Positions 1 to 49,675 of a DNA stretch of 49,675 bases are shown piece by piece. Source of the DNA: Limosilactobacillus kribbianus (GTDB lineage: Bacteria; Bacillota; Bacilli; Lactobacillales; Lactobacillaceae). Under the pieces are notes generated by a model. It worked only from the letters and a program-made list of their open reading frames with translations, had not been told where the DNA came from and made no database searches. The first letter of the stretch is position 1, and every line of letters begins with the position of its first letter. The stretch is taken from the NCBI RefSeq assembly GCF_026413145.1, contig NZ_JAOVYZ010000009.1:1-49675 (forward strand). The letters are read 5' to 3'. The position numbers were made by a program, and so were the translations under genes.

Positions 1-34
1 CTATTTAATTTTAAAAAGCAACGCTGTTTAAAGC

Positions 35-86
35 AAAGAGTGAGCCTTCATTCACACAAATTGTGTAAATAAAGGCTCACTCTTTT
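35..86. terminator. Long inverted repeat, likely bidirectional terminator
   Basis: Arms at 35-48 and 72-85 pair over 14 bp, with a second short inverted repeat (ACACAA/TTGTGT, 54-66) inside. T-rich sequence follows the plus arm and A-rich sequence precedes it, so it could stop transcription from either side. The genes it would serve to the left lie outside the window. Confidence 0.6.
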
Positions 87-128
87 GGTATCCCAAATGT
101 CAATAGCTTAACTTAATGACATTTGAAA

Positions 129-280
129 GAACTCGCTTGCGAGTTCGTCTTCCCACCCCCGCGAGGCTGGCTAGGCGTCCTGGGCGTTGATTTATCAACG
201 TTCAGGATCCAGCCAGCTACCGCGCTGCAGCATTTATAAGCTATATAACAGCAAAGAGGCTAGGTTAATTCCCAGCCTCT
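129..280 (-). repeat. 152-nt structured intergenic repeat, copy A
   Basis: This is homologous over its whole length to 6531-6682. It contains a near-perfect palindrome (GAACTCGC, TT loop, GCGAGTTC; 129-146), a conserved C-rich linker, a large hairpin (GCTGGCT 166-172 with AGCCAGC 211-217, inner stem 179-191 with 194-206) and a terminator-type hairpin (255-280). The first 104 nt match copy B at 98 of 104 positions by my count. It lies 12 nt after the adhE stop. It encodes nothing I can see. Confidence 0.85.
255..280 (-). terminator. adhE terminator (inside repeat copy A)
   Basis: A 10-bp stem with one G-U pair and a TTAATT-type loop, 12 nt beyond the adhE stop; in the minus direction the stem is followed by TTTGCTGTT. 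The same hairpin, with four base changes, ends nrdH at 6657-6682. Confidence 0.7.
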
Positions 281-292
281 TAGAAAATTCAA

Positions 293-2923
293 TTATTTAG
301 CGTCTTCAACACCGGTACCATCGTAGCAGCGTTCCAGGAGTTCCTTCAGCTGACTAACGAGTGGTTCAACCGGGTTGGTCGTCGTACATTGGTCCTCGTA
401 GGCGAGAACGGCCAGGTCGTCGACGACCTTGTTGAACTTCTCCCGGCTAACCCCGTTGTCCTTCAGGCTTAACTTAACACCGCACTGGTGAGCAACCTCA
501 ATGAACTTTTGGGCGTAGGCTTCTGCCAGTTCTTCATCGGAGTTGCCTTGCAGGCCAATAAACCGTGCCAGGTCGGCGTAGTCCTTGGTAGCGTGGAAAG
601 TTTCATAGTGTGGCCAAAGGGCGAGCTTTTGTGGCCGCTTGGCATTGAAGCGGATTACCTGTGGCATAGCGATCGCGATCAGCAGACCGTGCGGCAGACC
701 GAAGGCACCACCCATCTTGTGGGCCAGGGAGTGGGTGATTCCAAGGAAGGCCTGACCGAACGCCATCCCGGCCATCGTGGAGAAGTCGTGCATCTTCCGG
801 CGGGCCAGCTTGTCACCGTCAACTGACTTCGGCAGGTATTCCATCGCGCCCTTAACGGTTTGCAGTGACCAACCACGGGTGTAGTCGGTTGCCATGACGG
901 AAACGTAGGATTCAGTGGCGTGGCAGATGACGTCTAAACCCGTGTAGGCCGTGGTCTTGGGTGGAACGGTTTCCACGAACTGGGAGTCAACGATGGCGAT
1001 GTTTGGCGTCAGTGCGTAGTCGGCCAGTGGGTACTTCACGTGGGTCTTGGAGTCGGTGATGACCGCGAACGGGGTCACTTCGGAACCAGTCCCGGAAGTA
1101 GTTGGAATCCCGATCAGCTGGGACTTCACTGGCTTCTTGATCTGGTAAGCACGCTTCCGGATATCAAGGTACTTCTGCATTACACCGTACCAGGAAGTTT
1201 CTGGGTGCTCATAGAACATCCACATTGCCTTGGCGGCGTCCATTGGTGAACCACCACCGAGGGCGATGATGGTGTCCGGCTTGAAGTCGTTCATCATTGC
1301 GACACCCTTTTCAACGGTGTTCGTTGATGGGTCTTCTTCAACGTCATCGAAGACCAGGTAGGCCGTCCGGTTTTGACGGAGCCGCAGTTGGTCGATCACC
1401 CGTTGAACGTAACCACGCTTGCTCATCCCCGGGCCGGTAACGATGAAGGCCCGTTCAATGTTTGGGATATCCCGCAATTCTTTTAGCGAGTTCCGTTGAA
1501 AGTATACTTTTGGGGGAATCTTGACCCACTGACGATTTTCCCGCCGTTTCGCGATCACCTTGATGTTTAAGAGATCCCAGTCGGTCACGTTGTGAGAAAC
1601 AGAGTTACCACCGTAGGAACCGGTTCCCAGGGTCAGGGATGGGGTCATGTTGTTGTAGATGTTACCAATCCCACCGATGCCGGATGGGGAGTTGACGATG
1701 ATCCGGGAAGCACGCATTTCCAGACCGTACTTGGTGATCAGGTCGTCGTCTAAGGTGTGGATAGCGGCCGTGTGACCTTCACCACCGTAGTGCAGGAGTG
1801 CCCGGCAGATGTCAAAGGCGTTCTCACGGGAGCTTGCCCGGTACATGGTCAGCACTGGGGACAGCTTTTCAGCGGAAAGTGGGTACTTGTCACCAACCCC
1901 GTCGTATTCGGCGATCAGGACCTTGGTGTTGGCTGGAACGTTCTTCAGACCACACATTTCGGCAATGGCATTGGCGGAACGGCCGGCGATTGGTCCGCGA
2001 ACCTGATGGCGTTCAGGATCGATGAAGCCGTCGGTAAAGGTCTTGATTTCATTTGGCTTGATGAAGTAGCAGTTCCACTTCTTGAATTCTTCCTTGACTT
2101 GGTCGTAGATTTCGTCATCAACAACGACGGAGTTTTCGGAAGCACAGATCATTCCGTTATCGAAGGTCTTGGATAAAACAATGTCGTAGATGGAACGAGC
2201 AATGTTAGCGGACTTTTCGATGTAGGCCGGGCCGTTACCAGGACCAACCCCTAATGCCGGGTTACCAGAACTGTAGGCGGCCTTAACCATGGCTGGACCA
2301 CCAGTTGCCAGGATGGTTGCGGTGTTCGGGTTTTGGATCAGGGCCGTCGTCGCTTCGATGCTGCATTGCGGAATCCATTGAATCATGTTCTTCGGTGCAC
2401 CGGCTTTTTCAGCGGCTTCCTGAAGGATCTTTGCAGTCTTGATAGAGGACTGGAGAGCCTGTGGGTGGAAGGAGAAGATGATTGTGTTCCGCGTCTTAGC
2501 GGAGATGATTGACTTGAAGATCGTCGTGGAGGTTGGGTTGGTAACGGGAACGATTCCGGCGATTACCCCCAGCGGGTCGGCGATGGTGACGGTTTGGTCT
2601 TCGTCGTTGTCTTCAATGATGCCGACGGTCTTGTCGTGGCGAATGTTGTTCCAGATGTATTCACTGGCGTAGATGTTCTTGATAGCCTTGTCTTCGGCGA
2701 TCCCACGACCAGTTTCCTTAGCGGCATCCACGGCCAGGTCCATGTGGTGTTCTTCGGCAGCCAGGGCCATCGCTTGACAGATGTTGTCAACTTGTTCTTG
2801 TGAATAGTAACGCAATTTTTCAAAGGCGGCCAGACTCTTTTGCATCAGGTCGTCAATCATTGTTTGAGCTTGTTGTTGCTTACTTTCTTTTGCTTCAGTA
2901 GTTTGCTTTTTTGCTGTCGCCAT
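293..2923 (-). CDS. adhE: Bifunctional acetaldehyde/alcohol dehydrogenase AdhE
   Basis: Converts acetyl-CoA to acetaldehyde and then ethanol, oxidising two NADH; this is the main electron sink of heterofermentative lactobacilli. The 876-residue protein has the usual fused layout: an N-terminal CoA-acylating aldehyde dehydrogenase (catalytic Cys260 in NGMIC, GVGPGNGP loop near 225-232) and a C-terminal iron-dependent alcohol dehydrogenase (GGGSPMDAAK cofactor loop, then GLDVICHATES and a HSLAHKMGG...GLPHG metal-binding stretch). I chose the ATG at 2923 because AAAGGAG lies 8 nt upstream; an in-frame extension to 2992 has no ribosome site and crosses the promoter. It is monocistronic, with its own promoter and terminator. 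Confidence 0.96.
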   Translation of the reverse strand: MATAKKQTTEAKESKQQQAQTMIDDLMQKSLAAFEKLRYYSQEQVDNICQAMALAAEEHHMDLAVDAAKETGRGIAEDKAIKNIYASEYIWNNIRHDKTVGIIEDNDEDQTVTIADPLGVIAGIVPVTNPTSTTIFKSIISAKTRNTIIFSFHPQALQSSIKTAKILQEAAEKAGAPKNMIQWIPQCSIEATTALIQNPNTATILATGGPAMVKAAYSSGNPALGVGPGNGPAYIEKSANIARSIYDIVLSKTFDNGMICASENSVVVDDEIYDQVKEEFKKWNCYFIKPNEIKTFTDGFIDPERHQVRGPIAGRSANAIAEMCGLKNVPANTKVLIAEYDGVGDKYPLSAEKLSPVLTMYRASSRENAFDICRALLHYGGEGHTAAIHTLDDDLITKYGLEMRASRIIVNSPSGIGGIGNIYNNMTPSLTLGTGSYGGNSVSHNVTDWDLLNIKVIAKRRENRQWVKIPPKVYFQRNSLKELRDIPNIERAFIVTGPGMSKRGYVQRVIDQLRLRQNRTAYLVFDDVEEDPSTNTVEKGVAMMNDFKPDTIIALGGGSPMDAAKAMWMFYEHPETSWYGVMQKYLDIRKRAYQIKKPVKSQLIGIPTTSGTGSEVTPFAVITDSKTHVKYPLADYALTPNIAIVDSQFVETVPPKTTAYTGLDVICHATESYVSVMATDYTRGWSLQTVKGAMEYLPKSVDGDKLARRKMHDFSTMAGMAFGQAFLGITHSLAHKMGGAFGLPHGLLIAIAMPQVIRFNAKRPQKLALWPHYETFHATKDYADLARFIGLQGNSDEELAEAYAQKFIEVAHQCGVKLSLKDNGVSREKFNKVVDDLAVLAYEDQCTTTNPVEPLVSQLKELLERCYDGTGVEDAK

Positions 2924-2975
2924 AACAAAGTGCTCCTTTAAGTCAATATAGTTTGTTACGCTTTGAACATGGTCC

Positions 2976-3004
2976 ATAATAATATAGGCCATTTAGAAAA
3001 GCAA
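2976..3004 (-). promoter_or_regulatory. Putative adhE promoter
   Basis: On the minus strand TTGCTT (2999-3004) and TATTAT (2976-2981) are separated by 17 nt, about 50 nt before the adhE start. TTGCTT also forms the candidate -35 of nrdH. Confidence 0.5.
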
Positions 3005-3039
3005 GGGTCTTGTTATTCATTGAGCAATGGTTGAATTGA

Positions 3040-3053
3040 TGTATTCGCTTACA
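3040..3053. promoter_or_regulatory. Candidate cre (CcpA) site upstream of adhE
   Basis: TGTATTCGCTTACA fits the catabolite-responsive consensus TGWAANCGNTNWCA with one mismatch, and its ends are palindromic (TGTA/TACA). It lies about 36 nt upstream of the proposed -35 of adhE. Function is inferred from the match only. Confidence 0.45.
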
Positions 3054-3168
3054 ACATTATTGGGATAATGCTTGCGCGCACGGGAAAAATATTGGTATAA
3101 ATTTTGGATGCTTGAACTGCATAAAATTCAGTTCATACAGTTATTGAACAATAATTCACATTAAGGCC

Positions 3169-3209
3169 AAAAGAAAACCCGTGCTGCCAATTGAATGGTT
3201 ACACGGGTC
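3169..3209 (-). terminator. nrdE-nrdF terminator
   Basis: In the minus direction CCCGTG (3202-3207) pairs with CACGGG (3178-3183), followed by TTTTCTTTT. It begins just beyond the nrdF stop and separates nrdF from adhE. Confidence 0.65.
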
Positions 3210-3216
3210 TGTTGAA

Positions 3217-4239
3217 TTAATCACGTGAATTCTTGTCCTTACCGGCATTCGGATCCTTGATATTGTAATCATCGTCGCTCATCGCTTCGACGGCCCCAAG
3301 CCGGTAGCCGTTCCCCACCTGACTGAAGAAGTCGTGGTTAGAGGTCGAAGTCGAGATCCCGTTCATGACCACTGGATTGACGTCGGCGGCGGTGTCCGGG
3401 AAGAGTGGGTCCTGACCGAGGTTCATCAGGGCCTTGTTGGCATTGTAACGAATGAAGGTCAAAACGTTGCTGGTCCAACCGATTTGGTCATACAGCAGGT
3501 GGGTGTAGTCTTCCTCATTGCTGTAAAGGTCGTAGAGGAAGTTGTACATCCAGTCCTTCATGTCCTGTTGCTGCTTTTCGGTCCGTTGCCGGAGACCAAC
3601 TTGGAATTTGTAACCGATGTAGGTGCCGTGAACGGATTCGTCCCGCAGGATCAGTTTGATGATCTCGGCGACGTTGTTCAATTTATTATGGCCCAGGTAG
3701 TAGAGCGGGGTATAGAAGCCGGAGTAGAAGAGGAAGGTTTCCAAGAAGACGTTTACCACCTTTTTCTTCAGCGGGTCCTCGTTTGGGTCGCGGTACATGT
3801 TGGCAATGCGGACGGCCTTGTTTTGAAGGTACTCCTCGGAGTCGGACCACTTAAAGATTTCCTCGATTTCGTCAGGAGTGTTCAGGGTTGAGAAAATAGT
3901 GGAGTAACTCTTAGCGTGGACGGATTCCATGAACTGAATGTTGTTTAAGACGGCGGTTTCGTGCTTGGTCTTGACGTCCTGTTTTAAGGCGGTCATTCCA
4001 GCCTCGGATTGAACCGTATCCAGGAGGGTCAGGCCCCCGAAGACGTGACCGACCGTCCAACGATGATCATCATCGAGCTGGCGCCAGTCGTCAAGGTCGT
4101 TAGAGACGGGAATTCGGGTGTCAAGCCAGAACTGTTCGGTCAACTTTTCCCAGGTAGCCTTGTCGATCATGTCCGAGACCTCGTTCCAGTTGATGGCTTC
4201 GTAGCTTTTTAGTGGCTTAAATTCTTGGTCAAACTTCAT
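3217..4239 (-). CDS. nrdF: Class Ib ribonucleoside-diphosphate reductase beta subunit
   Basis: Carries the dimetal-tyrosyl radical cofactor needed by NrdE to make deoxyribonucleotides. The 340-residue protein shows the complete metal site with family spacing: Asp74, Glu105, His108, Glu167, Glu201 and His204, plus Tyr112 in KSYS as the radical tyrosine. The start is supported by AAAGGAG. It lies 67 nt downstream of nrdE in the same orientation. No nrdI (flavodoxin used to assemble the Mn form) is found in the window, so it must be elsewhere. Confidence 0.96.
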   Translation of the reverse strand: MKFDQEFKPLKSYEAINWNEVSDMIDKATWEKLTEQFWLDTRIPVSNDLDDWRQLDDDHRWTVGHVFGGLTLLDTVQSEAGMTALKQDVKTKHETAVLNNIQFMESVHAKSYSTIFSTLNTPDEIEEIFKWSDSEEYLQNKAVRIANMYRDPNEDPLKKKVVNVFLETFLFYSGFYTPLYYLGHNKLNNVAEIIKLILRDESVHGTYIGYKFQVGLRQRTEKQQQDMKDWMYNFLYDLYSNEEDYTHLLYDQIGWTSNVLTFIRYNANKALMNLGQDPLFPDTAADVNPVVMNGISTSTSNHDFFSQVGNGYRLGAVEAMSDDDYNIKDPNAGKDKNSRD

Positions 4240-4306
4240 TTTGTGCTCCTTTAAATTGTAAACGAACGAATTGCTCTACCTAGTTTAGCAAGTGCGCACC
4301 GGCAAA

Positions 4307-6478
4307 TCAAATCACACAGCTCTCGCATTGGTTGGCGCCGATCTCATCCTGATCGTCAGTGAAGGTCCGGACGTAGTAAATCGACTTGATGCCCTTTTGG
4401 TAGGCATAGTGCCGCAGAATGTTGAGATCCCGGGTGGTCATCTTGTCGGTCCGGCCGTCCTTCCATTCGTAGAGACCGGCCGGGATGGTGGAACGCATGA
4501 AAATCGTCAGTGACATTGACTGATCGACGTGCTGCTGGGCCGCCGCGTAGGTGTCAATGACCCGCCGCATGTCAATATCGTAGGCGGACTTGTAGTACGG
4601 CAGGGTGTCATTGGAAAGGTACGGGGCCGGGTAGTAGATCTTACCGATCATTTTTTCCTGTCGTTCCTCAATCCGGTTGACGATTGGCGTGATGCTAGCC
4701 GTGGAATCGTTAATGTAGGCCGTGGAACCATTCGGGGCAACGGCCATCCGGTAGGCGTTGTAGAGGCCGTCTCTCATGACCTGGTCACGAAGCTTCTTCC
4801 AGTCTGCGATCCCGGGAATAAAGATCCCGTCAAAAAGCTCCTTGACGACGTCGGATTGGGGACCCCAGTCACGTTCAACGTACTTGGTGAAGTACGAACC
4901 ATCGGCATAGGCGCTCTTGTCAAAGTCGTAGAAGGTCGCCTGACGTTCACGGGCAAGCTCGTTGGAAGCCACCAGTGACCAGTAGTTGAGAAGCATGAAG
5001 TAGACGCCGGTGAATTCAATGGCGACTGGACTACCATATTGAATATGGTGCTTAGCCAGGTAGCCGTGCAGACCCATGGCACCTAGTCCGATCGAGTGGT
5101 AGAGCGTGTTGCCGTGTTCAATCGTTGGCACAACCTCAATATGTTCGGCGTCACTGATCCGGGTGAGGCCGCGGACCATCGCCCGGATGCTCTTACCGAA
5201 GTCGGGACTCTCCATCATATTGGCAATGTTGGTTGAACCCAGGTTACAGGAGACATCGGAGCCTAGCGTGGTGTAGGTTTGGTCATCGTTGACCCGGGAA
5301 AGGATCTGCACCTGGGCAATTTCGGAGCAGAGATTGCTGCTGACGACCTTGCCATCGATCGGGTTGGCCCGGTTGACCATATCAATGTTGATAATGTAAG
5401 GATAGCCGGACTCTTGCTGGAGCTTACTGATCTCATCTTCGAGGTCGCGGGCATTGACCTTCTTTTTATGGATCTCATCGTTGGCAACCATTTTGTCATA
5501 CTCCGCCGTGATGTCGACGTAGGAAAATGGCTTACCGTAGACCCGTTCAACGTCGTAAGGACTGAAGAGATACATGTCCTCATTTTTCTCAACTAATTCA
5601 TAGAACTTGTCGGGAACCGTGATCCCCAGTGAGAGGGTCTTCAGCCGGACCTTTTCGTCAGCATTTTCCTTCTTGGCCCCTAAGAATTCAATGATGTCGG
5701 GGTGGAAAACACTCAGATAGACCACGCCGGCACCCTGCCGCTGGCCCAATTGGTTGGAGTAAGAGAAGCTGTCTTCTAAGAGCTTCATCACCGGGACGAC
5801 CCCGCTGGCCGCACCCTTGATCTTCTTGATGGGGGCACCAGATTCCCGCAAGTTGGACAGGTTAATTCCGACCCCACCGCCGATCTTGGAGAGCTGCAGG
5901 GCGGAGTTGATCGTTCGTCCGATCGTGTTCATGTCGTCAGTGGTCTGAATGACGAAGCAGGAGACGAATTCACCGCGCCGCTTCCGGCCGACGTTTAAGA
6001 AGGTCGGAGTAGCCGGCTGGTAGCGCTGGTGGACGATCTCATCGGCCAAATCCATGGCCAGCTCTTCGTTGCCGTTAGCCAGGTAAAGGGCATTCATTGC
6101 GACCCGATCAATGTAGTTTTCCAAGTAGTATTCCTTGTCATTGGTGCGCAGGGCATACTGAGCGTAGAATTTGTAGGCTGCCATGAAGGAATGAAAGTGG
6201 AAATCCTGGTCCCGGAGATAGGCGTAGAGCTTTTCGATAAAGACCGGGCTGTATTGGTCCACGAAGCCGCGTTCGATGTAGTCATTGTCTTCTAGCCAGG
6301 CGAAACGTTCTTTTAATGAGGAAAAACGTTTCGTGTTGGGTTCGACGTTCTCCTTGAGAAAATCGGCCAGGGCTTCCTGGTCCTTTTCAAGCTGAATCTG
6401 GCCGTTGCGGGGGATGTTGACCTCGTTGTTGAGGTCAAAGTACTTTACCTTTGTCAGATCAATATCGGATAATGCCAT
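4307..6478 (-). CDS. nrdE: Class Ib ribonucleoside-diphosphate reductase alpha subunit
   Basis: Catalytic subunit that reduces ribonucleoside diphosphates, re-reduced by NrdH. The 723-residue protein has an N-terminal helical domain, the NLCSEI active-site motif, a barrel with SIGLGAMGLHG, and a C-terminal CESC redox pair six residues from the end. I chose ATG at 6478 (AAGTGAG upstream) over a longer in-frame TTG start at 6511 that has no ribosome site. Unlike the usual compact nrdH-E-F operon, it is separated from nrdH by a terminator-like hairpin and repeat copy B, and I see no strong promoter of its own. Confidence 0.95.
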   Translation of the reverse strand: MALSDIDLTKVKYFDLNNEVNIPRNGQIQLEKDQEALADFLKENVEPNTKRFSSLKERFAWLEDNDYIERGFVDQYSPVFIEKLYAYLRDQDFHFHSFMAAYKFYAQYALRTNDKEYYLENYIDRVAMNALYLANGNEELAMDLADEIVHQRYQPATPTFLNVGRKRRGEFVSCFVIQTTDDMNTIGRTINSALQLSKIGGGVGINLSNLRESGAPIKKIKGAASGVVPVMKLLEDSFSYSNQLGQRQGAGVVYLSVFHPDIIEFLGAKKENADEKVRLKTLSLGITVPDKFYELVEKNEDMYLFSPYDVERVYGKPFSYVDITAEYDKMVANDEIHKKKVNARDLEDEISKLQQESGYPYIINIDMVNRANPIDGKVVSSNLCSEIAQVQILSRVNDDQTYTTLGSDVSCNLGSTNIANMMESPDFGKSIRAMVRGLTRISDAEHIEVVPTIEHGNTLYHSIGLGAMGLHGYLAKHHIQYGSPVAIEFTGVYFMLLNYWSLVASNELARERQATFYDFDKSAYADGSYFTKYVERDWGPQSDVVKELFDGIFIPGIADWKKLRDQVMRDGLYNAYRMAVAPNGSTAYINDSTASITPIVNRIEERQEKMIGKIYYPAPYLSNDTLPYYKSAYDIDMRRVIDTYAAAQQHVDQSMSLTIFMRSTIPAGLYEWKDGRTDKMTTRDLNILRHYAYQKGIKSIYYVRTFTDDQDEIGANQCESCVI

Positions 6479-6520
6479 CTTGCTTAACTCACTTTCTTTG
6501 ATTTTGGGCAATAAAGAAGG

Positions 6521-6682
6521 GAGTGGGACAGAACTCGCAAGCGAGTTCGTTTTCCCACCCCCGCGAGGCTGGCTAGGCGTCCTGGACGTTGATTTATCAA
6601 CGCCCAGGATCCAGCCAGCTACCGCGCTGCAGCAGTTATGATTATAAAAATAGTAAAGAGGCTGAGTTAATTCTCAACCTCT
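6521..6682 (-). repeat. Structured intergenic repeat, copy B
   Basis: The counterpart of 129-280 is 6531-6682 (152 nt, exactly the same length). The first palindrome has loop AA instead of TT, and here the stem extends outward because GTGGGA (6523-6528) can pair with TCCCAC (6553-6558); that left arm is missing from copy A. The large hairpin and the terminator hairpin are both kept. It sits between nrdH and nrdE, which belong to one pathway. Confidence 0.85.
6657..6682 (-). terminator. Terminator-like hairpin after nrdH (inside repeat copy B)
   Basis: In the minus direction AGAGGTTGAG pairs with CTCAGCCTCT, followed by TTTACTATTTTTA; it starts 16 nt after the nrdH stop. If efficient, it would reduce transcription into nrdE. 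Confidence 0.6.
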
Positions 6683-6698
6683 AGATAAGTAACGTCTC

Positions 6699-6920
6699 TT
6701 AGGCTAATTGCTGAAGACGGTCTGGACGGAAGCCAGAGAATGCGCTGCCGTTGGGCAACTTAACGACCGGAGTAGCCATGAACCCCTCGGCCTTCAGTTG
6801 GGAAACGTACTCTGGCTGTTCGTCAATGTTGTGTTCAATGAAATCAATCTGGTGCTGCTTGAGGAACTTCTTCGTCATCTTGCATTGAATGCAGTCGTTC
6901 TTGGAAAAAACAGTTACCAT
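6699..6920 (-). CDS. nrdH: Glutaredoxin-like NrdH-redoxin
   Basis: Small electron donor that re-reduces the NrdE disulfide, itself reduced by thioredoxin reductase. The 73-residue protein has the CxxC pair at Cys10 and Cys13 (CIQC), the TPVVKLPNG cis-proline segment and the SGFRPD C-terminal motif typical of NrdH. The start is supported by AAGGAG upstream. It is the first gene of the nrd locus in transcription order. Confidence 0.94.
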   Translation of the reverse strand: MVTVFSKNDCIQCKMTKKFLKQHQIDFIEHNIDEQPEYVSQLKAEGFMATPVVKLPNGSAFSGFRPDRLQQLA

Positions 6921-6957
6921 TTCGCTCGCTCCTTATTTTTGCTTAGTGATGTTATCT

Positions 6958-6985
6958 AGTATAGCGAGAAATAGGGAAAAAGCAA
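6958..6985 (-). promoter_or_regulatory. Putative nrdH promoter
   Basis: On the minus strand TTGCTT (6980-6985), a 16-nt spacer and TATACT (6958-6963). It lies between the nrdH start and the NrdR-like boxes. Confidence 0.55.
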
Positions 6986-6993
6986 TCAAAAAA

Positions 6994-7040
6994 CTACCGC
7001 ATCTTGTGACTTGCTTTTAGTGAAACACGACATGTGGTAG
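6994..7040 (-). promoter_or_regulatory. Candidate tandem NrdR boxes
   Basis: Two 16-nt sites, CTACCGCATCTTGTGA (6994-7009) and ACACGACATGTGGTAG (7025-7040), each match about 10 of 16 positions of the NrdR-box pattern as I remember it (ACAC-AATATCTT-GTGT type). Their centres are 31 bp apart, about three helical turns, the usual NrdR arrangement. They lie directly upstream of the proposed nrdH -35. The two arms are also inverted repeats of each other, so an unrelated hairpin is possible. Confidence 0.5.
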
Positions 7041-7154
7041 TAACGACGGGCGACAAAAATCGTGAAACATTTTCTGGCAATTTAATCACTAGATAAGAGC
7101 TGCTAAATAATCTACACTAGAAGGGGTAAACAGTCTTTTAATGGAGAAAAAGTT

Positions 7155-7655
7155 ATGGAAGAGGAAAAAATTCATCGGCACTACATGCGTGCGGCGATCC
7201 GGGAGGCTAAGCAGGCGGAAATCTTAAACGAGGTTCCGATTGGGGCAGTCGTGGTCCATGATGGCCAGATCATTGGCCGCGGTCACAATATGCGGGAGAA
7301 ATTTCAAGACGCAACCTACCATGCCGAAATGCTGGCGATCATGGAGGCCTGCACGACGCTGGGCAGCTGGCGCTTGGAGGATTGCGACCTGTACGTGACC
7401 CTGGAGCCTTGCATTATGTGCAGCGGTGCGATCATTAATGCCCGAATCAAGAACGTCTATTACGGGGCCGCCGATCCAAAGGCGGGGGCGGTTGACAGTC
7501 TCTATCATCTCTTGAACGACTCACGCTTAAACCACCAGGTCAATGTTTACCGTGGACTTTTGGAAGACGAGTGTAGCCAAATGCTGAAGGACTTCTTCCG
7601 GGCCATTCGCAAGAAACGCAAGGCGGCCCGAAAAAAACGTCGGGCAAAGGACTAG
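7155..7655 (+). CDS. tadA: tRNA-specific adenosine deaminase
   Basis: Deaminates A34 to inosine in the wobble position of tRNA-Arg. The 166-residue protein has the cytidine/deoxycytidylate deaminase zinc site: His56-Ala-Glu58 and PC86xxC89. The C-terminus is strongly basic (KKRKAARKKRR), consistent with RNA contact. The start has GGAG about 8 nt upstream. The order tadA-ffs-dnaX is common in Lactobacillaceae. Confidence 0.95.
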   Translation: MEEEKIHRHYMRAAIREAKQAEILNEVPIGAVVVHDGQIIGRGHNMREKFQDATYHAEMLAIMEACTTLGSWRLEDCDLYVTLEPCIMCSGAIINARIKNVYYGAADPKAGAVDSLYHLLNDSRLNHQVNVYRGLLEDECSQMLKDFFRAIRKKRKAARKKRRAKD

Positions 7656-7689
7656 CAATTCTCAGCAAAGTAGTGTACTATAATATTTG

Positions 7690-7785
7690 CCGTAAGGCCT
7701 TAGAGCAAGGTTGCACTTACGAACCGTGTCAGGTCCGGAAGGAAGCAGCACTAAGTATGAAGCAGCTTGTGCTCTAAGTTTGAGA
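7690..7785 (+). ncRNA. ffs: Signal recognition particle RNA (small bacterial 4.5S type)
   Basis: The conserved domain IV core is present (GTGTCAGGTCCGGAAGGAAG near 7727-7746, then CAGCACTAAG). Flanking strands TTAGAGCAAG (7700-7709) and CTTGTGCTCTAA (7766-7777) close the hairpin. TATAAT at 7679-7684 is a good -10, so the 5' end should be near 7690; both ends are approximate. It is the short form without an Alu domain, and would pair with Ffh for membrane targeting. Confidence 0.93.
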
Positions 7786-7795
7786 GATTATCAGT

Positions 7796-7836
7796 GAGGT
7801 TCGTGATAAGTGTATTCTTATCGCGGGCCTCTTTAA
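7796..7836 (+). terminator. ffs terminator
   Basis: GAGG...GATAAG (7796-7810) pairs with CTTATC...CCTC (7817-7831) over 15 bp including G-U pairs, followed by TTTAATTTT. Confidence 0.8.
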
Positions 7837-7944
7837 TTTTATGGTAAGATTAAATTTAACTATTTCAAACCAGATCGATCCCCATTGGGAAGGAAAACTT
7901 GTATAATATTGAAAGTAGTTTGATTTTAAGAAAGGAAGGTTAGC

Positions 7945-9906
7945 GTGAGTTACCAGGCACTATACCGGGTTTGGCGTCCCCAGCGTTTCGACGAGCTTGT
8001 CGGCCAACAGATTGTGACCCAAACGTTGAAAAACGCCATTATCACCCACCAGATCAGCCATGCCTACCTCTTCGCCGGACCACGGGGTACCGGGAAGACC
8101 TCGGCGGCCAAGATTTTTGCCAAGGCGGTCAACTGCCACCATTCTGAGGACGGCGAACCCTGCAACAAGTGTGAGATCTGCAAGGCGATCACCAACGGGC
8201 AGCTCAACGACGTGATCGAAATTGATGCGGCCTCCAACAACGGGGTCGAGGAGATCCGGGACATTCGCGACAAGGCCAAGTACGCGCCAACCCAGGCCGA
8301 CTACAAGGTCTATATCATCGACGAAGTGCACATGCTGTCGACGGGGGCTTTCAACGCTCTGTTGAAGACCCTGGAAGAACCACCGGCCAACGTGATCTTT
8401 ATCCTGGCGACGACGGAGCCGCACAAGATCCCCTTGACGATTATCTCCCGGGTTCAGCGCTTCGACTTCCGGCGGATCTCCGCTCAAGACGCCTTTGACC
8501 GGATGAAGTACATCCTGGACCAAAAGAAGGTGGACTACGAGGAGAAGGCTCTCTGGGTGATTGCTAACGCCGCCGAGGGGGGAATGCGGGACGCCCTGAG
8601 CATTCTCGATCAGGTGCTGTCCTTTAGTGACAATCAGGTTAAGCTCGACGATGCCTTGCTGGTGACCGGCAGCGTGACTAAACAGCTGCTGAAGAAGTAC
8701 TTCTTGGAGGTGGCTCAGCAGCAGAGCGCCGCGGCCCTGGACACCATGCAAAAGATCCTCGGCGAGGGAAAGGACGGCCAGCGCTTCATTGAAGACCTGA
8801 TCGCCTTCATTCGCGACGTTCTGCTCTACCAGGAATCGCCGAAACTGATCGTGGTTGCCAGCACTGGTCTCAAGGATGAGGACTTTCAGGAGCTGAGCAA
8901 GGCGGTTGACGCGACGACCCTCTACCAGATGATCGATGAACTGAACGATATCCAAGAGGAGATGCGCTTCACCACTCATCCCGACGTTTACCTGGAGGTC
9001 CTGACGGTCAAGCTTTGCCAGATCAGGGCGCCAAAGCAGGTCTCGGCGACATCGTCAGCCCCTCAAGCACCAGTAGCTCAGGGACAGGCGGCCCAGTCTA
9101 ATTTGGCGGCCAACCAGGTGATCCAGCAGCTTCAACAAGAAGTCCAGCAGCTCCAGCAGACGGTCAAGAACCTTGCTGCTAATCCGTGGGCGCAGAATAG
9201 CGCCAAGCCAAGCAAGCCCCGGGTCCAGCAGCGGAATGTGCAGGTAAACCTGAACCAGGTTTATCCAGTCTTGGGTGCTGCCACGCGGAAGGACCTGGTG
9301 AACATCCAAAATCTTTGGGGCGATATGCTCAATCATTTGACGGTTCCCCAGCGTTCGCTCCTTCACGTTTCGAAGCCGGTGGCGGCCAGTGGCAGCGGAG
9401 TGATCGTTGCCTTTGACTACGCCTTCCTCTTTAAGGAAGCAACGACCGACGAAAACTTAACGACAGCGATGGAGCAGGCCTTACAAAGCCTGATGGGCAC
9501 GGAACACCGGGTGGTCTTCGTGCCGAAGAATAAGTGGCCGCAGATTCGCCAGACCTATATCAAGGAACACGGCCTGGACAAGCGGCCCGCCCGGCAAAAG
9601 GCCACCGTTAAACCGACCTCAGCGTCGGCGGTACCACAAGCGCAGCCACGACAGGCTGAGTCGACTGCGCTGCCCAATCCGACTTCGGCTGCTGCTAAGA
9701 CGGTAACCGCACCGCCGCAGCCGACGCCAGCACCGTCATCGGCGGCACCACTGCCGGAAGAACCACCGCTTCCTGATGAGCCCCCGGCTCTGGAAGACGA
9801 CGCGGCCCCTCAGGAAGGCGATGACGCTGGCAGCCAGACCACGGATCCAGTTGCCGCCGCTAAGCAATTGTTTGGCGATGACATTGTGAAAATTGAAGAT
9901 AATTAA
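7945..9906 (+). CDS. dnaX: DNA polymerase III subunits gamma/tau
   Basis: Clamp-loader ATPase that organises the replicase. The 653-residue protein has an AAA+ core with Walker A GPRGTGKT (45-52), a zinc module (Cys64, 73, 76, 79) and DEVH Walker B (126-129). A glutamine-rich linker near 390-410, a tau-like domain and a long Pro/Ala/acidic tail follow. The GTG start is preceded by AAAGGAAGG, and TATAAT at 7902-7907 may be its promoter. I saw no A-rich slippage site for a separate gamma form. It leads a tight run through rsmI. Confidence 0.96.
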   Translation: MSYQALYRVWRPQRFDELVGQQIVTQTLKNAIITHQISHAYLFAGPRGTGKTSAAKIFAKAVNCHHSEDGEPCNKCEICKAITNGQLNDVIEIDAASNNGVEEIRDIRDKAKYAPTQADYKVYIIDEVHMLSTGAFNALLKTLEEPPANVIFILATTEPHKIPLTIISRVQRFDFRRISAQDAFDRMKYILDQKKVDYEEKALWVIANAAEGGMRDALSILDQVLSFSDNQVKLDDALLVTGSVTKQLLKKYFLEVAQQQSAAALDTMQKILGEGKDGQRFIEDLIAFIRDVLLYQESPKLIVVASTGLKDEDFQELSKAVDATTLYQMIDELNDIQEEMRFTTHPDVYLEVLTVKLCQIRAPKQVSATSSAPQAPVAQGQAAQSNLAANQVIQQLQQEVQQLQQTVKNLAANPWAQNSAKPSKPRVQQRNVQVNLNQVYPVLGAATRKDLVNIQNLWGDMLNHLTVPQRSLLHVSKPVAASGSGVIVAFDYAFLFKEATTDENLTTAMEQALQSLMGTEHRVVFVPKNKWPQIRQTYIKEHGLDKRPARQKATVKPTSASAVPQAQPRQAESTALPNPTSAAAKTVTAPPQPTPAPSSAAPLPEEPPLPDEPPALEDDAAPQEGDDAGSQTTDPVAAAKQLFGDDIVKIEDN

Positions 9907-9928
9907 AATAGTAAAGGATGATTGAATT

Positions 9929-10237
9929 ATGATGCGCGGAATGAACATGCAACAGATGATGAAGCAGGCCAAGGCCATGCAAAAGAAAATGATGGCCGAA
10001 CACGAGGAACTGACTAAGCAGGAGTTTGTCGGCAAGGCTCCCGACGACATGGTAACGGCAACCTTCACCGGTGACAACAAGCTGGTCGACCTCAAGATCA
10101 ACAAGGAAGCCGTTGATCCCGACGATATCGACATGCTCCAAGACCTGGTCGTTGCTGCAATTAATGACGGCATTAGCAAGGTCAACGACGCGACGCAAAA
10201 GTCCCTGGGCAAGTACACCCGTGGGATGGGGATGTAA
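9929..10237 (+). CDS. ebfC: YbaB/EbfC-family nucleoid-associated protein
   Basis: Small dimeric DNA-binding protein nearly always encoded between dnaX and recR. The 102-residue sequence is Met- and Lys-rich at the start ([17 protein letters not shown]), followed by the family fold and a [13 protein letters not shown] segment. Two adjacent ATG codons allow a start one residue later. The gap to recR is 3 nt, so the two are probably translated together. Confidence 0.92.
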
Positions 10238-10240
10238 TCC

Positions 10241-10840
10241 ATGCAGTACCCGGAACCACTTGCCAAGCTGATTGAGAGCTACACCAAACTCCCGGGAATC
10301 GGCCAGAAGACGGCGACTCGGCTGGCCTTTTACACATTGGGCATGGAAGATGATGACGTGACCAACTTCGCCAAGTCACTTCTTTCCGCTAAACGGGACC
10401 TGCATCCCTGCAGCGTTTGTGGTAACATCACCGAGGACGATCCCTGTCCGATCTGCAAGGACAAGACCCGTGATCGTTCCAAGATCCTGGTGGTGGAACA
10501 ATCCCAGGACATCATGGCGATGGAGCGGATGCACGAGTACCATGGCCTCTACCATGTCTTAGAGGGCGTGATCTCGCCCGTTGCTGGAACCGGCCCGGAA
10601 GACATCAACATCACCAGCCTGCTGAAGCGCCTGAAGGCTAACGATGAGGTCAAGGAGGTCATCATTGCCACCAATGCCTCTGCGGACGGGGAGCTGACGG
10701 CCGGCTACTTAGCCAAGCTAATCAAGCCGGCGGGAATCAAAGTCACTCGCCTGGCCCACGGACTTTCGGTCGGGGCCGACATTGATTATGCCGATGAGAT
10801 GACGCTCTTTAAGGCGGTTCAAGGACGAACGGAGATGTAA
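10241..10840 (+). CDS. recR: Recombination mediator protein RecR
   Basis: Acts with RecF/RecO in loading RecA at gaps. The 199-residue protein has an N-terminal helix-hairpin-helix ([13 protein letters not shown]), a four-cysteine zinc finger (CSVC...CPIC), and a Toprim domain ([12 protein letters not shown]...[14 protein letters not shown]). The glutamate/aspartate positions of the Toprim fold are present. It is followed after 2 nt by the next gene. Confidence 0.95.
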
Positions 10841-10842
10841 GC

Positions 10843-11091
10843 ATGCTATTTAAGCATCCAAAACACGAAATTGAAAAGCAACGCAACCAGCACCTCCTGA
10901 ACACGATCTACGCGGTCAAAGGCAGCTGGGACCATGCCAAGGAAACGGAGCGGGCGGTCTACGAGGCCAACGTCAGCTCGGAGCTCAGCGATCGGGCCCA
11001 CATGCAGGAGCAGAAGTACCTTTACTTGTACCGCCTGGCGCGCAAGTACCACGTGCACGGCCAGCTCAACCAGGGCGTGATTGGTCATTAG
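10843..11091 (+). CDS. yaaL: YaaL family (DUF2508) small protein
   Basis: An 82-residue, highly charged, mainly helical protein of unknown function. Its place between recR and tmk is the standard position for DUF2508/YaaL in Firmicutes, and the identification rests on that context plus length and composition. No membrane segment or signal peptide is visible. Confidence 0.8.
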   Translation: MLFKHPKHEIEKQRNQHLLNTIYAVKGSWDHAKETERAVYEANVSSELSDRAHMQEQKYLYLYRLARKYHVHGQLNQGVIGH

Positions 11092-11105
11092 AAGGGATGA
11101 AGACC

Positions 11106-11759
11106 ATGAAAGGAAAGTTTATTTCTTTTGAAGGATCCGACGGTGCCGGAAAGACTAGCGTCCTGCGGGCAATCCGGGCCGATTTGGAAAAGCAGTTGGG
11201 AGCTGCAGCGGTCATGTACACCCGGGAGCCGGGTGGTGACCACATTTCGGAACAGATTCGCCAGATCCTGATGGACAGCAAGAACACCGCCATGGATGCC
11301 CGCACCGAGGCACTGCTCTTTGCGGCGGCCCGGCGCCAGCACGTGGTCGCTGACCTTAAGCCAGCTCTGGCGGCGGGGAAGGTGATCCTGTGCGACCGCT
11401 ACGTCGATAGTTCGATTGCCTACCAGGGGGCGGCCCGCCACCTCGGTGAGCAGGAGGTCTGGCAGATCAATCAGTTCGCCATCGACGGATTGATGCCGGA
11501 ATTGACGATCTATCTGGACATCCCGACCGAACTGGGCTTAAAGCGGATCGCCACCCACCGGACGGATGAAGTTAATCGTTTGGATAAGGAACAGCTAGAT
11601 TTCTATCACGCTGTTCGCCATTCCTACCTGCGCTTGGCAGAGAAAGAGCCAGCGCGGATCAAGACAATTGACGCCAGCCAATCCCTTGACCAGGTGATTG
11701 CTGACGTCAAGGCTGCCATGCACGCCAAGTTTACCGATCTATTTGCCAATGAATTCTAA
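11106..11759 (+). CDS. tmk: Thymidylate kinase
   Basis: Phosphorylates dTMP to dTDP in dTTP synthesis. The 217-residue protein has P-loop EGSDGAGKT (9-17), the EPGG motif that contacts the substrate, and DRYVDSSIAYQG. I chose ATG at 11106 because GAAGGG (11091-11096) is then 9 nt upstream; the in-frame ATG at 11097 touches the ribosome site. It lies 4 nt or so before the darA ribosome site. Confidence 0.95.
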   Translation: MKGKFISFEGSDGAGKTSVLRAIRADLEKQLGAAAVMYTREPGGDHISEQIRQILMDSKNTAMDARTEALLFAAARRQHVVADLKPALAAGKVILCDRYVDSSIAYQGAARHLGEQEVWQINQFAIDGLMPELTIYLDIPTELGLKRIATHRTDEVNRLDKEQLDFYHAVRHSYLRLAEKEPARIKTIDASQSLDQVIADVKAAMHAKFTDLFANEF

Positions 11760-11771
11760 GAGGTGATTACC

Positions 11772-12092
11772 ATGAAGATGCTCGTCGTGATTGTCCAGTC
11801 CAAAGACAGCAACCGCCTGCGCAAGGCGCTGACTGCCGCGCACATTCAGATGACCCAGCTTTCCACGACCGGGGGCTTTTTGCGCGAGGGCAACGCCACC
11901 TTCCTGATTGGGATTGAAGATGACCGGGTTCAGGATGTCCTGGACGTGATCAAAAAGAACGCCAAGTCGCGCGAACAGTACATCACGTCACAGATGCACG
12001 ATGTCGAAGGCGGCTCGGCCCTTCCAGTCAACGTCAAGGTCGGGGGTGCCACGGTGTTCGTCCTGCCGGTTGATCAGTTTATCAAATTTTAA
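11772..12092 (+). CDS. darA: Cyclic di-AMP receptor, PII-like
   Basis: Member of the YaaQ/DarA/PstA family, trimeric PII-like proteins that bind c-di-AMP. The 106-residue sequence has the characteristic N-terminal NRLRKALT...TTGGFLREGNATFLIG segment that forms the nucleotide pocket, and a C-terminal strand with GGATVFVLPVDQF. The ATG at 11772 has GAGGTGA 5 nt upstream; a GTG at 11763 overlaps that site. Downstream targets of the family are largely unknown. A KimA-type K+ importer, another family linked to c-di-AMP, is encoded in this window. Confidence 0.93.
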   Translation: MKMLVVIVQSKDSNRLRKALTAAHIQMTQLSTTGGFLREGNATFLIGIEDDRVQDVLDVIKKNAKSREQYITSQMHDVEGGSALPVNVKVGGATVFVLPVDQFIKF

Positions 12093-12105
12093 GTGAGGGA
12101 TTAGC

Positions 12106-13128
12106 GTGACAACGAGTGCACAGCCACGGGCAGAACAGCTTCAGCCCCAAGTCGTTGAGCGATTAAAGCAGGTTTTAAATCATCATGAACTGGCTCACGC
12201 CTACCTGCTGGTGGGACCCACCGGCTCGGGCAAAGGAGAAATCGCGCGGTGGCTTGCCCTGCGCCTTTTCTGTTTGCACCCGGTGAACAATGAACCGGAC
12301 CTGACCTGCGCGGAGTGTCAGCGGATCCTGACTGGCAATCACCCAGACATCGTAACGGCTGCGGCGACGGGGCGGCAGATCAAGGTTGATGAGATTCGCC
12401 ATCTGAAGGCCGAATTTACCAAGAGCGCGATGGAGGGGAACCAGAAGATCTTCATCATCAGGGATGCAGAGAAGATGACTACCGGAGCGGCCAACAGCCT
12501 ACTCAAGTTTATTGAGGAACCCGGCCCGGGGGTCTATATCCTGATGCTGACCAGCAACAAGAGTGCCGTTTTGCCAACGATCCGTTCTCGGACCCAGGTG
12601 ATCGAGATGCAACCCCTGTCGCGGACGGCACTTTTGGAAGAACTAGCCAAGGCGGAGGTCCCACTTGAGCAACGCGCCGTGGCGGTCGGCTTGACCGACT
12701 CCGTCACCGAGGTTCAAAATTGGTGTCAGGAAAATTGGCTCGGCCAGGCGATTGCCGGGGTCAGCAAATGGTACAACCAGGTTAGCCAGGGGAACATGCT
12801 GGCCTTTGTTTCGGTGCAGACCGTGATCCAAAAACTGGCGACAGACCGGGAAAAGCAGCAGGTGCTCCTCGACCTGATCACCCTGATTTGGCGTGACACC
12901 CTCCTGGTAGCCAATGGTGTTACCGGTGCCGATCGACTGCACTTTCTTGGCGCCCAGGCGCAATTGCAGGCGGTGGCCGGTCAGTACACGATGGCCCAGC
13001 TGCTGGCGGTCAGCCAGTTAACCTTGGGGATTCGTCACCAGCTCAGTCAGAACATTAACTTTCAAAACATTGTTGAACAATTGACGATTCAGATCGTCCA
13101 GACCTTGCGGGGGCAAAAGCATGAGTGA
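12106..13128 (+). CDS. holB: DNA polymerase III delta' subunit
   Basis: Clamp-loader subunit partnering DnaX. The 340-residue protein has an AAA+ fold with GPTGSGKG (37-44), two cysteines CAEC (68-71) that resemble part of the zinc module, the NSLLKFIEEPGPGVY segment and the SRTQVIEM sensor region. The GTG start is preceded by GAGG. The last 8 nt overlap yabA. Confidence 0.94.
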   Translation: MTTSAQPRAEQLQPQVVERLKQVLNHHELAHAYLLVGPTGSGKGEIARWLALRLFCLHPVNNEPDLTCAECQRILTGNHPDIVTAAATGRQIKVDEIRHLKAEFTKSAMEGNQKIFIIRDAEKMTTGAANSLLKFIEEPGPGVYILMLTSNKSAVLPTIRSRTQVIEMQPLSRTALLEELAKAEVPLEQRAVAVGLTDSVTEVQNWCQENWLGQAIAGVSKWYNQVSQGNMLAFVSVQTVIQKLATDREKQQVLLDLITLIWRDTLLVANGVTGADRLHFLGAQAQLQAVAGQYTMAQLLAVSQLTLGIRHQLSQNINFQNIVEQLTIQIVQTLRGQKHE

Positions 13129-13471
13129 ACAAAAAGCAAATGAGAATATTTATGACCGCTTTGCCCAGGTGACCAAGCAGACCCGGGAATTGGTGGCCAA
13201 TATGGAGCAGCTGCAGAACCAGATTACCGAGGTTCTGGAACAAAACGTGGAACTTTCGATTGAAAACGACCACCTGCGCCAGGCAATCAAGAAGATGAAA
13301 AACGTCAACGGGGAGCCGCAGCTGTCGGGATCGCGGCAGAACTTAAAGGAACTCTACCAGCAGGGCTTCCACGTCTGCAGCGAATACTTCGGTAAGCGGC
13401 TGGCGCCGGGTGAATCCTGCGCCTTCTGTACCGACGTGATTTTTGGCCACGATCCGGATCAAGCAAAGTAG
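13121..13471 (+). CDS. yabA: Replication initiation control protein YabA
   Basis: Binds DnaA and DnaN to restrain initiation. The 116-residue protein has the expected N-terminal coiled coil (about 10-62), a linker, and a C-terminal zinc site formed by His84, Cys86, Cys100 and Cys103 (HVC...CAFC). It overlaps holB by 8 nt, suggesting coupled translation. Confidence 0.95.
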   Translation: MSEQKANENIYDRFAQVTKQTRELVANMEQLQNQITEVLEQNVELSIENDHLRQAIKKMKNVNGEPQLSGSRQNLKELYQQGFHVCSEYFGKRLAPGESCAFCTDVIFGHDPDQAK

Positions 13472-13478
13472 GTGAAAC

Positions 13479-14345
13479 ATGCAACAGATTAGCAGTTTTA
13501 AGAATCAAACGGGGGGCTGCCTCTACCTGGTACCGACCCCGATTGGCAACCTCGACGACATGACTTTTCGGGCGATCAAGACCCTTCAAGACGTTGACTT
13601 AATTGCCGCCGAGGATACCCGTCACACCCAGCAGCTGCTCAATCACTTTGAGATCAGCACCCGGGAGATCAGCTTTCACGAGCACAACACCGAGCAGCGG
13701 ATCCCCGAATTGATTGCTAAGCTCAAAGACGGGCAAAAGATTGCCCAGTGCAGCGATGCGGGAATGCCATCGATTTCGGATCCCGGCAAGGAACTGGTGG
13801 CCGCGGCGGTCAAAGAGGGAATTCCGGTTGTCCCCTTGCCGGGTGCCAATGCTGGATTGACGGCATTGATTGCCTCCGGTCTGGTTCCCCAACCCTTTTA
13901 CTTTTACGGCTTTTTAGAGCGCAAGCACCAGCAGCAAGTGACCGCCCTAGAGGAACTGGTTAACCGTCCGGAGACGATGATCTTCTATGAAGCCCCGCAC
14001 CGCCTGAAGAAGACGTTGGCGACGATGGCCGAGGTCTTCGGAGACGAGCGACCGGCCGTCCTCGCCCGGGAGCTGACCAAGCGCTACGAGGAATTCAGCC
14101 GGGGAAGCCTCGGTGAGTTGCGGGACTGGTTTGAAAGCCACGAAGCCCGGGGAGAGTTTGTCGTCCTTGTGGCGGGGAACCCGCATCCAAATAAGCAAGA
14201 AGACGCGGGCCAGCCCCAATCGCTTCAGGAACAGATCGACGCGGCGATTGTCGACGGTCTGTCGACCAACGCCGCCATCAAACTGGTGGCCAAGCGTAAC
14301 GGCATCAAACGTCAGGACCTCTACAAGCAGTACCACAACCTCTAG
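13479..14345 (+). CDS. rsmI: 16S rRNA (cytidine1402-2'-O)-methyltransferase
   Basis: SAM-dependent tetrapyrrole-methylase-fold enzyme that 2'-O-methylates C1402 in the decoding centre. The 288-residue protein contains the family motifs VPTPIGNLDDMTFRA, AAEDTRHT, SDAGMPSISDPG and PLPGANAG. It lies 7 nt after yabA, and the next gene follows after a GAAGGGGG ribosome site. Confidence 0.95.
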   Translation: MQQISSFKNQTGGCLYLVPTPIGNLDDMTFRAIKTLQDVDLIAAEDTRHTQQLLNHFEISTREISFHEHNTEQRIPELIAKLKDGQKIAQCSDAGMPSISDPGKELVAAAVKEGIPVVPLPGANAGLTALIASGLVPQPFYFYGFLERKHQQQVTALEELVNRPETMIFYEAPHRLKKTLATMAEVFGDERPAVLARELTKRYEEFSRGSLGELRDWFESHEARGEFVVLVAGNPHPNKQEDAGQPQSLQEQIDAAIVDGLSTNAAIKLVAKRNGIKRQDLYKQYHNL

Positions 14346-14358
14346 AAGGGGGATTTAA

Positions 14359-15114
14359 ATGGACTTACAACAAAACAAACAAACCTATGAAATGCCCCAC
14401 CTTTTGACCTACTACGAGTGTGACGATACCGGTCATCCCAGTCTCAGCATGGTCTTGAGCATGATGACGATGGTTTCCGATGCCCACAGCATGTCACTGG
14501 GGATGGATACCGCAACGGTGCAAGCTACCGGAGGCGCCTGGGTGATTACCGCCTATGAGGGAGAATTTACCAAAGAGCAGCCAACCTTTGGCGACACTGT
14601 AATTCTGGGTACCCGGGCCCTGGCCTACAACCGCTTCTTCGCTTTGCGGGAGTTTTGGCTAACCGACCCGGATCACCGGATCAAATACGCCCACTTTCGG
14701 GCCAACTTTGTCTTTATGAACTTGGAGAAACGGCAGTTGATGTCAATCCCCAACGAGCTGATCAGTCGCTTTGACTCGCCGCAGGAGAAGCGGCTGCCCC
14801 GGCTCGCCCGGCCCGCTGAGCTCACGGATCCGGACAAAGAACAGGAGTACCGGGTGCGCTACTTTGACATCGATGTCAACCACCACGTCAATAACGCCCG
14901 CTACTTTGACTGGTTGCTAGACCCGCTGGGGAGCCAGTTCTTGCGGACCCACCACCTGACCAAGATGGCGATTAAGTATGAGCATGAGGTTCGTGAGGGC
15001 GTCACGGTCACCAGCCGTTGCCAGGAGCTTGATGAACCAAACCAGCTGACCAGTCGCCATGCGATCGTAGTGGACGGCCAGACCTGTGCCCAAGCCGAAT
15101 TCCACTGGGCCTAA
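14359..15114 (+). CDS. Acyl-ACP thioesterase
   Basis: Hydrolyses acyl-ACP to free fatty acid and ACP. The 251-residue protein has two hot-dog halves: an N-terminal one with TGGAWVITAYEGEF and a C-terminal one with FDIDVNHHVNNARY, typical of the bacterial FatA/FatB-like family (PF01643). It is a usual neighbour of rsmI in lactobacilli. A strong terminator follows, so this gene ends the dnaX-rsmI cluster. Confidence 0.9.
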   Translation: MDLQQNKQTYEMPHLLTYYECDDTGHPSLSMVLSMMTMVSDAHSMSLGMDTATVQATGGAWVITAYEGEFTKEQPTFGDTVILGTRALAYNRFFALREFWLTDPDHRIKYAHFRANFVFMNLEKRQLMSIPNELISRFDSPQEKRLPRLARPAELTDPDKEQEYRVRYFDIDVNHHVNNARYFDWLLDPLGSQFLRTHHLTKMAIKYEHEVREGVTVTSRCQELDEPNQLTSRHAIVVDGQTCAQAEFHWA

Positions 15115-15125
15115 ATAATTAGTAA

Positions 15126-15159
15126 AAGAAGTCATTTCGCGTGAAATGGCTTCTTTTTT
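15126..15159 (+). terminator. Terminator after the acyl-ACP thioesterase
   Basis: AAGAAGTCATTTC (15126-15138) pairs with GAAATGGCTTCTT (15143-15155) around a GCGT loop, with one G-U pair, and runs into T7. Confidence 0.92.
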
Positions 15160-15203
15160 ATTAATATTTGATCCTTTCACTGTGGTGATAGGGGCGAATG
15201 TTC

Positions 15204-15209
15204 TATAAT
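15204..15209 (+). promoter_or_regulatory. Putative -10 of the polyphosphate operon
   Basis: TATAAT lies 40 nt before the first gene's start. I see no convincing -35 at the right distance, so only the -10 is proposed. Confidence 0.4.
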
Positions 15210-15249
15210 TGACAATAGATGAAGAATTATCAAGATAGGAGTGGTTGGC

Positions 15250-16761
15250 GTGAAGAATTCATTGACTGCAGTGATTTATTTGGAGCCTGACCAGGTAAGC
15301 CTGCGCATCTTGGAACTCCCCAAGGGCCGGGTGATTAATGACGTCCGTTCGGGAGAATTAATGGTTGGCAGGGGCAACATTGCCAATTATGCCCAGAATA
15401 TGGAAGCCATTGTGAATAACCTGGAGGGCTTTAAGCAGCTGCTGAAAGATTATCAAGTTGAAGACGTTCATTTCTATGGGGCAATTGAGGACCTCGATCC
15501 GGTCGACGCCCGTTACGTCGGTGACCAGTTAGAAGTTCGAACCGGATTGAAGGTGCAGTGGCTCAACAACAATCAGCTGATGGCCCAGACAATGGGCTGC
15601 GTTGTAACCATCCTGCCTGAATTCAAGGAATTGAGCAAGCACTGCCTGTACCTGCTGACACTGGGGTTGGACTCGGTAACGCTGGCCTTCTTTCACCACG
15701 GCAATTTTGAAAAGCAGTGGGACCTCGATCTCGGGGGTGCCAAGATTAGCCGGCTTGTCCAGCGGCTGCGGCAGACGACCACGAATCCACAGGAAATTAT
15801 CCAGGACTACATCAATTCCAAACTGGAATACATTGCACCGGAATTGAAGCGGAAGAAGCGGACGGTGCTGCTGATTCAAAACGCACCGGTCCTCAACCAT
15901 CACTACATTTCGCGGGGCGAACACCTGGCGGAAGTTCCTGAAGCACCATTGGACAAGGCTGACCAGGAGCTAGGCGTGCGGCCGGGCAGCCACGGCGCCT
16001 GGATTAGTAGTGCCCTGACCGATGCCCAGCGGCGGGTCAACCTACCGAACTATCTGGTGATTGCTCGGACTGCCCACCTAGTTCATCCGCTGAGCATTTA
16101 CGTCACCGACATTTCGATGATGGATGGCCTGGTTAATGGGACGATTAACGCAGGGGCCCAGAGCCAGATTAATAAGATGATCCGGACCTCGGCCGACGAT
16201 ATTGCCCAGCGTTACGGGATTGACATGGCCCACCAAGAGTTCGTGACCAAGTTTGCCTGCCAGTTCTTCGACCAATTGCGGCCGATTCACCGGCTGGATA
16301 ACCACGCTCGCCTGTTGCTGGAGATTGCCAGCAAGGTCGACGACATCGGAAACTTTATTAACCAAAAGGGCCATTACCGGCACTCGGCCTACATCCTGGA
16401 GGCCAACCCGTTGATCGGCCTGTCGGACAAGGACAACCAGATTATCGCCGAGGTGGCTCGTTATCACAGCGCCGAATCACCAACGGCCACCCAGGCCCAC
16501 TACCGGCAAATGGATGATGACATTCAGCTGACGGTGGCCAAGCTGGCGGCCATCTTGCGGCTGGTTGATGCGCTGGATGACTCGCGCCAACAGAAGATTT
16601 CGGCGATTAAGCTAAAGCTGACGAGTGATCAGGTATTGAAGATCAAGGCCACGGCCAACGATGACCTGGTCCTTGAAAAGTGGTCATTTAGCAAAAAATC
16701 CAAGCTATTCAATGACGTCTTCGGCATTCAGCCGGTATTGATTGAGAGGGGCGAAAACTAA
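15250..16761 (+). CDS. Ppx/GppA-like protein with degenerate phosphatase motifs
   Basis: The 503-residue length and the order of an ASKHA-like N-terminal half and an HD-like C-terminal half (about 338-450, with NINxxGHxRHSAYIL-like NFINQKGHYRHSAYIL) match long exopolyphosphatases. However, the N-terminal nucleotide/phosphate loop, normally DLGSNS, reads YLEPDQVS (10-17), and the second loop, normally DTGGAS, reads LTLGLDSV (136-143). Both phosphate-binding loops therefore look lost. The GTG at 15250 has AGGAG 8 nt upstream; a GTG at 15241 overlaps that site. It ends 1 nt before ppk. It may bind polyphosphate or regulate its partners rather than hydrolyse; this is inference. Confidence 0.85.
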   Translation: MKNSLTAVIYLEPDQVSLRILELPKGRVINDVRSGELMVGRGNIANYAQNMEAIVNNLEGFKQLLKDYQVEDVHFYGAIEDLDPVDARYVGDQLEVRTGLKVQWLNNNQLMAQTMGCVVTILPEFKELSKHCLYLLTLGLDSVTLAFFHHGNFEKQWDLDLGGAKISRLVQRLRQTTTNPQEIIQDYINSKLEYIAPELKRKKRTVLLIQNAPVLNHHYISRGEHLAEVPEAPLDKADQELGVRPGSHGAWISSALTDAQRRVNLPNYLVIARTAHLVHPLSIYVTDISMMDGLVNGTINAGAQSQINKMIRTSADDIAQRYGIDMAHQEFVTKFACQFFDQLRPIHRLDNHARLLLEIASKVDDIGNFINQKGHYRHSAYILEANPLIGLSDKDNQIIAEVARYHSAESPTATQAHYRQMDDDIQLTVAKLAAILRLVDALDDSRQQKISAIKLKLTSDQVLKIKATANDDLVLEKWSFSKKSKLFNDVFGIQPVLIERGEN

Positions 16762-16762
16762 T

Positions 16763-19018
16763 ATGTACAAAGATTTCTATAAACCAGAAAACTATGTTAA
16801 TCGGGAGTTGAGCTGGATCGACTTCAACGGCCGGGTTCTCGGTGAGGCAACCGACACGAACAACCCGTTGCTGGAACGGGCCAACTTCTTGGGGATTACG
16901 CAGAGCAACGTTGACGAATTCTTCATGGTCCGGGTGGCTTCCCTCCACAAGCTGGCCGCCGCCAACGTTACAACGACTGATGCTTCCGGCCTGACGCCGC
17001 AGGAGCAATTGGACGCCGTCAACGAAAAAGAGCACCGGATGGTTGAGGAACGTTATCGGGTTTACAATCAGCAGATCATTCCCCAGCTGGCAGAGCAAAA
17101 CATCAATATTCTGCACATCGCCGACCTCGACGACAAACAGTACGAATTCATCCGTCGGTACTTCAACGACGAACTGATGCCGGTGCTGACCCCGATGGCC
17201 GACGACAGCTCCCGACCGTTCCCGTTCATCTCCAACAACTCCTTAAACATCGCCGTTCAGCTGCGTCGCGATCCAGAGCAGCGGGCCGAGTCGATGAAGA
17301 CTAAGGAGATTCTGGAGGGGGACCAGGAAGTCGAACGCCACCAAAATGAGCCGCATGACGATTCCCGGGAGGCCGACATCAAGTTTGCTACCGTCCGGGT
17401 CCCAGACATTTACAAGCGGCTGGTGCGCCTGCCGGGTGAGAACAACTTCATCCTGATTGACGAACTGATCAAGGAATTCATGTCCTTGCTCTTCCCGGGT
17501 TACCAGATCATCAAGACGGCCACTTACCGGGTGATGCGGGACATGGACCTCGACGTGGCCGAAGAAGATACCTCCGACCTGCTGCGGGCCGTTAAGCAGC
17601 AGCTGCGTGATCGGGAGCACGGTCAGGTGATGCGGCTAGAGGTCGAGCACGACATTGACCCGTGGTTGGAAAATCAGCTGATCGACAACCTTCACGTCAG
17701 CGAACGGTCCCTTTACCGGGTGGACGGGCCGGTTGACCTGACCTTCCTGAAGAAGTTGTCCGGGATGGTCGACGGCCACGACGACCTGCGCTACAAGCCA
17801 TACAAGTCCTATCTCAACCCGAAGATGGATATGGATCACAACATCTTCCAAGCCATCCGGGAAAAGGATTACCTGATGCAGCACCCGTACGACAGCTTTG
17901 ACGCCGTCGTCAACTTTGTCCACCAGGCGGCCCTTGATCCGAAGGTACTGGCGATCAAGATGACCCTTTACCGGGTTTCCGGCAATTCGCCGATCATTAA
18001 GTACCTGGGGATGGCCGCCCAGCGGGGCAAGCAGGTCACCGTCCTGGTCGAAGTCAAGGCCCGGTTCGACGAGCAAAACAACGTTCGCTGGGCCCAGCGG
18101 CTGGAACAGATGGGCTGTCACGTTATCTACGGTCTGGTTGGCCTGAAGACCCACTGTAAGGTTACCCTGGTCATTCGGCGGGACGAAGATGGCTTGCGGC
18201 GCTACATGCACCTGGGAACGGGGAACTACAACGACGTGACCGCCCACTTCTACACCGACATGGGTCTCTTCACCTGCGATCACGAGATTGGCATTGACAT
18301 GACCAATCTCTTCAACATGCTGTCCGGGTTCGCCCGGCCGCCGTACTTCCGACAGCTGCGGGTTTCACCGGACGGAATCCGGGAATTCATCAACCAGAAG
18401 ATCGACGAGCAGATCGAGGTGGCCAAGGGCGGCAACCCGGCCCTGATCCGGATGAAGATGAATTCGCTCTCCGACAAGCAGATTATTGCCCGGCTCTATG
18501 ACGCTGCCGCCAACGGGGTTAAGATCCAGTTAATCGTTCGGGGAATCACTTGCCTGAGAAACGACCTGCCGGAACTGCACGATAATATTGAGGTGCATTC
18601 CATCGTCGGCCGCTTCCTCGAACACTCGCGGATTTACTACTTCAAGAGCAACGGTCACGAGGAAATCTACCTGGCCAGTGCCGACATGATGACCCGGAAC
18701 CTGAACCGGCGGGTGGAGGAGCTCTACCCGGTCAAGGAGGCCGACACCAAGGCCCGGGCCATCCATATTTTGGACGCAATGTGGCGTGACAACACCAAGG
18801 CCCGAATCTTGGAAGGGGACCACTACGAGCGGATCGACCATGGGGATGCTCAGCCATTCAATTCTCAGGAATACTTTGTGGCCGAGGCGGAAAAAATGTA
18901 CAAGCAGGAACACCACCAACGCAAAAACCAGCGGCACCTATCCACGGTCTTTGAGACCCTGAGCAAGCATGTGCCGTCACTGCACCTCGACCACGGGAAG
19001 GATGATTCTAATGACTAA
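16763..19018 (+). CDS. ppk: Polyphosphate kinase 1
   Basis: Polymerises the gamma-phosphate of ATP into polyphosphate and can work in reverse. The 751-residue protein has the N domain, head domain and two PLD-like C domains. The phosphorylated histidine is His464 in LKTHCK, and the second conserved histidine is His621 in LEHSRIYYF; HLGTGNYND and SADMMTRNLNRR are also present. A charged insertion near 178-206 is longer than I expect. ATG at 16763 follows GAGAGGGG. Its 3' end overlaps the next gene by 8 nt. Confidence 0.96.
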   Translation: MYKDFYKPENYVNRELSWIDFNGRVLGEATDTNNPLLERANFLGITQSNVDEFFMVRVASLHKLAAANVTTTDASGLTPQEQLDAVNEKEHRMVEERYRVYNQQIIPQLAEQNINILHIADLDDKQYEFIRRYFNDELMPVLTPMADDSSRPFPFISNNSLNIAVQLRRDPEQRAESMKTKEILEGDQEVERHQNEPHDDSREADIKFATVRVPDIYKRLVRLPGENNFILIDELIKEFMSLLFPGYQIIKTATYRVMRDMDLDVAEEDTSDLLRAVKQQLRDREHGQVMRLEVEHDIDPWLENQLIDNLHVSERSLYRVDGPVDLTFLKKLSGMVDGHDDLRYKPYKSYLNPKMDMDHNIFQAIREKDYLMQHPYDSFDAVVNFVHQAALDPKVLAIKMTLYRVSGNSPIIKYLGMAAQRGKQVTVLVEVKARFDEQNNVRWAQRLEQMGCHVIYGLVGLKTHCKVTLVIRRDEDGLRRYMHLGTGNYNDVTAHFYTDMGLFTCDHEIGIDMTNLFNMLSGFARPPYFRQLRVSPDGIREFINQKIDEQIEVAKGGNPALIRMKMNSLSDKQIIARLYDAAANGVKIQLIVRGITCLRNDLPELHDNIEVHSIVGRFLEHSRIYYFKSNGHEEIYLASADMMTRNLNRRVEELYPVKEADTKARAIHILDAMWRDNTKARILEGDHYERIDHGDAQPFNSQEYFVAEAEKMYKQEHHQRKNQRHLSTVFETLSKHVPSLHLDHGKDDSND

Positions 19019-19964
19019 CAACCTGGCCGTAATTGACCTGGGTTCCAACTCGGTCCGGCTCAAAATCAGTGAGCTGACTAAGGACGGGCAAGCGGTGACT
19101 AAGCACTATGAGAAGCGTTACGTCCGCCTGTCATCCCAGATGGGGCCGGAAAAGATCCTGAAGGCTGAACCGATGGACCGTACCGTGGCGGCCCTGCGTG
19201 ATTTCCGCCAAGTTTGCGACGAATATGACCACGGCCGGATCGTGGCGGTGGCTACGGCCGCAGTCCGCCAGGCCAAGAACCAGCAGGAGTTCTTGGACCG
19301 GGTGCAACGGGAGACCGGCTTTAAGTTTCGGGTGATCACCGGCGAACAGGAGGCCTACCTGGATTACGTTGGTGTTGCCCGGACCCTGCCGATTGATCGC
19401 GGAATCATCATCGATACCGGTGGGGCCAGCATGGAACTGATCGCCGTTGACAACGGGGCGGCCGAGGAAACGGTCAGCATCCCGATCGGCTCGGTGACCT
19501 TGTCGCAACGTTATCAGCTTGGTGACGTGATCAAGGCGGCTGATCTCTTTGACGCCATGGTCGAGGTCGACGAGATCCTGTCCCATCAGCGCTGGCTCAA
19601 TCGCTTCCGTGATACCCGGATCGTGGCCCTCGGTGGCAGCAACCGGGCCCTTGGTAAAATTTACCGCTGGCGCAATGCCGTCGATGGCAAGGCGGCCCCG
19701 ATTCACGGGCTGACGATGAGTTCCCAGACGGCCTTTGGGATCATGCATCAGCTGGTCGAGGCTGATCAGGCGACCCGGGCCCAAATGCGGGGTGTCATGA
19801 AGGCCCGGGCCGACGTGATCGTCGGTGGCCTCTTGCCGCTCTTGGCCTTGATGCGCCAGCTGGCGATCGATAGCGTCAGCTTTAGCAACAACGGCCTGCG
19901 GGAGGGGATCCTCTTCAAGTACGTTGAACACGCCTTTGACATGGACAATTTGGAAACCCTCTAA
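19011..19964 (+). CDS. ppx: Exopolyphosphatase (short Ppx/GppA type)
   Basis: Cleaves terminal phosphates from polyphosphate. The 317-residue protein keeps both phosphate loops, DLGSNS (9-14) and DTGGAS, plus ATAAVRQAKN and ITGEQEAYLDY, but has no HD-like C-terminal domain. ATG at 19011 lies inside the ppk tail with GGAAGG upstream. With the upstream degenerate paralogue it makes a Ppx-Ppk-Ppx operon in which the intact active site and the HD-like domain sit on different proteins. Confidence 0.93.
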   Translation: MTNNLAVIDLGSNSVRLKISELTKDGQAVTKHYEKRYVRLSSQMGPEKILKAEPMDRTVAALRDFRQVCDEYDHGRIVAVATAAVRQAKNQQEFLDRVQRETGFKFRVITGEQEAYLDYVGVARTLPIDRGIIIDTGGASMELIAVDNGAAEETVSIPIGSVTLSQRYQLGDVIKAADLFDAMVEVDEILSHQRWLNRFRDTRIVALGGSNRALGKIYRWRNAVDGKAAPIHGLTMSSQTAFGIMHQLVEADQATRAQMRGVMKARADVIVGGLLPLLALMRQLAIDSVSFSNNGLREGILFKYVEHAFDMDNLETL

Positions 19965-20035
19965 GACAGCTAAATGAAGCGGCTTCAATTTTACGTAATT
20001 TTTACTAAAATTTACTCGCCGGGGCTGAAAAACTG

Positions 20036-20044
20036 TGCTACAAT
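20036..20044 (+). promoter_or_regulatory. Extended -10 promoter of galE
   Basis: TGCTACAAT fits TGnTATAAT with one change, 69 nt before the galE start. No clear -35 is present, as is common for extended -10 promoters. Confidence 0.5.
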
Positions 20045-20112
20045 GCCTAGTGAAAGATAAAAACACTAGCTGGTTAGATCGGTTAGGCTGTCGATACGAG
20101 GAGGAATTTGGA

Positions 20113-21108
20113 ATGGCAATTTTAGTTGCTGGTGGTGCCGGTTACATCGGTTCCCACATGGTCAAGGATTTAATCGAACATGGTCAAGACGTCGTTGTGG
20201 CCGATAACCTGTCAACGGGTCACCGGGACGCAATCAATCCGAAGGCAAAGTTCTACGAAGGTGACATTCGGGACCGGAAATTCCTGGACAAGGTTTTTGA
20301 CAGTGAAGACATCACGGCGGTTGTTCACTTCGCCGCTTTCTCCATTGTTCCCGAATCAATGGAAAAGCCGCTGAAGTACTTTGACAACAACACTGGTGGG
20401 ATGATTACCCTGCTGGAAGCAATGCGTGACCACCACATCAAGTACATTGTCTTCTCATCCACGGCGGCAACCTATGGTGTTCCAGAACACATGCCGATCA
20501 AGGAAACCGACCCACAGAAGCCAATCAACCCATACGGCCTGTCCAAGCTGATGATGGAAAAGATGATGGCCTGGGCCGACAAGGCATACGGCATCAAGTT
20601 CGTTGCCCTGCGGTACTTCAACGTTGCCGGGGCTGCTCCTGACGGCACGATCGGTGAAGACCATGGCCCTGAAACCCACCTGGTTCCAATCATTCTCCAA
20701 GTTGCCCAGGGCAAGCGCAAGGAACTGAGCATCTTCGGTGACGACTACAATACCCCAGATGGCACCAACGTCCGTGATTACGTTCACGTCATGGACCTGG
20801 CTGATGCTCACATCTTGGCCCTCAAGTACCTGGAAGCCGGCAATGAATCCAACGCCTTCAACCTGGGTTCCTCCACTGGCTTCTCCAACAAGCAGATGCT
20901 GGAAGCAGCCCGCGAAGTTACCGGCAAGCCAATCCCGGCCAAGATGGCTCCTCGTCGTCCCGGGGACCCCGACTCACTGGTCGCTGCTAGTGACAAGGCC
21001 CGGACGATCCTCGGTTGGAAGCCAAAGTATGATGACGTTCACGATATCATCGCGACTGCCTGGAAATGGCACTCCACTCACCCAAAGGGCTACGATGACC
21101 GCGACTAG
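20113..21108 (+). CDS. galE: UDP-glucose 4-epimerase
   Basis: Interconverts UDP-glucose and UDP-galactose for the Leloir pathway and cell-surface polysaccharide. The 331-residue protein is a short-chain dehydrogenase with GGAGYIGSH (7-15), the catalytic SSTAATYG serine/threonine region and YGLSK (Tyr-x-x-x-Lys). ATG at 20113 has AGGAGGA upstream; a longer in-frame opening has no ribosome site. It is alone here, between its own promoter and terminator, not in a gal operon. Confidence 0.95.
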
Positions 21109-21128
21109 TCCGCGTTAAATAATAGTAA

Positions 21129-21163
21129 AACTCCGCTGCTGAAATTTGGCAGCGGAGTTTTTT
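21129..21163 (+). terminator. galE terminator
   Basis: AACTCCGCTGC (21129-21139) and GCAGCGGAGTT (21149-21159) form a perfect 11-bp stem followed by a T run. Confidence 0.93.
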
Positions 21164-21215
21164 ATTCTCAAATTGTTCCGGCCGATCAAACATCAGCGAC
21201 GAAGTGGGCCAGTTG

Positions 21216-21224
21216 TGATAAGAT
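21216..21224 (+). promoter_or_regulatory. Putative extended -10 promoter of tsaB-rimI-tsaD
   Basis: TGATAAGAT fits TGnTAnnAT, 33 nt before tsaB. A -35 is not obvious. Confidence 0.4.
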
Positions 21225-21257
21225 GTTAGGTGTGATTGAAAGGACGTGCAAACAACA

Positions 21258-21983
21258 ATGAAAGTCTTAGCGATTGATACCTCGAACCACCCGATGAGCG
21301 TTGCCCTGGTGGAAGACGACCAGCTGCTGGCCACCACGACGCTGAATATGGTTCGCAACCATAGTATTTATCTAATGCCGACCATTGACCGGCTCTTTAA
21401 CCTGGTTAAGTGGCAGCCGGCAGACATCGACCGGATCGTCGTTGCTCAGGGTCCTGGCTCCTATACCGGAATCCGAATCGCCGTCACCACGGCCAAGGTC
21501 TTGGCTGACACCCTCAACGTGGAACTGGTGGGTGTTTCCAGCCTGGAAGTCGTTGCCCGCAACGTCCTGCCAACGACGACGGCGATCATCGTTCCCTTCT
21601 TCGACGCACGCCGGGGCAATGTCTTTGCCGGGGCCTACCAGTGGAAGGACGGCCAGCTGGTCAACCGGATTGAAGACCAGCACCTGGGGATGGCGACCCT
21701 GCTGGACCAGCTGGCAGCAGTTGACCAGCCCGTCGTCTTAGTAGGGCACCTGACTAAGCGGATTGAAGACCAGTTTGAATCCCTACCGGACAATGTTACC
21801 CTGGCGCCGCGCGCTTATGGGATTCCATCGACCTATCAATTGGCACTGGCGGGCGAAAACCGGCCAGCCGTCAAAGAAATTGATCCATTCGTGCCACATT
21901 ACCTCCGGATTACCGAGGCCGAGGCAAACTGGCAGAAGCTTCACCCGGGCGAGACCCGTCAGAACTATGTTAGAGAAGTTTAA
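21258..21983 (+). CDS. tsaB: t6A biosynthesis protein TsaB
   Basis: Inactive ASKHA-fold partner of TsaD in making N6-threonylcarbamoyladenosine at tRNA A37. The 241-residue protein has the N-terminal VLAIDTS strand and the QGPGSYTGIRIAV motif diagnostic for the family. ATG at 21258 fits the family N-terminus; its ribosome site (AAAGGA) is rather far, about 13 nt upstream. It overlaps rimI by 17 nt. tsaE, the ATPase partner, is not in the window. Confidence 0.94.
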   Translation: MKVLAIDTSNHPMSVALVEDDQLLATTTLNMVRNHSIYLMPTIDRLFNLVKWQPADIDRIVVAQGPGSYTGIRIAVTTAKVLADTLNVELVGVSSLEVVARNVLPTTTAIIVPFFDARRGNVFAGAYQWKDGQLVNRIEDQHLGMATLLDQLAAVDQPVVLVGHLTKRIEDQFESLPDNVTLAPRAYGIPSTYQLALAGENRPAVKEIDPFVPHYLRITEAEANWQKLHPGETRQNYVREV

Positions 21984-22536
21984 ACACTGGTGCCGCTTCA
22001 AGTTCGAGGGGAACCGGTGGCCGCTGTTGGACTTTGCCCGGCGCGTGGTAATGATCAATGGCCGCCAGTACGTGGTTCGGATGGCTGCCGAGGATGACAT
22101 CCAAAAAATGGTCGACATCGAACGGGCTATTTACGGGGAGGAACCCTGGAGCTACGCCGCCTTTCAAATCGAGCTGCGGCGGCCCCACGATCGGCTCTAC
22201 CTGGTGATTGTCGATGACGGCTTGGTGATCGGCTTTATCGGCATGTCGGTCGACTGGTTCAAGCTCGACCTGCACATCACCAACTTGGGTGTAACCCCCG
22301 GCTACCAACAGAAGGGGATTGGAACCTACCTTGTGAGAACGGCGATTAACTATGCCCGCCACACCCAGCTGCACTCGGTCAGTCTGGAGGTGCGGGTTCA
22401 CAACTTGGTGGCGCGTCAATTGTACGAGCACCTTGGTTTTCGTGAACGACAAATCAAGCACCGCTATTATCTCGACAATCATGAAGATGCGGTGGATATG
22501 GAAGCAGACCTATTGAAAAAAGGGGAATCAAAGTAA
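21967..22536 (+). CDS. rimI: Ribosomal protein S18-alanine N-acetyltransferase, GNAT family
   Basis: The GNAT domain spans about 38-180 of 189 residues, with the acetyl-CoA loop [15 protein letters not shown] and the [20 protein letters not shown] segment typical of RimI. The N-terminus is about 35 residues longer than usual RimI, so a start within the ATG/GTG codons near 22047-22052 is possible; no ribosome site decides it. It lies between tsaB and tsaD, the standard place. Confidence 0.9.
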
Positions 22537-22538
22537 TT

Positions 22539-23570
22539 ATGGCAGAACGTACGCTGATTTTAGCGTTTGAAACCAGTTGTGACGAAACAAGCGTGGCCGT
22601 GATCGAGAACGGCACGAAAATTTTGAGTAATGTGGTGGCCACTCAGATTGATAGCCACCAGCGCTTCGGGGGCGTGGTGCCCGAAGTCGCCAGCCGCCAC
22701 CACATCGAGTGGATCACACGGTGCATCGACCAGGCCTTAGATGAGGCCCAGGTCGACTACGATGACATTGCGGCCGTAGCGATTACCTATGGACCGGGAC
22801 TGGTCGGTTCGCTTTTGGTCGGGGTCACGGCGGCCAAGGTGATCGCCTGGGCCCACCACCTGCCGTTGATTCCGGTCAACCACATGGCCGGCCACCTCTA
22901 TGCGGCCCGCTACGTTGGTGAATTCAAGTATCCGCAGATGGCCCTCTTGGTTTCCGGCGGCCACACCGAACTGGTTTACATGCCCAAGGAACACGAGTAC
23001 GAGATCATCGGTGAAACTCGTGATGACGCGGCTGGCGAGGCTTATGATAAGATCGGCCGGGTGCTGGGCGTCAACTATCCGGCCGGCAAGACGATCGACC
23101 AGTGGGCGGCCCAGGGTGAGGACACCTTCCACTTCCCGCGGGCAATGGAGAAGGAGGCTAACTACGACTTCAGCTTCAGCGGACTGAAGAGTGCCTTCAT
23201 CAACACGGTCCACAATGCCGACCAGCGCGGTGAAACCCTCAACAAGTACGATCTGGCCGCCAGCTTCCAGCAGAGTGTCGTCGACGTCCTGGCGGAGAAA
23301 ACAATGCGCGCATTGGATCGCTATCCGGTGAAGCAGTTGATCCTGGCCGGCGGGGTGGCCGCTAACCAGGGGCTGCGCAAGCGCCTCGACCACGACATGG
23401 CCAAGTACCACCCGGAGGTTTCGATGCTCCAGGCGCCACTGAAGCTCTGCGGTGACAACGCGGCGATGATTGGCGCGGCCGGCTATGTCAACTACCGTCA
23501 CGGCGATCGCGCCGGAATGGACCTCAATGCGGTCCCCGGCTTGATGTTTAAGCGAATGGAAGTTGAATAA
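22539..23570 (+). CDS. tsaD: tRNA N6-adenosine threonylcarbamoyltransferase
   Basis: Transfers the threonylcarbamoyl group to A37 of ANN-decoding tRNAs. The 343-residue protein has ETSCDETS (11-18), the metal-binding histidines His115 and His119 in NHMAGH, SGGHTEL, and the C-terminal [12 protein letters not shown] and CGDNAAMI motifs. It starts 2 nt after rimI with AAAGGGG upstream. Confidence 0.96.
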
Positions 23571-23576
23571 AAATCA

Positions 23577-23613
23577 AAAGGATGTTCATGGTGTGAGTCA
23601 TGAACATCCCTTT
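23577..23613. terminator. Bidirectional terminator between tsaD and the DUF4160 gene
   Basis: GGATGTTCATG pairs with CATGAACATCC (11 bp perfect) with A-rich and T-rich flanks on both sides, so it can serve tsaD (plus) and the convergent small gene (minus). Confidence 0.85.
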
Positions 23614-23618
23614 TGTAG

Positions 23619-23906
23619 TTATTTATAAAAATTAATACTATCAACTTCAAAGTAGTTTTTCCATGCAGCTAGGATGAAATTGTAGTTTTGAGTAATAAAG
23701 AAGCTAAGGCGTTTAATTGACTTGCGTGATAGTTCGGCATGATTATTTGCTAATTCTACAGAACCATCTTTTAATAACCAGAATTTTGTGGATTGGTTTG
23801 ACGGCCTTTTGACTGAAACATGAACATGAATTGGTTCACCACTTTCGTTGGACCAAAAATATATACAATATCCTGCAAAGTTAAATAAGTTAGGCAAGCT
23901 CAACAC
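23619..23906 (-). CDS. DUF4160 domain protein
   Basis: A roughly 95-residue protein with the DUF4160 pattern: GYCIYFWSNESGEPIHVHV (aromatic strand then Pro-x-His-x-His), KFWLLKDGSVELANN, and a C-terminal helix ending AAWKNYF. DUF4160 proteins usually sit beside a small partner; their function is not settled, though some authors treat such pairs as toxin-antitoxin-like. The start is uncertain: GTG 23906 or TTG 23903, placed by AGAGGG just upstream; an ATG at 23930 is also open. It overlaps the upstream gene, suggesting coupling. Base composition is much more AT-rich than the neighbours, suggesting transfer. Confidence 0.75.
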   Translation of the reverse strand: MLSLPNLFNFAGYCIYFWSNESGEPIHVHVSVKRPSNQSTKFWLLKDGSVELANNHAELSRKSIKRLSFFITQNYNFILAAWKNYFEVDSINFYK

Positions 23907-24150
23907 CGCCCTCTTTGGCGAATTCAACAATCAGCTTTTCATTTTTGGTGAGGATTTCTTCGTTCAGCTTGGTTTCGCTTGGTGTAAAGCCATCATTAAA
24001 GAGAACCTTGTGTGAAGGCAGTGAGTAGCGTGCCTCCTTAAATCCCCAGTCAGTTGGCTGCTCAAAGTTGACGTGGATCGTCTGATCGGGTTTGACTTCC
24101 GAATAAGTGATGATTAAATGGTTTGGAAATTCGGCGTACGGGTATAACAT
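23890..24150 (-). CDS. Small unrecognised protein paired with DUF4160
   Basis: An 86-residue acidic protein preceded by a perfect AAAGGAGGG at 24157-24165, which fixes the ATG at 24150. It begins with a beta-rich half (MLYPYAEFPNHLIITYS, IHVNFEQP), then WGFKEARYSLPSHKVLFNDGF, and ends in a helix (LIVEFAKEGG). I do not recognise a named domain with confidence. It overlaps the DUF4160 start by about 17 nt in another frame. Its AT-rich composition matches the DUF4160 gene. A -10-like TATAAT lies at 24197-24202 on the minus strand. Confidence 0.75.
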   Translation of the reverse strand: MLYPYAEFPNHLIITYSEVKPDQTIHVNFEQPTDWGFKEARYSLPSHKVLFNDGFTPSETKLNEEILTKNEKLIVEFAKEGGVELA

Positions 24151-24206
24151 TTCGAACCCTCCTTTGCTTAGCCTTATTTTAGCATGGTTTTGCGATATTA
24201 TATGTA

Positions 24207-24248
24207 AATTGGCACCCGATAAATCCGCAGATTTATCGGGTGCCAATT
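24207..24248. terminator. Perfect 19-bp inverted repeat after proC
   Basis: AATTGGCACCCGATAAATC (24207-24225) and its exact complement (24230-24248) surround a CGCA loop. It lies 12 nt beyond the proC stop. Only short T tracts follow, so it is an unusually perfect hairpin with a weak U-tail; it also covers the region just upstream of the small-gene promoter. Confidence 0.65.
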
Positions 24249-24260
24249 GTGACTTTTGTG

Positions 24261-25034
24261 CTATTTTTCGCCGTTGGCCTTGTTGACGGCGTCGATCACG
24301 GCATAGCGGAGGCCGTGCTTCTCCAGGGCCTCGACGCCCCGGATGGTGGTGCCGGCCGGCGAGGTGACCTGGTCGCGCAGCTCGGCTGGGGTCTTGCCGG
24401 TGTCGTAGGCCAGGGTACCGCTGCCTTTGACCATGCTGGCGATCAGTTCGTAGGCGGTCTGCCGGTCAAGACCGAACTTCACCGCGGCGTCGCTCAGCGC
24501 GTCCATGAAGACGTCGACGAAGGCCGGGCCGCAACCGCCGACCACGCCGACGATGTCTAGCTTGTCCTCGCTGACCGTGACAATGTCGCCGAGCTGCTCA
24601 AGGACGTGGTTGATGATCGGTTGTGCGGCCGTTGCATCATCATGCGGCAGGGCCAGGCCAATCGTTCCGGCGTTGACGGCCACCGGAGTGTTGGGAATGA
24701 TGGTGGCAATCGGGTTATCCGGCAGGGCGGCCTTCAGCTGTTCCTGGGTAACACCCGCGGCCGCGGAGATGACGACCGTCTTCGGATTCAGTCCATTGAG
24801 CTCCCGGGCTACAGCCACCGTGATCTTGGCTGGGGTCGTGAGAATCACCACGTCCGGTTGGGCCTTGACCACTTCCGCGGCGGTGTGAAAGAGGGTGAAG
24901 TGGAGCTGGTCGGCAAGCTTGCTGACGCGGGGGTTGGTCGGGTTCATCCCACTCACCTCATCGACGCCGCTGTTTACAAGTCCTTTGACGATGGCGCCGC
25001 CCATGTTGCCGACGCCGATAATTGTTACTTTCAT
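24261..25034 (-). CDS. proC: Pyrroline-5-carboxylate reductase
   Basis: Last step of proline synthesis, NAD(P)H-dependent. The 257-residue protein has a Rossmann start (IIGVGNMGGAI, 5-15), TTPAKI, PNTPVAVNAG and the conserved C-terminal GSGTLAYDTGKTPAELRDQVTSP region. It is last in the minus-strand order proB-proA-proC, 14 nt after proA. GGAAG precedes the ATG. Confidence 0.96.
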   Translation of the reverse strand: MKVTIIGVGNMGGAIVKGLVNSGVDEVSGMNPTNPRVSKLADQLHFTLFHTAAEVVKAQPDVVILTTPAKITVAVARELNGLNPKTVVISAAAGVTQEQLKAALPDNPIATIIPNTPVAVNAGTIGLALPHDDATAAQPIINHVLEQLGDIVTVSEDKLDIVGVVGGCGPAFVDVFMDALSDAAVKFGLDRQTAYELIASMVKGSGTLAYDTGKTPAELRDQVTSPAGTTIRGVEALEKHGLRYAVIDAVNKANGEK

Positions 25035-25048
25035 GTTGAACTTCCTTT

Positions 25049-26293
25049 CTATTGCCGAACCTGACCGTTACCGGTGATTTCATACTTAATGGTGGTCAAT
25101 TGATTCAAGCCCATTGGCCCGCGGGCGTGGAGCTTCTGGGTACTGATGCCGATCTCGGCCCCGAAGCCGAAGACCCCGCCGTCCGTGAAGCGGGTCGAGG
25201 CGTTGACGTAGACGCAGGCGGAGTTGATCCGCTGCTGGAATTCCTGGCCCCGGGCTATGTCCTTGGTGACGATGACCTCGGAGTGGTGGGTGCTGTGGTG
25301 GTTAATGTGCTTGATGGCCGCATCCAGTGAGTCGACCACCTTTACCGCCATGATCAGGTCGTTGTATTCCGTATCCCAGTCCGCAGCGCTTGCTTCCTGC
25401 ATGGCGGGAACCAGCTGGCGGGCGCGCTCGTCACCACGGAGCTGGACGCCGTGATTCATCAAGGCCTGGGCAATTTGTGGCAGGAACTTCTCCGCCACGT
25501 CCTGGTGGATCAGAAGCTTTTCGGCGGCGTTGCAGACGGATGGTCGCTGGACCTTGGCGTTGACCGTAATGTCAGTTGCCATCTGCAGGTCGGCATCCCG
25601 GTCGATGTAAACGTGGCAGTTGCCGGCCCCGGTCTCAATCACCGGCACGGTTGCCGTCTTGACGACCCGCTGAATCAGTCCTTGACCGCCCCGGGGAATC
25701 AGGACGTCAATGTAGTCGGTCAGGTTCATCATCTCCTGGGCCAGCTCGTGGCTGGTGTCCTCAATCAGCTGAACGGCATCTGCGGGCAGCTGGCGAGCGG
25801 CCAAAGTTTCGCGCAGAATCTTGGCCAGGGCGATGTTGGTACGGATTGCTTCCTTGCCGCCCCGCAGGATGACCGCGTTGCCGCTCTTAAAGGTCAGTCC
25901 GGTGGCGTCGACGGTGACGTTTGGCCGGGCCTCGAAGATGATACCGATGACGCCGAGTGGAACCCGCCGCTGGAGAATCTGCAGGCCATCCGCGTTGATC
26001 CAGCCCCGGTCGATCCGGGCAGTCGGGTCGGCCAGGCCCGCAATAGCGCGTAGGCCGTTTGCCATGTCAGCGATCCGCTGGGCGTTGACCAGCAGACGGT
26101 CAGTGAACTTCTTCGGCATTGCCGTGGCATTTGCCATATCTTCTTTATTGGCGGCGATGATCTCGTCTTGATGACTGTCGAGGGCGTCCGCCATGGCGTT
26201 TAAGGCTGCGTTTTTGGTGGCCGTGTCGAGCTGGGATAGAATATCTTCGGCAGCCTGGGCTCGCTGACCAATCTTAATTAATTCCTGATTCAT
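25049..26293 (-). CDS. proA: Glutamate-5-semialdehyde dehydrogenase (gamma-glutamyl phosphate reductase)
   Basis: Reduces gamma-glutamyl phosphate to glutamate semialdehyde. The 414-residue aldehyde-dehydrogenase-fold protein has RRVPLGVIGIIFEARPNV, the catalytic cysteine in NAKVQRPSVCNAAE, and FGAEIGISTQKLHARGPMG. It is preceded by GGAGGA and lies 21 nt after proB. Confidence 0.96.
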   Translation of the reverse strand: MNQELIKIGQRAQAAEDILSQLDTATKNAALNAMADALDSHQDEIIAANKEDMANATAMPKKFTDRLLVNAQRIADMANGLRAIAGLADPTARIDRGWINADGLQILQRRVPLGVIGIIFEARPNVTVDATGLTFKSGNAVILRGGKEAIRTNIALAKILRETLAARQLPADAVQLIEDTSHELAQEMMNLTDYIDVLIPRGGQGLIQRVVKTATVPVIETGAGNCHVYIDRDADLQMATDITVNAKVQRPSVCNAAEKLLIHQDVAEKFLPQIAQALMNHGVQLRGDERARQLVPAMQEASAADWDTEYNDLIMAVKVVDSLDAAIKHINHHSTHHSEVIVTKDIARGQEFQQRINSACVYVNASTRFTDGGVFGFGAEIGISTQKLHARGPMGLNQLTTIKYEITGNGQVRQ

Positions 26294-26314
26294 AAATGAT
26301 TCCTCCTTTGCGTT

Positions 26315-27103
26315 CTACTTGCCAAATCGAGTGCCGACCGCTTCGCCCTTGACGACTTTGAAAATGATCCGGGGATCGGCGCCGGAACAGAGAACCATCT
26401 GCTGGTGGTGTTCCATGGTGGTGGCGGCGGCGTGGAGCTTGGTGACCATCCCGCCGGTGCCGAAACGAGTGCTGGAGCCGCTGGCGGCCGCCTTAAGCTC
26501 CGGCGTCAATTCCTCAACCCGGCGAATTGGCTGGGCATCGGGATACTTGTGGGGATCCTTGTCGTAAAAGGCATCGATATCCGAAAGCACGATCAGCAGG
26601 TCGGCGCCGATTCGGGTGGCCACCAGGGCCGACAGCTCGTCGTTGTCACTGAAGGTCGTATGGTGGTCCAGCTCGTCGACCGAGACGGGGTCGTTTTCGT
26701 TGATGATCGGCACTACCCCGTCGTCCAACAGGGTCGAGATTGTATTAAGGACGTGCTGACGGCTGACGGGGAAGTGGAGCACGTCGCGGGTCAAAAGCAG
26801 CTGACCGACCTGAGTTTGATAATCGAGGAAGCGCTGGGAATAGATCCGCATTAATTCGGTCTGCCCGATGGCGGCTAGGGCCTGTTGCTTGGCGATCGGC
26901 TTGGGGCGTTCCCGCAGTCCCTGACTCGCCAGGCCAACCCCCATCGCCCCGGATGAGACCAGCACCATTTCATAGCCCTGATGATTGAGGGTCGCCAAGG
27001 TGAAGGCCAACCGGTCGATGGCACGCAGGTTGGTTTGGCCATTAGGCAGGATCAGACTGCTGGTCCCGACCTTGACGACGATTCGTTGCTTTTTTTCTGC
27101 CAT
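26315..27103 (-). CDS. proB: Glutamate 5-kinase, short form without PUA domain
   Basis: First step of proline synthesis. The 262-residue amino acid kinase domain includes VVKVGTSSL (10-18), SSGAMGVG, INENDPVS and GTGGMVTKLHAA. The roughly 100-residue C-terminal PUA domain of the E. coli type is absent, as in several other Firmicutes. It is the first gene behind a T-box leader, with AAGGAGGG before the ATG. Confidence 0.95.
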   Translation of the reverse strand: MAEKKQRIVVKVGTSSLILPNGQTNLRAIDRLAFTLATLNHQGYEMVLVSSGAMGVGLASQGLRERPKPIAKQQALAAIGQTELMRIYSQRFLDYQTQVGQLLLTRDVLHFPVSRQHVLNTISTLLDDGVVPIINENDPVSVDELDHHTTFSDNDELSALVATRIGADLLIVLSDIDAFYDKDPHKYPDAQPIRRVEELTPELKAAASGSSTRFGTGGMVTKLHAAATTMEHHQQMVLCSGADPRIIFKVVKGEAVGTRFGK

Positions 27104-27120
27104 TGGGCAAATCCCTCCTT

Positions 27121-27302
27121 AAAACAAAAGCACGCCCTTAATCGAGACACCAGTGACGGCGTTACCATTCTCGTTTAAAGACGTGCTTTACTCTTTTTCT
27201 AAAAATTTATTTACTTGTTAGTTCGTTGTGGCTTGGATTCGGTATTGGTGGCGGGGCTTGCAGCCGATGACCCCGCTCTCTGGTCTGACCTACTATGACC
27301 AC
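27121..27302 (-). promoter_or_regulatory. T-box riboswitch, proline-type, upstream of proBAC
   Basis: On the minus strand: AGTA (27291-27294) opposite GAA in an internal loop flanked by GGT/ACC and GTGG/CCAC helices; AGAGAG; the T-box core TGGTAACGCCG (27157-27167); and a terminator whose arms are AAAGCACG (27182-27189) and CGTGCTTT (27127-27134), ending TTTTGTTTT. The loop after GAA reads TCCAAG. CCA, offset by one, gives proline, matching the genes. Strict reading directly after GAA gives TCC (Ser), but TGGT predicts discriminator A, as in tRNA-Pro, not tRNA-Ser. Confidence 0.85.
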
Positions 27303-27308
27303 ACGCTT

Positions 27309-27338
27309 AGTTTACCGTCCCGATGATTTATTTGTCAA
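27309..27338 (-). promoter_or_regulatory. proBAC promoter
   Basis: Minus-strand TTGACA (27333-27338), 18-nt spacer, TAAACT (27309-27314), immediately before the T-box leader. Confidence 0.65.
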
Positions 27339-27373
27339 GTCTGAGAATTGATTAAAATTATGTTAGAAAACTA

Positions 27374-27402
27374 TTGACTTTTTCTTAATCGTTAATTAGA
27401 AT
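27374..27402 (+). promoter_or_regulatory. Promoter of the second T-box operon
   Basis: TTGACT (27374-27379), 17-nt spacer, TAGAAT (27397-27402). It is divergent from the proBAC promoter, with the two -35 elements 35 nt apart. Confidence 0.75.
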
Positions 27403-27408
27403 AAGCGA

Positions 27409-27683
27409 CAACAAGTTAAGAGAACGTCAGTCAGATGAGTAGCGGTGGCGCAATTTTCAGAGAGTTCCTGGGCGGTGCGAAGGGATAGTTGCCAGCCGTG
27501 AAGATGGTCTGCAAAAATGACGCGCCGGCGAGGCTTAGCTGAGCTGGCGACGGGGTGGTAGCCGTTACCAGTACCGGGAGTTGATTGACTCCACGAGGCC
27601 GTCCGTGTGAGCGGGCGGCGAACTAAGGTGGCACCACGGGAAAGAGCACTCGTCCTTAAATATAAGGATGAGTGCTCTTTTTT
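27409..27683 (+). promoter_or_regulatory. T-box riboswitch upstream of the amidase-aminotransferase operon
   Basis: AGTA (27438-27441) lies opposite GAA (27500-27502), AGAGAG is at 27459-27464, the T-box core AAGGTGGCACCACGG at 27625-27639, and an 18-bp terminator stem (27641-27658 with 27663-27680) runs into a T tract. After GAA the loop reads GATGG. Read in the same register as the proline leader this is ATG (Met); read directly it is GAT (Asp). The TGGC bulge predicts tRNA discriminator G, which fits Asp rather than Met. The amino acid is therefore unresolved. Several further hairpins fill 27520-27620. Confidence 0.9.
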
Positions 27684-27699
27684 GTTTGAGGTGGAGAAA

Positions 27700-28485
27700 A
27701 TGAGTTTGAAAGTGGCCCTAGCACAGATTGACATTGCCTTTGCAAACCCGCAGGCCAACGCGGCCAAGGTGGCGGCCTTTACCAAACAGGCGGCCCAGGA
27801 CGACGCGGACGTGGTCGTCTTCCCGGAGATGTGGAATACCGGTTACGCCCTGGACCAATTGGACCAGCTGGCCGACCCGGACGGCGCCCAAACCCGGGAG
27901 CTGTTGAGCCGCCTGGCGCGCCAGTACCGGATCAATATCGTCGGCGGTTCGGTTGCTACTAAGCACGGTAACCAGTTTTACAACACGACCTTGGTCTACG
28001 ACTCAACCGGGCAGGCGGTTGTTTCCTATGACAAGGTGCACCTCTTTGGCCTGATGAAGGAGGACCAGTACCTGACCGCCGGGGACCGGGAGAACTTCTT
28101 CCGCTTGGCGGGCGTGCCAAGCGCCAGCTTCATCTGCTACGACCTGCGCTTTCCAGAATGGATCCGGACGGTGGCCCGCCACGGGGCCGACGTCCTCTAC
28201 CTGCCCGCGGAATGGCCGGCCGTGCGGATCCCGCAGTGGCGGATCATGCTGCAGGCGCGGGCGATTGAAAACCAGGCCTTCGTGGTGGCGGTCAACCGGG
28301 TTGGGGACGATCCCGACAATCACTTCGACGGCCACTCATTGGTGATCGACCCGCTGGGGAAGATCATCGCCGGCGACGGCAGCGGCGAACGGCTCTACTT
28401 CGCCGATTTAGATTTGGATGAATTAAAAGCAGTACGGGGACCGATCCCAGTCTTCTCGGATCGGCGGCCGGACCTGTATCGTTAG
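27700..28485 (+). CDS. Carbon-nitrogen hydrolase, omega-amidase (MtnU/NIT2) type
   Basis: The 261-residue nitrilase-superfamily protein has the complete triad Glu43 (FPEMW), Lys112 (YDKVHLF) and Cys146 (ICYDLRFPEW), and the ENQAFVVAVNR segment typical of omega-amidases acting on 2-oxoglutaramate or 2-oxosuccinamate. ATG at 27700 has GAGGTGGAG upstream; an apparent in-frame extension runs back into the T-box terminator and is not real. It heads a three-gene operon with an aminotransferase 14 nt downstream, the same pairing as mtnU and its neighbour aminotransferase in Bacillus. Confidence 0.88.
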   Translation: MSLKVALAQIDIAFANPQANAAKVAAFTKQAAQDDADVVVFPEMWNTGYALDQLDQLADPDGAQTRELLSRLARQYRINIVGGSVATKHGNQFYNTTLVYDSTGQAVVSYDKVHLFGLMKEDQYLTAGDRENFFRLAGVPSASFICYDLRFPEWIRTVARHGADVLYLPAEWPAVRIPQWRIMLQARAIENQAFVVAVNRVGDDPDNHFDGHSLVIDPLGKIIAGDGSGERLYFADLDLDELKAVRGPIPVFSDRRPDLYR

Positions 28486-28499
28486 GGAGGAAGATCATT

Positions 28500-29678
28500 A
28501 TGAAATTTGAACAGTCAGACTTACTCAATCACTTACCGAAACAATTCTTTGCCAACCTGGTCGCCAAGGTCAACGCCAAGGTGAACGCCGGGGTCGACGT
28601 GATCAACCTCGGCCAGGGGAACCCGGACAAGCCGACGCCGGACTACATCGTCCAAAGCACCCAGAAGTGGGTGGCCGACCCGGCCTGCCACAAGTACTCC
28701 CCGTTCCAGGGCCTGCCGGAATTCAAGAAGGCCGCGGCCAAGTTCTACCACGAAAAGTACGGCGCCGACATCGACCCGAACTCGGAAGTCGCCATCCTCG
28801 GCGGGTCCAAGATTGGCCTGGTCGAACTGCCCTGGGCGCTGATGAACCCCGGCGATACCTATCTATTGCCGGATCCCGGCTACCCGGACTACTTCTCCGG
28901 TGCGGCCCTCGGCGAGGTTAACTTCGAGACGGTACCACTCCTGGAGGGAAACGACTTTTTGCCGGACCTGGACGCCATTCCGGAAGAGACGGCCAAGAAG
29001 GCCAAGTTCTTCTACCTGAACTACCCGAACAACCCAACCGGTGCGGTGGCGACGAAGGAGTTCTATGAGCACCTGGTTGCCTGGGCCAAGAAGTACCACG
29101 TCGGCATCATCTCCGACTTTGCCTACGGGGCAATCGGCTTCGATGGCCAGCAGCCGATTAGCTTCATGCAGACGCCGGGAGCCAAGGAGGTCGGGATCGA
29201 ATTTTACACCTACTCCAAGACCTTCAACATGGCCGGCTGGCGGATCGCCTTTGCGGTCGGCAATTCCGACATCATCGGGGCGCTGAACCTGATCCAGGAC
29301 CACCTCTTCGTCAGCCTCTTCCCGGCACTGCAAAAGGCGGCCATCGATGCACTGACCGCGCCGGAGCGGGATGAGGAGATCGCTAAGATCGTTGCCCGTT
29401 ACGAAACGCGGCGGAATGCTTTCGTGGGTGCGGCCGAAAAGATCGGCTGGCACGCCTTCAATCCGCAGGGGACCTTCTACGCTTGGATGCCGGTGCCGAA
29501 GGGCTACACCAGCGAACAGTTCGCCGACCTGCTGCTGGACAAGGCGGGCGTGGCCGTGGCGCCGGGGAATGGCTTCGGTGAGCACGGTGAGGGCTACGTT
29601 CGGATCGGCCTGCTAATTGAACCGGACCGGTTAAAGGAGGCCGTGGACCGGGTCGCAAAACTGCACTTGTTTGATTAA
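28500..29678 (+). CDS. Class I/II PLP-dependent aminotransferase
   Basis: The 392-residue fold-type I aminotransferase has INLGQGNPD, DPGYPDY, NYPNNPTG, the D206-x-A-Y208 pair and the PLP-binding Lys240 in YSKTFNMAGWR. The sequence is of the AlaC/MtnE/DapL-like branch; the substrate cannot be read from sequence. Next to an omega-amidase, a glutamine- or asparagine-consuming transaminase is plausible, because the amidase pulls the reaction by removing the keto-amide. GGGAGGA precedes the ATG. Confidence 0.88.
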   Translation: MKFEQSDLLNHLPKQFFANLVAKVNAKVNAGVDVINLGQGNPDKPTPDYIVQSTQKWVADPACHKYSPFQGLPEFKKAAAKFYHEKYGADIDPNSEVAILGGSKIGLVELPWALMNPGDTYLLPDPGYPDYFSGAALGEVNFETVPLLEGNDFLPDLDAIPEETAKKAKFFYLNYPNNPTGAVATKEFYEHLVAWAKKYHVGIISDFAYGAIGFDGQQPISFMQTPGAKEVGIEFYTYSKTFNMAGWRIAFAVGNSDIIGALNLIQDHLFVSLFPALQKAAIDALTAPERDEEIAKIVARYETRRNAFVGAAEKIGWHAFNPQGTFYAWMPVPKGYTSEQFADLLLDKAGVAVAPGNGFGEHGEGYVRIGLLIEPDRLKEAVDRVAKLHLFD

Positions 29679-29693
29679 GAGGGGGAAATGAGA

Positions 29694-30656
29694 ATGACTT
29701 TGAAATATACTGTATTAGGTGCTGGCGCCATGGGACTGCGCTTCGGGGTTCTGCTCCAGGAACTGGCGGGGGCCAAGGTAGACTTTGTTGATAACTGGGC
29801 ACCCCAGGTGGAAACGATTCAAAAGCAGGGCGGGGTATACGTTTCCCGTGATCACGAGGGCCGCCACCTGGTTCCGATCAACATTTATTCGCCTGAGGAC
29901 TATGCTGGCGATCCCGACGTCTTCATCGTCTTTGCCAAGCAGATGACCCTAGATGACCTGCTGACCCGCAGCGCCCACTTCTTCCATCCGGATCATCAGT
30001 ACGTCTTCTCTGGTATGAACGGGATGGGGCACATCGAAAAATTAAACCGCTACTTCCCGAAAGAACACGTTGTTGCCGGAACCTGCCTGATCGGGACTGT
30101 CCTGAATAAGGCGGGGGATGTCGACTTCATCGGTAAGTCTGGCGCGGGCTCGATCAACCTGGCACCCCAGGTTGGCGAACCGGACGCGCGGGTCAAGGAG
30201 ATCGTCGCCGATTTCACCACGGCCAATATCAATCCGCACTTAAACGACAACTTCTACGGCACTCTGCTCACCAAGGTAGTCTTCAACTCGGTAATCAACA
30301 CGATCTGCACCCTCTTTGAAATCCAGATGGGTCAGTTCATCGACTACGATGGTGCCGAAAAGCTCGGCAAGCAACTGATTAACGAGGCCTTCGACGTGGC
30401 CGAGCGGACGGGTATCCAGCTGCTGTCCACCCGGGAGGAAGAATGGCAGACGATCAAGTACGTCAGCTCCGTCACCAACCCACTGCACTACCCATCGATG
30501 TACCAGGATATGTCCAAGGGACGGGCAACCGAGGTTGATTACATCAACGGCTACATTTACGACCTTGGCAAGAAGTACAATTACGAGGCCAGCACGCACG
30601 ACTTCCTGCGTAACCTGGTCCACCTCGCGGAAAACACCCGGAAGTTTAGAAAATAA
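29694..30656 (+). CDS. PanE/ApbA-family 2-oxoacid reductase (ketopantoate reductase family)
   Basis: The 320-residue protein has the Rossmann motif VLGAGAMGLRFG near residues 7-18, the FAKQMTLDDL and GMNGMGHIE segments, and the C-terminal LTKVVFNSVINTICTLF helix with Lys and Asn of the active site. ATG at 29694 is 8 nt from GAGGGGG; an ATG at 29688 is too close. No other pantothenate gene is nearby, and some lactic PanE homologues reduce amino-acid-derived 2-oxoacids, so that role in this operon is at least as likely as pantothenate synthesis. Confidence 0.85.
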   Translation: MTLKYTVLGAGAMGLRFGVLLQELAGAKVDFVDNWAPQVETIQKQGGVYVSRDHEGRHLVPINIYSPEDYAGDPDVFIVFAKQMTLDDLLTRSAHFFHPDHQYVFSGMNGMGHIEKLNRYFPKEHVVAGTCLIGTVLNKAGDVDFIGKSGAGSINLAPQVGEPDARVKEIVADFTTANINPHLNDNFYGTLLTKVVFNSVINTICTLFEIQMGQFIDYDGAEKLGKQLINEAFDVAERTGIQLLSTREEEWQTIKYVSSVTNPLHYPSMYQDMSKGRATEVDYINGYIYDLGKKYNYEASTHDFLRNLVHLAENTRKFRK

Positions 30657-30671
30657 TTTTGAATAGGCACC

Positions 30672-30710
30672 AAAAGGGATCAAGCAAGTCAAATTGCTTG
30701 ATCCCTTTTT
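30672..30710. terminator. Bidirectional terminator
   Basis: AAAAGGGATCAAGCAA (30672-30687) and its exact complement (30694-30709) form a 16-bp stem with A and T flanks, serving the panE-like gene (plus) and the ABC-F gene (minus). Confidence 0.93.
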
Positions 30711-30720
30711 GTAGATTCTA

Positions 30721-32676
30721 CTATTGATTTTCCTGGTCGAATTCCTCGAGCTTTTCGGCGGCCTCGGTCCAGGCCAGTTCGACCTCGTCCGACTTTTCCT
30801 TGGCGGCGTCGAGCTCCTTTTGCAGGTCGGTTAGTTTGCCGATGTCGGTGGCGATTTCCGGCTGGCTCATCTTTTCTTGGATTTCCTCCTGCTTGGTCTC
30901 TAGGTCGGTCATCTCAGCCTCGAGCTTGTCGACCTGGCGCTGCAACTTGCGCCGGGCCTTCTGGGTTTCCTTGCTCTGCTGGTAGGATTGTTTGCCTTTG
31001 GAAGGCTGGCTGGCCGGCGTTGGGCCTGCCGGATTGTCCTGCTGTTTGGTTGAAGCAGCCGCGGCCCGCTTTGTCTGTTCGGCCAGGTAGTCATCGTAAT
31101 CCCCTTCGTAGTGGGTGATGCCATCCTTTTGCATGTCCAACACGTCGGTGGCCACCTGGTTGATGAAGTACCGGTCGTGGGAGACGAAGAGGACCGTCCC
31201 GGTGAACTCGTTGATGGCGTTCTCGAGGACCTCCCGGCTGTCGATGTCCAGGTGGTTGGTTGGTTCATCGAGGATCAGGAAGTTGATCGGCTTGAAGGAG
31301 AGCTTGGTCAGCTCCAGGCGGGCCTTTTCACCCCCGGAGAGCTCGTGGACGACCTTGTAGACATCATCGCCGACGAAGAGAAAGCTGCCGAGCAGGGAGC
31401 GAATGTCTTTTTCCGGGACTTCGGGGTGCTCGTCCCAGACTTCATCGAGGACCGTCTTGTCGGGATGGAGCTGCTGCTGTTCCTGGTCGTAGTAACCGAT
31501 GTCCAGATTGGCCCCGAACTTGACCGTCCCGCTGATCAACGGAATCTGGTGCAGGATTGACTTCAAAAGGGTCGACTTCCCAATTCCGTTGGGGCCGATG
31601 ATCCCGATCCGCTGCGGCTTGCGAACGGTGAAGGAGAGTGGCCCGGCCAGGACCTGCTCATCGTAGCCGACCTTGGCGTTTTCCACGTCGAGGACCTCGT
31701 TGCCGCTGTCCTTGTCACTGTGGAAATGAAAGTGGATCGACTGGTCGTCGGTTTCGGGTCGGTCGAGCCGGTCCATCTTTTCCAGCTGCTTGCGCCGTGC
31801 CTGGGCCCGCTTGGTGGTCGAGGCCCGGACGATGTTGCGGTTGACAAAGTCTTCCAGCTTAGCAATCTTTTTTTGCTGCTGGTCGTAGTGCTTCCATTCG
31901 GTCTTTAGACGCTCCTGCTTGTGGGCAACGAACTGGGTGTAGTTGCCGGTGTAGTGAAGCAGGGTTCGGTTGTCGAGATCGTAAACGTCGGAAACAACGT
32001 GATCGAGGAAGTACCGGTCGTGGGAAACCACCAGCAGGGCACCCTGGTAGCTCTTCAAATAGTCTTCCAGCCAAGCTAAAACATTCATGTCGAGGTGGTT
32101 GGTCGGTTCGTCCAAAATTAACAGCTGGGGGGCCTGGAGGAGAATCTTGGCTAGGGCCAGCTTCGTCTTTTGTCCCCCGGACAGGGCGTCGACCGGCGTG
32201 TCGTAGTATTCTTCCCCGAAGCCAAAGCCCTTCAGGATTCCCCGCATCCGGGATTCGTATTCAAAGCCGCCACGCTTTTTGTAGTCGTTCTGCAGACGGT
32301 CGTATTTGTTCATCACCTGCTGGTAGCGCTCGTCGGCAGGGTCAATGTCCGCAAGTTCGGTTTCGAGCTGGTGAATCTCGTCCTCCATGGCGTGAAGGGG
32401 TGCAAAGACCAGGTCGAGTTCGGCCCAGATGTTGTTTTGGCTATCGAGCCCCTGGTCCTGGGCCAGGTAGCCGATCGTCAGGTCGCGGACTTTGCTGATT
32501 GAACCCTCATCAGGGGTGGTGATGCCGGCAATCATCTTCAGCAGGGTGGTCTTCCCGGCACCGTTGCGGCCAACCAGAGCGGTCCGGCCGTGGTCCTGGA
32601 TCTGCATGTTGATATTGTGAAATAAAACGTCGGCCCCAAAGCGGCGCATGACGTCATTGGCTTGTAATAGTATCAT
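30721..32676 (-). CDS. ABC-F family ATPase (YdiF/Uup type)
   Basis: A 651-residue cytosolic protein with two ABC domains: Walker A GRNGAGKT (36-43), signature LSGGQKTKLA, then GPNGIGKS and LSGGEKARLE. A charged inter-domain linker and a C-terminal coiled coil (about 570-651, many Lys/Glu heptads) follow a low-complexity hinge. No membrane segments are present, so it is a ribosome-associated translation factor rather than a transporter. ATG at 32676 has GAGG 8 nt upstream; a longer opening to 32712 has no support. Specific role (housekeeping or antibiotic protection) cannot be told; the coiled-coil tail favours the housekeeping YdiF/Uup group. Confidence 0.9.
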   Translation of the reverse strand: MILLQANDVMRRFGADVLFHNINMQIQDHGRTALVGRNGAGKTTLLKMIAGITTPDEGSISKVRDLTIGYLAQDQGLDSQNNIWAELDLVFAPLHAMEDEIHQLETELADIDPADERYQQVMNKYDRLQNDYKKRGGFEYESRMRGILKGFGFGEEYYDTPVDALSGGQKTKLALAKILLQAPQLLILDEPTNHLDMNVLAWLEDYLKSYQGALLVVSHDRYFLDHVVSDVYDLDNRTLLHYTGNYTQFVAHKQERLKTEWKHYDQQQKKIAKLEDFVNRNIVRASTTKRAQARRKQLEKMDRLDRPETDDQSIHFHFHSDKDSGNEVLDVENAKVGYDEQVLAGPLSFTVRKPQRIGIIGPNGIGKSTLLKSILHQIPLISGTVKFGANLDIGYYDQEQQQLHPDKTVLDEVWDEHPEVPEKDIRSLLGSFLFVGDDVYKVVHELSGGEKARLELTKLSFKPINFLILDEPTNHLDIDSREVLENAINEFTGTVLFVSHDRYFINQVATDVLDMQKDGITHYEGDYDDYLAEQTKRAAAASTKQQDNPAGPTPASQPSKGKQSYQQSKETQKARRKLQRQVDKLEAEMTDLETKQEEIQEKMSQPEIATDIGKLTDLQKELDAAKEKSDEVELAWTEAAEKLEEFDQENQ

Positions 32677-32780
32677 TGAAGAAACCTCATTAATATGGAT
32701 ATAATCTACCATAATAAATTCTTATCTATTCTTATCTATTCTAACAGATTTCAAGAAATTTATAAAAAATGCACTTTTTA

Positions 32781-32798
32781 TTGTGGATCGGTTCACAA
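32781..32798. promoter_or_regulatory. Rex operator 1
   Basis: TTGTGGATCGGTTCACAA has the exact 18-nt length and spacing of the Rex consensus TTGTGA-N6-TCACAA, with 11 of 12 half-site bases matching. It lies between the divergent ABC-F gene and rex. Confidence 0.7.
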
Positions 32799-32823
32799 AA
32801 CCGCCGAAGGTTGCTAGAATGTA

Positions 32824-32843
32824 TTGTGATGTGAATTTCACAA
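32824..32843. promoter_or_regulatory. Rex-like operator 2
   Basis: TTGTGA and TCACAA half-sites are both perfect but separated by 8 nt instead of 6; a shorter perfect palindrome, TGTGAATTTCACA (32830-32842), overlaps it. It is 80 nt before the rex start, and the start-to-start distance from operator 1 is 43 nt. Confidence 0.5.
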
Positions 32844-32923
32844 AGTATCAAAATCGAGCTGGTAATTTGCTCAACAATAAGCGTGAGAGTCAAGAGTAAA
32901 CGATCAGTGATAGGGGGATAATT

Positions 32924-33565
32924 ATGCCAACTAAAAAAATACCACGCGCAACTGCCCGGCGGTTGCCAATCTACTACCGTTACCTTACCGTTCTGATGAG
33001 TGCGAATAAACAACGGGTCTCCTCGACGGAACTGTCCGAAGCCGTCCAGGTCGACTCAGCGACGATTCGGCGGGACTTCTCCTACTTTGGTGAGTTGGGG
33101 AAGCGGGGCTACGGTTACGATGTGGCCAGCCTGCTCAAGTTCTTCAAGGGGATCCTGCACCAGGACTCCTTGGTCAGCGTGGCCTTAGTCGGGGTCGGGA
33201 GTCTGGGAAGTGCTCTGCTAAACTACAACTTCCACCAGGATACCAACCTGCGGATCAGCGCCGCCTTCGACACGAAGCCGGAGATGGCTAACACGGTCAA
33301 GAGCGGGATTCCAATCTACCCGGCCGAAGAAATGATGACCCAATTAAAGGAACAGCAGATTGACGTGGTGATCCTGACGGTGCCGGGTGCCAAGGCCCAG
33401 AAAGTTACCGATCAGCTGGTTGAATCCGGGGTCAAGGGGATCCTGAACTTTACGCCGGTCCGTCTGTCCGTGCCGAAAAACGTTCAGGTGCAAAACATTG
33501 ACCTGACGAATGAATTGCAGACCCTGATCTACTTCATTAAGAACTATTCTGACGACAATAAATAA
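32924..33565 (+). CDS. rex: Redox-sensing transcriptional repressor Rex
   Basis: NADH/NAD+-responsive repressor of fermentation genes such as adhE. The 213-residue protein has an N-terminal winged helix ([47 protein letters not shown]) and a C-terminal Rossmann domain ([14 protein letters not shown]). The C-terminal domain-swap helix [13 protein letters not shown] is present. AGGGGGA precedes the ATG. Two Rex-type operators upstream suggest autoregulation. Confidence 0.96.
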
Positions 33566-33574
33566 GAATAATCA

Positions 33575-33610
33575 AACGTCCCGCAAGCCTAGTGCTGCCG
33601 GGGCGTTTTC
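33575..33610 (+). terminator. rex terminator
   Basis: AACGTCCCG pairs with CGGGGCGTT around a 15-nt loop that itself can pair partly; TTTCTTGTTT follows. Confidence 0.75.
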
Positions 33611-33616
33611 TTGTTT

Positions 33617-33644
33617 GGTCAAAAAATAGTCAAATTTGGTCAAA
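33617..33644 (+). promoter_or_regulatory. CtsR operator upstream of groESL
   Basis: Three direct heptads: GGTCAAA (33617-33623), AGTCAAA (33628-33634), GGTCAAA (33638-33644). The last two have the 3-nt spacing of the CtsR consensus RGTCAAA-NAN-RGTCAAA, with T instead of the middle A. They sit directly upstream of the -35. Confidence 0.75.
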
Positions 33645-33651
33645 CTTTTTA

Positions 33652-33679
33652 TTGCAATTCGGGCAAAAGATGTTATAGT
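33652..33679 (+). promoter_or_regulatory. groESL sigma-A promoter
   Basis: TTGCAA (33652-33657), 16-nt spacer, TATAGT (33674-33679), between the CtsR heptads and CIRCE. Confidence 0.7.
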
Positions 33680-33690
33680 AATAACTGTGG

Positions 33691-33717
33691 TTAGCACTTA
33701 AGCACAGTGAGTGCTAA
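33691..33717 (+). promoter_or_regulatory. CIRCE element (HrcA operator)
   Basis: TTAGCACTT (33691-33699), nine-nt spacer, GAGTGCTAA (33709-33717): one mismatch to the TTAGCACTC-N9-GAGTGCTAA consensus. It begins near the expected transcription start. Confidence 0.93.
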
Positions 33718-33755
33718 AGTGACAAAATTAAATTTAACAAGATGGAGGGATTAAC

Positions 33756-34040
33756 GTGTTAAAACCATTAGGAGACCGCGTTGTTCTAAAAGCTGAAACT
33801 GAAGAAGAAAAGACGGTTGGCGGAATTGTCCTGGCATCCAATGTCAAGGAAAAGCCAACTACTGGAAAGGTTATTGCCGTTGGTGAAGGTCGGACCTTAG
33901 ACAACGGGCAAAAGCTTGCTCCAGCTGTTAAGGAAGGTGACCGGGTACTCTTTGATAAGTACGCCGGCAACGAAGTGGAATACGACGGGGAAAAGTACCT
34001 GGTCGTTCACGAAAAGGACTTAGTCGCAGTGCTCGACTAG
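33756..34040 (+). CDS. groS: Co-chaperonin GroES
   Basis: The 94-residue protein starts [11 protein letters not shown], carries the mobile loop region [13 protein letters not shown] (about 16-28) and ends DLVAVLD. It forms the heptameric lid of GroEL. The start codon is GTG, with GGAGGG 7 nt upstream. It shares its promoter with groL. Confidence 0.97.
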
Positions 34041-34106
34041 TTCAAACCACATTCATTACGAAATTAAAACGAAAAAATAATTATCGATTCGATGAGGTGA
34101 CAATAA

Positions 34107-35738
<1,632 letters not shown>

Positions 35739-35768
35739 TCTCTGCCGTTGCGTAAAATTAATAATTAA

Positions 35769-35807
35769 AAATAGTCGATGGGAAAATTTCCCGTCGGCTA
35801 TTTTTTA
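35769..35807 (+). terminator. groESL terminator
   Basis: AATAGTCGATGGGAAA pairs with TTTCCCGTCGGCTATT with one G-U pair and runs into TTTTTT. Confidence 0.9.
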
Positions 35808-35875
35808 ATTTCCCGGGAAATATCTACCTAGGAAATTTTGGAAAGCCTTTTCAGCGCCGCACGGGTCCGCGGGTG

Positions 35876-35884
35876 TGGTAAAGT
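35876..35884 (+). promoter_or_regulatory. Putative extended -10 promoter of the APC permease
   Basis: TGGTAAAGT fits TGnTAnnnT, 45 nt before the start codon. The -35 region is not clear. Confidence 0.4.
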
Positions 35885-35928
35885 AGACTTTGCAATTATT
35901 TTCAATCACCGGTACAGAAAGGACTAAC

Positions 35929-37524
35929 ATGGAAAAACTAAAAGTACACAAAATTAGCCTCTTTTCCGGGATCATGCTGGCGCTGAATTCCCTGATTGGC
36001 TCCGGCTGGCTCTTTGGGGCCGGGACCGCTGCCAAGGTGGCCGGCCCGGCTGCCATCATTTCCTGGATCCTCGGGGCGGTCATTATCATCAGTATCGCAA
36101 TTACCTATGTCGAACTGGGGGCGATGTTTCCCGAGAGCGGGGGAATGAGCCGCTACGCTCAATACAGCCACGGTCAGTTGCTCGGCTTTATCGCGGCTTG
36201 GGCCAACTGGATTTCGCTCATCACCCTGGTGCCGATGGAAGCGGTGGCCTCGGTTCAGTACATGAGTTCCTGGCCGTGGTCCTGGGCCAACTGGACCCAC
36301 CACTTCCTTTCCCACGGCAACGTGACTTCCCAGGGAATGTGGGTGGTCGTGCTTTTCATGCTGATCTTCACTTTGATTAACTTTTGGTCAGTCAAATTGA
36401 TGACCCGCTTCACCAACCTGATCTCGATCTTTAAGATTGTCTTGCCGACCCTAACCATCGTGATGTTGTTGATCAGCGGCTTCCATCCGGGCAACTTTGG
36501 CCACAGTGCGGCGACCTTCATGCCCTACGGCAGTCGGTCGATCTTCGAAGCGGCAGCCGTTTCCGGGATCATCATGTCCTATGACGCCTTCCAGACGATC
36601 ATCAACATGGGTGGTGAGATGGTGAACCCCCGTAAAAATATCGTCCGCGGGGTGTTGATCTCAATGATTATCACCGCGGTAATCTACATCATGCTCCAGG
36701 TGGCCTTCATCGGGGCGGTGGATCCGGCACTCTTGGCTAAGAGCGGCTGGCACGGGGTGAACTTTACTTCGCCATTTGCCGACATCGCCATCCTACTAGG
36801 GATGAACTGGTTGGCCATTCTGCTTTACATGGATGCCTTTGTCTCGCCGTTCGGAACCGGGGTGGCCTTCGTGGCGACGGCCTCCCGGGCCCTGGCGGCA
36901 ATGACCCATACCAAGCACCTGCCACAGTGGTTGGGACGCCTGGCCCGGCGCTACATGATTCCCCGTTTCGCCATGGTGACCGATTTTATCCTGGCCGTGA
37001 TCCTGGTCAACACCTTCCGAAACTGGAGCCTGCTGGCAACGGTCATCACTGGGTCGACCCTGATCGCCTACCTGACCGGCCCGGTCACCGTTACGACCCT
37101 GCGCCGGATGCGACCTGATCTAAAACGGCCCTTTGCCCCGCACTACATGTCCTGGTTGGCCCCGGTTGCCTTTGTCCTCGCCAGCCTGGCGATCTACTGG
37201 ACGATGTGGCCGACGACCATTCAGGTGATCGTGGTGATCGCCCTCGGCCTGCCAATCTACCTCTATTACGAGGTGCGCTACCAGCACTCCAAGTGGGGCC
37301 AGCAGCTGAAGAGTTCCGCCTGGCTGATTACCTACATGGTCTTTATTTCGCTGGTCTCCTATGCCGGCAGCACTGGCTTTGGTGGCCAAGACTGGATTCA
37401 GTACCCATGGGATTTTGTGATCATCATCATCTGCTCGCTCGGTTTCTACTGGTGGGGAGTTCACAGTCACCTGCCAGAGATGGACCCGATTGCCGAAGAA
37501 GTCAACGCGCGAGTCAAACTTTAA
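35929..37524 (+). CDS. APC-superfamily amino acid permease
   Basis: A 531-residue integral membrane protein with about 12-14 hydrophobic segments. The first helix has the GSGWLFG motif of APC transporters, and GAMFPESGGMSRYAQ follows helix 2. It lacks a signal peptide. Substrate cannot be fixed; the tryptophan-rich loop near 115-125 and length fit the YveA/YdgI-like branch of amino acid permeases. ATG at 35929 has AGAAAGGA upstream. It is probably monocistronic, followed by a separate promoter for the next transporter. Confidence 0.88.
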   Translation: MEKLKVHKISLFSGIMLALNSLIGSGWLFGAGTAAKVAGPAAIISWILGAVIIISIAITYVELGAMFPESGGMSRYAQYSHGQLLGFIAAWANWISLITLVPMEAVASVQYMSSWPWSWANWTHHFLSHGNVTSQGMWVVVLFMLIFTLINFWSVKLMTRFTNLISIFKIVLPTLTIVMLLISGFHPGNFGHSAATFMPYGSRSIFEAAAVSGIIMSYDAFQTIINMGGEMVNPRKNIVRGVLISMIITAVIYIMLQVAFIGAVDPALLAKSGWHGVNFTSPFADIAILLGMNWLAILLYMDAFVSPFGTGVAFVATASRALAAMTHTKHLPQWLGRLARRYMIPRFAMVTDFILAVILVNTFRNWSLLATVITGSTLIAYLTGPVTVTTLRRMRPDLKRPFAPHYMSWLAPVAFVLASLAIYWTMWPTTIQVIVVIALGLPIYLYYEVRYQHSKWGQQLKSSAWLITYMVFISLVSYAGSTGFGGQDWIQYPWDFVIIIICSLGFYWWGVHSHLPEMDPIAEEVNARVKL

Positions 37525-37565
37525 GCTTAATTTGTCCCAATTTGGTGAAAAAAGTCGCAGATTGC

Positions 37566-37595
37566 TTGTTGCAATGCCGGTGAATAAATTATAAT
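37566..37595 (+). promoter_or_regulatory. kimA promoter
   Basis: TTGTTG (37566-37571), 18-nt spacer, TATAAT (37590-37595), about 92 nt before the start. The leader is too short and lacks motifs of the ydaO-type c-di-AMP riboswitch. Confidence 0.55.
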
Positions 37596-37687
37596 ATTGT
37601 TCAGTTATCCAATCGGGGTAACGATCAAGTTAACAAAATTTCCACAGACTGATTAAAATTCAGCTAAGTTGGGAGGGAGAAAATGAT

Positions 37688-39526
37688 ATGTGGCGTTATC
37701 TAAAACGCGTGTTAATTGGGAAGCCACTGAAGACCCTGGATGAGGGTCAGACCCACTTAACGAAATTCAAGGCGTTAGCGATGCTGTCGTCCGACGCCAT
37801 TTCGTCAGTCGCCTATGGTCCTGAGCAGATTACCACTGTCCTGGTAACCCTGTCGGCCGCCGCTATCTGGTACTCGATTCCAATTGCGGCGATTGTCCTG
37901 ATCCTTTTACTGGCGATCACGCTATCGTATCAACAGATTATTCATGCTTACCCCAGTGGTGGGGGTGCCTATGTCGTTGCTACCCGCAACTGGGGGAGCA
38001 CCGGGGGACTCTTCGCCGGGGGCTCGCTTCTGGTTGACTACATGCTGACCGTGGCAGTTTCGACGACTTCTGGGGTGGAGGCGATCACCTCCGCGGTTCC
38101 GGCGCTTTACCGGTTCTCCATACCGATTGCCATCATTATTGTTCTGCTGATTATGTTCATGAACCTGCGGGGGATGAGCGAGAGCGCCAACTTCTTGACG
38201 GTCCCGGTCTACTTCTTCGTTGTGATGATCACGATCATGATTATCTGGGGATTCTACAACATTGCCACCGGTAACATTCACTACCACGCGGTTGTGGATT
38301 ACGGGACGCCGGTTAAGGGCATGTCGCTGGTCCTCTTCATTCGGGCCTTTTCTGCCGGTTCTTCATCCTTGACCGGGGTGGAAGCCGTCAGCAACGCGGT
38401 GCCGAACTTTAACAAACCCAAGGAAAAGAACGCGGCCACGACCCTGGCGATCATGAGCCTGATCCTGGCAACTTTCTTCAGTGCCATCATCTTCTTCAGC
38501 TTCTACCTGGGAATCATTCCGAATTCCCGGACGACGGTGCTGTCGCAGATGGGGGCCCAGATCTTTGGTGGTCACGGGGTTGGCTTTTACCTGCTCCAGC
38601 TAGCAACGGCTATGATTCTGGCGGTGGCCGCCAATACCGGTTTCTCCGCCTTTCCAATCCTGGCCTTCAACATGGCCAAGGACAAGTACATGCCGCACGC
38701 CTTCATGGACCGTGGTGACCGGCTGGGCTACTCCAACGGGATCATCTCGCTGGCGGTCGGGGCGATTATCTTGATCCTGATCTTCCATGGTCAGACCAAC
38801 AACCTGATTCCGCTGTACGCGGTCGGGGTTTTCGTGCCGTTCACGCTGTCCCAGTCCGGGATGATTATTCACTGGTTCCGGGAACGCCAGGGCTTCTGGC
38901 TGGGCAAGGCCTTCATCAACCTGGTTGGGGCCCTGATTTCCCTGATCCTGGTCATCTGCCTGTTCTGGCAGCACTTCGTCAACGTTTGGCCGTACCTGAT
39001 CATCATGCCGGTCCTGCTGTGGATTTTCTACGCCATTCACTCGCACTACACCAAGGTGGCCGCGCAATTACGGGTGGCCGAGAAGACCAAGGTGCAGCTG
39101 CACGACTACGACGGCTCGACCGTGATCGTTCTGGTCGGCAACGTCACCCGGGTGACCCGGGGCGCGATCAACTACGCCCGGTCGATCGGTGATTACGTCA
39201 TCGCCATGCACGTTTCCTTCGACGAAAATCCGGGCAAGGAACACAAGACGGCTAACGAATTCAAGGCCGAGTACCCGGATGTCCGCTTCGTCGACATCCA
39301 CTCGTCCTACCGGTCAATCGCCAAACCGACGTTGCGGTTCGTGGACGTGATTGCCAAGCGGGCCGAGGCACGGAACTACTCGACGACCGTCCTGGTTCCG
39401 CAGTTTATCCCAAAGCACCCATGGCAATTAATCCTGCACAACCAGACCAGCGTCCGGCTGCGGGCGGTGCTGAACTCACGGGAGAACATCATCGTCTCAA
39501 GCTACAATTACCACTTGCATGAATAA
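37688..39526 (+). CDS. kimA: KimA-type high-affinity potassium importer (APC/KUP-like)
   Basis: The 612-residue protein strongly resembles Bacillus KimA (YdaO) from memory: an N-terminal LIGKPLKTLDEG...LTKFKALAMLSSDA segment, AYPSGGGAYVVA, SLTGVEAVSNAVPNF, AANTGFSAFPILAFNMAKD, and PLYAVGVFVPFTLSQSGM. About 12 membrane segments (residues 25-440) are followed by a soluble C-terminal domain (about 445-612) with VIVLVGNVTRVTRGAINYA and SSYRSIAKP. In Bacillus the transporter is inhibited by c-di-AMP; the same control here is inference. GGGAGGGAG precedes the ATG. Confidence 0.88.
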   Translation: MWRYLKRVLIGKPLKTLDEGQTHLTKFKALAMLSSDAISSVAYGPEQITTVLVTLSAAAIWYSIPIAAIVLILLLAITLSYQQIIHAYPSGGGAYVVATRNWGSTGGLFAGGSLLVDYMLTVAVSTTSGVEAITSAVPALYRFSIPIAIIIVLLIMFMNLRGMSESANFLTVPVYFFVVMITIMIIWGFYNIATGNIHYHAVVDYGTPVKGMSLVLFIRAFSAGSSSLTGVEAVSNAVPNFNKPKEKNAATTLAIMSLILATFFSAIIFFSFYLGIIPNSRTTVLSQMGAQIFGGHGVGFYLLQLATAMILAVAANTGFSAFPILAFNMAKDKYMPHAFMDRGDRLGYSNGIISLAVGAIILILIFHGQTNNLIPLYAVGVFVPFTLSQSGMIIHWFRERQGFWLGKAFINLVGALISLILVICLFWQHFVNVWPYLIIMPVLLWIFYAIHSHYTKVAAQLRVAEKTKVQLHDYDGSTVIVLVGNVTRVTRGAINYARSIGDYVIAMHVSFDENPGKEHKTANEFKAEYPDVRFVDIHSSYRSIAKPTLRFVDVIAKRAEARNYSTTVLVPQFIPKHPWQLILHNQTSVRLRAVLNSRENIIVSSYNYHLHE

Positions 39527-39528
39527 AC

Positions 39529-39566
39529 AAATCGGTGCCTTGACATTCTGTCGGCACCGATTTTTT
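39529..39566 (+). terminator. kimA terminator
   Basis: AAATCGGTGCC (39529-39539) and GGCACCGATTT (39553-39563) form an 11-bp stem followed by T6. The T run abuts the GGAG ribosome site of the next gene. Confidence 0.88.
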
Positions 39567-39576
39567 GGAGAAACAC

Positions 39577-39837
39577 ATGAACAAAAAACAGTTGTTATTT
39601 GGTGGCCTCTTTGCCCTCGGCCTGATCTTTACGGCCAGCTACTCGATCGATAACCGGGGCTTTCACTCCGGCATCTTCGGGATCATCGGCTGCGTCTTGA
39701 TGCTGGCGTCCTACGTTGGCTTTAATCAGGAAAAATTAAAAGCCCATGACCACCACACGCGGGTGATTCTGGGCTGGCTGAGCGGCATTTTGGCCTTCAT
39801 CGTGATTTTAGATATTACCGAAGTCCTCTTAGCTTAG
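39577..39837 (+). CDS. Small membrane protein, unrecognised
   Basis: An 86-residue protein with three predicted membrane segments (about 7-20, 33-49, 66-85) and a short charged loop (NQEKLKAHDHHTR). ATG at 39577 has GGAG 6 nt upstream, right at the end of the kimA terminator. I see no own promoter, so expression would rely on read-through or a promoter inside kimA. It shares four bases (TTAG) with the convergent gene's stop codon. Confidence 0.75.
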   Translation: MNKKQLLFGGLFALGLIFTASYSIDNRGFHSGIFGIIGCVLMLASYVGFNQEKLKAHDHHTRVILGWLSGILAFIVILDITEVLLA

Positions 39838-40478
39838 GACTGGGCAATATAGGGCACCTCGTGATTGCGGGGCTGCCCTTTTTTGATTGTCAGCTGATCG
39901 TTAAAGCGGGTTGTCAAATCAGCAATCAGCTGGTCGCAGGCGTCCTGGTCGACAAAGATGGTAACTACGACGTTGACCCCGTACTGCTCGTCGGCGACCG
40001 TGATCTGTTGTTCCTTCAGAAAGTAGAGCAGCTGATCGTGCTGGGCGTAGGAGGCGGTGATGGCCACGGAAGTCTGGATGACCCGTTGGACCAGCCCTGC
40101 CTGATGGACGGCATTGGTGGTAACGTTGCTGTAGGCCCGGATCAGGCCGCCGGCGCCGAGCTTGATGCCGCCAAAATACCGGGTGACAACGGCCACGACA
40201 TTGTGCAATTTAGCCAGTTGGAGCGACTCGAGGATCGGTACCCCGGCCGTTCCGCTCGGCTCGCCATTGTCGCTCTCTCGCTGAATCTGGTCGTGATCGC
40301 CGACCAGGTAGGCGTAGCAGTTATGATTGGCCTTGCGGTTGTCCCGCTGCACCTGGGCGATAAAATCCTGGGCCTCTTCTTCGCTGTTGATTCGGCCGAG
40401 CTGGCAGATGAATCGTGACTTTTTGATCACCATCTCAAAGGCGGTGTTTTTGGCAATGGTAAGGAATGGTTCTGGCAT
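39834..40478 (-). CDS. yigZ: YigZ/IMPACT family protein
   Basis: The 214-residue protein has an N-terminal UPF0029/IMPACT domain (KKSRFICQLGRINSEEEAQ, then the signature SDNGEPSGTAGVPIL and VTRYFGGIKLGAGGLIRAY) and a C-terminal DUF1949-type domain. Function is unclear; homologues are linked to translation or nucleic-acid binding. ATG at 40478 matches the family start; a long upstream extension overlaps comFA and is not real. It is divergent from comFA, a conserved neighbour in many Firmicutes. Confidence 0.92.
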   Translation of the reverse strand: MPEPFLTIAKNTAFEMVIKKSRFICQLGRINSEEEAQDFIAQVQRDNRKANHNCYAYLVGDHDQIQRESDNGEPSGTAGVPILESLQLAKLHNVVAVVTRYFGGIKLGAGGLIRAYSNVTTNAVHQAGLVQRVIQTSVAITASYAQHDQLLYFLKEQQITVADEQYGVNVVVTIFVDQDACDQLIADLTTRFNDQLTIKKGQPRNHEVPYIAQS

Positions 40479-40540
40479 GACAAAACTTCTTTCGTGAAAA
40501 ATTGGATTTTTCCCGTACTTATTAAGTAGGGGGGATGAAA

Positions 40541-41872
40541 ATGAAATTGACAGAGTATTACGGCCGCCGGGTCCTAGTTGACCGGCCGGACTGGCAAGCA
40601 AAGCAGCCGCCGGCACCAATCCAGACTCTGGAAACCATCACGGTGGGCGATCGCAAAATCGAATGTCGGCGCTGTGGACAAAAAACGCCCAAGAAGATTG
40701 CGGCCCTGCCCAATGGCGAATTCTACTGCCCACGCTGCATCAATCTAGGCCGGGTGGCCACGTTAAATAAATTTTATCATGTTCCGGAGCCAAATCAATT
40801 TGTGGTCAAAGAACCGGTACTAACTTGGCAGGGGCAGCTGTCGCCCTTGCAGCAGGAGGCCGCGGAAGAAGTCGCGACGGGGATGAAAAAGCACCAGCAC
40901 CAGCTGCTCTGGGCCGTAACCGGGGCCGGTAAGACCGAGATGATGTTTCGGGGGATCGCGGCAGCCCTGCGCCGGGGCGAGCGCTTGGCAGTGGCCTCTC
41001 CGCGGGTCGACGTCTGTTTGGAGCTTTATCCGCGTCTTCAAGCGGCCTTTGCCAACACGACAATGGTCCTGCTGCACGGCCGCCAGGAGCTGCCCTACCG
41101 CTATGCCCAGCTGACGATCTGCACGACCCACCAGCTTTTGCGCTTTTACCATGCCTTTGACAACCTGATCATTGACGAGGTCGACGCTTTTCCTTACGCG
41201 GCCAATGCGGCCCTGCTGTATGCGACCGGGCAGGCGGTGAAGGAAAAAGGCGGTTGCCTCTATCTGACTGCGACTCCGGGCCCGTCTTTGCTGCGCCAGG
41301 TCCGCCAAAAGGAGCTGGCGGTTAGCTACCTGCCACTGCGCTACCACGGTCATCTGTTGCCGGAGGTCCGATTGCGCCTGACGCCCCGCTGGCGCCGGAC
41401 ACTGGATCAAAAGCGGTTACCGGCCAACCTGGTTGCGGAGCTGCGACGAACGCTGGCGGCCGGCCACCGGTTCCTGTTCTTTGTGCCGCACGTTCGTGAC
41501 CTGCCTGGGATCGCCGGAGCATTGGAGACGGTCGGCTTTGAACGCCGGACCTTTACGACGGTACACGCCGCGGACCCCGAACGACTGGCGAAGGTGCAGG
41601 GGATGCGGGACGGCCGGTACGATTTCTTGGTGACCACCACGATCATGGAACGGGGCGTGACCTTTCCAGAGATCGACGTTTTTGTCCTGGGGGCTGATGA
41701 TCCGGTCTTTTCGTCCTCAGCTCTGGTGCAGATTGCCGGTCGGGCCGGCCGCGCGCGCAGTCGCCCCGACGGCCGGGTCATCTTCTGGCTCGGCTGTCCC
41801 TGCCGGCGGGTGCGGGAGGCGGCCCGCCAAATTCGCTTTATGAATCAAAAAGGCCGGGCTCTCCAGCGATGA
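40541..41872 (+). CDS. comFA: Late competence helicase-like protein ComFA
   Basis: DEAD-box-like ATPase thought to drive incoming DNA across the membrane during transformation. The 443-residue protein has an N-terminal zinc site (Cys42, 45, 63, 66), Walker A AVTGAGKT (126-133), Walker B DEVDAFPY, TATP, and the C-terminal motif VI region QIAGRAGRA. ATG at 40541 is 6 nt from AGGGGGG; the ATG at 40535 is too close. A 13-nt palindrome TACTTATTAAGTA (40516-40528) lies just before the ribosome site. It overlaps comFC by 4 nt. Confidence 0.94.
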   Translation: MKLTEYYGRRVLVDRPDWQAKQPPAPIQTLETITVGDRKIECRRCGQKTPKKIAALPNGEFYCPRCINLGRVATLNKFYHVPEPNQFVVKEPVLTWQGQLSPLQQEAAEEVATGMKKHQHQLLWAVTGAGKTEMMFRGIAAALRRGERLAVASPRVDVCLELYPRLQAAFANTTMVLLHGRQELPYRYAQLTICTTHQLLRFYHAFDNLIIDEVDAFPYAANAALLYATGQAVKEKGGCLYLTATPGPSLLRQVRQKELAVSYLPLRYHGHLLPEVRLRLTPRWRRTLDQKRLPANLVAELRRTLAAGHRFLFFVPHVRDLPGIAGALETVGFERRTFTTVHAADPERLAKVQGMRDGRYDFLVTTTIMERGVTFPEIDVFVLGADDPVFSSSALVQIAGRAGRARSRPDGRVIFWLGCPCRRVREAARQIRFMNQKGRALQR

Positions 41873-42546
41873 ACTGCCTACTTTGCAACGCCCCACTTGC
41901 CTACCGCCTGACCATTCCCGACCTGGTCCTGCTGCGGCCAATCCAACCGCCTGTCCTCTGCCAGCGCTGCCGCAAACAATTTGAGCGGATCGATTCCGCG
42001 ACGGCCTGCCCGGGCTGTGGCCGTCCCAAGAACGGTCGGCGCCTCTGCCCGGAGTGTCAGCGTTGGCACCAGCACTATGGCTGGCACCTGCGCCACACGG
42101 CCCTCTATACTTACAATGAGGCAATGCGCGATTTTATGCGCCGCTATAAGTTTCAGGGCGACTACCGCCTCCGCCAGGTCTTCCAAGGTGAACTTTCTCG
42201 TCAGGTGCAAACTCTTGCCGCCGACCTGGTGATCCCGATTCCGGTGACGGCCACCACCATGGCGACACGGGGATTCAACCAGGTGCTGGGGTTCTTGGGG
42301 ACGGAGGAGGAGTCCGGCCTGCTTGTGCACCGCGCCGGTGAAAAGGTCGCCCAGTCACACAAGACCCGCCGTCAGCGGCTGCACACGCCCCAGCCGTTTG
42401 AATTGACCAATCCGGTAGCCGTCCGGGGGAAGCGGGTCCTGCTAGTCGACGACGTTTACACAACGGGGCGGACCCTCTACCACGCCGCCAGCCTGATCCA
42501 CGCGGCTGGGGGAGACGAAATCATTAGTCTGTCCCTTGCTCGTTAA
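41869..42546 (+). CDS. comFC: Competence protein ComFC, phosphoribosyltransferase-like
   Basis: The 225-residue protein has N-terminal zinc-ribbon cysteines (CLLC 3-6, CQRC, CPGC, CPEC) and a C-terminal phosphoribosyltransferase fold with VIPIPVT, RGFNQ and the PRPP-type loop VLLVDDVYTTG. It starts in the ATGA overlap with the comFA stop, so translation is coupled. It is needed for DNA uptake in other Firmicutes. Confidence 0.94.
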   Translation: MNCLLCNAPLAYRLTIPDLVLLRPIQPPVLCQRCRKQFERIDSATACPGCGRPKNGRRLCPECQRWHQHYGWHLRHTALYTYNEAMRDFMRRYKFQGDYRLRQVFQGELSRQVQTLAADLVIPIPVTATTMATRGFNQVLGFLGTEEESGLLVHRAGEKVAQSHKTRRQRLHTPQPFELTNPVAVRGKRVLLVDDVYTTGRTLYHAASLIHAAGGDEIISLSLAR

Positions 42547-42563
42547 GGAAGGTTAAATGATTC

Positions 42564-42602
42564 TGAAAACGGTTTGTTAATTGATCAGAACTACACTATA
42601 AT
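42564..42602 (+). promoter_or_regulatory. hpf promoter with overlapping cre-like site
   Basis: TTGTTA (42574-42579), 17-nt spacer, TATAAT (42597-42602). TGAAAACGGTTTGT (42564-42577) matches the CcpA cre consensus except for its last two bases and overlaps the -35, a position expected for repression. Confidence 0.55.
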
Positions 42603-42626
42603 GGAATTAGGATATGAGAAGAGTGG

Positions 42627-42660
42627 TCCTTCTGATATCAGATCAAGCAATTGCTTGGAC
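42627..42660 (+). other. Paired palindromes in the hpf 5' leader
   Basis: TCTGATATCAGA (42631-42642) and CAAGCAATTGCTTG (42644-42657) are perfect palindromes one base apart, flanked by GTCC and GGAC that can close a junction. The structure ends just before AAAGGAG, so it could influence translation of hpf. Confidence 0.5.
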
Positions 42661-42678
42661 TGAAAGGAGAGATGTCTG

Positions 42679-43221
42679 ATGTTAAAGTTCAATATTCGTG
42701 GTGAAAATGTCGAAGTTACTGATTCAATTCGTGACTACGTAGTCAAGCGGATCAGCAAGCTTCAAAAGTTCTTTGAAGATAGCGTCGAAGCTACCGCCCA
42801 CGTGAACTTAAAGGTATACCCAAACCGGACCTACAAGGTTGAAGTGACGATTCCGCTTCCATACTTGACGCTGCGGGCCGAAGAGACCTCTAACGACATG
42901 TACGGTAGTGTGGACCTGGTTACCGATAAGCTTGAACGTCAAATCCGGAAGTACAAGACCAAGGTCAACCGCAAGTCCCGTGAAAAGGGCTTTAAGAACG
43001 TTGAATTCGTTCCAAGCGATGACGACACTACTAGTACTGACGATTTGAAGATCGTTCGGACCAAGCAAGTTTCCTTGAAGCCAATGGATCCCGAAGAAGC
43101 TGTTCTGCAGATGGACATGCTGGGACACGACTTCTTCGTCTTCCAAGATGCTGAGACCAACGGCACGAGCATTGTTTACCGTCGTAAGGACGGTCGCTAC
43201 GGCCTGATCGAAGCAGAATAA
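42679..43221 (+). CDS. hpf: Long ribosome hibernation promotion factor
   Basis: Promotes 100S ribosome dimers in stationary phase. The 180-residue protein has the N-terminal S30AE domain (KFNIRGENVEVTDSIRDYVVKRISKLQKFF, given in parts) and the C-terminal dimerisation domain (residues about 122-178, with LKPMDPEEAVLQMDMLGHDFFVF and RKDGRYGLIE). ATG at 42679 has AAAGGAG upstream. It precedes secA as in other lactobacilli. Confidence 0.96.
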   Translation: MLKFNIRGENVEVTDSIRDYVVKRISKLQKFFEDSVEATAHVNLKVYPNRTYKVEVTIPLPYLTLRAEETSNDMYGSVDLVTDKLERQIRKYKTKVNRKSREKGFKNVEFVPSDDDTTSTDDLKIVRTKQVSLKPMDPEEAVLQMDMLGHDFFVFQDAETNGTSIVYRRKDGRYGLIEAE

Positions 43222-43240
43222 ATGAACGCGTTGAGTGTTC

Positions 43241-43282
43241 AAAAAGGGGATTACAGCAAGTGTTTTGCTGTGATCCTTTTTT
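43241..43282 (+). terminator. hpf terminator
   Basis: AAAAGGGGATTACAGCAA pairs with TTGCTGTGATCCTTTT (small asymmetry and one G-U) and runs into TTG-TTT. Confidence 0.85.
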
Positions 43283-43324
43283 GTTTATCTGGCGATCAGT
43301 TTGGTTTTCAAAGCCTAGTGAACG

Positions 43325-43333
43325 TGGTAAAAT
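43325..43333 (+). promoter_or_regulatory. Putative extended -10 promoter of secA
   Basis: TGGTAAAAT fits TGnTAnnAT; TTTTCA (43305-43310) lies 17 nt upstream of TAAAAT as a weak -35. A palindrome TTAGCTCGAGCTAA follows in the leader at 43388-43401. Confidence 0.45.
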
Positions 43334-43422
43334 ACATAAGTTAGATTAAAAAATATAATTGGCTTGAGTAGCACTTTTTTAATCGTTTTAGCTCGAGCTA
43401 ATGAATTAGGAAGGACGCTTTT

Positions 43423-45786
43423 ATGGCCAACATTTTAAAGAAATGGATTGAAAGCGACCGTCGTGAACTGCGGCGGATTGATAAAATCGCTGATAAAGTT
43501 GAAGCCTACGCCAAAACCATGGCGGACATGACTGATGACCAGTTAAAGGCGAAGACACCAGAATTCCGCCAGCGCTACCAGAAGGGTGAAACGCTCGATG
43601 AGATGCTGCCGGAGGCCTTCGCGGTTGCCCGGGAAGGTGCCAAGCGGGTGCTGGGCCTGTACCCATTCCATGTTCAGATCATGGGTGGGATTGTCCTGCA
43701 CGAAGGGAACATCGCCGAAATGAAGACCGGTGAAGGGAAAACCCTGACCGCTACTATGCCGGTATATTTGAACGCGCTCTCCGGCAAAGGGGTCCACGTT
43801 ATCACCGTTAACGAATACCTGTCCAAGCGTGACGCCGTCGAGATGGGCCAGCTCTACAACTGGCTGGGCTGCAGCGTCGGCATTAACAATTCTGAGATGA
43901 GTCCCGATCAGAAGCGGGAAGCTTACAAGGCCGACATTATGTACTCGACCAACAGTGAAATCGGGTTCGACTACCTGCGTGACAACATGGCCGTTTACAA
44001 GGAAGACCAGGTTCAGCGGGGATTGAACTACGCGATCGTCGACGAGGTGGACTCGATCTTGATCGATGAAGCCCGGACGCCGCTGATCATTTCCGGACCG
44101 GGAACGGGGACCTCGAAGCTCTACAAGCAGACGGACCGGTTTGTCAAGCAGTTGAAGAACGAGGTGGACTACAAGGTCGACCTGGAATCCAAGACCGTTT
44201 CCCTGACTGACGAGGGGATCCAAAAGGCCGAAAAGTATTTTAACTTAAAGAACCTCTATGATCCTGAGAACACGCCGCTGACCCACCACCTCGACCAGGC
44301 GCTGCGGGCCAACTACATCATGTACCGGGACAAGGACTACGTGGTTTCCGACGGCGAAGTCCTGATCGTTGACTCCTTCACCGGACGGGTGATGCAGGGA
44401 CGGCGGTTCTCCGATGGCCTGCACCAGGCGATTGAAGCCAAGGAAGGCGTTGAGATTCAGGAAGAAAACAAGACGATGGCCAACATCACCTACCAGAACC
44501 TCTTCCGGATGTACAACAAGTTGGCCGGGATGACCGGGACCGCCAAGACTGAACAGGAAGAATTCCGTGAGATCTACAACATGGAGACGATCACGATCCC
44601 AACCAACAAGCCGGTTATTCGGAAAGACGAACCGGACCTGCTCTACCCAACGCTGAAGAGCAAGTTTGCGGCCGTTGTTCGCCGGATCAAGAAGCTCCAC
44701 GCCAAGGGCCAGCCAATCCTGGTCGGGACCGTGGCCGTTGAGACCTCCGAATACCTGTCGCACCTGCTGGACAAAGAACACATTCCGCACGTGGTCTTGA
44801 ACGCTAAGAACCACGCTAAGGAAGCCGATATCATCAAGAACGCCGGTCAGCGCGGTGCCGTGACGATTGCCACCAACATGGCCGGGCGGGGGACCGATAT
44901 CAAGCTCGGCCCCGGCGTTCGGGAACTCGGTGGCTTGGCCGTCATCGGGACCGAACGGCATGAATCGCGGCGGATTGATAACCAGCTGCGGGGCCGTTCC
45001 GGTCGGCAGGGGGATCCGGGCCTGTCCCAATTCTACCTGTCACTGGAAGATGACCTGATGAAGCGCTTCGGTGGTGACCGGATCAAGAACTTCCTGCAAC
45101 GGATGAAGGTCGACGACGAGGACGCGGTGATCAAGAGCCGTTTCCTGACGCGCCAAGTGGAATCCGCCCAGAAGCGGGTTGAAGGGAACAACTACGACTC
45201 GCGGAAGAACGTTCTCCAGTACGATGACGTGATGCGTGAACAGCGGGAGATCATCTACAAGGAACGTCAGCAGATCATCACCGAGGACAAGTCTTTGAAG
45301 TGGGTCCTGATGCCGATCTTCAAGCGGACGATCGAACGGGAAGTTGAGCAGCATACCCTGGGTGAAGAAAAAGAATGGGATCTCAAGGGAATCGTCGACT
45401 TTGCCGAAGAGGTCCTGGTCAAGCCGCACACCTTTACGGTTGACGACTTGAAGGGTAAGACCAAGGAGCAGATGGTGGACTACCTGATGGGCTTTGCCAA
45501 CGGTGTCTACAAGGACAAGCAGCGTCAGCTCTATGATCCGGCTCAGATGCTGGAATTCGAGAAGGTCGTCCTCCTGCGGGTGGTTGACTCCCACTGGACC
45601 GATCACATCGACGTGATGGACCAGTTCCGGCAGTCTGTCGGTCTGCGGGGCTATGGTCAGTTGAACCCGCTGGTTGAATACCAGACGGCCGGCTACCACA
45701 TGTTCGAGCAGATGATTGCCGACATCGAGTACGAGACGACCCGACTCTTCATGAAGTCCGAGATTCGTCAGAACGTGACCCGGTAA
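43423..45786 (+). CDS. secA: Preprotein translocase ATPase SecA
   Basis: Motor of the Sec pathway at the SecYEG channel. The 787-residue protein has Walker [26 protein letters not shown], the preprotein cross-linking domain, [13 protein letters not shown] and [18 protein letters not shown]. It ends soon after the helical wing domain (IRQNVTR) and lacks the C-terminal zinc-binding CxCx8CH tail of longer SecA proteins, as is common in lactobacilli. Start has AGGAAGG upstream. Confidence 0.97.
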
Positions 45787-45820
45787 AATTCAATACGATT
45801 AATTACTACTAGATTCTAGG

Positions 45821-45859
45821 TACGGCAGTAAGGTAACCCATGGCGGTACCGCTGCCGTA
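45821..45859 (+). terminator. Hairpin between secA and prfB
   Basis: TACGGCAG (45821-45828) pairs with CTGCCGTA (45852-45859), with an inner GGTA/TACC stem. The following TGTTTGTATG is only moderately T-rich, so it may be a leaky terminator or a leader structure; it ends 12 nt before the prfB ribosome site. Confidence 0.55.
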
Positions 45860-45882
45860 TGTTTGTATGTGGAGGTTTTGTT

Positions 45883-46999
45883 GTGGAATTAAGTGAAGCA
45901 AAAAAACAAGTAGAAGCAATGCAACAAGAAGTTGCCCGCTTCGGGAGGTCTCTTTGACCTCGATGCCTTAGACGAGAGCATCGCGGAAAACGAGCAGAAG
46001 ATGGCCCAGCCGGACTTCTGGAATGACAACGAGTCGGCCCAAAAGGTGATCGGTGAGAACAATGCGCTCAAGGATAAGCGCGACACCTTTGTCCACCTGC
46101 GCGACCAGATTGCCAACCTGCAGACCAATATCGAACTCCTCGAACTGGAGCCCGATCCGGACCTGCAGCAGGAATTCGACGCGACCTTTGCCCAGACGAA
46201 AAAGGCCCTGGAGCAATACCGGCTCAGCCAGCTGCTGGACGGGGAGTACGACTCCAAGAACGCCATCTTGGAGATCCACCCCGGTGCCGGGGGAACCGAA
46301 GCCCAGGACTGGGGTTCGATGCTCTTGCGGATGTACGTTCGCTGGGGTGAACAGCACGGCTTTACCGTCGAGACGGCCAGCTATGAGGCCGGGGACGAAG
46401 CCGGCATCAAGAGTGTGACCCTCTTGATTAAAGGGCACAACGCCTTTGGCTACCTGCGCAGCGAGAAGGGGGTTCACCGGCTCGTCCGGATCTCACCATT
46501 TGACGCGGCGGGTCGGCGCCACACCTCCTTTGCCTCGGTCGACGTCATGCCCGAATTGGACGAGAGCGTCAACATCAAGATTGACCCGTCCGATCTCCGG
46601 GTCGACACCTTCCGTTCCAGCGGGGCCGGTGGTCAGCACATTAACAAGACCGAATCGGCCGTCCGGATTACCCACCTGCCGACCGGGATCGTGACCTCCT
46701 CGCAGGCTGAGCGTTCCCAGCTGCAGAACCGGGTAACCGCGATGAACATGCTGAAGTCGAAGCTGTACGAATTGGAAGAAGAAAAGAAGGCCAAGAAGCG
46801 GGCTGAGATCGAAGGGGAGCAGCTGGACATCGGTTGGGGCTCCCAGATTCGTTCCTACGTCTTCCATCCCTACACAATGGTCAAGGATAACCGGAGTGGT
46901 CACGAGACCCACGATGTTCAAGCGGTGATGGACGGTGACCTCGATTCCTTTATCAACGCTTATCTCCAGTGGAAATTAAGCCAGAAGAACCCGCAATAA
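45883..46999 (+). CDS. prfB: Peptide chain release factor 2 (programmed +1 frameshift)
   Basis: Recognises UGA and UAA stops. Frame 1 starts at GTG 45883 (GGAGG 7 nt upstream) and reads 24 codons to CTT-TGA at 45952-45957; reading then continues in the +1 frame from GAC 45956 to the stop at 46999. The product is 371 residues with the SPF anticodon-like motif (RISPFDAAG) and the GGQ peptidyl-hydrolysis motif (GAGGQHINK). The codon count and motif positions match intact RF2, so this is not a pseudogene. Confidence 0.97.
45943..45958 (+). other. prfB recoding site
   Basis: GGGAGG acts as an internal ribosome-binding sequence 3 nt before CTT, followed by the in-frame UGA stop and C. This is the classic RF2 autoregulation: low RF2 slows stop reading and favours slipping onto the +1 frame. 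The typical sequence is AGGGGG-TAT-CTT-TGA-C; here it is GGGAGG-TCT-CTT-TGA-C. Confidence 0.95.
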
Positions 47000-47057
47000 A
47001 GAAGATTGCGGTTAATTGGAAAAGCAAGTAAGATTAAATTAACAAGGAGTGGTGTTT

Positions 47058-47399
47058 ATGCGCGAAAATCGCAAACGTCGGCTGACCCGCTCGGCGTCCG
47101 ACCGCATTTTGGGCGGCGTCTTTGGCGGACTTGGTAAGTATCTCCATGTTTCACCGAACTTTTTGCGGGTGATCTACGTGATCCTGACGATCTTAACCGC
47201 CGTCATGCCGGGGGTGATCGTCTATCTGATCCTGTTGATTATCATGCCGCCTGATCCGGAACATCCCGGTATCATGGGCTTCTTCCAGGCCTTTAACGAC
47301 CTGAACAAGAAGATGACGGATTCGGGCGACCAGTCCCGGTCCCGGCGGCAGCTGACCGACGTAGAAGAAAAAGACATTAAAAGAAATGGGCGATCATAA
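47058..47399 (+). CDS. PspC-domain envelope stress protein
   Basis: A 113-residue protein with the PspC domain (RLTRSASDRILGGVFGGLGKYL, given in parts as RSASDRILGGVFGG and LGKYLHV) and a hydrophobic membrane segment (about 38-63, VIYVILTIL...LLIIMPP). The C-terminal half is charged and soluble. ATG at 47058 has AAGGAG 8 nt upstream; a GTG at 47049 overlaps that site. The order pspC-yvlD-hprK-lgt resembles Bacillus yvlC-yvlD-hprK-lgt. Confidence 0.9.
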   Translation: MRENRKRRLTRSASDRILGGVFGGLGKYLHVSPNFLRVIYVILTILTAVMPGVIVYLILLIIMPPDPEHPGIMGFFQAFNDLNKKMTDSGDQSRSRRQLTDVEEKDIKRNGRS

Positions 47400-47758
47400 T
47401 GGGATTTTGGAAAAGAGTATTAATTGATACCGTTCTGTTTATTGCCCTGGCCGGCCTCTTTGCCGGGACGGGGATGTTCTACATCAGCAGCGCCTGGATT
47501 GCGCTGCTGGCCAGCTTTGTTTTGGCCATCTTAAACGTCTTAGTCAAGCCAATCCTGGTGATTTTTTCCCTACCGATCAACGTCTTGACCCTCGGGCTCT
47601 TCAGCATCGTAATCAACGGGGCGATGTTGATGCTGACATCGGCATTTATTGGTGCGGACCTTTTTCACTTCTCTTCGTTTTGGAGTGCCATGCTGATTGC
47701 CATCATCATGTCGATCTGCAACACCATTATTACTGACCACCAAGAAAATCATTATTAA
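47399..47758 (+). CDS. yvlD: YvlD-like four-helix membrane protein (phage holin superfamily IV)
   Basis: A 119-residue integral membrane protein with about four hydrophobic segments and the conserved LNVLVKPILVIFSLPINVLTLGLFSIVINGAML core (given by its key parts NVLVKP, LPINVLTLG, VINGAML). The family name is historical; these are chromosomal envelope proteins, not phage genes. Its ATG overlaps the pspC stop by one base (TAATG). Confidence 0.88.
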   Translation: MGFWKRVLIDTVLFIALAGLFAGTGMFYISSAWIALLASFVLAILNVLVKPILVIFSLPINVLTLGLFSIVINGAMLMLTSAFIGADLFHFSSFWSAMLIAIIMSICNTIITDHQENHY

Positions 47759-47773
47759 AAGGAGTGAAGCATC

Positions 47774-48727
47774 GTGCCAAACCACGTTACCGTTCAAGAA
47801 TTAGTTGACCAGGTCCGCTTAAAGGTTCTCCAAGGCAAGGAATACCTCGACCGGCCGATTACCACCAGTGACATCTCCCGGCCAGCCCTGGAATTTGCCG
47901 GTTACTTCAAGCACTATCCGGCCCTGCGGATCCAGCTGCTGGGGATTACCGAAACCTCCTTCTCCAAGGACCTGACCCACGAGAAGATGGTAAAGTACAT
48001 GACGAAGATGTGCACGCCGCAAACGCCGTGCTTCGTCATCTCAACGAACCTGCCGATCCCGCCGGAACTGAAGACGGCGGCGGCCAAGGCCAACATCCCG
48101 ATCCTGGGGACCCATCTGACCTCCTCGCAGATTCTGTCCAACATGACCTCCTACCTGCTGGGCCGCCTGGCACCGCGGAAGTCAATGCACGGGGTGCTTG
48201 TCGACATCAACGGGGTCGGGGTCCTGATCACTGGTGATTCCGGGGTCGGTAAGAGTGAAACCGCCCTGGAACTGGTTCGGCGGGGACACCGGCTGGTTGC
48301 CGATGACCGGGTCGAGGTCTATGCCCGGGACGAACAGACCCTGATCGGGACGGCGCCGGCGATCTTAAAGCACCTGATGGAAATTCGGGGAATCGGGATC
48401 ATCGACGTTTCCACCCTTTACGGGACCGGGGCGATCATGCCGGATGACAACATCAACCTGATCGTTCATCTGGAGACCTGGACGCCGGACGCCAAGTTTG
48501 ACCGGCTCGGCGACCGGGGTGATACCCAGACCATCCAGGGAGTGATCATCCCGAAGGTGTCAGTGCCGGTCAAGACCGGGCGGAACCTGGCGATCATCAT
48601 TGAATCGGCCGCGATGAACTACCGGGCCGAGACGATGGGCTACGACGCCACGGAGACCTTCGACCGCAACCTGAACAAGCTGATCAAGGAAAACTCGGCC
48701 CGCGATAGCAAGAAGGTTCAGAAGTAA
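47774..48727 (+). CDS. hprK: HPr kinase/phosphorylase
   Basis: Phosphorylates HPr on Ser46, giving the CcpA co-repressor, and reverses it. The 317-residue protein has a Mur-ligase-like N-terminal domain, His139, P-loop GDSGVGKS (154-161), the DDRVEV segment and the family signature EIRGIGIIDV. The GTG start follows AAAGGAG. It ends in a one-base overlap with lgt. Confidence 0.97.
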   Translation: MPNHVTVQELVDQVRLKVLQGKEYLDRPITTSDISRPALEFAGYFKHYPALRIQLLGITETSFSKDLTHEKMVKYMTKMCTPQTPCFVISTNLPIPPELKTAAAKANIPILGTHLTSSQILSNMTSYLLGRLAPRKSMHGVLVDINGVGVLITGDSGVGKSETALELVRRGHRLVADDRVEVYARDEQTLIGTAPAILKHLMEIRGIGIIDVSTLYGTGAIMPDDNINLIVHLETWTPDAKFDRLGDRGDTQTIQGVIIPKVSVPVKTGRNLAIIIESAAMNYRAETMGYDATETFDRNLNKLIKENSARDSKKVQK

Positions 48728-49548
48728 TGGGGACCAGGCTAATAGCGGCGCTTAACCCCATCGCCCTCCAATTCGGCCCCTTCACGATTCACTGGTACGG
48801 GGTCATCATTGCGACCGGGGTGGTTCTGGCCCTCTGGTTGTCCGTTCGCGAGGGCAAGCGCCAGGGAATCCCCGAAGACTACTTCTACGACTACCTGCTC
48901 TGGGCCTTACCGATCGCCATCATCTGCGCCCGACTCTACTACGTCACCTTCCAGTGGCCGTACTATGCCGCCCATCCCGGTGAGATCATCGCCATCTGGG
49001 ACGGAGGAATTGCCATCTACGGGTCGATTATTGGGGGCTTTGCCGTCCTCTACTTCTTCTGTCGCGCCCGGCACCTGTCGATGTGGACGATGCTGGACGT
49101 GATCGCGCCGACGGTCATCCTGGCGCAGGGAATCGGCCGCTGGGGAAATTTCATGAACCAGGAGGCCTTTGGCGTGATTACGACCAAGGCCGCCCTAATG
49201 GCTCAGCACATCCCGAATTGGATTATTGCCCAGATGTACATCGGTGGCCACTACCGGGTGCCAACCTTCCTCTACGAATCACTTTGGGACCTGGCGGGCT
49301 TTGCCGTTTTGATGCTGCTGCGGCACCGGCACCACTTCTTCTTGCGTGGGGAAGTCTTCTTATCCTACGTGATGTGGTACGCCTTTGGCCGCTTCTTCAT
49401 TGAAGGGATGCGGACCGACAGCCTGATGCTGGGCAGCGTCATCCGGGTTTCTCAACTGCTGTCACTGCTGTTCTTCATCGGCGCGCTGGTCTTAATGATC
49501 GTGCGGCGGCGACGGGGAATGGCTCCCTGGTATGATCAACCAAAGTAA
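48727..49548 (+). CDS. lgt: Prolipoprotein diacylglyceryl transferase
   Basis: First enzyme of lipoprotein maturation, transferring diacylglycerol to the lipobox cysteine. The 273-residue membrane protein has about seven hydrophobic segments, FTIHWYGVIIATG at the start, the IWDGGIAIYGSIIGG region and the signature GRWGNFMNQEAFG; YESLWDL and FFIEGMRTDS are also typical. It starts in the TAATG overlap with hprK. Confidence 0.96.
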   Translation: MGTRLIAALNPIALQFGPFTIHWYGVIIATGVVLALWLSVREGKRQGIPEDYFYDYLLWALPIAIICARLYYVTFQWPYYAAHPGEIIAIWDGGIAIYGSIIGGFAVLYFFCRARHLSMWTMLDVIAPTVILAQGIGRWGNFMNQEAFGVITTKAALMAQHIPNWIIAQMYIGGHYRVPTFLYESLWDLAGFAVLMLLRHRHHFFLRGEVFLSYVMWYAFGRFFIEGMRTDSLMLGSVIRVSQLLSLLFFIGALVLMIVRRRRGMAPWYDQPK

Positions 49549-49558
49549 AATAAGTCAT

Positions 49559-49675
49559 GTGGTAATAAGTCAAGATAAAATTATCACTGACAAACTTGTT
49601 TTGACCAGATTTTTGACGCACTTAAATAAGCCTTGGTACCAAGGTGTTTTAAAAGCTAAGCGTCGAGAATCAATT
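49559..49675 (+). CDS. Possible partial reading frame at the window edge
   Basis: A frame from GTG 49559 stays open to the end (39 codons, with LTRFLTHLNKPWYQGVLKAK). It has no convincing ribosome site and I do not recognise it. The region is markedly more AT-rich than lgt and contains a perfect palindrome CCTTGGTACCAAGG (49631-49644). It could be the start of an acquired gene or chance. Confidence 0.25.
   Translation, partial: MVISQDKIITDKLVLTRFLTHLNKPWYQGVLKAKRRESI

Follow-up and report, generated by a model that had tools for sequence, protein, structure and literature searches.

Among the described bacterial repeats, EFAR of Enterococcus faecalis is reportedly modular, mostly ~170 bp long and built with two stem-loops, and it is said to enter unrelated stem-loops, deleting the greater part of the target hairpin while remnants of its stem stay at the element ends. 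The element described here, from a stretch of 49,675 nucleotides of Limosilactobacillus kribbianus (contig NZ_JAOVYZ010000009.1, positions 1 to 49,675; called the window), has these features as well: it takes the place of a hairpin at 33 of 34 sites, target stem remnants are seen by eye at its ends, and modular assembly is visible in its core forms and in an exchange between the copies L020 and L145. Its insertion mode appears to match that reported for EFAR.

The Efa-1 family (163 bp, 65 copies) shares with our element the intergenic setting and a pair of adjacent stem-loops (PMC2267715); EFAR and Efa-1 live in hosts other than those of the present family and are likened to it by description. 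STAR of Staphylococcus aureus consists of a 14-bp direct repeat and spacers, and its "start signature" GTGGGACAGAAATGAT opens with GTGGGACAGAA, the left arm of the present family (PMC3532100). This common 11-nt motif is a lead to a possible kinship, not a proof; one staphylococcal genus does have matches to our model R1. The Streptococcus pneumoniae repeats BOX (boxA-boxB(n)-boxC), RUP (~107 bp, IS630-type ends) and SPRITE are small, enriched 3′ of genes and parasitic according to the authors (PMC3049150; RUP also PMC2229807; review PMC10969869). Compared by their descriptions only, they resemble the present family in being small, modular or terminator-like and 3′-enriched. One of them is reported to be without an easily comparable empty site, and they are said to be missing from other streptococci except for BOX-like sequences in S. 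suis, whereas the present family is abundant there (PMC3049150). YPAL/RU-2 of Yersinia has a similar size (~168 bp) and targets that span or adjoin dyad symmetry, but it duplicates 3-26 bp of its target, while our element loses the target hairpin (PMC2229807). REPs are dispersed extragenic palindromes too, but they measure 20-40 bp and are often tied to Y1 (RAYT) transposases (PMC3733652), for which this genome has no match. For a classical MITE a target site duplication would be expected; none is seen at the junctions that we read by eye, and the hairpin is lost instead. Our literature search, for which subscription journals were mostly outside the scope, found no paper on the family in Limosilactobacillus or on the streptococcal repeat.

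We propose, at a probability of roughly 0.87, that the element is non-autonomous and mobile, ~110-240 nt long, and that it spreads by replacing the hairpins of existing intrinsic terminators. It consists of three hairpins, one on the left, a core one of variable length and a terminator hairpin on the right, and it enters in either orientation, with the A-rich left and the T-rich right side of the target staying in place and the intervening hairpin lost. Because its hairpins are followed by T-runs outward in both directions, termination is probably restored for the genes on both sides, which would keep the host cost of an insertion low. Gene-end terminators usually count as stable genome features. 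In this case one structured element appears to have exchanged them at many sites between close species, supplying the replacement itself. This would offer a natural experiment on terminator evolution and 3′ ends in three large human-associated bacterial groups, and it also bears on the question of how hairpins might be found by an element that lacks a recognisable enzyme.

The two copies in the window

The initial annotation had compared positions 129-280 (copy A) and 6531-6682 (copy B). Both are indeed 152 nt long, with an ungapped identity of 132/152, and the numbers of identical positions counted there hold for the first 104 nt (98) and for the last 26 nt (22); the middle 22 nt are diverged as described, with 12 identical positions instead of about 13. 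With a repeat finder the pair widens to 125-280 and 6527-6682 (87% identity, 135/156). The similarity is not due to chance, since blastn of copy B gives 38 matches in its own genome. Some of these are split halves or matches within the palindromes; apart from B itself, the 12 top matches show 81-91% identity over 116-172 nt. On direct reading, the loop of the palindrome is TT in A but AA in B, and two G-U pairs in the large hairpin of A correspond to one G-C pair and one mismatch in B, just as had been noticed.

Genes around both copies (NCBIfam) are adhE, nrdF, nrdE and nrdH. Copy A (125-280, plus strand, found by similarity searches and model R1 with 105.8 bits at 118-225) lies 3′ of adhE (293-2992, minus strand) and has lost its left outer stem. 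Its right-end terminator, GAGGCTAGG-TTAATT-CCCAGCCTC at 256-279 (plus strand), is evident on direct reading and folds as a hairpin. The outer GTGGGA of stem 1, present in B, is absent from A as claimed, but the reason is a different repeated sequence, which borders on A at 124/125. This repeat (1-124, no strand assigned; the contig starts inside it) occurs at 12 places in the genome, one of them partial and 8 flush with a contig end, and it abuts three further element copies (L011, L027 and the C16 half L244). It is probably an insertion sequence and has truncated copy A on the left; no transposase was seen for it, and a weak match in G026 is also without one.

Copy B (6520-6680, plus strand, similarity searches and model R1 with 123.5 bits at 6520-6627) is situated between nrdH (6699-6920, minus strand) and nrdE (4307-6478, minus strand). 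All its parts and the two flanks are given on the plus strand. Stem-loop 1 (6520-6558), which corresponds to helices 1 and 2 in the covariation analysis, is followed on the minus strand by TCCCTTCTTT and may thus serve as a terminator in that direction. The core hairpin (6562-6626, helix 3) is closed by CGC-R-AG ... TAC-Y-GCG, and the right-end terminator hairpin, GAGGCTGAG-TTAATT-CTCAACCTC at 6658-6681 by direct reading, has compensated variants in other copies. Imperfect end repeats GRGNSTGGGACA are visible in the element. Copy B is flanked by what we read as the two kept sides of the former target terminator, AATAAAGAAG (6510-6519) and CTAGATAAG (6681-6689), which are identical at the element-free site L202 of the relative G025, where CCAGG...CCTGG comes after AATAAAGAAG. 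The first base of CTAGATAAG at copy B can be assigned to the element or to the target side.

The last hairpin had been ascribed to the preceding gene. It belongs instead to the element, because the element-free orthologous sites of G025 carry different hairpins, both between nrdH and nrdE (L202) and at adhE (L181, a plain hairpin).

Fold, copies and hosts of the family

R1 copies were counted with an E-value cutoff of 0.01, and no more than 150 candidates were scored in each genome. Under these settings the window genome (G000) has 22 copies and its relative G025 has 27, while the streptococci G035 and G067 have 85 and 91; G025, G035 and G067 are one-contig genomes. Matches among the sampled genomes are confined to the families f1, f4, f5 and f17, and related elements are also found in staphylococci. 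The view of an element of the species therefore stands as regards membership in a family and falls as regards restriction to the species, as the family occurs genus-wide as well as in streptococci and staphylococci.

Compensatory change is strong in the two-hairpin core. Alignment A1, made from 23 copies, shows it at 26 of the 37 pairs; in alignment A2, made from 27 additional matches of which 26 had no part in the model, it is found at 31 of the 37. Of the 25 pairs in helix 3, both sides have changed in 19 (A1) and 23 (A2). Of 27 loci considered for the covariance model, 24 yielded the core (L036, L038 and L042 did not), and L031 was excluded. The measure "further pair types" was reached in 7 of 500 shuffles. 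The core hairpin comes in several lengths, with short, long and mixed forms across the copies, and at the site shared by L020 and L145 the whole core has been exchanged. Rather than two copies only, or copies without covariation, the search of the genome and its relatives suggested in the initial annotation thus gave many copies with compensatory change. Together with filled and unfilled orthologous sites, this bears out its proposals of a unit with its own terminator and stable hairpins and of a non-autonomous mobile element.

Rfam 15 at gathering score gave nothing at the window elements or at 21 other loci, and laxer scans gave sub-threshold matches only; the covariation model is directly usable to annotate these repeats. 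A pattern scan of a contig collection for the stem-1 sequence found no match. On plasmids, the window element matches one Limosilactobacillus reuteri record and the staphylococcal form matches 42 records in part, all staphylococcal; the streptococcal forms gave no match in the plasmid records searched. Among phage records we found no match to the window element, two streptococcal matches and 17 staphylococcal records with partial matches, 14 of the 15 listed being unannotated.

In 27 of 37 loci the end of a mechanically called reading frame lies no more than 30 nt from the element. The surrounding frames are convergent in 14 loci, co-directional in 14 and called divergent in 3, with no call in 6. 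One of the divergent calls, at L001, is wrong. At least one copy, L016, seems to interrupt a reading frame and is without A- and T-runs.

Element-free orthologous sites

At 33 of the 34 sites with an element-free ortholog, a relative carries a short hairpin exactly at the position of the element; at the remaining one, L255, no recognisable terminator was found. Between G000 and G025 we compared 22 site pairs: L022/L175 is occupied in both, and a hairpin is present at all of the remaining 21. In streptococci, 8 of 9 sites of a first batch have at least one element-free relative carrying a hairpin, and in a second batch an element-free ortholog was available for 4 of 9 sites, with a hairpin at 4 of 4. 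At several sites a clear hairpin is present in only some of the element-free relatives (at the site of L253 it is missing in L296, at that of L262 in L278).

A centred-hairpin score of at least 8 is reached at 31 of 33 sites and a score of at least 10 at 23; among 4526 control positions the proportions are 6.7% and 1.6%. The 60-nt fold energy alone separates less well: 12 of the 33 sites lie at or below the 5% level, and 3 have a poorer value than the control median. At least five T within 10 nt to the right of the hairpin are seen at 27 of 33 sites, at least five A within 10 nt to its left at 30, and a T-run, an A-run or both at all 33. For all three tests (centred, energy and A/T) the hairpin strings had been selected visually at the junction, a choice that biases towards the result. 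The centred test replaced an automatic "best local hairpin" scan that often chose other folds. The junctions themselves were also read by eye, as automatic alignment failed for L009, L010, L018 and L140 and elsewhere overran through chance matches. Given the T-rich run on its right and the A-rich run on its left, the hairpin at the element-free sites reads as an intrinsic terminator.

The junctions of L311 read AGAAAG followed by AGAGTGGGACAG on the left and CCCAGC followed by CGCTTTTAACG on the right, while the unfilled site L346 has AGAAAG, a 26-nt hairpin and then CGCTTTTAACG. Remnants of the target stem are seen by eye at the element ends in L311/L346, L317/L335, L150/L165 and B/L202, among others. 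Both orientations occur at one site, since G035 holds the same element type reversed (L348) at the site of L327; at the site of L318, G279 holds another element type reversed (L341).

By blastn and model R1, the element is absent from 32 of 32 nrdH-nrdE spacers of Lactobacillaceae records, which argues for a gain rather than a loss at this site. When the 130 nt before nrdE were scanned freely for stems, a score of at least 7 was reached in 32 of 32 named loci, but often at a place other than the hairpin read by eye; the scan is non-specific and was not used.

Possible routes of movement

We infer that the recognised target is the DNA hairpin and that movement involves breakage of this hairpin and copying-in of the element by a host or other enzyme, though not by a Y1 transposase or a reverse transcriptase. 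No longer form with a gene of its own came up among the copies examined.

Dedicated transposition may not be needed at all. SbcCD is a hairpin nuclease, and after a cut by such a host enzyme, one terminator could convert another through short shared A- and T-runs. We take this to be a serious possibility, if short of an even chance: the A- and T-sides are kept, the target hairpin is lost without a target duplication, G000 has no Y1 or reverse transcriptase match, and a whole core was swapped at L020/L145. The shared runs, however, are only ~5-8 nt by eye, which is very short for ordinary recombination. Somewhat doubtful is the broader idea of one ancient terminator-homing superfamily across Bacilli, which would unite the Limosilactobacillus unit, the streptococcal repeats, the left part of staphylococcal STAR loci and the enterococcal EFAR; it would need no transposase of its own and be moved by host-nuclease cutting of hairpins with copying-in via shared A- and T-runs.

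The deep covariation over 37 pairs and the location at 3′ ends would also be expected of a structured RNA useful to the host, a selected 3′ module acting as terminator and mRNA stabiliser or small-RNA source, with its spread being secondary. We hold this to be unlikely, because 6 site pairs are common to G000 and G025 while 21 are not (among the copies compared), and a plain hairpin suffices in the relative at those 21 and at 12 streptococcal sites.

A REP-type origin with movement by a Y1/RAYT (HUH) transposase, in line with the earlier label "REP-like", seems very unlikely. The elements are intergenic hairpins and G025 has one Y1_Tnp (PF01797) match, but G000 has none and still possesses sites absent from G025; a control search found PF01797 in 5 of 14 named genomes. 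The profile may miss a diverged enzyme, or the enzyme may have been lost since. With ~160 nt the unit is moreover unlike REPs in size and architecture (20-40 bp; PMC3733652), and the label is not supported.

RNA-mediated movement by a reverse transcriptase is more improbable still. Group IIC introns home to terminators, which makes the terminator target suggestive, and the carrier G095 has 22 RVT_1 (PF00078) matches, but the other five of the six carriers (G000, G025, G035, G050 and G067), all with many copies, have none. Chance similarity or an assembly artefact, for which only the position of copy A at a contig end would speak, is refuted by the copies in the one-contig genomes G025, G035 and G067.

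The reading as a mobile element that replaces terminator hairpins also fits the near-identity of streptococcal copies. Among 20 copies chosen for equal bit score and compared with a 128-nt core, 19 have no mismatch (18 over the full 128 nt, one over 113 nt) and one has a single mismatch, which suggests recent movement or conversion.

Copies, modules and covariation of the element

Two copies of a 152-nt unit had been described in the initial annotation, and these proved to be real, with an ungapped identity of 132/152 and with 98/104, 12/22 and 22/26 matches in the individual parts (for the middle part, about 13 had been given). Copy A (window 125-280) is situated 3' of adhE and copy B (6520-6680) between nrdH and nrdE, the genes around the two being adhE, nrdF, nrdE and nrdH. 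The genome (2.11 Mb, 105 contigs, one of which is the entire window) is placed near Limosilactobacillus, with NrdE at 80-88% against named records of this genus. When copy B was compared with its own genome by blastn, 38 matches were listed, including opposite-strand matches of the inner palindrome and split halves of longer forms. The covariance model R1, built from 23 cores, gave at E ≤ 0.01 at least 22 matches in this genome and at least 27 in the one-contig relative G025 (from 340 and 391 candidates, respectively, of which 150 each were scored), so that the search of the genome and its relatives, which had been suggested as a check, indeed returned many copies.

On the + strand, the remnant AATAAAGAAG, kept from the target, lies to the left of stem-loop 1 of copy B (6520-6558, +). 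After CCC follows the core hairpin (6562-6626, +), closed by CGC-R-AG/TAC-Y-GCG, then a spacer and the right hairpin (6658-6681, +). In many copies, the left end is bordered by an A-run and the right end by a T-run, with one of the two missing in some; reading outwards in either direction, one therefore meets a hairpin followed by a T-run. Other copies contain longer cores bearing additional nested arms, and a long arm is combined with a short arm in some (L012, L022). At one shared site, the core is long in the window's genome (L020) and short in G025 (L145), but the flanks and the modules at either end are nearly identical, which argues that core modules are exchanged. Between L020 and L145, both arms of one hairpin were exchanged together. 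A streptococcal variant (L294, L298) with a different, longer inner module was seen at the sites L256 and L263.

For the 23 cores, RNAalifold predicted 37 pairs. Compensatory changes across copies, proposed earlier as a check, were found in 26 of these. In total, 93.8% of the cells pair, compared to 80.2% in shuffles; sliding the partners by 1-3 columns lowered this to 33-45%. Of 500 shuffles, none attained the covariation score of 0.395, and 7 attained the count of further pair types. In a second set of 27 further matches from 24 loci, 31/37 pairs vary on both sides with a score of 0.525, in an alignment that was fitted to the model and hence leans towards it; sliding reduced the pairing to 34-40%. 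All but one of these matches (26/27) are outside the model, L207 being the same place as L052, which is in it.

Terminator hairpins at element-free orthologous sites

We propose that the element replaces intrinsic terminator hairpins. Single flanks of 13 sites in the window's genome and 10 sites in G025 were searched in the other genome, giving 22 site pairs; the counterpart of the L142 site was not found in the window's genome. One pair is occupied in both (L022/L175), and a hairpin is present at the site in the other 21/21. Given as left flank, hairpin and right flank, the comparison of copy B with the element-free L202 reads AATAAAGAAG, CCAGGAAGAAAAATCTACCTGG and CTAGATAAG, that of L150 with L165 reads AAAAAG, CTTCCCAACACAGGAAGC and TTTTTATTTTT, and that of L019 with L196 reads AAAAGAAG, CCGGTCAAACCTGGGATGGCTTGACCGG and CTTCTTT. 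In a first batch of 9 streptococcal sites, 8 showed a hairpin in one or more element-free relatives; by eye, none was recognisable in the element-free relatives of L255, and at some sites a clear hairpin is also missing in more distant relatives. A second batch of 9 sites of the most uniform type gave an element-free ortholog for 4, with the hairpin in 4/4, and none for the other 5 among the three genomes searched. Altogether, the hairpin is found at 33/34 sites having an element-free ortholog.

For these hairpins, which were picked by eye, the centred-hairpin score is at least 8 in 31/33 (the remaining two: 7 and 4), compared to 6.7% of the 4526 control positions taken from these loci. The separation is poorer for fold energy on its own, with 12/33 at or below the 5% level and 30/33 at least equal to the control median. 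The flanks are T-rich on the right in 27 and A-rich on the left in 30, with one or both in all 33.

In the nrdH-nrdE spacer, blastn and R1 agree that the element is absent from 32/32 Lactobacillaceae records (two of them Paucilactobacillus). When inspected by eye against window 4307-6920, many of these spacers (L059-L089, L109) have a short hairpin followed by T-rich sequence ahead of nrdE; the automatic hairpin scan was too unspecific for a count. By this visual comparison, the nrdHEF operon may long have contained an internal attenuator.

The same terminators are also used independently in different genomes. The site of L207 holds one type in G050, another in G035 and G279, and a plain hairpin in G067. 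At the site of L327, G067 and G279 share one orientation and G035 has the same type reversed, and at that of L318, G035 and G067 share one type and G279 has another, reversed. At these two sites (L348 versus L337/L344 and L341 versus L330/L349), one terminator thus holds elements in opposite orientations in different species. Such reversals could reflect renewed insertion or inversion between end repeats.

Distribution and age of the copies

In a draw from the order, matches were found in 48/295 genomes and 7/72 genera. Of these genomes, 40 belong to genus g4 and 5 to four genera of family f5; the window's genus accounts for 2 and a different genus in the window's family for 1. The class draw gave 50/398 genomes and 3/145 genera, with 24 of g4, 25 of g80 (family f17) and the rest the window's own; at least two g4 genomes (G090, G152) are listed without a match. 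The element of g4 matched two phage records, both streptococcal, and that of g80 matched 42 plasmid and 17 phage records, all staphylococcal; from this, we read the two genera as Streptococcus and Staphylococcus, respectively. Because scoring in the draws was capped at 13 or 9 places in each genome, copy numbers were taken from R1 runs with 150 candidates scored each, giving at least 85 in G035 and at least 91 in G067. Among 80 named loci around nrdE, a copy is clear in Limosilactobacillus coleohominis 101-4-CHN (L080, 109 bits) and weak in three others.

Twenty streptococcal copies from two species were compared with a 128-nt core. They had been chosen for equal bit score, so that their identity is not an average: 18 are without mismatch over the full length, one is mismatch-free over the 113 nt covered and one has a single mismatch. 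Among the matches listed, G067 has at least 28 places with this bit score and G035 at least 22. The identical core is scattered over many places, both inside one species and across species (L302, L304, L310-L329; G035, G067, G279). This near-identity would be accounted for by recent spread or by continual conversion.

Movement, similar repeats and the sequence adjoining copy A

Two routes of movement remain, an enzyme acting in trans or a repair process that starts from a cut hairpin and uses the A- and T-runs as a guide; neither is strongly favoured. L016 fits neither well: it apparently interrupts a reading frame, and A- and T-runs are absent from it. Regarding the enzyme, profile searches, which may miss a diverged protein, gave no Y1_Tnp match in the window's genome and one in G025, and no RVT_1 match in these two or in G035, G050 and G067. 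RVT_1 has 22 matches in G095, of the window's genus; 16/22 fall within an open frame of 473 aa, a pattern that resembles a group II intron burst.

EFAR of Enterococcus faecalis reportedly has the same mode of insertion, and, judged by this mode, the element would work like EFAR. Efa-1 resembles the element in size and fold (PMC2267715), the start signature of the STAR loci shares GTGGGACAGAA with its left arm (PMC3532100), and BOX, RUP and SPRITE differ from it (PMC3049150).

Window bases 1-124, adjoining copy A, are found at 12 places in the genome; one of these is partial, and 8 are flush with a contig end. This repeat, for which no transposase was seen, is probably an insertion sequence. 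It breaks copy A, L011 and L027. On contig C16 (L244), its end stands beside a right element part whose flank matches the G025 site L184. L025 is the left element part at that site; its terminal sequence has only the outermost bases in common with the repeat, as expected for the opposite end of one and the same insertion, so that L025 is probably broken too. The repeat lies against four element copies (L006, L011, L027, and L244 with L025), the right terminator hairpin being hit in three.
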